Below are positions 1 to 34,892 of a stretch of 34,892 nt of DNA, piece after piece. This DNA is from a virus. The notes under the pieces were generated by a model that saw only the letters and a program-made list of their open reading frames with translations, searched no databases and had not been told where the DNA came from. Numbering within the stretch: position 1 is the first letter of the stretch; every line of letters starts with the position of its first letter. The stretch is from positions 1 through 34,892 of IMG/VR virus record IMGVR_UViG_3300045999_012972, one strand, 5' to 3'. Made by a program: the position numbers and the translations under genes.

Positions 1-204
1 GAGTGATGACAGACAGGAGAAATGGGAACTCCCTGAACTAGGCTGAGCAGGGCTTAGGAACCTTTAACCCACAGAGGAGAATCCGCCCCGCAGGGGCGTT
101 CCGGGCGAGGTTGCCCCGAGTTTGGGAGGTTGCCTCGATTCCGGGCACGCTCGCCAAAAGTTTGGTAACTTACAGGAGGCTTCGCGGCGCACGCTAGGAC
201 CGGC
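1..204. other. Left phage end, non-coding
   Basis: No gene is seen here. It holds a possible terminal TG (4-5), a short perfect hairpin CGCCCC-GCA-GGGGCG (84-98) without a T-run, and two related repeats: a degenerate AGTTTGGGAGGTT copy (119-131) and the perfect CCAAAAGTTTGGTAACTT copy (154-171) that recurs inverted at the other end. The layout resembles the multiple transposase-binding sites at Mu ends. The early operon runs toward this end and must stop here or just beyond. Confidence 0.5.
152..171 (+). repeat. Left terminal inverted repeat, candidate transposase binding site
   Basis: The sequence CGCCAAAAGTTTGGTAACTT matches 20 of 20 bases with the reverse complement of 34732-34751. It starts 151 bp from the left window edge; its partner ends 141 bp from the right edge. 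A diverged copy (AGTTTGG then TT) lies just outside it at about 119-131. Mu-like transposases bind several such sites at each end, so this is a good candidate for an internal binding site rather than the extreme end. Confidence 0.7.
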
Positions 205-217
205 TTAAGGGCGCCTT
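204..217. promoter_or_regulatory. TAAGG-N3-CCTT palindrome
   Basis: CTTAAGG-GCG-CCTT overlaps the stop codon of the last early gene. It shares the pattern TAAGG, three bases, CCTT with 5950-5962 and 13197-13213. It may be a regulatory site, but chance is possible. Confidence 0.2.
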
Positions 218-726
218 GGGGAACGTTCAGCTACCACCTCGGTCATGCTCGGCGGCGGCGCCGCGCGGAGGCCAAGGCCGGATACCAGGACATCCATCGT
301 GGAGGCGATATCGGCGCCCGAGCGTTTCGCGACCATCCGGATCTCGTCGGCGTTGACGGGGACGTATCGCGAAACCGCGGCGCGAAAATAGGGGTAAAGG
401 TCGCGGACCTGGCCGGCAGCTTGAGCGGCCGCGATCGGACGCAAAAAATCCTTCACCAGCTGGCCAAGGCGCTCTTCCTGGAGGAGCCACCCGCGCTGGT
501 AGAGGTGGCGGGCGATGGTCTGGAGGAGGGCGACGCAGTTTTCGACCTCGCGCTCGCGGCGTTGTTCGGCATCGGGCCATTGCAGGGTGGCCAGGAGCGT
601 GGCGCGGCAACGGCGACGCCAGCGGCGGAGGGCGGTCGCGCGGTCGATGCCCGCGCTGGCCTGTAGGAAGTGGGCTTCTCGGGCCTCTTCCGCTTCTCGG
701 AGCTGAAGCTGACGATCGAGGGCCAT
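205..726 (-). CDS. Hypothetical protein, last gene of the early operon
   Basis: A 173-residue protein of unknown function, rich in Arg, Ala and Leu, with long helical stretches in the first 100 residues (RDRQLQLREAEEAREA-type heptads) and no signal peptide or membrane segment. I chose the start at 726 because the upstream reading frame ends at 731 with the junction TGAGCCGATGG. This closely resembles TGAGCCATG junctions between other early genes (5136, 7248, 11311, 11925), so it looks like a genuine phage early gene. Its position at the end of the early operon is where Mu encodes Mor, but no helix-turn-helix typical of Mor is visible. GC is as high as in the phage core, unlike the neighbouring cassettes. 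Confidence 0.6.
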   Translation of the reverse strand: MALDRQLQLREAEEAREAHFLQASAGIDRATALRRWRRRCRATLLATLQWPDAEQRREREVENCVALLQTIARHLYQRGWLLQEERLGQLVKDFLRPIAAAQAAGQVRDLYPYFRAAVSRYVPVNADEIRMVAKRSGADIASTMDVLVSGLGLRAAPPPSMTEVVAERSPRRP

Positions 727-730
727 CGGC

Positions 731-1072
731 TCAGGCCGCCGCGAGCGCGTTGACGAATAACCGGGTCGAGGTAGCGCGCACATGCGTGTAAATCATCGTC
801 GTGCTCACGTCCGAGTGGCCGAGCAACTCCTGCACGTCGCGGATGTTCGCGCCTGCCTCCAACAAATGCGTGGCGAAGCAGTGGCGGAGCGTGTGGGGCG
901 TGACGCGCTTCAGAATATTTGCCTCTTTCGCGGCATCCTTCACGGCCACCTGAATCCATGAATCCGACGTCCACCAGCGGGCGCCGTCGCGGATGCAGGT
1001 GGAGGGGAAAACAAACTGCCAGGCGATGTCGCGCACCGCGCTCGGCATCTTTTTCGCGAGAAGGCCGGGCAT
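731..1072 (-). pseudogene. intI: Integron integrase (IntI) C-terminal fragment
   Basis: This frame encodes the C-terminal third of an integron-type tyrosine recombinase. From an in-frame ATG at 1072 it gives 113 residues. Visible catalytic residues are H60 and R63 (HTLRH), H86 (LLGHSDV) and nucleophile Y95 (TTMIYTHV); the segment [17 protein letters not shown] fits the pre-catalytic region of IntI. The N-terminal half, including the first catalytic Arg and the DNA-binding domain, is missing, so it should not be an active integrase alone. The previous cassette gene stops 4 bases before the ATG, so it could be translated by coupling. It lies at the distal end of the cassette array and in the same direction, not the usual intI position. 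A XerC/D-like gene is a less likely alternative. Confidence 0.8.
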
Positions 1073-1076
1073 GGGC

Positions 1077-1523
1077 CTACTGTCTGTTCGATCCGCCCGG
1101 AGCATTCTTGGTTTTCCAACGCGCAAGAAGCCGCTCGCGCGTAAGCACATCTCGCTCGGCGGGCGGGAGCTTTTCATTTTTCTCCCAGTATTCCCATAGC
1201 CGCTTGCTCACGCCTTCCGCGTTCGCGGCCTGCTCAATCGTGAGCCCCGCCGCGATGCGGGCTTTGCGCAGCTCGCCGCCGTAGGTGCCTGCGTGGTGAT
1301 ACTTCGCCTCGTATTCCGCTATCTGCGCGGGCGTGGCGCTAGGGTGTAGCGAGCGCCAGAAGGCTGGCGTGTGCATCTCCATTGACTCGCGCCGCGCTGC
1401 GCGGGCCTTTGCGGAGAGCGACTCGGCACGCTTCAGCGCGGCGCCCTTTGGCGATTTCGCGAACGCTCGTGCAGCGGCTTTTTCTAGCCGTGTAGCTTTT
1501 GCGTGGCTGGATTCGCTTTTCAT
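1077..1523 (-). CDS. Cassette-borne XRE-family HTH protein, possible antitoxin
   Basis: A 148-residue protein. The first 50 residues are basic and Ala-rich ([19 protein letters not shown]). Residues about 84-125 form a Cro/C1-type helix-turn-helix ([34 protein letters not shown]). It overlaps the upstream gene by 4 bases and ends just before the IntI fragment. It is probably the regulator that binds the twin palindromes upstream of the pair. The order small unknown protein then HTH protein recalls HigBA-type toxin-antitoxin operons, which often sit in integron arrays with their own promoters, but the partner has no recognised toxin fold. No attC follows it; that end has been lost at the IntI junction. 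Confidence 0.6.
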
Positions 1524-1831
1524 TTCGCGGCCTCCAGGTAGGCGGCGAGATCCATCTCTCCGGCCCGCTTCGCGAAGGCGATGGCCTCCGCCTTGATTTC
1601 CGGGGTGCAGATCACCGCGCCGGAGGCGTCGGCGACCTTGGCCACGGACTTAAGCGCGGGGCGACCCATTCCCTCGGGGGCCCATACCCAGCCAGCTTCC
1701 AGAGCCGTGCTGGCGCGGGCGGCGCGGACGGCTTCGCGGGGATTCGCTCCATGGGTGGGGTGAAGGCGCTCGATGAAGAGGCCGGTGTCGCCGTTGAAGG
1801 ATTCGAGGATGGTGAGGATTGAAGTTTTCAC
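1520..1831 (-). CDS. Cassette-borne hypothetical protein, partner of the HTH gene
   Basis: A 103-residue protein with a GTG start at 1831, nine bases after the nearer operator palindrome. I see no recognised family; the segment GDTGLFIERLHPTHGANPREAVRAAR and a mixed alpha/beta look are the only features. It overlaps the HTH gene by 4 bases (ATGA), so the two are co-translated. Its own control region, unlike the other cassettes, suggests it must be expressed independently of array position, as is typical for toxin-antitoxin cassettes. The toxin role is inference from context only. Confidence 0.55.
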   Translation of the reverse strand: MKTSILTILESFNGDTGLFIERLHPTHGANPREAVRAARASTALEAGWVWAPEGMGRPALKSVAKVADASGAVICTPEIKAEAIAFAKRAGEMDLAAYLEAAK

Positions 1832-1840
1832 GATTTACAG

Positions 1841-1891
1841 TCCGCACTGTTTTGCGGATTCAGTCAAGTAGTTTCCGCACTATTTTGCGGA
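1841..1891 (-). promoter_or_regulatory. Promoter/operator region with twin 18-bp palindromes
   Basis: Two palindromes of form TCCGCA-N6-TGCGGA lie at 1841-1858 and 1874-1891. Their centres are 33 bp apart, about three helical turns, so a dimeric regulator would meet both on one face of the DNA. A TTGACT hexamer (minus strand, 1867-1862) between them could be a -35 element, but no good -10 at standard spacing is evident. The region lies directly upstream of the 1831-1077 gene pair, whose second gene encodes an HTH protein, so autoregulation is likely. Confidence 0.65.
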
Positions 1892-1917
1892 TTTCTTTCG
1901 GGAGTCAGGGAGCGCCG

Positions 1918-1975
1918 ATCGAACCACGGGCCAGAGCCAACGCGCTACGCGCGCGGCTCATCCCGACCGTTAGCC
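1918..1975 (-). other. attC recombination site 1 (58 bp)
   Basis: The outer cores are GGCTAAC (complement of 1969-1975) and GTTCGAT (complement of 1918-1924). Between them an imperfect inverted repeat pairs GAGCC with GGCTC and GGG with CCC around a short terminal loop. The preceding cassette gene stops inside it (1945). It is the shortest site of the array. Confidence 0.7.
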
Positions 1976-2523
1976 AGAAGAAGAGACTTCGCGTGCGCCA
2001 TCCACTCACGCCATGTGGCCTCCACGCGGGCGCGGGCTTCCTTCGGGCTCGCGAAGTCGATGATGTAATACGTTCCGCCGAACCAGACGCGAAAGCCTTT
2101 GTGCCACAGCGTGCCATCCGGCATCCGATGCTTTCGGCCGGTGCTGTAGTAGTAGTTGCCGATGTGGACGCCGTCGGCGTTGGCCTGCCAGTGCACGCCT
2201 GTTTTGTTCGCCGTCCAGATTACCGGCGCGTTACCCGCTGCCTCAATCCAGCGGAGAGCGTAGGCTTCGCCAGCCGCCCGCGCATCCTCAGCGGTTGCAT
2301 ACTCCACGCTTTGGTCGATGGCCGGTAGCGGCAGATGCGCGTGGTCGGTGTCGTAGCCGCCCGCGTTGTAGAGGTGATAGGGCGGATGGTTGGCGCAGTT
2401 TTTACCGGCGTATCCCACGAGGTCGATGAGGTTGAGCGAGAGTCGCTCGTGATGCGGCCCGACACTATGCCAGCGCGGCGCGGTGTCGCGGAGGTCGCGG
2501 AAGAGATAGAGTTTAGTATCCAT
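1945..2523 (-). CDS. Gene-cassette hypothetical protein (192 aa)
   Basis: A soluble protein of unknown function, rich in Tyr, Trp and His (GGYDTDHAHLPLP; HIGNYYYSTGRKHRMPDGTLWHKGFRVW). No signal peptide or membrane segment is visible. The ATG lies 14 bases after the GTTAGCC core of the preceding attC, with a T-rich leader and no Shine-Dalgarno sequence, and the last codons run into the next attC; both are cassette hallmarks. Expression presumably depends on read-through from upstream. I do not recognise the family. Confidence 0.65.
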   Translation of the reverse strand: MDTKLYLFRDLRDTAPRWHSVGPHHERLSLNLIDLVGYAGKNCANHPPYHLYNAGGYDTDHAHLPLPAIDQSVEYATAEDARAAGEAYALRWIEAAGNAPVIWTANKTGVHWQANADGVHIGNYYYSTGRKHRMPDGTLWHKGFRVWFGGTYYIIDFASPKEARARVEATWREWMAHAKSLLLANGRDEPRA

Positions 2524-2537
2524 AAAAAGAAGACGGA

Positions 2538-2645
2538 GGCTAACAATGCGAGGGAGCCAATGCGGTTGCTTGTCACAGATCGGGCGCGGGAGCCGTCCGA
2601 TCGCGTTGCTCGCTGGCCCGCATCGGCTCCTCTTGTGCGTTAGCC
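2538..2645 (-). other. attC recombination site 2 (108 bp)
   Basis: Cores GGCTAAC and GTTAGCC bound a long imperfect palindrome. On the + strand GAGGgAGCCaATGCGG faces CCGCATcGGCTCCTC, leaving an unpaired G that is seen at the same place in sites 3, 4 and 5, like the extrahelical bases of known attC sites. It is nearly the same as site 6 (4146-4253) in length and sequence. Confidence 0.88.
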
Positions 2646-2920
2646 ATATCGAACCGCGAAGCCGCCGCGATAAGCTCCTCCGAGCCCGGCGACAGTCCAG
2701 TCTCTTTCAAGAGCTGCCATGCGCCGCGAAAGATTCTCTTGTCGCTCTCCCACGCAAACGTCAGTCGGGCGATTTCGTCCGCCGCCACCTCGAACAGTTG
2801 TTTGCGGCGTCGGTCGTCGTCGTGAACCGTTTGATGCGCGTCGGCCTCTGCTTCACACGCGGCAGCAATTTCATGCGGCTCACCCACGAGCCACGTTTCG
2901 TTTTCGGAGTCCCATTTCAT
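2573..2920 (-). CDS. Gene-cassette hypothetical protein (115 aa)
   Basis: An acidic, helical protein (EIAAACEAEADAHQTVHDDD) of unknown function. The ATG is 11 bases past the GTTAGCC core of attC 3, and about the last 24 residues are encoded within attC 2, so the C-terminus is probably incidental. The leader is T-rich (TCTTTTTTATT) with no Shine-Dalgarno sequence. No known domain is recognised. Confidence 0.6.
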   Translation of the reverse strand: MKWDSENETWLVGEPHEIAAACEAEADAHQTVHDDDRRRKQLFEVAADEIARLTFAWESDKRIFRGAWQLLKETGLSPGSEELIAAASRFDMANAQEEPMRASEQRDRTAPAPDL

Positions 2921-2931
2921 AATAAAAAAGA

Positions 2932-3014
2932 GGCTAACAAATAGATGGAGCGAACGCGATTAGCTGTCACGGGAAGTGTCGCCACTAGGCGCGTCGCTCA
3001 TCAGGACGTTAGGC
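2932..3014 (-). other. attC recombination site 3 (83 bp)
   Basis: Cores GGCTAAC (2932-2938) and GTTAGGC (3008-3014) on the + strand. The inner arms GATGgAGCGAaCGCG and CGCGTCGCTCATC pair except for an extra G and an extra A, the same bulge pattern as in sites 4 and 5. The small upstream gene stops in the core at 3009. Confidence 0.88.
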
Positions 3015-3179
3015 TTTGCGCTTTGGATTTCCGCCGCGCCACCACTCTTTCGGTTTTCGGGGCAGCACGATTTCAGGAGGTGGCGGCACGTATTTAATTA
3101 GATGCACTTGGTGAGGCTGCCGAAGCCGGCTTTCCGGTATCGTCGCCGTATCGTTTTCGTCAGGTTTATTGGGAGCCAT
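3009..3179 (-). CDS. Gene-cassette small protein (56 aa)
   Basis: A short open frame from ATG 3179 to a TAA that lies in the attC core at 3009-3011. The product is basic and proline-rich, with YVPPPPEIVLPRKPKEWWRGG in the second half and no signal peptide. The ATG lies 13 bases after the GTTAGGC core of attC 4. It fills the whole space between two attC sites and its stop position matches that of the 3275-3499 gene, which supports it as a real cassette gene. Function unknown; it may be a short, mostly disordered peptide. Confidence 0.6.
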   Translation of the reverse strand: MAPNKPDENDTATIPESRLRQPHQVHLIKYVPPPPEIVLPRKPKEWWRGGNPKRKA

Positions 3180-3192
3180 AAATTGCGATTGA

Positions 3193-3280
3193 GCCTAACA
3201 ATGCGGTGCTGCGAACGCGGGTGTCTGTCACGCGGCGTGCCTAGCTCTGTCCTCCCGCGTCGCAGACCTTTCCGTTAGGC
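3193..3280 (-). other. attC recombination site 4 (88 bp)
   Basis: Cores GCCTAAC (3193-3199) and GTTAGGC (3274-3280) on the + strand. Arms GGTgCTGCGAaCGCGGG and CCCGCGTCGCAGACC pair apart from an extra G and an extra A. The upstream gene stops at 3275 inside the core. Confidence 0.88.
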
Positions 3281-3499
3281 AGACGGAATAAAACCGCCTT
3301 TCACCTCACGCGATTCAGCGTGATAAGTCTCAGTCACCGAATCCTTCCCGCCGATGCAGGGCAGTTCGACCACGACACGCACACGCTTTCCGCCTGCGGG
3401 CGGTTCGCCGTGTGGCTCGGGCGACAAACAAGGCAGGCAATCCCAGTCCTGCCAGTTTTGGTATAGATCAACGTAATACTCTACTTTTTTGGTTTTCAT
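3275..3499 (-). CDS. Gene-cassette hypothetical protein (74 aa)
   Basis: A small protein starting MKTKKVEYYVDLYQNWQ, with a CLPC pair (WDCLPCLSPEPHGE) and a beta-rich second half (KRVRVVVELPCIGG). I chose the ATG at 3499 rather than 3562 because the longer frame would begin inside attC 5. Its TAA lies in the attC 4 core. The CxxC might bind metal or form a disulphide; this is not proven. No family recognised. Confidence 0.65.
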   Translation of the reverse strand: MKTKKVEYYVDLYQNWQDWDCLPCLSPEPHGEPPAGGKRVRVVVELPCIGGKDSVTETYHAESREVKGGFIPSA

Positions 3500-3523
3500 G
3501 GCGTTAGAAAAAATAAATACAGA

Positions 3524-3652
3524 GCCTAACAACGCACTGGAGCCAACACGGCCAGCTATCACGCTGACTGCCTACGCGAGTTTGTGTGAGTTAGTTTTGC
3601 TGGCGAAAGCGTTTAGGTGTTCGGGCCGTGCGGCTCAGCTTCGTCGTTAGCC
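3524..3652 (-). other. attC recombination site 5 (129 bp)
   Basis: Cores GCCTAAC (3524-3530) and GTTAGCC (3646-3652) on the + strand. Read on the minus strand, CTGAGCCGCACGGCC in one arm matches CTGgAGCCaACACGGCC in the other with the same bulges as sites 3 and 4. The upstream gene runs about 12 codons into it. A degenerate GTTTAGG at 3611-3617 is an inner alternative edge, but it gives poorer pairing. Confidence 0.8.
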
Positions 3653-3906
3653 AAGACAGCAGCGATGCGGTCGCGGAGGGTGATTCGGGTCTCGGTCGTG
3701 CTTCGGGACCAGTAGGCAAGGTCTTTCACGGCTTCGCGAAGACGGACCAGTTCGCGCTCGGTTTCATCATGTTTACGCAGCAGGTTTACCGCGTCGTCTA
3801 TCGTTGCGCCGATCTCGGCAGGGGGTGGCATTTCTAGCGTTTCGTCTCCGCGTCTCCATGAGTTGAAGTTCGCGAGGGCGAGAAGTGTTTCGGTGGCTTT
3901 GCTCAT
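3613..3906 (-). CDS. Gene-cassette hypothetical protein (97 aa)
   Basis: A helical protein with a charged middle (DDAVNLLRKHDETERELVRLREAVKDLAYWSRS), likely a short coiled coil. It is the second gene of a two-gene cassette: its ATG lies one base after the TGA of the gene before it (3908). The last dozen residues are encoded inside attC 5. No family recognised. A two-gene cassette without its own promoter suggests joint function and read-through expression. Confidence 0.6.
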   Translation of the reverse strand: MSKATETLLALANFNSWRRGDETLEMPPPAEIGATIDDAVNLLRKHDETERELVRLREAVKDLAYWSRSTTETRITLRDRIAAVLANDEAEPHGPNT

Positions 3907-3907
3907 T

Positions 3908-4135
3908 TCAGAAGTATTTCGCCACGCCCGCCAGCTCGGCGGAAATCTGCCGGACCTTTGCGCGCTCTTTCAGCATCACCGATTGTCGCTGCGCGATGTT
4001 TTGGATCGCCTCTTGTGGGCTCTCCCCAATGCCGACGATTTCGCCGCCGATCTTCGCGCGGTATTCAGATTCGGCCTCGGCGAAGCCGCCGACGTATTCG
4101 ATTTCGATAAGTTCGAGTGCCTTTTCGTATTTCAT
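3908..4135 (-). CDS. Gene-cassette hypothetical protein (75 aa), first in the array
   Basis: A 75-residue protein starting MKYEKALELIEIEYVGGFAEAESEYRAKIGGEIVGIGESPQEAIQNIAQ, where the pattern 'GIGESPQEAIQNI' recalls small HicB-like domains. HicB identity is weak: the protein is shorter than most HicB antitoxins and no HicA is seen beside it. The ATG lies 10 bases after the GTTAGCC core of attC 6, with a T-rich leader. It shares its cassette with the 3613-3906 gene and is the cassette gene closest to the phage promoter. Confidence 0.6.
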   Translation of the reverse strand: MKYEKALELIEIEYVGGFAEAESEYRAKIGGEIVGIGESPQEAIQNIAQRQSVMLKERAKVRQISAELAGVAKYF

Positions 4136-4145
4136 AAAAAAAGAG

Positions 4146-4253
4146 GGCTAACCAAGCGAGGGAGCCAATGCGGTTGCGTGTCACGCCGACTGCGCGGGAG
4201 CAGTCCGACCGCGGGGCTCTCTGGCCCGCATCGGCTCCTCTTGTGCGTTCAGC
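4146..4253 (-). other. attC recombination site 6 (108 bp) at the phage/array junction
   Basis: Cores GGCTAAC (4146-4152) and GTTCAGC (4247-4253) on the + strand. The arms GAGGGAGCCAATGCGG and CCCGCATCGGCTCCTC are the same as in site 2, and most of the rest matches too. The right core differs from GTTAGCC by an inserted C, so the minus strand reads GGCTGAAC; the TGA in it is the stop codon of the phage gene 4611-4249. This makes it the outer edge of the array. Confidence 0.85.
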
Positions 4254-4611
4254 CTCGTGCGTAGCGGTGGAGGCGGCGGCGGATGGTGCCGGCCCGCAGG
4301 AGCATCTTGCGGCCTTGGCTCTCTAGGCGGCTCGCGGCCCGGTCGGCGTCGCCCAGGCTGGTCTCGCCGTCGAAGCGCCGATACCCCGGACACCCCGGCC
4401 CACTCAGGATCTCACCATCACTATGCTCGGCCATAGCCCGCAGCTTGCGCTCGTCGATGCCCAGCGCCGCCTCGATCTCCCGCGCCTTCACCCACCCCCG
4501 GCCGCGCAGCCAGGTAGTGAGGGCCGCCACCTCTTCCGCGCTCACTTCAGGCGCGGCTTCGCGGAGGCCTAGCTCCGGCGTCTCAGGCATCGTGTGCGCG
4601 TGCGTTTTCAT
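4249..4611 (-). CDS. Winged-helix-like phage early protein
   Basis: A 120-residue protein. Residues about 25-75 (VAALTTWLRGRGWVKAREIEAALGIDERKLRAMAEHSDGEILSGPGCPGY) look like a winged helix, often found in phage replication or regulatory proteins. It overlaps the spacing of the previous gene (start 4611, previous stop 4615), so it is part of the early operon, and it has phage-like GC. Its stop codon lies in the attC 6 core, so the original C-terminus may have been replaced when the array was joined. Function unknown. Confidence 0.65.
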   Translation of the reverse strand: MKTHAHTMPETPELGLREAAPEVSAEEVAALTTWLRGRGWVKAREIEAALGIDERKLRAMAEHSDGEILSGPGCPGYRRFDGETSLGDADRAASRLESQGRKMLLRAGTIRRRLHRYARG

Positions 4612-4614
4612 CGG

Positions 4615-5136
4615 TCAAAATTCTCCGTCCCACTCGATGGGATTTTCGGCCGGCACCGGCTCGGTGGGTGCGGGCTTCGCCGCCGGCGCCGGGCCCGGCT
4701 TGCCTCCCATCTCGCCGATCCGTTTCCGCAGGATGAAGGACAGCTTCCGCAGGGTGTCGTCGTCGACGAGCCCCACGGCCTTGCCGCCGAGCCAGCGCTT
4801 GAAATAGGTGCTCAAGCCGGCCAGCCCGCCCTTGATGCCAGCGGCTTCGCCCAAGCGCTCGATCTCGGCGAGCATCGCCGCCCGCCTTGCCTCGGGCTCG
4901 TCCTCGGCGTGGAGCTGCGCGCCGAGATCGCCCGGCCTGGAAAAGCTGCGGAAGCGGGCCAGCACGCGCGTCAGCTCGGCGTTGGTCAGCTTTTTCGAGG
5001 ACTTGGTAAACCCTCCGATGGCGTCGGCCTGGAGTGCGTGGCGCACTTCGTCGTCGCACGCGCGGCCGAGCGCCTGGAGCGCCTCTTTGCAGGCGCGCCA
5101 CTCGCGCCAGTAGAGCGTGATCTGCGCTTTGGTCAT
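4615..5136 (-). CDS. GemA-like early protein (tentative)
   Basis: A 173-residue protein beginning MTKAQITLYWREWRACKEAL, an opening seen in GemA/gp16-like (DUF1018) proteins of Mu-like phages, with a later motif DDDTLRKLSFILRKRIGEM. The C-terminal 30 residues are Pro/Ala-rich and likely disordered. The position after Gam in the early operon fits gp16 of Mu, which affects host gene expression and supercoiling. Similarity is by pattern only; an uncharacterised phage protein is possible. Confidence 0.5.
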   Translation of the reverse strand: MTKAQITLYWREWRACKEALQALGRACDDEVRHALQADAIGGFTKSSKKLTNAELTRVLARFRSFSRPGDLGAQLHAEDEPEARRAAMLAEIERLGEAAGIKGGLAGLSTYFKRWLGGKAVGLVDDDTLRKLSFILRKRIGEMGGKPGPAPAAKPAPTEPVPAENPIEWDGEF

Positions 5137-5139
5137 GGC

Positions 5140-5400
5140 TCAGCGGCTGGCCAGGCGCACGATCTCGGCGAGCACCGCATCGCGGTCCTCGATGGTCGGG
5201 AAAAGCACGTCGCCTTCGCGGCGGCCCTCCAGGGCGAGCGGCATCCAGGTGCCGGTGTTGATCGACTGCGCCTCGATCCAGGGACCTACACCCGCGCGCA
5301 GGGCGTTGCCGTCGCGGCGCACGATGGCCGCGACCTGGCCGATCCAGTCGAGCGTGAGGCCGCCGAGGGTTGGGGCGGATTCTGTGGCGGGCGCGTTCAT
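5140..5400 (-). CDS. Small early protein (86 aa)
   Basis: A hypothetical protein (MNAPATESAPTLGGLTLDWIGQ) with a predicted mixed fold and no recognised domain. Its ATG overlaps the Gam stop (ATGA) and its TGA sits 3 bases before the next ATG (TGAGCCATG), so translation is coupled to both neighbours. Confidence 0.6.
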   Translation of the reverse strand: MNAPATESAPTLGGLTLDWIGQVAAIVRRDGNALRAGVGPWIEAQSINTGTWMPLALEGRREGDVLFPTIEDRDAVLAEIVRLASR

Positions 5401-5936
5401 TTTGCGGCGGCCGCGGCAAGCATCTCGGTCTTGGGCTCGATAAAAAAGGCCTCATCCTGGACCACGCGCAGGCCGATGCCGCGCAGGCCTGCCTCGTCGA
5501 TCTCGCCGCGCTGGTGCGCGCTGTGCAGGCCGGCCTTGTCAGGCTCGACTTTGGTGCGCAGGAACTTCGCCAGCGGCCCCACGAGCTTTTCCTGCACGCG
5601 GTCCCAGGTCCAGCCACTGAGGGTCTTGAGCGTGGGGTTGCCGGTGCGAAAGCCGAGCGAGCCGTGGAGCAGGTCGAGACTTTTTCGTGCGCCGAACTCT
5701 GCGGGGTTGGCCTCGGCCCAGACTTGGAGCCGGTCGGTGGCGGCCTCGACGAGGATCTCGAGGCTGTCGATCTGCTTTTCGTAGCGTTGGCGGATCTCGG
5801 TGAGTTTGCCCTCCAGCTCAGCGGTGAGCTGGTCGCGCTCGGCGGTGGCGCGGGCGAGTTCGCCGAGCACACGCTCGGCATCGGCGCGAGAGTTGAGGGC
5901 CGGCTCGGTGCGGCGGATTCTGGTTTTTTTGCTCAT
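5397..5936 (-). CDS. gam: Gam-like host-nuclease inhibitor
   Basis: A 179-residue protein, close to the 174 of Mu Gam. A long coiled coil spans about residues 18-75 (ERVLGELARATAERDQLTAELEGKLTEIRQRYEKQ), followed by the compact part ESLDLLHGSLGFRTGNPTLKTL-like, which matches the 'G.l.fR.....l' core of the Gam family (PF07352). Gam binds the ends of linear DNA and shields them from host exonucleases. It lies in the early operon between small phage genes, as in Mu. A palindrome (5950-5962) lies in its leader. Confidence 0.8.
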   Translation of the reverse strand: MSKKTRIRRTEPALNSRADAERVLGELARATAERDQLTAELEGKLTEIRQRYEKQIDSLEILVEAATDRLQVWAEANPAEFGARKSLDLLHGSLGFRTGNPTLKTLSGWTWDRVQEKLVGPLAKFLRTKVEPDKAGLHSAHQRGEIDEAGLRGIGLRVVQDEAFFIEPKTEMLAAAAAK

Positions 5937-5949
5937 GTGTGGTGTGGGT

Positions 5950-5962
5950 TAAGGTAGCCTTA
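5950..5962. promoter_or_regulatory. TAAGG-N3-CCTTA palindrome in the gam leader
   Basis: TAAGG-TAG-CCTTA lies 14-26 bases upstream of the gam start. It overlaps the stop codon of the gene before gam. It has the same half-sites and 3-base spacer as 13197-13213. It may be an operator or an RNA hairpin that affects gam translation. Confidence 0.3.
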
Positions 5963-6160
5963 GGGGAGGGGAGCGAGGGCCTTGGCCATGGCCTGCTCCT
6001 CGTGGTGGTCGGCGAGTTCGAGCAGCGCCTGGCGCTCGTCGCGCAGGCGATACACGGTCACCGTGTCGTCGCGCTCGGCGGCGAGCTGGATCTGCACGTC
6101 GATGACCTCGGCGTTGGCCCGGCAGCGGCCGGCATAGAGGCGGTGTTGGACGGCTGTCAT
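5960..6160 (-). CDS. Small early protein (66 aa)
   Basis: A helical protein, MTAVQHRLYAGRCRANAEVIDVQIQLAAERDDTV and onward, with an amphipathic pattern but no family recognised. It starts in an ATGA overlap with the gene before it. The coding is supported by tight packing and phage-like composition. Confidence 0.5.
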   Translation of the reverse strand: MTAVQHRLYAGRCRANAEVIDVQIQLAAERDDTVTVYRLRDERQALLELADHHEEQAMAKALAPLP

Positions 6161-6426
6161 AGGGTGGGGGTCTCGGTGTCGGTGCCAGCGCTGAGGTGTT
6201 GGCCAGCCTCGCCGATGACGGGGAGGCCGAGAGCGAAGCGCGCGGCGGCGAGGCAGGCGGGGTAAGAGGCGAAGGGCTCGGAGGGCTTGGCGTTGGGCTC
6301 GTCGATCATCCAGGCGTGGCGGCCGGCGAGGAGCGTGATGATGAGGTCGCGCCCGAGGTGGTAGGAGCGGAGGCGCCAGGTGATGGTCGGCGCGGTGCGC
6401 GCGTCGGGGCAGGGTGTGGCGTTCAT
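6157..6426 (-). CDS. Small early protein (89 aa)
   Basis: A hypothetical protein that opens MNATPCPDARTAPTITWRLR. The segment SYHLGRDLIITLLAGRHAWMIDEPNAKPSEPFASYPACLAAARFALG looks like a small beta-sheet plus helix domain. It overlaps both neighbours by 4 bases (ATGA), so it is a coupled early gene. No known function. Confidence 0.5.
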   Translation of the reverse strand: MNATPCPDARTAPTITWRLRSYHLGRDLIITLLAGRHAWMIDEPNAKPSEPFASYPACLAAARFALGLPVIGEAGQHLSAGTDTETPTL

Positions 6427-6827
6427 CGGGCGAGGGGGGAGCCGATGGTGGCGAGGTCGAGGGCCGGGGGCAGGGAGGCCCAGGCGTAGACGCCGGAGGC
6501 CTCGGTCCCTCCGGCCCAGAAAAAGGCCTGGCGGCTGGGCAACTGCTCGAGGCTGCCCTCGCCCACGACGGGCTCGCCGTCGCCGGCCTCGCCGGAGCGC
6601 CCGGCGAGGAAGAGCGGCTGGCCGAGCGGAGGCACCTGGTCGAGCAGGCGGCGCCAGTGCAGGAGGTGCGGAGCGGCGTGGCGCGCGAGGATCTGCGCGG
6701 CCTCGCCCGGCGAGACGTCGCGCGGCCCGTGGTAGTTGGGCGCGTCGGCGTAGTGGCGGGTGATGCGCAGGGCGTCGACGGTCTGGTAGCCGGCGGCGAG
6801 CGCGGTGAGGAGAGGGGTGGTGTTCAC
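6423..6827 (-). CDS. Early hypothetical protein (134 aa), GTG start
   Basis: The protein starts at a GTG overlapping the preceding stop (GTGA) and reads VNTTPLLTALAAGYQTVDALRITRHYAD. It contains PRDVSPGEAAQILARHAAPHLLHWRRLLDQ and ends ALDLATIGSPLAR. No domain is recognised. I preferred this start because longer frames run back through the upstream membrane-protein gene. It belongs to the early operon downstream of MuB. Confidence 0.5.
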   Translation of the reverse strand: MNTTPLLTALAAGYQTVDALRITRHYADAPNYHGPRDVSPGEAAQILARHAAPHLLHWRRLLDQVPPLGQPLFLAGRSGEAGDGEPVVGEGSLEQLPSRQAFFWAGGTEASGVYAWASLPPALDLATIGSPLAR

Positions 6828-7006
6828 AGGCGGACGAAAAAAAAGAGGGTGGCGGTGCAGAAGCCGGCGGCGAAGGCCACGGCGACCACGAGGGCGCGTT
6901 GCGGGGCATCGAGAGCGGCGTCGACCACGCGCGCGGCGCCCGCAGCGAGGAGGCCGATCCCGGCGATGGCGGCGCAGACGGCGCCGGCGAGAGCGAAGGA
7001 GTCCAT
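6824..7006 (-). CDS. Small membrane protein (60 aa)
   Basis: Two hydrophobic segments make up most of the protein: residues 4-26 (FALAGAVCAAIAGIGLLAAGAA) and about 38-58 (ALVVAVAFAAGFCTATLFFFV), separated by a short charged turn. It is likely an inner-membrane hairpin. A holin-like or superinfection-exclusion role is possible, but its place in the early operon argues against a lysis holin. Function unknown. Confidence 0.5.
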   Translation of the reverse strand: MDSFALAGAVCAAIAGIGLLAAGAARVVDAALDAPQRALVVAVAFAAGFCTATLFFFVRL

Positions 7007-7023
7007 GGTGGAGGGGCGGGGGA

Positions 7024-7248
7024 TCAGGCGGCGGAGGCTGCGAGGGCTTTGCCGGCATGGTGCCAGACCTGCTCCTCGGCGCGGCAGCGGTGGGCGGCGA
7101 CGAGGGCGGCGGCCTCGTCGAGATCGAGCGCGAAGCAGTCGTTGCCCCGGCGGAGGGAGAGGCGGCGGCGGAGATCGGCGGCGAGCTTGCGGTCGGCGGC
7201 GGTCGGCGTGCTGCCGCGGGTGGGCAGGAGGGAGCGGTTGATGGACAT
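7024..7248 (-). CDS. Small early protein (74 aa)
   Basis: A hypothetical helical protein (ADRKLAADLRRRLSLRRGNDCFALDLDEAAALVAAHRCRAEE). It follows the MuB-like gene with the TGAGCCATG junction. Its place directly after B recalls small early genes of Mu-like phages. No domain recognised. Confidence 0.5.
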   Translation of the reverse strand: MSINRSLLPTRGSTPTAADRKLAADLRRRLSLRRGNDCFALDLDEAAALVAAHRCRAEEQVWHHAGKALAASAA

Positions 7249-7251
7249 GGC

Positions 7252-8205
7252 TCAGCTGCGGAGGGTTTCGACGCGGGCGATGGCGGCGGCGATCTGCTCG
7301 ACGCCGCTGCCGTGTTCTCGCGCGGCCTCGCGGCAGATGGCGTCGAGGGTGTTGAAGAGGCCGAAGCGGTTGGCCGCCTCACGGCAGAGCCTCACGACCT
7401 CCTTCTCGTCTCCGTTTAAGCCGTCGTAGCCGGGCAGCCGGGCGGCGAGGAACAGGCGGCAGTCGGCATCGCCCACCTGCCGGAGCGCGACCTTGGCAAA
7501 GGTGCGATTGCGCAGCTGCTGACACTCCGCCCACGCGGCCTTCTGCATGTCGTCCCAGAGCTTGGGCATGGCGAGCATGACGACGCGGGTCTGCGACTTG
7601 TTGAGGATGAGCTTGAGGAGGTTGAGCGCGGCGCGGCCGCTGTAGTGGGCCTCATCCACGACCAGCACGCGCGGGCTGCGGGCCAGGGAGGCGACGAGCT
7701 GCGTCTCGGCCTTACGCACGGTGGCGGCGATGTCGGTCTCGCCGAGGGCGGCGAGGCAGGCGCAGATGGCGGCGAGGTAGTTGTCGCGCCAGGCTTCCGT
7801 GGCCTCGACGATGACGACGGTCTCGCCGAGGCGGGCGCGGAGCATCTTGGCGAGCCGGCTCTTGCCGCCACCGGTATCGGCGAGAAAGGCGACGAGGCGA
7901 TTCCGCTCCTCGACGGCGCATTCGCGCACGCCCCGGATCACGGCCTTCGCGTCGGAGAGTTCCAGGAGTTCGGAGCCGGCGGGCTGGCCGGCGGCCTCGT
8001 CTTCGAGCAGGCGCAGGGCGGCCTCGGCCTTCTCGAGCCAAGGTTCGACGTTGCCGGGATAGGTCCCGCTTTTCAGCGTAGACCAGGTAGCGTCGGAGCA
8101 GCGCAGATAGCGCTGGGCAAAGGCGCGATTTTTGAGGCCGAGCCGCTCCTGGTGCGAGACGAGGGCAAGGATCGCGGGGTGGGATTTCGTTTCGTGGCTT
8201 TCCAT
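7252..8205 (-). CDS. MuB-like transposition target-selection ATPase
   Basis: A 317-residue AAA+ ATPase. The first 50 residues hold a helix-turn-helix-like region (NRAFAQRYLRCSDATWSTLKSG), as in MuB. Walker A is FLADTGGGKS at 107-116 and Walker B is VVDEAH at 182-187. MuB proteins are about 310 residues, bind DNA as ATP-dependent filaments, choose target DNA for the transposase and activate strand transfer. It lies directly downstream of the transposase, the A-B order of Mu, with a 49-base gap. Confidence 0.9.
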   Translation of the reverse strand: MESHETKSHPAILALVSHQERLGLKNRAFAQRYLRCSDATWSTLKSGTYPGNVEPWLEKAEAALRLLEDEAAGQPAGSELLELSDAKAVIRGVRECAVEERNRLVAFLADTGGGKSRLAKMLRARLGETVVIVEATEAWRDNYLAAICACLAALGETDIAATVRKAETQLVASLARSPRVLVVDEAHYSGRAALNLLKLILNKSQTRVVMLAMPKLWDDMQKAAWAECQQLRNRTFAKVALRQVGDADCRLFLAARLPGYDGLNGDEKEVVRLCREAANRFGLFNTLDAICREAAREHGSGVEQIAAAIARVETLRS

Positions 8206-8254
8206 GTGGTGTAGTGTGACGGTTTGTGTCGCAGGAAAATGGATACGGCACGGG

Positions 8255-10216
8255 CTAGTCGGCCTCGGGCTCGGCGCGCGCGTTGAGGATCTCAGCGGCG
8301 GTGAGTGTGGGGCGGGCCTTGGCCTTGGCCGCCGCGCCCTCCTCGACCATGGCGCGGCCGGCGCGGGCGGCGTCGAGGACGGCGCGGTTGTGAGCGCGTC
8401 GCTCCTCGTGGGCGGCGCGGTCGGGGGCGTGGGTCTCGTCGACCTGGGCGACCAGCGGGGCGCGGGCCTGCATCACCTCGCCGAGGGCGCGCTTCTGCGC
8501 CTCCTCGTCCATCACCCCGGCCGCGAGCACGCGGTGCATCGCGCCGAGGCGGCGGCCGTCGCAGTCGAAGAGGTAGGCGATGGTGAGGTCGTGGGGCAGG
8601 AGCTTGACCGAGTAGGGCGCGCCCTCGCCGCGCTCGAGCTGCGGGATATCCGTGGAGCGGAAGAGCCACTCCACGCCGTCCTGCGTCCAGCTGATCGTGT
8701 AGGGCGCGGGGCGGCGCACGCGCTTGATCGTGCGGGCGAGGAGCGGCAGAAGCGCGTCGTCGGGCACGATGGTGAAGGGCGGCTGGGCGCGGAGCAGGCG
8801 GGCGAGGCGCTCCAGCGGCGACTCCATGCGGCGGGTCAGGCGGGCCTCGCGGGCCACGGCAGCGGGGTAGCGGGCCAGCTCGGCGATGGGGCGCCAGGCG
8901 AGGTCGGAGGGCAGGCGGAAGAGTTGCAGCTTTTCGAAGCCGGAGAGGTTGTGCCGGGTGCGGGCGTTGAGCTCGGCGAAGAGGCGGTCGAGCGTGGCGA
9001 TGGCCTCGTCGTGCCCGAGCACCGGCAGCCGAAGCTGGGCGAGGATCTCGGCCGGCAGGTCCTCGCACTCGGCGAGCAGCTCGTGGGCCTCGCGCTTCAC
9101 CTCGCGCAGCTCGGCCGGGGCGAGGTCGTAGCGGGCGCCGGTCTGGCCGGGCAGGCTGGCGGCCTGGTTGTGGAAGGTCTTGAAGAAGGATTCGAGCACG
9201 CCCTTGACGTCCCACGGGGTGCCGTGGCGCTGCTCGTGGCCGCCGGGCAGGCGGCGGGTCACCATGTGGGTGTAGTCGATTTTTAGATACGCGCCGCCGA
9301 GGGTGCGCAGGTAGTTGGCCGCCGGCTCGCGGAAGGTCGCCTTGGCGTTCTCGACCTTCAGTGTCATCGGGTAGGCGGAGGGGATGCCGTAGCGGCGGAG
9401 CAGATTGCCCGCGAGGATCTGCATGTGCTCTTCGAGCAGCTCGGCGCGCTTGCCGTCCTCGTCCGGCACGGCCGCGAGCGAGACCCAGTCGAGGACCACG
9501 CGGGTGGCGACATCCATCGCGACGAGGAGCCAGAGCTCGACCGGGCGGTCGTGCTCGGGGTGCCAGATCACCCAGTCACAGCGCACGTCGTCGAAGACCA
9601 CCATCTCCAGCGGGCGGAGTTCGCGGTAGTCGTTGCGCTTCTGAGGCAGCTGGCTGTGCGCGGCGAAGTAGCCGCCGCGAGCGAGGGAGAGGGCGGCCTC
9701 GCCGGGGAGCAGGCGCGAGAGGTTGCGCGCGGAGAAGCCGGAGGGCAGGAACCAGTCGGGGCAGCGCTCGGGCGTGGGCTCGTCGGGGTGCTGCGCGGCC
9801 CAGAGCGTGCGCCAGTTGCCGTAGCCGGGCACGTCCTGGCCGGCGAGCCAGGCACCGCGCACGCGCTCGATCTCGACCGAGGACACGCGCTTGTTGTTGC
9901 CGACCAGGCGGGCGAGGTGGCGGGTAAATTCCTCGGGCTTGGCGCGCTTTTCCGAGCGGTAATCGAGCAGCAGGGCGCCGGGGCCCTGCTTCCGGTAGTC
10001 GCGGAAGAGGTCGAGCAGGCGCTTGGCGGAGAAGCCCCGGCCGAAGCGGGCCGTAAGCTCGGCCCCGAGCCGCTCGGCCGTGCTCTCCCAGGCGGAGCGC
10101 GGGGCCTGGGAGAGCACCGCGATGGCCTGGATGCGCGCGTCGATCTTCTCCTGGTGCTCGGGCTTGGCCGAGTTGTAGCGGGCGCGGAGGGCGGTGGGCA
10201 GATCGAGGAGAGTCAT
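8255..10216 (-). CDS. MuA-like DDE transposase
   Basis: A 653-residue protein, close to MuA (663). N-terminal DNA-binding helices (about 10-180) include motifs such as LLDLFRDYRKQGPGALLLDYR and SAWESTAERLGAEL. The RNase H-like core starts at VVFDDVRCDW (first Asp 209 or 210), continues with LLVAMDVATRVVLDW, and has the third acidic residue at E342 (VKGVLESFFKTFHNQ). At the second acidic position the protein has Glu (E289, LKVENAKATF) where Asp is usual. A basic Arg/Ala-rich tail (about 560-640) probably contacts the MuB-like partner. I chose the ATG at 10216; the longer frame runs into the upstream gene. It cuts and joins phage ends during integration and replicative transposition. Confidence 0.9.
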   Translation of the reverse strand: MTLLDLPTALRARYNSAKPEHQEKIDARIQAIAVLSQAPRSAWESTAERLGAELTARFGRGFSAKRLLDLFRDYRKQGPGALLLDYRSEKRAKPEEFTRHLARLVGNNKRVSSVEIERVRGAWLAGQDVPGYGNWRTLWAAQHPDEPTPERCPDWFLPSGFSARNLSRLLPGEAALSLARGGYFAAHSQLPQKRNDYRELRPLEMVVFDDVRCDWVIWHPEHDRPVELWLLVAMDVATRVVLDWVSLAAVPDEDGKRAELLEEHMQILAGNLLRRYGIPSAYPMTLKVENAKATFREPAANYLRTLGGAYLKIDYTHMVTRRLPGGHEQRHGTPWDVKGVLESFFKTFHNQAASLPGQTGARYDLAPAELREVKREAHELLAECEDLPAEILAQLRLPVLGHDEAIATLDRLFAELNARTRHNLSGFEKLQLFRLPSDLAWRPIAELARYPAAVAREARLTRRMESPLERLARLLRAQPPFTIVPDDALLPLLARTIKRVRRPAPYTISWTQDGVEWLFRSTDIPQLERGEGAPYSVKLLPHDLTIAYLFDCDGRRLGAMHRVLAAGVMDEEAQKRALGEVMQARAPLVAQVDETHAPDRAAHEERRAHNRAVLDAARAGRAMVEEGAAAKAKARPTLTAAEILNARAEPEAD

Positions 10217-10284
10217 CGGAGAGGGAGTGAGGGAGTAAGGGAGTGAGGCCAGGCGCCCGCAAAGTAGTGGGCGGGCGGATACCC
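10217..10284 (-). repeat. Transposase leader with 8-bp tandem repeats
   Basis: Just upstream of the transposase ATG are three tandem 8-bp units on the + strand (GGGAGTGA, GGGAGTAA, GGGAGTGA; 10223-10246). The mRNA therefore has a pyrimidine-rich CUCCC-type leader and no Shine-Dalgarno sequence. The repeat might tune translation or be a protein-binding tract; the function is unknown. Confidence 0.4.
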
Positions 10285-11025
10285 TCAGGCGGCGTGTTCG
10301 TGGCGGTGGCGGAGGAGCCGCTCGTGGAACTTGGCCGCGAGGTCGCGCAGCAGGGCGTCGGCGCGCTCGGCGGCGTCGAGGGTGAGGTCGTGCCAGGTGA
10401 TTTCGGCGAGCAGGGTCTTCTCGGCGGCGGTGAGCGCGGCGGCCACGGCGTCGCGGGCGGCGGCCTCGGCCTCCTCGGTGGTGGGCGCGGGGCCCGCGGG
10501 CGCATCGCCGGCCCCGAGGGCGGGCGCGGCCGGCGGGCGGGCTCCCCCCTGCTTGATCACCTGGTGGCGGTGCATCAGCTCGGTGAGGCCGCACTCGCCG
10601 ACGAAGCGATCGAGCTTGGCGAGGATGGCGCGGCCGTCGTTATCCTGCGCCTCAAGGTCGAGGGTGAGCTGGTTGGCGCCGATGATCTCGGGCAGGAGGA
10701 GCTTGGCCGAGCGGGAGAACTTGGCCGCAAGCTGCATGTAGTTGCGCGCGGTCCGGACGCTTTTGCCGAGATGTTGCGCGGCCCATGCCTCAAACTCGCC
10801 GTGCGGGAGGGCGATGCGGACCTGGCTGAGGTAGATTCCGGCGAGAGTGGCCTTCATCGCGCGTTCCCGGCGGAGGCCGTCGACGTGCTGGAGCATCGCG
10901 AGGGCGCGCTTGCCAGAGGCCTCGGCGTCAAATCGGAAACTGTTTCCGATTTGGGCCGAATCGAGCTTGTCGAGGTCGACGGGTTTGGAGGGGCTGAGCA
11001 CGGGGGCGAGGTGGTCGGTGGGCAT
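10285..11025 (-). CDS. DUF3102-like early DNA-associated protein
   Basis: A 246-residue protein. Residues about 70-110 (SQVRIALPHGEFEAWAAQHLGKSVRTARNYMQLAAKF) match the DUF3102 pattern, 'lphG.f..Wl......s.rtA.rymrlA', common in phages and plasmids. A Pro/Ala-rich linker (about 160-185) and a helical C-terminal part follow. It precedes the transposase in the early operon. DUF3102 proteins are probably DNA-binding, but their role is not known. Confidence 0.7.
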   Translation of the reverse strand: MPTDHLAPVLSPSKPVDLDKLDSAQIGNSFRFDAEASGKRALAMLQHVDGLRRERAMKATLAGIYLSQVRIALPHGEFEAWAAQHLGKSVRTARNYMQLAAKFSRSAKLLLPEIIGANQLTLDLEAQDNDGRAILAKLDRFVGECGLTELMHRHQVIKQGGARPPAAPALGAGDAPAGPAPTTEEAEAAARDAVAAALTAAEKTLLAEITWHDLTLDAAERADALLRDLAAKFHERLLRHRHEHAA

Positions 11026-11050
11026 GGGTGAGAGAGGGTTTGGGAAGGGT

Positions 11051-11311
11051 TTAGGCGGGGTTTGAGAAGCCCTTGGGGGCGACGCGGAGGAACCAGGCGG
11101 CGGGCTCGGCGTCGGCGTGGGCGATGAGGTCGTGCAGGGTGGGCGGCTGGTCGGCCTGCACGGCGGCGGCGTAGTGCGCGCCCTCAGTGGTCCAGAGCTC
11201 GGCGTGGTAGAGGCCGGGCGTCATGCCGGGGCGGTGGCGGGCCCGCGCCCGGTCGAAGGTCACGCCGCTGCCCGGAGGCAGGTCGGCGATGGTGGTGAAG
11301 GTGGTGATCAT
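11051..11311 (-). CDS. Small early protein (86 aa)
   Basis: A hypothetical protein (MITTFTTIADLPPGSGVTFDRARARHRPGMTPGLYHAELW) that looks beta-rich, with no recognised domain. It lies between a DNA-binding protein and the DUF3102-like gene in the early operon. Confidence 0.5.
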   Translation of the reverse strand: MITTFTTIADLPPGSGVTFDRARARHRPGMTPGLYHAELWTTEGAHYAAAVQADQPPTLHDLIAHADAEPAAWFLRVAPKGFSNPA

Positions 11312-11342
11312 GGCTCAGGCGGCGGGTTTGGAGGCCTCGGCT

Positions 11343-11717
11343 TCAGCCGCGCCGGCTGGCGGAGGCGCGGAGGGTGGTGAGGTGGCGGAGGGCGCGGTCG
11401 AGGGCGGCGGGGCCCCACGTATCGAAAAGGGCGAGGGCGCGGCGCTCGTGCTCGGCGGGCTCCATGGTGCGGGTGCGGAGCAGGTAGAGGCGGAGGTCGT
11501 CGGCGGTGACCCACTCGATCTTTATCCGAGCCTCGGCACCGGGCGCCGCCGCGAAGGGCAGGCGGTGGCCGCCGAGCTGCCCGCTCTCCAGCGCCGCGCG
11601 GATGGTGCGGATCGAGACCGGCTCGCCATCGGCGCCGAGGATGCGGCAGAGTTCGTGCGTGCCGAACTTAAGCCGGCCGGCGGGCACGAGGGGGTCGATG
11701 AGGAGCTGCTCGGACAT
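11343..11717 (-). CDS. Small DNA-binding-like early protein (124 aa)
   Basis: The N-terminal half (GRLKFGTHELCRILGADGEPVSIRTIRAALESGQLGGHRLPFAAA) has the shape of an excisionase/MerR-type winged helix: helix-turn-helix followed by 'l.g.rlp'. The C-terminal part is helical (ERRALALFDTWGPAALDRALRHLTTL). It is the third gene of the early operon. It may regulate early transcription or help the transposition complex. Function inferred from fold pattern only. Confidence 0.5.
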   Translation of the reverse strand: MSEQLLIDPLVPAGRLKFGTHELCRILGADGEPVSIRTIRAALESGQLGGHRLPFAAAPGAEARIKIEWVTADDLRLYLLRTRTMEPAEHERRALALFDTWGPAALDRALRHLTTLRASASRRG

Positions 11718-11721
11718 GGCT

Positions 11722-11925
11722 TTAGCGTTGAGCGGTGGCGGAGCCGGCGGGGCGGGCGCGCCGGATTTCTGCGAGGAAGCGGGCGGCCTTGCCCCCTCGG
11801 GCGTGGTAACGCACGGTGTCGCGGTGCACGCCCCAGGCGCGGGCGGTGCGGCTGATGTCGCCGCGGCGGCGTAGCAGCGCGGGGATGCTGGCGATCTGCT
11901 CGGGGGTGAGGACTTGGCGGGGCAT
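11722..11925 (-). CDS. Small HTH protein (67 aa)
   Basis: The protein is essentially one helix-turn-helix: LTPEQIASIPALLRRRGDISRTARAWGVHRDTVRYHARG, the pattern found in resolvase- or transposase-type HTH domains, followed by a basic tail. It starts right after the TGA of the Ner-like gene (TGAGCCATG). Probably an early regulator. The exact role is unknown. Confidence 0.6.
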   Translation of the reverse strand: MPRQVLTPEQIASIPALLRRRGDISRTARAWGVHRDTVRYHARGGKAARFLAEIRRARPAGSATAQR

Positions 11926-11928
11926 GGC

Positions 11929-12105
11929 TCAGGCGGCGCGGGTGAGGCGAGCGTAGGCGGTGGAGAGGCGCTTGCTCTGCCGCTTGCCGGTTAGGACCAG
12001 GAAGAGGTGGGTGCGAGTCACCCCGAGGGCCTCGGCATGCTCGGTGATGCCGGGGAACTTTGGAGCGTTTGAGCGCGGATGGGGGTTTTTACCGGTCTTT
12101 GGCAT
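11929..12105 (-). CDS. Ner/Cro-like small HTH regulator (58 aa), first early gene
   Basis: A 58-residue basic protein. Residues about 17-45 (KFPGITEHAEALGVTRTHLFLVLTGKRQSKR) form a Cro-type helix-turn-helix. It is the first gene of the leftward early operon and faces the repressor gene across a 45-base gap, the position and size of Mu Ner (75 aa), which shuts off early and repressor transcription. The ATG sits next to the GTTACG/CGTAAC inverted repeat. Assignment rests on size, fold and position. Confidence 0.7.
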   Translation of the reverse strand: MPKTGKNPHPRSNAPKFPGITEHAEALGVTRTHLFLVLTGKRQSKRLSTAYARLTRAA

Positions 12106-12150
12106 TGTTACGGGTTGCTAAGGCACACGTAACGCTAGGAATTAGAGCAC
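12106..12150. promoter_or_regulatory. Divergent early/repressor control region
   Basis: The short gap between divergent regulator genes holds an inverted repeat, GTTACG (12107-12112) and CGTAAC (12128-12133), with a 15-base spacer: a good operator candidate. AGGA (12137-12140) lies 10 bases before the TTG used as repressor start. The early promoter must lie here or inside the repressor gene. No convincing -35/-10 pair is identified. Confidence 0.5.
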
Positions 12151-12609
12151 TTGCAACAAGAAAATCAGAGCGAACGCATTTTTTTGGAGCGCACTGACGC
12201 TCTCGCTAGAGCACTCGACTGCTCTCTGCGGCAGCTTGCGCCAAGACTTGGGCTTTCGCAGGCGAGTCTGTTTGCTTACAGAACCGGAGCGCAGAAAGTC
12301 AGTGAGAAGGCATGGTCCAAATTGGAGCGAGCTGAGTTTGCTTTTAGAGCAGCCGGCGGACAGTTTTTGCCCCCTCCGCCCACGGCCGTAGCCGTGATGG
12401 AGGATGAAACGCCCTATGATGCCGGGCGGAGTGCGCAACGGTCCGCGCCTCGCACTGCCCCCGCCGCGCAGCCGACCGAGCAGCAACTGGTCGATTATTT
12501 TCTGAACTCGCTGTCAGTGGCTCGCCAAGTGCCTGGTGGCATGGGATACGTGTGGAGTCACCTAAAGCTGCACCTTTCGCCGGACCAGATAAAGCGCCTC
12601 GCTGAGTAG
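12151..12609 (+). CDS. Phage repressor-like HTH protein
   Basis: A 152-residue protein. Residues about 15-50 (DALARALDCSLRQLAPRLGLSQASLFAYRTGAQKVSEKAW) form a Cro/C1-type helix-turn-helix. A Pro/Ala-rich linker follows (about 70-110), and the C-terminal end (VDYFLNSLSVARQVPGGMGYVWSHLKLHLSPDQIKRL) resembles BcepMu-type phage repressors. The start is a TTG at 12151; a second TTG at 12184 is possible. It is transcribed away from the early operon and likely controls lysis versus lysogeny. Confidence 0.7.
   Translation: MQQENQSERIFLERTDALARALDCSLRQLAPRLGLSQASLFAYRTGAQKVSEKAWSKLERAEFAFRAAGGQFLPPPPTAVAVMEDETPYDAGRSAQRSAPRTAPAAQPTEQQLVDYFLNSLSVARQVPGGMGYVWSHLKLHLSPDQIKRLAE
12208..12225. promoter_or_regulatory. 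Palindrome AGAGCA-N6-TGCTCT inside the repressor gene
   Basis: A perfect 6+6 palindrome lies 57 bases into the repressor gene. The half-site AGAGCAC also occurs at 12144-12150 just before the start. It is a candidate operator for autoregulation, supported only by symmetry and position. Confidence 0.35.
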
Positions 12610-12634
12610 TCTGTATTTGCTAACCCGATACGCC

Positions 12635-13090
12635 ATGATAACACACCGCATGATCCCGTTCCTCGCGGCCTTCCTCGCCGCTTCCCTTTGCGCCACCGCC
12701 GCGTCTGTCTCTGTTCGTGAAACGGCATCGTCTTCACGTTTTAAGCTCGATCCCAAGTATCGCAGTGCGTCGTGGGCGGCCGCAGCCTACGACCAGCACC
12801 GGACTGTCGAGATCTCTACCCATGTTTCACCCGCAGAGCTTGCCGCTGGCGTCGTGGTCGAGGTCGCTTACATGGACCCGACGCAGCCCGAGCGCGGAGT
12901 TTACGCGCCAGCTCACTCCATCACCCAGACCACGCTGAGCCACCGTGGACCTGTCGAATTTGTGTGGGAGGCGGCGCCAAGTCGTAAGGATGCATGGGCC
13001 GCTCGTGTGATTGTTGGAGGGAAGGTCACTGCGTGGGCCGCCGAGAACGACAAAGCGCTTGCGTGGATTAAGGAACAACCTGCGCCCTGA
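12635..13090 (+). CDS. Exported accessory protein (151 aa), possible lysogenic conversion gene
   Basis: It starts MITHRMIPFLAAFLAASLCATAASVS, a clear Sec signal peptide with cleavage likely after ATA or AAS around residue 20-24. The mature part is beta-rich (TVEISTHVSPAELAAGVVVEVAYMDP, and later WAARVIVGGKVTAWAAEN). No family is recognised. It lies between the repressor and a strong terminator, in the same direction, so it can be expressed in the lysogen, as 'moron' genes are. Composition is less GC-rich than the late genes, in line with separate acquisition. Confidence 0.65.
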   Translation: MITHRMIPFLAAFLAASLCATAASVSVRETASSSRFKLDPKYRSASWAAAAYDQHRTVEISTHVSPAELAAGVVVEVAYMDPTQPERGVYAPAHSITQTTLSHRGPVEFVWEAAPSRKDAWAARVIVGGKVTAWAAENDKALAWIKEQPAP

Positions 13091-13118
13091 TTGCGCCCCA
13101 TCCTTCCCGCCCCGTTTT

Positions 13119-13150
13119 GCCCCGCCCTGACCGGCGGGGCTTTTTGTTTT
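13119..13150 (+). terminator. Rho-independent terminator
   Basis: GCCCCGCC (13119-13126), a six-base loop, GGCGGGGC (13133-13140), then TTTTTGTTTT. The 8-bp GC stem followed by a T-run is a strong terminator after the repressor and accessory gene, insulating the late operon. Confidence 0.9.
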
Positions 13151-13196
13151 TCAGCATCGGGCGCAGACCGGGCAGAAAATACCGGGGGTAAGGAGG

Positions 13197-13213
13197 CCTA
13201 AGGGGGCCTTAGG
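13197..13213. promoter_or_regulatory. CCTAAGG-GGG-CCTTAGG palindrome upstream of the late operon
   Basis: A perfect 7+7 palindrome with a 3-base spacer lies in the leader of the first late gene, 46-62 bases before its start. Similar half-sites with the same spacing occur at 5950-5962 and 204-217. It is a good candidate binding site for a late activator or repressor. Confidence 0.5.
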
Positions 13214-13258
13214 GTAACGCTCGGCGGGCGGCTTGTGGCATCGTGGGGCATCGCACCG

Positions 13259-13660
13259 ATGTCCTCCACCCGACACGCCCGGATAGTCGCAGTTTTCGCC
13301 CCTGTGGTCAATGCCGCAGAGGTCGGGCTGAGCGTGGGCACCGAGGCCGGCGACCGTATCCACCTACACCTTACGCGCCAGCTCGCCCGAGAGCTGGGGC
13401 GCTCCATCCTCGGCGCGCTCGATCCGCGCGCGGTGCTCACGCCAAAGACCCGCCGCCGTGGCCACAGCGGCCTGCCGGCGCCGGTCGTCGCCGAGCTGCA
13501 ACGGCAGTTCGAGCGCTGGACGGCCGGCGAGATCACCCAAGGCCAGGTCGCCTCCGACATGCGCCTGAGCACCACCACCGTGCAGCGCCACTTCGCTCGC
13601 CTCCAGGAGTCGCCGACGGAAAAGGCGCCCATCCTCAAGCCGGGAGGCGCGATTCTCTGA
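13259..13660 (+). CDS. HTH regulator, candidate late-gene activator
   Basis: A 133-residue protein. The C-terminal half (HSGLPAPVVAELQRQFERWTAGEITQGQVASDMRLSTTTVQRHFARLQ) contains a helix-turn-helix at about residues 85-112. The N-terminal half is beta-rich. It is the first gene after the terminator and heads the rightward operon, where Mu has C, the late activator, further upstream. I prefer the ATG at 13259 to 13235 as it follows the control palindrome at a reasonable distance. Role inferred from position and fold; a small-terminase-like protein is less likely. Confidence 0.5.
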   Translation: MSSTRHARIVAVFAPVVNAAEVGLSVGTEAGDRIHLHLTRQLARELGRSILGALDPRAVLTPKTRRRGHSGLPAPVVAELQRQFERWTAGEITQGQVASDMRLSTTTVQRHFARLQESPTEKAPILKPGGAIL

Positions 13661-13661
13661 C

Positions 13662-14132
13662 ATGAAGCCGCTCCCCTCCGCCTTCCCCCTGCCCCTCCGC
13701 CTGGAGCGCACCGGCCCCGGCCTCGCCGTCCTCCGCGCGCCCTTCGCCTTTCTCTCTCCCACGCTCGGCCGCATCGTGGTGCCCGAGGGCTTCGACACGG
13801 ACTACGCGAGCGTCCCGCGGATCTTCTGGTCGTTCTACCCGCCCGACGGCTCCTACACCCCGGCCGCCGTCATCCACGACGCGCTCTATTTCTACCAGGC
13901 GCGCTCCGCCGCTACTCCGTCGCCGATCACCCGCGCGCAGGCGGACGCCGTCTTCCTCGAGGCCATGGCCGCGCTCGGCGTGCCGCTCCTTCGCCGCCGC
14001 CTGCTTTACCGTGCCGTCCGCGTGGGCGGCTGGCTGGCCTGGCGCCGCAACCGTCGCTGGCACGAGGCCGAGGCCGCGCGCCGCTTCGATGAGGCCGCTA
14101 CCGCCGGCCTGATCCCCGACCAGATCGACTGA
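13662..14132 (+). CDS. DUF1353 family phage protein
   Basis: A 156-residue protein. The core EGFDTDYASVPRIFW and SYTPAAVIHDALYFY is the signature of DUF1353 (residues about 45-80). A hydrophobic, Arg-rich C-terminal half follows (LLRRRLLYRAVRVGGWLAWRRN), perhaps membrane-associated. DUF1353 genes are common near lysis and head genes in phages but have no proven function. It starts one base after the previous stop. Confidence 0.85.
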   Translation: MKPLPSAFPLPLRLERTGPGLAVLRAPFAFLSPTLGRIVVPEGFDTDYASVPRIFWSFYPPDGSYTPAAVIHDALYFYQARSAATPSPITRAQADAVFLEAMAALGVPLLRRRLLYRAVRVGGWLAWRRNRRWHEAEAARRFDEAATAGLIPDQID

Positions 14133-14422
14133 TGAAACCTCGCCGCCTCCTCGCCCTCCTCATGCTCACCTTCCTCTCCGCTCTCGCCGGCTGCCTCCGT
14201 CTGCCCGAGGTGACCGCGCAGTCCATCCGCTACGAGTCCGCGCATCCGCTCGGGGGCAGCTCCGTCGTGATCCGCGACGTCGAGGTGACCGAGCAGGAGG
14301 TCAAGGCCGGCGAATACACCCGGACCACGAAGATCATGGGCTTCACCCAGAGCGTCACCGTCGAGGGCTACCGCCGCGAGCGCCGCCCCGAGGTGCCTGT
14401 CTCCCCGACCCTCGCCCCCTAG
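14132..14422 (+). CDS. Small lipoprotein (96 aa)
   Basis: The start MKPRRLLALLMLTFLSALAGC is a lipoprotein signal peptide with lipobox LAGC, the acylated Cys being residue 21. The mature part is about 75 residues, beta-rich (SSVVIRDVEVTEQEVKAGEYTRTTKIMG). It overlaps the DUF1353 stop by one base. It might act in lysis as an Rz1-like spanin or modify the envelope; it lacks the Pro-rich composition typical of Rz1. Function unresolved. Confidence 0.65.
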   Translation: MKPRRLLALLMLTFLSALAGCLRLPEVTAQSIRYESAHPLGGSSVVIRDVEVTEQEVKAGEYTRTTKIMGFTQSVTVEGYRRERRPEVPVSPTLAP

Positions 14423-14441
14423 ACCCGCCGCCTCTCTCCCG

Positions 14442-14891
14442 ATGCCGCTCCCCCTTCCCATTGCCCTCCTCGCCCAGGCCGCGCCCGAGCCCCAGGCGCT
14501 CAGCGACTTCCTCGCGGTGTTTTTCTACCTCGCGGGCTCGGTCGTGGCGCTGCTCGTGGGCTGGTTCCAGATCTTCCCGCGCAAACAGGCGGAGATCGCG
14601 CAGCCCTTCACGGTCAAGCCGGCGGAGGAGTTCGCGACCAAGGCCCAACTCACGGAGGTGCATGGCCGCATCAAGCGCGAGCGCGGCGAGATCGACGCCC
14701 ATTTCGCCCGCGTGGAGCAGGCCGCGCTGGAGGCCACGCGCCGGGTGGACCACGAGCTGCACGCCATCCGCGAGAGCATCGAGGATGGGCAGCGGGCCGG
14801 CGAGGCGCGGGTAGAGACGCTGCGCGAAAAAATCGACGATCAGACGAAGCTCATCATCTCCGTGATCCGCGAAGGAGGCGGGCACTCGTGA
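14442..14891 (+). CDS. DUF2730-like (Mu gp25-type) membrane/coiled-coil protein
   Basis: A 149-residue protein with one membrane segment (about 22-44, LAVFFYLAGSVVALLVGWFQIF) followed by a long coiled coil (about 60-140, KAQLTEVHGRIKRERGEIDAHFARVEQ). This layout and the position before gp26- and gp27-like genes match Mu gp25 (DUF2730). Function in Mu is not established; a holin- or spanin-like role is possible. Confidence 0.65.
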   Translation: MPLPLPIALLAQAAPEPQALSDFLAVFFYLAGSVVALLVGWFQIFPRKQAEIAQPFTVKPAEEFATKAQLTEVHGRIKRERGEIDAHFARVEQAALEATRRVDHELHAIRESIEDGQRAGEARVETLREKIDDQTKLIISVIREGGGHS

Positions 14892-15142
14892 GCACGCCCA
14901 TGCAGATCCGCATGCGCACCCTCCGCGTGCTCGAGGCCTACTCGCCCAACAGCGCGCCCACGGCGGCGCTTCTGGACGCGGTCAACGTGGACCTGCCACG
15001 GAAGCTCTCGACCGAGCAGCTCGCGGTCGAGCTGGTCTGGCTGCATGGCAACACCCTGGTCGACAAGATCGCCGACCCGCTCGATCCCGACGCGACGCGC
15101 TGGGTCATCACCCGCGTGGGCCTGGGGGCCCTCCGCCAATGA
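14888..15142 (+). CDS. Mu gp26-like small protein (84 aa)
   Basis: A GTG start overlaps the preceding stop (GTGA). The protein (MRTLRVLEAYSPNSAPTAALLDAVNVDLPRKLSTEQLAVELVWLHGNTLVDKI) looks like a winged helix ending in TRVGLGALRQ, fitting the small gp26-type proteins just upstream of the terminase genes in Mu-like phages. A DNA-binding part in packaging is plausible but not shown. Confidence 0.6.
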   Translation: MSTPMQIRMRTLRVLEAYSPNSAPTAALLDAVNVDLPRKLSTEQLAVELVWLHGNTLVDKIADPLDPDATRWVITRVGLGALRQ

Positions 15143-15277
15143 TGCGCGCCGCCCACACGATTTCCCGCGAGGTTGGTGACCCCGCGGGCTTGGTGATAGT
15201 TGTTGACGCAACTCCCGGCGCGGAGGGCTCCACGCCCACGCGCCGGGACAACACCCACGCCGGGGAGGGGCGCGGCC

Positions 15278-15841
15278 ATGCCGAATAAGATCGAGCAGTC
15301 CCTCTCGCTCGACGACCTGCGCGCCCTGGTCGCGGAGTTGGCGGCGGCCTCGGCCGCGCCCACGCTCAAGCAGATCCAAGAGGCGGCGGCCCGCCGCGGC
15401 GTGCGCGTCTCCCTGATGGGCGCCTCGGCTTTTCGCGACAAAAACTTCGAAGGCTACCTCGCCGAGCTGCGGCGCAAGAGCGAGGCCGCCACGCTGATCG
15501 CCGAGGCCACCGCCGCCGGGGGCACCGCCGCCGATGCCGCCGCCGCGCTCGGCAGTGATCTCATCCTTGACCAGCTGATGGCCGGAACTCTGGAGGGCGA
15601 AGGCCTCGACCGCGCCATGCTCACCATCTCGCGGCTCCGGGCCGGCAACCAGGCGAGCGCCAAGCTGCGCGCCGACCTCGCGCTGCGCGACGAGCAGATC
15701 GCCAAGCTCCAAGCCGAGGCGACCGCGCGCGCCGAGAAGGCCGCCGCCGCCAAGGCCGCGCTGGAAACCATCTCCAAATCCAAGGGTGGCCTCACGCCCG
15801 AGACCCTGAAGCGGATCGAGGAGGCCGCCGGACTCCTGTGA
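15278..15841 (+). CDS. DUF3486 (Mu gp27-type) protein, probable small terminase
   Basis: A 187-residue protein. The N-terminal part (DDLRALVAELAAASAAPTLKQIQEAAARRGVRVSLMGASAFRD) is a helix-turn-helix-like region of the DUF3486 family, followed by a long Ala-rich coiled coil (about 105-165). I chose the ATG at 15278, preceded by GGGGAGGGG, over the earlier start at 15200. DUF3486 proteins sit just before the large terminase and are taken as the small terminase that recognises phage DNA. Its stop overlaps the terminase GTG. Confidence 0.8.
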   Translation: MPNKIEQSLSLDDLRALVAELAAASAAPTLKQIQEAAARRGVRVSLMGASAFRDKNFEGYLAELRRKSEAATLIAEATAAGGTAADAAAALGSDLILDQLMAGTLEGEGLDRAMLTISRLRAGNQASAKLRADLALRDEQIAKLQAEATARAEKAAAAKAALETISKSKGGLTPETLKRIEEAAGLL

Positions 15842-17399
15842 GCACGCGCCGCCAAATCAAAAATAAGGCCCTTGTCTCGTCCGGCGGCTCCGTTGGCCCG
15901 TCCGGGCCGCGAAAGCCCGGCTTAAAGAAGCTTAAGGCAGGTTCCGGGCCGGTCGGGGAAGCTTCCGCAGTCGTCACCGGGGGTCATTTCGCCGGAAAGG
16001 CCAAAAACATCCCGGCGCGGAACACCCTGCTCCTGCCCTATCAGGCCGCGTGGGTGACCGACGATTCGAGGCTCAAACTCATGGAGAAGGGCCGCCAGAT
16101 CGGCATGTCCTGGGCGAGCGCCTACCGTCTGGTGCGCAAGAAAAGCGCGGCCGACGCGCGGCTCGATGCGTGGATCTCCTCGCGCGACGATCTCCAGGCG
16201 CGGCTCTTCCTCGAGGACTCGAAGAAGTTCGCCGCCATCCTCCAGGCCGGCGCCGAGGACCTCGGCGAGCGGGTCATCGACGACGCCGGCCACTCCGCCT
16301 ACGTGCTCGCGATGGCCAACGGCCTCCGCCTGCACTCGATGTCGAGCAACCCCGACGCGCAAGCGGGCAAGCGCGGTGACCGCCTCCTGGACGAGTTCGC
16401 GCTGCACCCCGATCCGCGCAAGCTCTGGAGCATCGCCTACCCCGGCATCACCTGGGGCGGCTCCATGGAGTTGGTGAGCACGCATCGCGGCTCGCACAAC
16501 TTTTTCGCCGAGCTGGTCGCCGAGGTGAAGCACAAGGGCAACCCCAAGGGCATCAGCCTGCACACCGTCACCCTCCAGACGGCGCTCGATCAGGGCTTCC
16601 TCTACAAGCTTCAAGGCAAGCTCCCTGCCGGCGACCCGCGCCTCGACATGGACGAGGCCGATTACTTCACCTTCATCCGCTCGGGCTGCGCGGACGAGGA
16701 GAGCTTTCTCCAAGAGTTCTGCTGCCTGCCAGCCGACGACGCGGGCGCCTTTCTTACCTACGCAGAGATCGCCGGCTGTGAATACCCCGCCGCCGAGGCT
16801 TGGGCGCGCCCGCTCGATCAGCTCACAGGCGAGCTCTATGTGGGCGTCGACGTGGGCCGCGACCACGACCTCACGGTCATCTGGGTGGTCGAGCGGGTAG
16901 GTGGCGTGAGCTTCACCCGCCGCATCATCGAGATGAAGGCCGAGACCTTTGAGGCGCAGGAGCGCGCGCTCTACGAGATCCTCGAGCTCCCTGGCGTGCG
17001 CCGCTGCTGCATCGACCGCACCGGCATCGGCCGCCAGTTCGCCGAGCGCGCCGCGCAGCGCTTCGGCACCTATCGCGTCGAAGGGCTGGCCTTCACCCCG
17101 GCGGTGAAAGAGGAACTGGCCTACCCGCTGCGCGCGGCCTTCGAGGACAAGTCCCTCCGTATCCCGAACGACAAAATCATCCGCGCCGACCTCCGCAGTA
17201 TCCGTAAGGAGACTACGGCGGCGGGGAACATCCGCATCACCGCCGACCGGGGCAAAAACGGCCACGCGGACCGCTTCTGGGCGCTCGCGCTGGCGCTCCA
17301 CGCGGGGAAGGCGACCGGCGCCTCCGGCCGCTTCGCCCCGATCAAACCCAACCGCGTCACCCGCGCCCTCGCCGCCCGCCGTAGCCGGGCCGTCCTCGC

Positions 17400-17403
<4 letters not shown>
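15838..17403 (+). CDS. Terminase large subunit (Mu gp28-like)
   Basis: A 521-residue protein. The ATPase part shows LLPYQAAWVTDD (about 65-76), a Walker A-like EKGRQIGMSW (83-92) and Walker B LLDEF (183-187). The nuclease domain begins at YVGVDVGRDHDLTVIW (about 333-348) with acidic residues at the expected spacing and continues with IDRTGIGRQFAE and HADRFWALALALHAG. It drives DNA into the prohead and cuts it; Mu-type phages package by headful starting from the left end into host DNA. GTG start, overlapping the DUF3486 gene by 4 bases. Confidence 0.93.
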
Positions 17404-18952
<1,549 letters not shown>

Positions 18953-18956
<4 letters not shown>

Positions 18957-19921
18957 ACTCCCCCCGCTTCGAGATCCCCGCCGATGGCTGGGTGCAGATC
19001 GCGCCCTACGCCGAGATCCTCGCCCCGCTCTCGCGCCCCGGCGCCGAGCCCGTCCCGGTCATGCAGGTGATGGACCGCGCCACCGCCGAGCGCATCGCCA
19101 CTCGCTTCCGCGACGAGGCCGCCGCGCAGGCCAACTTCCCCGGCCTGCTCGTGGACTTCGACCACTTCAGCCACGACGAGGACAAGAGCACCCGCGCCGC
19201 CGGCTGGATCGACCAGGTCGAGGCGCGCGAGGCCGGGCTCTTCGCCCATGTGCGCTTCTCGGCCAGCGGGCAGGCCGCGCTTGAGGGCGGCGACTACCGG
19301 CTCTTCTCCCCCGTGCTCGCCTTCGAGGCGCGCGAATACCGCCCCGGCGAGCGCGTGCGCCCCATGGCCCTGCTTCGCGGCGCTCTGACCAACGATCCGC
19401 GCTTCAAGGGCATGATCCCGCTCGCCAACCGCGCCGCCACCTTTCCCACCCAGACCACCATGGACTACAAAGCCAAACTCCTCCAGCTCCTCGGCCTGCC
19501 CGAGACCTCCGACGACGCCGCCATCGAGGCCGCGCTCGCGCCCGCGACCGAAAACATGGCCGCCGGCAAAAAGTATCCCGAGACCGCCAACCGCCTCACC
19601 GCGCTCGAGGCCCAGTTGGTCGAGAGCGATCTCGACAAGGCCGGCCTCCAGGGCGAGGCCCGCGCCGCCGCCAAGGTCGTGCTGACCAAGAACCGCGACG
19701 AGGGTCTCGCCTTCCTCGCCGCCCTGGCCAAGCCCGGCAGCGGCTACCAGGTGACCCACAACCGCGGGGCTGCCCGCTTGCCCTCCGCCGACAAAAAGAC
19801 CGGCGACAAGAGCGCCGAGCGCGACGCCGCCGTCTCCGCCTACCGCACCGCCAACCGTTGCGATTTCACCACCGCGTGGAACGCCGTGCGCGCCGCCAAG
19901 CCCGACCTCTTTGCCGAGTAA
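18953..19921 (+). CDS. Head maturation protease with scaffold (Mu gpI/Z-like)
   Basis: A 322-residue protein. The N-terminal part (LVDFDHFSHDEDKSTRAAGWI, FAHVRFSASGQAALEGGDYRLFSPVLAF) matches Mu-type protease gpI. The C-terminal part from about 170 is helical with a charged, Ala-rich stretch, as expected for the internal scaffold domain. An in-frame ATG at 19460 (TTMDYKAKLLQLL) could start a separate scaffold like Mu Z. In Mu the gpF gene lies between portal and protease; here the gpF-like gene is displaced to 21896. Confidence 0.85.
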
Positions 19922-19974
19922 CTTTCGCCCCCACTCTCCACCCGAGAAACTCAAACCCAAACCCATCCGCCATC

Positions 19975-20376
19975 ATGTCCTCCAAACTCGCGTTCGATAA
20001 CGGCGTCATTCCTCTGGCGCCCACCGCCGATCAGTCCGCCCTGCGCGGTTACTTCGTCGAGAACTCCTCCGGTTCCGCCGCCGTCTGCAACGCCGCCACC
20101 GACATCCCGCTCGGCTGCATCGTGGACGGCGCCACCTCCACCGCCGGCCGCTCCGCCATCGCCATCTGCGGCTCCGGCGTCATCGCCATGGTCAAGGTGA
20201 CCGGCACCTCCCCCGGCACCATCACCCTCGGCACCTACCTCACGGTCAAGAACGACGGCACCGTCCAGGCCGACGCCGGCTCCGGCGGCCGTGTCCGTGT
20301 GGCCCGCGCCGTCGAGGCCGGCGCCGCCGGCGAGCTCATCGCCGCCGTCCTGATCGACCCGATCGCGCTCAGCTAA
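19975..20376 (+). CDS. Capsid decoration protein (DUF2190-like)
   Basis: A 133-residue, Gly/Ala/Thr-rich beta protein (ALRGYFVENSSGSAAVCNAATDIPLGCIVDGA...ITLGTYLTVKNDGTVQADA) typical of DUF2190 head decoration proteins. It sits directly before the major capsid gene, the usual place. The leader is AAACCC-rich with no Shine-Dalgarno sequence. Confidence 0.8.
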   Translation: MSSKLAFDNGVIPLAPTADQSALRGYFVENSSGSAAVCNAATDIPLGCIVDGATSTAGRSAIAICGSGVIAMVKVTGTSPGTITLGTYLTVKNDGTVQADAGSGGRVRVARAVEAGAAGELIAAVLIDPIALS

Positions 20377-20425
20377 CCGCGCGCGCTTTTCCACCCGCAC
20401 TCCTCACCCACCCGGCATACCCATC

Positions 20426-21361
20426 ATGTCCTCCTCGTCCTCCTCCACCGTCGTCCAGACGCTCACTAACTACGCTCGGGGCATCTTCCCCGACCTCGTC
20501 GCCTCGCAGGATCCCATCATCTCGCGCATGGCGCCCATCGTGCCCACCGGCTCCGCCACCGGCAAATACAAGAACTTCTCCGACAAAAACGCGTTTCAGA
20601 ACGCGCCCACCGCCCGCGCCATCGGCGGCCCGGCCCGTCGCCTGGAGTTCCTCGCCACCGACGCCGACTACAACTGCACCCCCCAGGCCCTCGAGATCGG
20701 CATCGACGACCACGAGCGCCTCCAGGCCGGCGACATGGAGTCGCAGATGGAGGAGGGCAAGATCCAGACCCTCCTCACCTCGGCCGCCATGTCGCACGTC
20801 AACGACGTCGTGGTCGCCGCCAAGGCCGGCCTCTCCGCCGCCGTCACGCCCAACTGGACCAACGCCTCCACCTGCACGCCCATCGACGACATCGACGCGC
20901 AGATCCAGGCCATCGCCGACGATATCGGTATGTTCCCCACCGACATCATCTTTGGCCTCAGCGCCTGGCGCCGCTTCCGCGCCGCCGCGCAGGTGAAGAG
21001 CAGCTTCCCCAACGCCGCCGTGGTCGGCGTCACCCCCGAGCAGGCCGCCGGCATCTTGCTCAACCCCTCGATCCGCATCGGCGTGTCGACCTCGATCCGC
21101 GACACCGCCAAGGTCGGCGCGGCCAAGGCCACCGCGAACATCCTCGGCGCCGAGGTGTTCGTCTTCTATGCCGCCCCCACGCCCAACACGATGGACGCCT
21201 CCTTTATGAAGGTGTTCTCCACCGGCCGAAACAGCATCGAGAGCGTGCGCCGCTACCGCGAGGAGCGCAACCGCTCGGACATGCTCGCCGTCGATTGGAG
21301 CCGCGACATCCGCGTCACCTCCACGGTCTCCGCGCGCCGCCTCACCGTCACCGTCGCCTAA
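20426..21361 (+). CDS. Major capsid protein
   Basis: A 311-residue protein with the Mu-like major head pattern: an N-terminal helix (VVQTLTNYARGIFPDLVASQDPIISRMAPIV), a middle part DIDAQIQAIADDIGMFPTDIIFGLSAWRRF and a C-terminal strand region ending RDIRVTSTVSARRLTVTVA. Size and the fold order fit an HK97-type capsid. It follows the decoration gene, and a terminator-like hairpin lies directly after it, which would raise capsid message relative to downstream genes. Confidence 0.88.
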   Translation: MSSSSSSTVVQTLTNYARGIFPDLVASQDPIISRMAPIVPTGSATGKYKNFSDKNAFQNAPTARAIGGPARRLEFLATDADYNCTPQALEIGIDDHERLQAGDMESQMEEGKIQTLLTSAAMSHVNDVVVAAKAGLSAAVTPNWTNASTCTPIDDIDAQIQAIADDIGMFPTDIIFGLSAWRRFRAAAQVKSSFPNAAVVGVTPEQAAGILLNPSIRIGVSTSIRDTAKVGAAKATANILGAEVFVFYAAPTPNTMDASFMKVFSTGRNSIESVRRYREERNRSDMLAVDWSRDIRVTSTVSARRLTVTVA

Positions 21362-21386
21362 GCGCGCCGGCCGGCTCTTCGACCCT

Positions 21387-21415
21387 CCGAGCCCGCGCCG
21401 GCTCGGCGGGTTTTT
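21387..21415 (+). terminator. Terminator after the capsid gene
   Basis: CCGAGCC (21387-21393), a six-base loop, GGCTCGG (21400-21406), then CGGGTTTTT. The stem is GC-rich with a short T-run, likely a partial terminator limiting read-through into the adaptor genes. Confidence 0.7.
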
Positions 21416-21441
21416 AGAGCCTGCCTAAGCCCCCCTCAAAC

Positions 21442-21891
21442 ATGGCCTGGACCACTCCCACCGCTGCCCAGCTCCGCGCTCGCCTCGCCGGCGCCGAGGT
21501 CACCGCGCTCGCCAGCTTCCTCACCAGCGGTGACTCCGCTCCCCTCGCCGCCATCCTGGTCGAGGCCACCGGCACCGTGCGCGGCTACATCGCGGCCAAC
21601 AAGGGCAACACCCTCGGCGCCGGCGACACCGTGCCGGCCGTCCTGCTCGACACCACGCTCGTCCTCGCCCGCCACGCCCTGCTCAACCGCTTGCCCATTT
21701 CCTCCCTGCTCACTGAGGGCCGCCGCAATGAGCACGCCGACGCGCTCCGCCGCCTCCAGGATGTCGCCGCCGGCAAGTTCGCGGTCGAGCAGCCCGAGAC
21801 CGCCACCACCGAGACCACCACCCCCCAGCCCGGCCCGCGCTTCGCCGCCGACTCTCGCCGCTTCACCCGCGGGCACCAGGACGGCCTCTGA
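21442..21891 (+). CDS. Head-tail adaptor, DUF1320 (Mu gp36-like)
   Basis: A 149-residue protein with the DUF1320 pattern: AAQLRARLAGAEVTAL near the start, GTVRGYIAANKG in the middle, and LLDTTLVLARHALLNRLPISSLLTEGRRNEHADALRRLQDVAAGK. It is the next gene after the capsid, as in Mu. It likely joins the portal to the tail. Confidence 0.85.
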   Translation: MAWTTPTAAQLRARLAGAEVTALASFLTSGDSAPLAAILVEATGTVRGYIAANKGNTLGAGDTVPAVLLDTTLVLARHALLNRLPISSLLTEGRRNEHADALRRLQDVAAGKFAVEQPETATTETTTPQPGPRFAADSRRFTRGHQDGL

Positions 21892-21895
21892 GCCC

Positions 21896-22693
21896 ATGCT
21901 CTTCTCCGATCCCATCCCCTTCGCCGAGGCCCTCCGGGCCAATGCCGTGCGCACGCTCCTCCCTACCGAGCTGCGCACGCGGGATCTCGCGGCCATCGAG
22001 CCCGCCCTCCTCCAGCGTGCTCGCTTCTCCGCCGGAGTCACCAGCGTCGGCTTCCTCCAGGAGATCGACGACCAGATCGGCGCCCTCACTCGCGGCGAGG
22101 TCGACCGCGCCACCGCCCGCCGCGACCTCAAGACCTTCCTCGGCACCCTCGGCACCGAGCGCGACGAGAGCGATCTCACCGACCTTGCCAGCGACGCCCG
22201 GCTCAACCTCATCCTCGATACCAACCTCGCCCAGGCGCAGGGCTACGGCCAAGCCCTCCAGGGTGCGCAGCCCGAGGTGCTCGACCAGTGGCCCGCGCAG
22301 GAGCTGGTGCGCGTGGTCGACTCCGCCGAGCCGCGCGATTGGGCCGCGCGCTGGGCCGCGGCCGGCGGCCAGTTCTTCGGCGGGCGCATGGTCGCGCTCA
22401 AGGCCGACCCGATCTGGACCGCCATCTCCCGCTTCGGCACGCCTTACCCGCCCTTCGATTTTAACTCCGGCATGGAGGTCGCCGACATCGACCGCGACGA
22501 GGCCGAGGCCCTCGGCCTGCTCGCCCCCGACGAGCAGGCGCCCACGCCCGAGCTGCCCGACTTCAACGCCGAGCTGCAAGCCTCGCCGGCCGTGCGCGCG
22601 GACTACCTGCGCAGCGCCCTTGCCGAGAGCCTGCAAGGCCTCGCCCGGTTCACCGCCGACGGCGTCCTCAAGCTCGTAGGAGGTGCCTCGTGA
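21896..22693 (+). CDS. gpF-like head morphogenesis protein
   Basis: A 265-residue protein. The motifs TSVGFLQEIDDQIGALTRGEVDRATARRDLKTFL, LNLILDTNLAQAQGYGQ and RFGTPYPPFDFNSGMEVADIDRDEAEALGLL fit the C-terminal part of Mu F / SPP1 gp7-like minor head proteins. It is shorter than Mu gpF and sits after DUF1320 instead of between portal and protease, so the module order is rearranged. Its stop overlaps the GTG of the next gene. Confidence 0.75.
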   Translation: MLFSDPIPFAEALRANAVRTLLPTELRTRDLAAIEPALLQRARFSAGVTSVGFLQEIDDQIGALTRGEVDRATARRDLKTFLGTLGTERDESDLTDLASDARLNLILDTNLAQAQGYGQALQGAQPEVLDQWPAQELVRVVDSAEPRDWAARWAAAGGQFFGGRMVALKADPIWTAISRFGTPYPPFDFNSGMEVADIDRDEAEALGLLAPDEQAPTPELPDFNAELQASPAVRADYLRSALAESLQGLARFTADGVLKLVGGAS

Positions 22694-23277
22694 GTGTCGG
22701 CCTCTCCATCCGCGTCTCAGGCGAGGGCGCGCAGATCCCGGCCCGCGTGCTGGGCGTGCTTGCCCCCGCCCGGCTCAACCCCGTGATCGGCCGCGCCGCC
22801 GCCAACGTCGTCGTCGCGCATCTGCGCGCCAAAAACACGTCGAGCCCCAATCAGCTCGGGGGGAAGCGCACCAACTACTACGCCGCCGCCGCGCGCGCCA
22901 CCAGCTTCGCCGTGGTCTCGGACTCGGAGGTCGTGGTCTCGATCGCGCAGCGCGGCATCCGCCAGCGCTTCTTCGGTGGCACGATCAAGCCGCGCACCGC
23001 GAAATTTCTCACCGTCCCGGTGCATCCCTCCGCCCACGGCAAGCGGGCGCGCGAGTTCTCTGACCTTGAGATCGTGTTCGGCTCGGGCGGCCGGCCCGTC
23101 GCCCTGGCGCGCCGCGCCACCGGGGCGCGGCGCTTCGGCGAGATCCTTTACCGGCTAGTCCGCTCCGTCACTCAGCGCCCCGACCCGAGCGTGCTGCCCG
23201 AGTCTTCCGCCGTCCGCGCCGAGATCGTGCGCGCCGTCGATGCCACCCTCGCCCGCGTCACCCGGCGGGCCTCCTAG
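22690..23277 (+). CDS. Virion morphogenesis / tail completion-like protein
   Basis: A 195-residue basic protein with a GTG start overlapping the preceding stop. The motifs HLRAKNTSSPNQLGGKRTNYY, VVSIAQRGIRQRFFGG and TAKFLTVPVHPSAHGKRAREF are typical of gpG-like 'phage virion morphogenesis' proteins that close the head-tail joint. The context between gpF-like and tail terminator-like genes supports that. Confidence 0.65.
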   Translation: MSVGLSIRVSGEGAQIPARVLGVLAPARLNPVIGRAAANVVVAHLRAKNTSSPNQLGGKRTNYYAAAARATSFAVVSDSEVVVSIAQRGIRQRFFGGTIKPRTAKFLTVPVHPSAHGKRAREFSDLEIVFGSGGRPVALARRATGARRFGEILYRLVRSVTQRPDPSVLPESSAVRAEIVRAVDATLARVTRRAS

Positions 23278-23279
23278 CC

Positions 23280-23741
23280 ATGCCTACCGCCACCCTCGCC
23301 AAGACTCTCCAGGATGCCGTCGTGGCCCACCTCTCGGCTCAGCCGGCGCTCGCCGGAGTGCCGGTCATCGGGCGCCGGCGCGGCATCATCACGAACGACA
23401 TCGAGGCCGCCGTGGCCGAGGTCGGCGCCTGCATCTTTGTTTTTCCGGCTTTGCCCGAGCAGGTAAACCCGAACCTCCCAGGCCCCTACTGTGAAGCCCT
23501 CGCTCTGCGCGTGCGCTGCATCGAGGTGCCGGCCCTCAACAGCACCCTGCCCGATGCCTACGAGCTCGCCGAGCTGGTGCTTACGTCACTGCACGAGGTG
23601 AGCTTCGCCGCCACCGCCGGCCTCGTCGGCATTAACCCGCTCCAGTGCCTGCCCGCGCCCTTGGAGGATCTGGCCGACGATGAGCGCGTGATCTTCGACG
23701 TCCGCTTCACCACCTCCGTCGGCCTGCCCGCCTCCTCCTAA
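23280..23741 (+). CDS. Tail terminator-like protein
   Basis: A 153-residue protein (TLAKTLQDAVVAHLSAQPALAGVPVIGRRRG...CEALALRVRCIEVPALNSTLPDAYELAELVLTSLHE) whose alpha/beta pattern matches small tail terminator or minor tail proteins that cap the tail tube. It lies directly before the tail-tube gene. Assignment from fold pattern and position. Confidence 0.6.
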   Translation: MPTATLAKTLQDAVVAHLSAQPALAGVPVIGRRRGIITNDIEAAVAEVGACIFVFPALPEQVNPNLPGPYCEALALRVRCIEVPALNSTLPDAYELAELVLTSLHEVSFAATAGLVGINPLQCLPAPLEDLADDERVIFDVRFTTSVGLPASS

Positions 23742-23759
23742 CCTCGCTCCCTCCCTCCC

Positions 23760-24674
23760 ATGCCCATCGATCGCACCACCCTCCTCCGCGGCCCCGGCTA
23801 TATCAGCGTCGGCGCCGCTCAGATACACTCGACCGACAACATCGTCGCGACCCTCGTCGAGGAGTGGTCCGACAAGGTCACCTCCGGCTACGGCCGCACC
23901 GGCCGCTCCCTCGTCGACCGCCGTGTCGAGATCTCCGCCACCCCCGCCATGTGGAATGATCTCGCGACGCTCTTCCCCTACGGCTCCGCCCAGCGCGAGG
24001 ACGCGATCTATGGCGCGGTCGACGTGCCTCTGACCATCAGCCCGCGCAACGGCCGCGACCTCATCGTGGCGAACGTCGCCATCACCCAGCTGCCCAACCT
24101 CCGCTTCGCCCACAACCAGGACCTCTTCGCCGGCGCCGTGCAGTGGACCGGCCTGGTCGCGAACAACACCTCCGCCGGCAGCCTGGCCAACTTCTTCAGC
24201 CGGGGCACCGAGCGGACCAACTACGCACTGCCCGGCTTCGACCCCTCGAAGGTGAAGCGCGCGCGCTACACCGCCACGCGCAACGCCGTGACGCTCCGCG
24301 CCGACACCGGGTTTGACGTCAACTTCGCCCTCTCGCTCCAGCCCGAGAAACCCGAGGGCGAGCCCACCGTGAGCATGCGCCTCGATGCGCTCGATGCCTC
24401 CGTGCAGTGCCGCCCCGTGGGCCTCACCGAGGCCGCCTACGACGCGCTGCTCAACGAGGGCGTGAACATCGGCGACGAGCCCGCGCTGCACAACCTCGTC
24501 ATCTCCGGCGCCGGGTCCGGCATGCCCACCTTTACCCTCAATCGCACCATGGTCGAGGCGGCGGGCTTCGAGTGGGGCGGCGCCGCGCGCATGGGCCAGC
24601 TCACCTTCCAGAGCGTGCGCGGCCTGACCAGCAACCTCCTCTCCTCGCTCTGGAGCATCGGCTCCACCGCCTAG
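23760..24674 (+). CDS. Major tail (tube) protein
   Basis: A 304-residue beta-rich protein (DRTTLLRGPGYISVGAAQIHSTDNIVATLVEEW, GRSLVDRRVEISATPAMW, and a 'TFTLNRTMVEAAGFEWGGAARMGQLTFQSVRG' end). Position after the terminator-like gene and before the tape measure block fits a tail tube subunit of a flexible tail. No sheath gene accompanies it. The leader is TCCCTCCC-type. Confidence 0.65.
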   Translation: MPIDRTTLLRGPGYISVGAAQIHSTDNIVATLVEEWSDKVTSGYGRTGRSLVDRRVEISATPAMWNDLATLFPYGSAQREDAIYGAVDVPLTISPRNGRDLIVANVAITQLPNLRFAHNQDLFAGAVQWTGLVANNTSAGSLANFFSRGTERTNYALPGFDPSKVKRARYTATRNAVTLRADTGFDVNFALSLQPEKPEGEPTVSMRLDALDASVQCRPVGLTEAAYDALLNEGVNIGDEPALHNLVISGAGSGMPTFTLNRTMVEAAGFEWGGAARMGQLTFQSVRGLTSNLLSSLWSIGSTA

Positions 24675-24782
24675 CGCGCTGCCCGCGCGGACGAAGATGA
24701 AAGATTAAGTTGAAGCCCCCGCACCCGGAGGCCCCGCCCCCGCTGAAACGACTTAAACTTAAACTTCTCCCTTAAACTTAAA
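24675..24782 (+). promoter_or_regulatory. Intergenic region with CTTAAACTTAAA repeats
   Basis: The 12-base word CTTAAACTTAAA occurs at 24752-24763 and 24771-24782, the second copy touching the ATG at 24783. TTAA words are rare elsewhere in this GC-rich genome. It may be an A/T-rich translation enhancer, a promoter or a protein-binding site. Confidence 0.4.
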
Positions 24783-25457
24783 ATGCCCTACACCCTCACA
24801 CTCGGCACCGGCGACTCGGCCGTGGCGCTCGCCACCGCCGACGACACCGTCGAGGAGCTCTCCCTCGACGGGCAGAGCCTCGTGCAGCTCGTGCAGGGTC
24901 TCCGCGCTCCCATCGCCCGCCCGCTCAATCGGGGCAACCGCACCCGCACTCTCACCATCCGGGTGAAGCGGCGCCAGGCGGCCAGCCCCATCCTCGCCGC
25001 CCTCGCCATGCTCGAGCACGAGCATGCGCTCTCCGTCTTCCGCGGGCCCACCCTCGTGCTCGGCATCGGCGCGGCCGGCGGCGGCTTCACCTGCACTTTC
25101 ACCGATGCGGTCATCGCGCACCGCGCGCGCGCCCCCGGCACCGCCAGCCACCACGACTACACCATCCAGGCCGGCTCGCTCAGCCTCGACGCTGAGAGCC
25201 TGCCCACGACCACCGGCCCCATCATGCTGAAAAAAGGCACAGTCTCCCTCGCCAGCGGCGCCACCTCGGCCGCCATCACTTTCGCCACCGCCTTCGCCTC
25301 CGCGCCGATTGTGAGCGTGGAGCTGATCGCGCCCACCGGGCAGCCGATCGTGGGCCGCGTGCTCTCGCCCGCGCCGACCGCGAGCGGCTTCACCGTGCTC
25401 TTCGCCGCCGCGCTCCCGGCCTCCGGCTACGCTCTCACCTGGACCGCTCTCCTCTGA
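24783..25457 (+). CDS. Tail-associated protein (224 aa) with fibre-like C-terminus
   Basis: The first 135 residues (LSLDGQSLVQLVQGLRAPIARPLNRGNRTRTLTIRVKRRQ) look like a small tail domain. The C-terminal 75 residues (FASAPIVSVELIAPTGQPIV...ASGYALTWTALL) match the beta-sandwich ending common in phage tail fibre and lectin-like proteins. It is likely a minor tail or attachment protein. The exact role is not known. Confidence 0.55.
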   Translation: MPYTLTLGTGDSAVALATADDTVEELSLDGQSLVQLVQGLRAPIARPLNRGNRTRTLTIRVKRRQAASPILAALAMLEHEHALSVFRGPTLVLGIGAAGGGFTCTFTDAVIAHRARAPGTASHHDYTIQAGSLSLDAESLPTTTGPIMLKKGTVSLASGATSAAITFATAFASAPIVSVELIAPTGQPIVGRVLSPAPTASGFTVLFAAALPASGYALTWTALL

Positions 25458-25462
25458 CCACC

Positions 25463-27082
25463 ATGCGCCACCTCCTGCTCCTCCTCCTCGCCGCCTCGGC
25501 CTTCGCCCAGGCGCCGACCCTCCAAGGCCCGACCACGATCCAGGGCACACTCACGATCCCCGCTACCGGCGCGCTCACCGTGCAGAGCGGGGCGGCCGTC
25601 TCAGTCCCGGCCGGCGCGCTCGAGATCGCCGACACGAGCGGCCTGCAAGCCGCGCTCGATGCCAAGGCCGCCACCTCGCACACCCAGGCGTGGAGCACCA
25701 TCACGAGCACGCCGACCACGCTGAGCGGCTACGGCATCACCGACGCCCAGGCCGCGCTCGTCTCGGGCACCTCGATCAAGACCGTCAACGGCAACTCGCT
25801 CCTCGGCTCCGGCGACCTGGTGGTCAGCGGTGGCGGCGGTGCGGACCCGGCCACGTCGACCACGCTGGGCACGGTGCGGCTCTCGGGCGCGGCCACGGCC
25901 AGCGTGTCGGCCGCGGGCGATACCACCGTGACGCTCCTGGCTCAGCAGCCTCACGCCGTGCTCACCGTCACGGCGGCCGCCGGCGCCGGCGGCTACGCGC
26001 ACAACATCGTGCTAACCGCGACCAACGCGCACGCCGGCGCCTTCGTCACGGTCCACGTGGATCTCGCGGCCTCGCGCCAGCCGCGCATCGCCCTGCGTGA
26101 TCTCACCGCCGGGGGCACGCTCCTCGACGAGGCCGTGGGCAACGGCACCGCTCGCCGCGTCACCGTGCGCTGCATCTTCGACGGCGCCAACTGGTCGGTC
26201 GTATCGCGCACGCCGACGGTGGAGGTATTCGACTTCACTAGAACTGATGCCCCTGCTGGAGCAGTCGGATCAGCTCCGGGCCCCTATACGTGGACGACGC
26301 CGGCCCGAGCAGTGACTGCGAGGATCATCTGTGTGAGTGGTGGCGGTGGAGGAGGGTCCGGGAGGCGCGGCGCGGCCGGCACTAACCGCGGCGGCGGTGG
26401 CGGCGGCGGATTTGGGGGCGTAAGCGAGACTACCCAACCCCTGCCGGGTGCAGTTGTTGCGACGATCAACGTCGGCGCTCCAGGGGTCGGCGGGGGCGCG
26501 CCCACGACGGATGATACATCCGGGAATCCCGGCGGCGTAGGGTCGGGGTCAACTTTCGTTGGTCCTACTGTTTCGCTCTCCACACTCGGCTCAAACGGTG
26601 GCGGCGGCGGCACAGCATCCGGCGGCAATGGTGGCTCAATCGGAGCAGGCAGCCTCTACTCTGGTGGGGCTACGGCTGGAAATGGCAGCACTTCAGCCGC
26701 CTCGGGCGCAGGCGACATTTTGAGCGGCACGGTCGCTTCGACTGGTGGCTCCGGCGGCGGAGGCGTGAGTGCTGCCAATGTCTTCGGGATTGGCTCCCGT
26801 GGCGGGATAAATTCTTTAGTCACGGCGGCGTCTTTTGGCGGGAACGCGACTGCCGAAGGCCAAGCTGGCACTCAAGGCGCAGTGACTCGTCCAGGTATGC
26901 CTTACGGCTATGCTGGCGGCGGCGGCGGCGCCGGTAACTCAGCCGGCGGCGGCGGCGCTGGCGCTAATGGCACGGGCTACGGCGCGGGCGGAGGCGGGGG
27001 CGGCGGCGGCCTCAACGGCTTCACCGGCGGCAAAGGCGGCGACGGCGGCGGCGGCCTCGTCCGCGTCATTGTTTTCTACTGA
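25463..27082 (+). CDS. Glycine-rich tail fibre/adhesin with signal peptide
   Basis: A 539-residue protein. It starts MRHLLLLLLAASAFAQA, a clear Sec signal peptide. Residues about 20-130 hold repetitive beta and a fibre-type segment (LQAALDAKAATSHTQAWSTITSTPTTLSGYGITDAQ) found in many tail fibres. From about 258 (VFDFTRTDAPAGAVGSAPGPYTWTTPARA) a glycine-rich domain runs to the end, with blocks of 4-8 Gly, as in gp38-type receptor-binding tips. The DNA of the C-terminal part has lower GC and a different codon use from about 26230, suggesting exchange of the tip. Cell export of a tail fibre is unusual. Confidence 0.75.
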   Translation: MRHLLLLLLAASAFAQAPTLQGPTTIQGTLTIPATGALTVQSGAAVSVPAGALEIADTSGLQAALDAKAATSHTQAWSTITSTPTTLSGYGITDAQAALVSGTSIKTVNGNSLLGSGDLVVSGGGGADPATSTTLGTVRLSGAATASVSAAGDTTVTLLAQQPHAVLTVTAAAGAGGYAHNIVLTATNAHAGAFVTVHVDLAASRQPRIALRDLTAGGTLLDEAVGNGTARRVTVRCIFDGANWSVVSRTPTVEVFDFTRTDAPAGAVGSAPGPYTWTTPARAVTARIICVSGGGGGGSGRRGAAGTNRGGGGGGGFGGVSETTQPLPGAVVATINVGAPGVGGGAPTTDDTSGNPGGVGSGSTFVGPTVSLSTLGSNGGGGGTASGGNGGSIGAGSLYSGGATAGNGSTSAASGAGDILSGTVASTGGSGGGGVSAANVFGIGSRGGINSLVTAASFGGNATAEGQAGTQGAVTRPGMPYGYAGGGGGAGNSAGGGGAGANGTGYGAGGGGGGGGLNGFTGGKGGDGGGGLVRVIVFY

Positions 27083-27101
27083 TATCTCTCCCCCTCCCAC
27101 C

Positions 27102-27548
27102 ATGCCCGACCCAACCTTCAACTCCTCCACCGCCGTGGCCGTGGCGCCCTGGCGCCATGCTCCCACCGCGCGCACCGTGGCCTGGCACCAGCCGGGCGCG
27201 ACCGGCTTCACCGACCTCTTCTCGGCCACCCGCCTCTTCATCGCCACCGCGACCGACGAGGAGGCCGAGGCCAACGAGGTCCCGGCCCCGGCCCCCGTGG
27301 CCAGCCTGCCCGAGGAGGCGGGCGCGATCTTCCGCCCCATCTTCGACGGGCTCACCGGCGGCGCGGGCACGCTGTCCTCCCTCTCGGCCTCGGCCGCCGA
27401 TCTCGGCCGCATCGTCGAGGGCGTCGTCTCCGGCGAGCGGCGCGCCTACCGCGTCACCGCCGGCACCGACGCCCAGGCGCTGCCGGGCATCGTCCGCCCC
27501 GTGAACTACCACGCCACCCTCAACGCCGTCCTCTTCGTCGCCGTTTAA
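27102..27548 (+). CDS. Hypothetical tail-region protein (148 aa)
   Basis: A 148-residue protein (MPDPTFNSSTAVAVAPWRHAPTARTVAWHQPGATGFTDLFSATRLFIATATDEEAEA) ending in a compact beta region (IVRPVNYHATLNAVLFVAV). No signal peptide and no family recognised. It lies between two exported proteins in the fibre block and could be a fibre partner. The leader is CUCCC-rich. Confidence 0.5.
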   Translation: MPDPTFNSSTAVAVAPWRHAPTARTVAWHQPGATGFTDLFSATRLFIATATDEEAEANEVPAPAPVASLPEEAGAIFRPIFDGLTGGAGTLSSLSASAADLGRIVEGVVSGERRAYRVTAGTDAQALPGIVRPVNYHATLNAVLFVAV

Positions 27549-27577
27549 GCGCCGCCTAAACCCGTCTCCTCCCGCCG

Positions 27578-28342
27578 ATGAAACACCTCCTCACCCTTCT
27601 CCTCGCCGCCGCCGCCCTCTGCATCCCGGCATGCGCGCGCGCGCAGATCGTGCCCAGCGCGCCCGTCACCGCCAATCCCAACACCGGCGTGCTCCGCACC
27701 CCGGCCACCCTCGCCGCCCCCGCCTGGCTGCTCAGCGGCAGTGGCGCGACCGACACCCTCTCGCCCTCGCAGGTCGGCCTCGGCTGGGCCGACGCGCGCA
27801 CCACGGTGCAGACGCCCGCCGGCGCGCTCCAGTTCTACCTCAGCGGCTCGCCTGCCGTCCCGGTCATCTACTGGCCAGGACGCATCACGGTGCAGACGCT
27901 CGAGACCTCCTCGCAGTTTGTCGGCACCGTCGGCGCCGGCTCCATCACCGCGGGTGCGAGCGGCGGCGAAGTCATCAACTGGGGCGTCATGCTCGCCAGT
28001 CTGCCCAACCCGCTAAACGCCTTCGTGGACTCCGCCGGCAATGCCGGCGCCTCCGGCATCACCTACGTGGTCGGCGAGGGCGACCTCGGCACCCAGCCCA
28101 ACGCCGGCACCTACTGGCTCCAGGGCCAAGTCGACGAGACCCCCGGCACCAACCGCATCCTCGCCGGCCGCTACCGCACCCACGCGCAGGCCCGCGCGGA
28201 CCTCGCCGTCCCCCACCTGGTCGCCGCGCCCGCCAGCGCCACCGCTGCCGGCGTGGCCGGCCAGATCGCCTACGACGCGTCTTTCTTCTACGTCTGCGTC
28301 GCGCCGAACACCTGGCGCCGCGTGGCCCTGAGCTCCTGGTAA
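27578..28342 (+). CDS. Exported tail fibre-like protein (254 aa)
   Basis: It starts MKHLLTLLLAAAALCIPACARAQ, a Sec signal peptide; a Cys near the end of the hydrophobic stretch could make it a lipoprotein, but the preceding residues are not a good lipobox. The C-terminus (GVAGQIAYDASFFYVCVAPNTWRRVALSSW) is the classic end of phage tail fibre proteins ('GqiAyd...YvCva.NtWkrv.ls.W'). The middle is beta-rich. Fibre-like end and secretion signal together are unusual. Confidence 0.7.
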   Translation: MKHLLTLLLAAAALCIPACARAQIVPSAPVTANPNTGVLRTPATLAAPAWLLSGSGATDTLSPSQVGLGWADARTTVQTPAGALQFYLSGSPAVPVIYWPGRITVQTLETSSQFVGTVGAGSITAGASGGEVINWGVMLASLPNPLNAFVDSAGNAGASGITYVVGEGDLGTQPNAGTYWLQGQVDETPGTNRILAGRYRTHAQARADLAVPHLVAAPASATAAGVAGQIAYDASFFYVCVAPNTWRRVALSSW

Positions 28343-28343
28343 C

Positions 28344-30104
28344 ATGCGCGCGCTCTCCCGCCTCTTTTCCTGGTTGCCCCAGCTCCTGCTGCTCGCCCTC
28401 GCCGCCTCTGCCCCGGCGGCGAGGGCCAATGGCGACACCATCACCTTCGCGGCCTGGATCGCGAGCTACGGCCTGAGCGGCGACGCCGCCGCGGCCACGG
28501 CCGATCCCGACGCCGACGGCCTGCCCAACCTGCTCGAATACGCGCTCGACGGCTATATCCCCACCCTCTCCGAGGGGGCGCGCCCCTCGCTCCCCGGCTA
28601 TGGCTTTGCCCGGCGCGCCGGCGCCGACATCGGGCAGTGGGAGTGGGTCGCGGCCCCGCAGCGCGGCACCGGCCTCAGCGGAGTCTACCACGCGGGCATC
28701 CGCTGGACCCCGCGCCCCGGCGTGGTCGGCATCCGCTACGAGCCCGAGCTGAGCCACGATCTGGCCTTTTGGTATAGCGGGCGCTCCGCTTTTTACCTGC
28801 AATCTATGCCCGGCGGGGTGGTGCAGGCGGTCAGCATCGCGCAGAACAACTCCTACGCGAAATACTTCTCCCGCCTGCGTGTGACCGTGGCCGAGGGCGC
28901 CGGCGCCCTGGACGGCACGACCTCCGGCATCCCCTCGCAGGCGCTCGACTTCGCGGCGCCGGTGGCGGTGCCACGCGTCACGGCCGACGGCAGCGCATCG
29001 ACCATCACCATCCAGGACCGCACCGTGCTGCGCACCGTCGGCGCGTCGACGATCACCGACTACCGGTGGGACTGGACCCCGCGCCCGACCAACTACGAGC
29101 CCGTCGCGCTGACCCGCTCGAGCAGCGCCCCGGCGGTCATCGCGCCCGATCCGGCCGATCCCTACCTCTGGCGCGCGGCGGCGCCCGGCACCGCCACTCT
29201 CACGCTCCAGACGGCGAGCAGCACCTACACCGCCGCCGTCACCGTCTCCACCGCCAGCGGCGCGACCACCGATGTCACGACCGGCTTCGTGCCCGGCTCG
29301 CTCCGCGCGCACCTGATCGAGCAGATCGACCCGCTGCTCGCCGGCCGCGACCCCGCCACCGCCCTGCGGATCTTCACCACGCAGGACCACGGCGCCGCCA
29401 CCTACGTCCGCAACGGCTCGGTCTGGGCCGCGCCCTACGCGCAGCAGCTCACCGCGATCAGCCCGTGGAACTCGACCGGCGGCGCCACCCGCGCGGGCGT
29501 GCTCATCTCGCCCCGACACGTCCTCTTCGCCACCCACTACCAGATCGGGGCGGGGGCGAGCATCCGCTTCATCACGATCGACGGCAGCGTGGTCACGCGC
29601 ACGATGACCGCGCGCCAGGCGCTGACCGACACCGCGAGCTATTACCCGGACTTCACCGTCGGCGTGCTCGACAGCGATGTCCCCGCGTCGATCTCCTTCG
29701 CGCGCATCCTGCCCGACGACTGGGCGGCCAAGCTCCCCGGCCTCTCCACCGCCGGCACCGGCCTGCTCCTGCCCACGCTCGGGCTCGACCAGGAGGAAAA
29801 GGCACTCATCTCGGACCTCGTGCAGATCGGCACCACGGCGGGCGCGAGCAACGTGATCCACCGCCGCCCGCCCGATGCGCAGCGCGCGCTGTTCTACGAG
29901 GATAAGATCGGCGGCGACTCGGGCAACCCGAGCTTCCTCATCGCGCAGGGGCAGCTCGTGCTGACCACGACCTGGACCTTTGGCGGAGGCGGGCAGGGCA
30001 CCTCCGTGCAGGCCTTCCGCGCGGCGATCAACTCCGCCATGACGACGCTCGGCGGTGGCTACCAACTCACGCCGGCCGACTGGTCGAGCTTCCCGAGCTA
30101 CTGA
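28344..30104 (+). CDS. Exported trypsin-like serine protease in the tail block
   Basis: A 586-residue protein with a signal peptide (first 29 residues, LPQLLLLALAASAPAARA). Residues 54-70 read DPDADGLPNLLEYALDG, a Ca-binding-like motif common in Verrucomicrobiota surface proteins. The C-terminal domain looks like a chymotrypsin fold: H398 in SPRHVLFATHY, D436 (PDFTVGVLD) and S526 in GGDSGNP. A beta-sandwich segment with 'APGTATLTLQTASSTYTAAVTVSTASG' lies between. It follows the fibre-like gene by one base and precedes the tape measure gene. It could cleave host surface proteins at entry, or act on the lysogen surface. Confidence 0.7.
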   Translation: MRALSRLFSWLPQLLLLALAASAPAARANGDTITFAAWIASYGLSGDAAAATADPDADGLPNLLEYALDGYIPTLSEGARPSLPGYGFARRAGADIGQWEWVAAPQRGTGLSGVYHAGIRWTPRPGVVGIRYEPELSHDLAFWYSGRSAFYLQSMPGGVVQAVSIAQNNSYAKYFSRLRVTVAEGAGALDGTTSGIPSQALDFAAPVAVPRVTADGSASTITIQDRTVLRTVGASTITDYRWDWTPRPTNYEPVALTRSSSAPAVIAPDPADPYLWRAAAPGTATLTLQTASSTYTAAVTVSTASGATTDVTTGFVPGSLRAHLIEQIDPLLAGRDPATALRIFTTQDHGAATYVRNGSVWAAPYAQQLTAISPWNSTGGATRAGVLISPRHVLFATHYQIGAGASIRFITIDGSVVTRTMTARQALTDTASYYPDFTVGVLDSDVPASISFARILPDDWAAKLPGLSTAGTGLLLPTLGLDQEEKALISDLVQIGTTAGASNVIHRRPPDAQRALFYEDKIGGDSGNPSFLIAQGQLVLTTTWTFGGGGQGTSVQAFRAAINSAMTTLGGGYQLTPADWSSFPSY

Positions 30105-30107
30105 GCC

Positions 30108-31514
30108 ATGGCCGACCAGACTGGCATCGACATCAAGATCACGACCACGGCGAATCTCGCCGGGGCCAAGGGCGCCGCGCAGGCCCTCGGCGAGGTCAAC
30201 GTCCAGGCGACCAAGGGCGCCGCCGCCGCGCAGGCTCAGGGAAAGGCGGTCAACGAGCTCGGGGAATCCTTCGACAAGGGCGCGGCGGCCGGCCGCGTGC
30301 TCGGCGAGGTGGCGCGCGGCAACGTGCTCGCCCTCGGCCAGCTCGGCGCCGCCCTCAAGGCCATCGGCACCCTCCTCCGCACCAACCTCATCGGCGGCCT
30401 CATCACCCTCGGCGCCCTCGCCGCCACCGTCTTGCTCCCTCTCATCAAGGGGTTTCAGGATAAGAAAAAAGCAGCCGACGCCGCGGGCGGCGCAATCGAC
30501 GCCAACCGGCAGAAAATGGAGGAGCTGGCCAACGCCAATAAGGCCGCCATCGACCGCATCGTCGCCGACGCCGCCCTCGCCGCCGACGCCTACGCGGAGC
30601 TGGCCGGCATGATCGATGCCGCGCGCCGCCGCCAGGACGAGCTCGCCGACGCCGCCCTCGCCGCCAAGATCGCGGAGATCGACGCTGCCGAGCAACTCGC
30701 CCTCGCCAACGCCGGCACCGACGAGGAGCGCTCTCTCATCCGAGTCCGCTTCGGCCGCCAGCGCGCCGACGCCCGGAGCACCGCCGAGGAAAACCGACTC
30801 GCCAACGACCTGCTCCAGGCTGGCCTCATCGAGGGCCAAGCTCGCGCCGCTCAGGATCGCGCCCGCGAGGAAATCCGCGCGGCCGACTCCAACGAGGAGG
30901 CCGCCGTAAACGCGCGCGATGTCGCCGCGTCTCAGCTCGCCGGTGCCCGCGAGAGCGGGGCAAGCGCGGCAGTCTTCGAGGCGTTCGCCGCGGACTATCT
31001 CGCCGCTGTCAATCAGCTGGAGGCCATTCGCGCCCGCTCCGCCGCCACCCGCACCGAGCAGGGTCCGGTGATCTCGCGCGCGCAGGCCGATCTCGACCGC
31101 GTCTCTCAGACTCGCGATATCGCCGCGCTCCGCCAGCGCGGGTTCGCCGCGAATAACCTCGCCACGGCCGCCTCCCGCGAGGCTGAGGAGCGCGCGTTGA
31201 TGGCCAGCCTCCCGCGCGGTGCCGGCGATCGCTTGGCGCGAGCCGCTCTCGGTCAGGTGCGAAACCCCGTCGACCTCGACGCCAGTCAAGAGGAGGCGAT
31301 AAGCCGCCGCGCCCTTGAGCTGAATAGAAACGCACTCGCCCAAGAGGGGCGCCAAGCCGGCGAGACCATCGGGGAGGCGTTGGGCCTCGCGCTGAAAGAG
31401 GCCTTCCCCGAGGTTTCAAACGCCATCCTGTCGAACCTGCGCAGCTACGTGGATCAGGCGATCAGAGCCGAGTCGACTCGGATCGAGTCTCAAATCCGCG
31501 CCCTCCGCAACTAG
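30108..31514 (+). CDS. Probable tape measure protein (short)
   Basis: A 468-residue helical protein. It begins DIKITTTANLAGAKGAAQALGEVNVQATKGAAAAQAQ, has a membrane-like segment at about 95-115 (LIGGLITLGALAATVLLPLI) and then long Ala/Glu/Arg-rich helices to the end. This is the design of tape measure proteins, which set tail length and help DNA entry. It is short, so the tail would be short if the rule of about 1.5 angstrom per residue holds. It lies just before the hub-like gene. No chaperone frameshift gene is seen before it. Confidence 0.6.
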   Translation: MADQTGIDIKITTTANLAGAKGAAQALGEVNVQATKGAAAAQAQGKAVNELGESFDKGAAAGRVLGEVARGNVLALGQLGAALKAIGTLLRTNLIGGLITLGALAATVLLPLIKGFQDKKKAADAAGGAIDANRQKMEELANANKAAIDRIVADAALAADAYAELAGMIDAARRRQDELADAALAAKIAEIDAAEQLALANAGTDEERSLIRVRFGRQRADARSTAEENRLANDLLQAGLIEGQARAAQDRAREEIRAADSNEEAAVNARDVAASQLAGARESGASAAVFEAFAADYLAAVNQLEAIRARSAATRTEQGPVISRAQADLDRVSQTRDIAALRQRGFAANNLATAASREAEERALMASLPRGAGDRLARAALGQVRNPVDLDASQEEAISRRALELNRNALAQEGRQAGETIGEALGLALKEAFPEVSNAILSNLRSYVDQAIRAESTRIESQIRALRN

Positions 31515-31523
31515 CCTCCCGTC

Positions 31524-33482
31524 ATGCCCGTCGCCTGGACCCTCAACGACCAGACCTTCGCCGCCCTCGGGATCGACGACGGCACCCTCTCCCTCGTCAA
31601 CGGCGCGGCCGACGTGCTCACGCTCAGCCAGACGCTCGACGAGGCCCAGCTGCCCGCCGCCCCCTTCGCCTTCGGCACCGAGGTCACGCTCAAACGCGAC
31701 GGCACCGTCTGGTTTCGCGGCCGCCTGCGCGAGATCGACGAAAGCGTGGACCGCGCGCGCACCCTGCGCATCCGCGGCGCGTGGGATGTGCTCGAGCGGA
31801 AGGCATACCTCCAAACCTTCAAAGCCGCCGCCGATCCCTCCGACCGCGAAAGCGCCCTGGTCGACGTGCAGCGCGGCCGCGTGGTCCTCGGCCAGGATGA
31901 CGACGGAGAGCGCGTGGCCCTCGGCCCCTTCCTCACCTCGGTCGTCACCTACGCGGGCCTCACCGCCGGCACGATCACCCTGCCGGTCACCGTGCCCTAC
32001 GAGGACGCCACCGACCTCTCCTGTGCCGACGTGCTCGAGCGCATGCTTCGCTGGGTGCCCGATGCCATCGTCTGGTTCGACTACTCCACCTCGCCCGCGA
32101 CCTGCCATATCCGCCAGCGCGCCGACCTCACCCCGGTCTCCCTCGCCGTGGCCGACTGCGACGAGCCCCTCCGCCTGCGCCCGCGCCACGACCTCGTGGT
32201 CGACCACGTCGCGCTTTTCTACATCGCCACCAACCGCAGCAACGCCGCGTCGTGGGAGACCCGCACGGCCGACGTCTACCCCGGCGGCACGACCGGCGAA
32301 GAGGACGGCGCCCTCGTCCGCACGATCGAGCTGGCCGGCTCCGTCGCCACGAGCAGCTACCTCGTGCAGGAGGTCGAGACCGAGGACATCCCCGCCGCTC
32401 TGACCGCCGCCGCCCTTGCCTCCGGCTGGGTGAAAAACGCCGCGCCTAACGAGGCGACGTTTGGGGCGCTTTATACATGGTGGCGCAATCACCGCCCTGA
32501 GCTCAAAAAAGAGAATATCAACATCGTCGCCTTTCGCAGCGGCTCGCGCACCAAGGCGGCGGATCAGACAGCTGTTACCCCGAATCTCCGCGAGCTGGTC
32601 TCTGGTGGTCTGACGGACTGGATGATCGAGGATGATGACGACCTAATAAACGAGGAGCAACTGGTCGAGGTGGACGTGGCCTACACGATCACCACCGGCT
32701 CCGGCTCGAGCGCGACGGAGCAGCGGGTCATCGAGCGCCTCACCGCGCAGATCCAGGCGACCAACGCCAACACCAAGACCTATCGCCAGCTGGCCGACTC
32801 CTCCTTCACCGCAGCGGAGGAGGCGCCCAGCGGGCTCGCGCTCGCTCTCTACAACGCGCTGCACCCGCTGCAATGGGAGGGCGACGTCCAACTCACGCAG
32901 GAAGAGGCGACCGATCTCGCGCGTCCGGGGCAGGTGCTCAACATCACCGCCGGCGCCACGGCCTGGGCGAGCATGGCGGCCGTCGTGCAGCGGCGCGAAA
33001 CGGAGATCGGCGCCGGCCGGACCACGATCCGGCTCGGTCCGCCCCCGCCCCTCTCGGCCGCTGGGCTCGTCGAGATCTACCGGACCAACCGCACCCGGCG
33101 CCCGAGCACCAGCTACCTCGTGCGCGCCACCGGCCAAACCGGCGGGAGCGGCGGAGGTGCGCTGGCCGCGCCCCTCCCCACCGTGCAGCCTATCCGGCCC
33201 GCCCAGGCGAGCACGCGGGTAGTCCCGCGGGTGTTCACCCAAGCGATGACGGTGGCGGGCGTGGTCCCGACCACGGGGGAAGTTACCACGGCGCTCCAGA
33301 CCATTTTCACCGCCGCCAACCCCCCGATCAGCGGCGACATCGTCAACCTGACGGTCAGCTCGGTGGTGAAGCTGCGGGCGACGGTGAGCGCGCACGGGGC
33401 CAGCGCCGGCCTCTTCGGGGTGAGCTTCGTGGTCGACGGCGTCACCTTCTGGGCCCACGGCGTGCAGACGGGTCTCTACTGA
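31524..33482 (+). CDS. Tail hub/tip-like protein (652 aa)
   Basis: It starts MPVAWTLNDQTFAALGIDDGTLSLVNGAADVLTL and continues AFGTEVTLKRDGTVWFRGRLREIDESV, the beta-barrel pattern of phage hub proteins (gp27/gpP-like) that bind the tube end. The large middle part is beta-rich (LRLRPRHDLVVDHVALFYIATNRS) and the end is fibre-like (VFTQAMTVAGVVPTTGEVTTAL). It lies after the tape measure gene. Mu-type J/V baseplate proteins are absent nearby, supporting a siphovirus-like tail tip. Confidence 0.6.
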   Translation: MPVAWTLNDQTFAALGIDDGTLSLVNGAADVLTLSQTLDEAQLPAAPFAFGTEVTLKRDGTVWFRGRLREIDESVDRARTLRIRGAWDVLERKAYLQTFKAAADPSDRESALVDVQRGRVVLGQDDDGERVALGPFLTSVVTYAGLTAGTITLPVTVPYEDATDLSCADVLERMLRWVPDAIVWFDYSTSPATCHIRQRADLTPVSLAVADCDEPLRLRPRHDLVVDHVALFYIATNRSNAASWETRTADVYPGGTTGEEDGALVRTIELAGSVATSSYLVQEVETEDIPAALTAAALASGWVKNAAPNEATFGALYTWWRNHRPELKKENINIVAFRSGSRTKAADQTAVTPNLRELVSGGLTDWMIEDDDDLINEEQLVEVDVAYTITTGSGSSATEQRVIERLTAQIQATNANTKTYRQLADSSFTAAEEAPSGLALALYNALHPLQWEGDVQLTQEEATDLARPGQVLNITAGATAWASMAAVVQRRETEIGAGRTTIRLGPPPPLSAAGLVEIYRTNRTRRPSTSYLVRATGQTGGSGGGALAAPLPTVQPIRPAQASTRVVPRVFTQAMTVAGVVPTTGEVTTALQTIFTAANPPISGDIVNLTVSSVVKLRATVSAHGASAGLFGVSFVVDGVTFWAHGVQTGLY

Positions 33483-33498
33483 GGGGGCGCGCGCGATC

Positions 33499-34590
33499 AT
33501 GGCTTGGACTCACTTCACCGCGCCCTTGGTCGACGGGCAGATCTTCACGGCGGCGATGCGGGCCGAGCTGCTCGCCGCGCTCGACGAGCGGCTGAAGGCG
33601 GTCGATGCCAACTGGGGGGTCAAGCAGCCCGGCGATGCCGAGGAAGATGCGCTTGCCGCGAGCGGCCTGGCGCATCGCCGGCTCTACTACCGGGGCCCGG
33701 CCAGCACGGGCGCCTACACCCTGAGCGATTGGCACACGGTGCTCTTTCGGCTCGGGGCGAGTTATCTTCGGCCCGAGCAAATCGAGGACGCGACCACGGC
33801 CTGGGGAAGCACTTATCTAGGGGCTTCGGTCAATGTCTCGGCTCTATTGGCCGATGCCTTGGCCGAGCTTTCGATTAGTGCTGCGGTCAGCTCAGTGCTT
33901 GAGACGGCGTTGGAGACTCGAGTCTACTGGAACATGGTCCGGGAGGCGCTCAGGTTACTCCGTTGGCTCGATATCGAGCCAGGTGGGACGAGCGATCTCT
34001 TAGCGACGGTCTGGCAGCAGCGTTACGACAAGTTCGTCGACGGTTCGGACGCCTCGGCGTCTGGTATCGCGGCTGCGGTGGCGGCCTTCGCCAGCGAGCC
34101 GGAGACCCTGACGTCTGGCACTAGCGGACTCCTGCGCGCGACTTTGACGGGGTTTTCCCCCGGAGCGCGATGGGCGGAGGAGTATGGCCTGGGTGGCTTT
34201 CGTCGCGTCGTCGACCAGTCGGCTCCGTTCGTTGCCTCCTGGCCGCGGATGGATAATTGGGGCGGCGACTGGACGGTGGCTATGATGGGCGTGAGCTGGT
34301 CGAGCTTCGCGATCGGTGTCTACGTTCCTGTGAATTTCCGATTCAAGGTGGGCGGCACCTCGTTTGAGGTCATTGCCCCGGCTACTCCCGGAGATGGCCC
34401 GTGGCAGATTTTTGGGGCTGTCCCGTGGGTGGGCCCGTTGGTCATCGAGCTGGAGTTTGTCGGCTGGTCCGATGGATCGCTGTTTGCCGCGATGGATGCG
34501 GCGGTCCCGCTCACTGGGACGCGCAAGGATGCGACTGCGTCATTGCTTGCGCTGCGCATCGCAGGAAAGCCGACATTCACGCATCCATGA
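33499..34590 (+). CDS. Terminal tail protein, candidate receptor-binding protein (363 aa)
   Basis: A 363-residue protein that opens MAWTHFTAPLVDGQIFTAAMRAELLAALDERLKAVDANWG. The central part is helical and the C-terminal part beta-rich (WTVAMMGVSWSSFAIGVYVPVNFRFKVGG). From about 33780 onward the DNA shifts to lower GC and different codons. As last gene of the late operon, after the hub, it is a likely tip or receptor-binding protein with an exchanged C-terminus. No family recognised. Confidence 0.55.
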   Translation: MAWTHFTAPLVDGQIFTAAMRAELLAALDERLKAVDANWGVKQPGDAEEDALAASGLAHRRLYYRGPASTGAYTLSDWHTVLFRLGASYLRPEQIEDATTAWGSTYLGASVNVSALLADALAELSISAAVSSVLETALETRVYWNMVREALRLLRWLDIEPGGTSDLLATVWQQRYDKFVDGSDASASGIAAAVAAFASEPETLTSGTSGLLRATLTGFSPGARWAEEYGLGGFRRVVDQSAPFVASWPRMDNWGGDWTVAMMGVSWSSFAIGVYVPVNFRFKVGGTSFEVIAPATPGDGPWQIFGAVPWVGPLVIELEFVGWSDGSLFAAMDAAVPLTGTRKDATASLLALRIAGKPTFTHP

Positions 34591-34702
34591 TGCGCGGGTG
34601 GGGCGGCGGTGCGGTCGGCGTTCTGATTGTTTCTCGTTAATTTAGGCACCGCTCAAGGCACGATTAAGTCTGACCTAAGTTCCCCTAAACTCACCCGAAG
34701 CT

Positions 34703-34724
34703 CTGCGGCCGAATCCGGCCGCAG
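34703..34724. terminator. Perfect hairpin after the last gene
   Basis: CTGCGGCCG-AATC-CGGCCGCAG: a 9-bp GC-rich stem with a 4-base loop and no T-run. It may end late transcription in a factor-assisted way or be a structural element of the phage end. Confidence 0.4.
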
Positions 34725-34731
34725 ACGGCCG

Positions 34732-34751
34732 AAGTTACCAAACTTTTGGCG
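34732..34751 (-). repeat. Right terminal inverted repeat, candidate transposase binding site
   Basis: AAGTTACCAAACTTTTGGCG is the exact reverse complement of 152-171. It lies 141 bases from the right window edge. A related, weaker copy lies directly outside it, as on the left. Paired sites of this kind suit a MuA-like transposase. Confidence 0.7.
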
Positions 34752-34892
34752 GCGACTCCCCAAACCGCCCGGCGCCTTACAACTGGCTGCGGCTGGGCGT
34801 GGCCCGCACTCTGCACTCGCCCCGCTCCGGTCGCGGTTTCCTGCAAACCTTCACGCCGCACCTCGGCGCCTGCCCGGACACCAGTCACTTTT

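Follow-up and report, generated by a model that had tools for sequence, protein, structure and literature searches.

We conclude that the site at 4146-4254 is very probably the distal edge of an integron cassette array, borne by a Mu-like phage in an accessory slot of its early operon, with flipped cassettes that would be transcribed from this operon; both the insertion and the transcription are deduced here from sequence. The window, i.e. the whole stretch of DNA that we analyzed, corresponds to an entire IMG/VR virus record (34,892 bases), in which the cassette genes are antisense to their own attC sites and co-directional with the early operon.

Results

The phage genome and its accessory slot

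Gene calls revealed a uniform leftward gene direction from ~205 to 12105, with structural genes, among them a Mu portal (PF06074, 7e-41) and a terminase, running rightward. Together with Gam (phrog_491 match, 2e-26) and a MuB-like ATPase (phrog_296 match, 3.5e-24), the window thus harbors the Mu-type portal, Gam and transposition ATPase that mark a Mu-like transposable phage (Table 1). The transposase-like protein (8255-10219) lacks a Pfam match, yet it has homologues among the early proteins of Mu-like relatives. Near the two ends we noticed inverted copies of the 20-bp repeat CGCCAAAAGTTTGGTAACTT, whose AGTTACCAAAC motif is also present at the end of the relative G001; these repeats are probably transposase end sites, and on that reading everything between them is counted as phage. 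Rfam and ARAGORN yielded no matches over the window. Single-protein scans of viral contigs with the 120-aa protein and the MuB-like protein revealed no relatives, and tblastn with the 120-aa protein and the transposase against GenBank phages gave no matches; relatives were obtained via the terminase and via an alignment of the 120-aa family.

Table 1. Positions of the junction, the cassettes and the phage features in the window
Feature	Position	Strand	Remarks
Left-end 20-bp repeat	152-171	+	probable transposase end site
Last phage gene before left end	205-726	-	37-40% identity to genes of L217 and L212
Truncated integron integrase (intI), C-terminal third only	731-1075	-	TIGR02249 profile positions 194-303 of 315
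Cassette c0, attC A0 (1918-1975)	1087-1969	+	operon 1831-1520 and 1523-1077 (HTH) antisense; A0 38.8 bits (covariance model)
Cassette c1, attC A5 (2538-2645)	1970-2639	+	192-aa gene 2523-1945 antisense; identical cassette in G043
Cassette c2, attC A4 (2932-3014)	2640-3008	+	gene 2920-2573 antisense; 74.6 bits (covariance model)
Cassette c3, attC A3 (3193-3280)	3009-3274	+	ORF ~3178-3010 (~56 aa) antisense, longest ORF on minus strand; 82.2 bits (covariance model)
Cassette c4, attC A2 (3524-3652)	3275-3646	+	gene 3499-3275 antisense; 77.2 bits (covariance model)
Cassette c5, attC A1	3647-4247	+	genes 3906-3613 and 4135-3908 antisense; G^TT boundaries, minus-strand gene calls
Outermost attC A1	4146-4254	+	R'' GGCTAAC 4146-4152; crossover box G^TTCAGCC 4247-4254
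120-aa phage protein, winged-helix-like	4249-4611	-	after GemA in early operon; native TGA stop kept
GemA	5136-4615	-	early operon
Gam	5936-5397	-	early operon
MuB-like protein	8205-7252	-	early operon
Transposase-like protein	10594-8255	-	homologous to early proteins of Mu-like relatives
Mu-like early operon	4615-11717	-	heads toward array; profile matches, homology, gene calls
Right-end inverted copy of the 20-bp repeat	34732-34751	-	same 20-bp repeat

In L212, the homologue of the 205-726 gene comes immediately after that of the 120-aa gene, from which we conclude that the array, together with what is left of intI, occupies an accessory slot flanked by two phage genes; in L217 and L210, different cargo separates the 120-aa gene from the phage end. 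The intI remnant scored 131.5 bits vs. a TIGR02249 cut-off of 265, so the window does not hold a complete integron with a full-length intI and its integron-specific region. This fragment is 82% identical to the intact 312-aa phage intI of L212, and the two group at 100/100 support, apart from bacterial intI. Next to the remnant, where c0 adjoins the truncated intI, no attI was recognized by reading. The intI homology extends no further than 1075, leaving 11 bp to the G^TT at 1086, and we count this gap against our main reading.

The attC sites and their cassettes

A covariance model identified six attC sites, all on the plus strand, five of them complete and the sixth (A0) shorter; lying close together within 1918-4254, they qualify as a CALIN, for which at least two such sites are needed. 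This model was built from 14 attC sites that include those of the window, with the training orientation set by the analyst; A1, itself one of the 14, scored 73.1 bits (E 8e-13). A first strict scan missed most sites and was replaced by a regex and stem scan demanding the canonical core, which found A2-A5 in the window and nothing in 20 shuffles. As in ordinary integrons, all attC polarities in the window point away from the truncated intI. In contrast to canonical cassettes, where the ORF is sense to the attC, four cassettes here are clearly antisense, one is unclear but antisense, and none is sense.

At the left end of the array, c0 starts with G^TTCGATC (1086-1093) and the R'' of A0 itself reads GATCGAAC, which matches. 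A0 (1915-1978) had also been considered as an attI or a phage terminator; it is better explained as the attC of c0, given the match of its R'' GATCGAAC to the start GTTCGATC at 1086. The HTH gene of c0 has an HTH_31 match, and upstream of its operon, a palindrome like TCCGCAnnnTAGTGCGGA occurs twice at 1837-1891 and may serve as an autoregulatory operator. Separately, the first 45 residues of the cassette protein at 3613-3906 are ~42% identical to proteins in the Mu-like phages L215 and L219, hinting that some cassette genes may be of phage origin.

The junction with the 120-aa phage gene

Direct reading confirmed what the initial annotation had seen at the outer attC, namely GGCTGAAC on the minus strand (4254-4247) where the near-twin (83% identical over 108 bp) has GGCTAAC (2645-2639), with the TGA stop of the ORF 4611-4249 inside this box; the box begins at 4254, one base beyond the range 4146-4253 given then. 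It had been proposed that an extra base in the attC created this TGA and that the phage gene may have lost its native end. With an alignment as the query, we retrieved 25 viral-contig proteins related to the 120-aa protein. Wherever the C-terminus is intact, the stop positions differ by no more than a few residues and fall at the homologous residue, and the two closest relatives end in ..RCRIHRFAR and ..RRRLHRYART (L211) vs. ..RRRLHRYARG in the window, each followed by the stop; the exception is L212, whose homologue diverges after residue 93. An attC after the 120-aa gene was absent in all relatives compared. Because array-free relatives stop at the same residue, an outcome that the initial annotation itself had named as refuting it, the stop of the 120-aa gene is native, and neither its creation by an extra base nor the loss of a native end can be upheld.

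Rather than a mutated half-site of the outer attC, GGCTGAAC is a crossover box that is half phage. When read in plus polarity, the attC contributes the G that closes cassette c5 and the phage contributes TTCAGCC, in which TCA is the native TGA as read on the other strand; the supposed extra base is accordingly phage sequence and entails no change in the attC. The crossover point falls between 4247 and 4248, 1 bp past the stop codon, which bears out the earlier view of a precise junction. Both the crossover at G^TT and the hybrid box formed with flanking DNA at 4247-4254 are what an attG-type site displays. The exact empty site was not found, with the best relatives being ~65-70% identical in protein.

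Polarity of the attC sites

This interpretation depends on the polarity of the attC sites, for which flanking R boxes were dropped as an indicator since they match in both directions; R boxes being symmetric, the orientation must come from asymmetry. In the plus orientation, the extra base lies in the 5' inner arm in three of the four scanned sites, and the 5' end reads TAACAA. In bacterial integrons that served as control, 54 of the 55 model hits were on the strand opposite intI, which is the canonical layout, and the window, with attC sites on plus and intI on minus, shows the same relation. As the orientation of the model was set by the analyst, it is the bacterial control that carries the strand call.

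Evidence independent of any model came from cassette c1, which is shared with G043 over 675 bp at 100% identity, with divergence exactly at plus-strand G^TT boxes on both sides. The shared unit comprises TTAGCC, the gene, A5 and the closing G; the attC flanking the gene at its other end differs between the two. These identity boundaries indicate that the exchanged unit is a plus-polarity cassette with an antisense gene. G043 is a 70-kb phage, unrelated to the window phage, that encodes an exonuclease and a DnaD-type loader. Its array, mostly of antisense cassettes and with two DNA methyltransferase genes, lies at the start of the record in this non-Mu phage (L107, G043:1-10000), with ~14 attC sites at 379-5879, and is cut by the contig start.

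These findings bear on the reading closest to the initial annotation, in which conventional sense cassettes have the R'' of the outer attC illegitimately fused to a truncated phage gene, yielding a new stop, with the phage operon replacing attI and Pc. Gene starts that closely follow GTTAGCC boxes in the direction of reading, as they do in conventional cassettes, and the resemblance of GGCTGAAC to GGCTAAC plus one base would fit this scheme; however, the native end of the 120-aa gene, the polarity tests and a G043-shared unit that includes A5 while excluding the attC on the gene's other side all speak against it, and we regard it as unlikely. As to the proposed replacement of attI by the phage operon, the attI side is the intI side, i.e. 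the left end, which has been lost here, and complete relatives own an intI beside the array.

Arrays in relatives and in other phages

In L212, four attC matches are followed by intI, a GemA-like position, the 120-aa gene and the end gene; the intI of L212 scored 295 bits, above the TIGR02249 cut-off. G014 harbors two attC matches, methyltransferases, an IntI-like recombinase (185 bits, below that cut-off), GemA and the 120-aa gene. In both, attC polarity is opposite intI, with ORFs that run in the same direction as intI and the operon, and one relative has a complete integron with the same flipped layout as the window. Given that the record is a metagenomic contig, the junction might be an assembly chimera between a phage and an array contig, but the crossover falls exactly at G^TT, genes all run the same way from 205 to 12105, and in L212 and G014 the same early operon holds an array together with intI, which makes a chimera very improbable.

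A search of viral contigs with the L212 intI retrieved 80 IMG/VR loci (L266-L345), and in nearly all of those with arrays the model hits were opposite intI. Several of these phages are not Mu-like, and tail fibre genes and a second phage integrase were seen beside intI. At L334 (9129-10830), unlike at the other phage loci, the array flanks intI on the opposite side and its attC sites share the intI strand, a Treponema-like layout. The intI of Thiobacillus denitrificans RG (L119) groups with the phage intI of L340, with genes beside attC co-directional with intI; this locus is possibly a prophage.

Cassette orientation in phage vs. bacterial arrays

Scoring the longest ORFs between sites with the same attC model, we counted 34 sense and 3 antisense in Verrucomicrobiota chromosomal arrays and 19 sense and 2 antisense in proteobacterial arrays, vs. 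~20 antisense to 4 sense in phage arrays after removal of a duplicated contig. Antisense ORFs prevail in the window, L212, G014 and most of G043, with sense ORFs in Verrucomicrobiota (pooled Fisher p 7e-11, from simple gene calling in high-GC DNA and from partly related loci whose counts are non-independent). As the longest-ORF orientation was ambiguous in several intervals of G043 and other phages, codon-scored gene calls were added. Called genes beside attC run with intI in a ratio of 41 to 7 in phage loci and 12 to 38 in bacterial loci, with the codon-scored caller being unreliable in L266 (the contig of L212), where it called minus genes over a plus-strand methyltransferase and intI that have named homologues.

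Mu-like phages insert almost at random and Verrucomicrobiota chromosomes carry the same attC family, as would suit a phage that had transposed into a host chromosomal integron, leaving host array DNA at the edge of the window; this is the least probable of the readings, as the inverted end repeats (152-171 and 34732-34751) lie outside the array, the phage gene 205-726, whose homologue adjoins the 120-aa gene in L212, lies beyond it, host arrays are sense whereas this one is antisense, and the intI fragment belongs to a phage lineage.

Discussion

How a phage-borne array with flipped cassettes might arise can be outlined as follows: 1) an integron integrase would insert cassettes at a G^TT adjoining the stop codon of the phage gene, using phage DNA in an attG-like manner or as a former attI; 2) an intact phage intI would have stood at the downstream end of the array, as in relatives; 3) in the window, intI would have been cut to its C-terminal part when c0 joined its interior at another G^TT, with loss of the N-terminus and attI; and 4) the early operon, and not an integron Pc, would transcribe the flipped cassettes, as well as intI where it is intact. 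We surmise that cassettes with flipped genes would be kept because the early operon transcribes them.

The initial annotation also had the phage early promoter reading straight into the cassettes. In agreement with this, the cassette genes run in the direction of the early operon, and we recognized no terminator on the minus strand from 4611 to 3453; across 700-6000, nothing resembling a sigma-70 promoter was seen. It is plausible, and fits the flipped cassettes, that the phage operon acts in place of Pc. There is, however, a T-rich leader on the gene side of each attC, reading GTTAGCCCTCTTTTTTTATG after A1, and with CTCTTTTTTTATG directly following the A1 hairpin, this hairpin and T-tract could act as a terminator or attenuate read-through, which we count against expression from the operon. 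Such leaders, at 4132-4147, 2921-2937 and 2524-2537, run from attC to the ATG that follows in the direction of the genes, and lack an obvious Shine-Dalgarno sequence.

More broadly, we lean toward the idea that phages own an integron class in which cassette genes are reversed with respect to attC and one operon transcribes both the array and intI. If true, cassettes would be split into phage and bacterial pools that share the same recombination chemistry, each being expressed in one setting only, and separate phage and host pools are therefore predicted. The rule that integron cassettes are oriented for expression from Pc would gain a phage mirror image, with the same polarity, flipped genes and a phage operon. 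Phages would also gain a route to swap early genes as exact units, several of which are DNA methyltransferases in relatives, and the odd attC core would be explained as a crossover with phage DNA.

Mu-like phages of the BcepMu/B3 type have Gam, GemA, a MuB-like protein and a Mu portal, with early genes leftward and late genes rightward. The window shares all of these features, but unlike that layout it carries an integron module in the distal accessory slot of the early operon. Within the literature that we searched, which was of limited coverage and without preprints, we did not find the flipped layout, lending weak support to its novelty. Phage integrons, both complete ones and CALINs, have already been published (Qi et al. 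2023, PMC9892861), with phage attC sites that are active with IntI1 (PMC9892861). Like the window and its relatives, those phages harbor attC arrays, integron integrases and DNA methyltransferase cassettes; in contrast to our array, in which the ORFs are antisense to attC throughout, their cassettes are typically oriented, with few mixed, and reversed, antisense or opposite cassettes go unmentioned in the text of PMC9892861, as does an integron lying within the early operon of a Mu-like phage. The insertion of cassettes outside integrons is known for attG sites (Loot et al. 2024, as cited in PMC12901181); from that citing account, these sites resemble the window in that a short site of the G^TT type links cassettes to DNA outside integrons and leaves a hybrid R box, and differ in that the window has an entire array, in a phage, with a remnant of intI at its side and a stop codon at the junction, where an integrase would have acted. 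Finally, the "reverse" integrons of Treponema have intI upstream and transcribed toward the array (PMC3607928) and share with the window intI and cassette genes that point the same way. The window does not belong to this type: its intI is downstream and reads away from the array, with the canonical relation between intI and attC preserved and the ORFs flipped.
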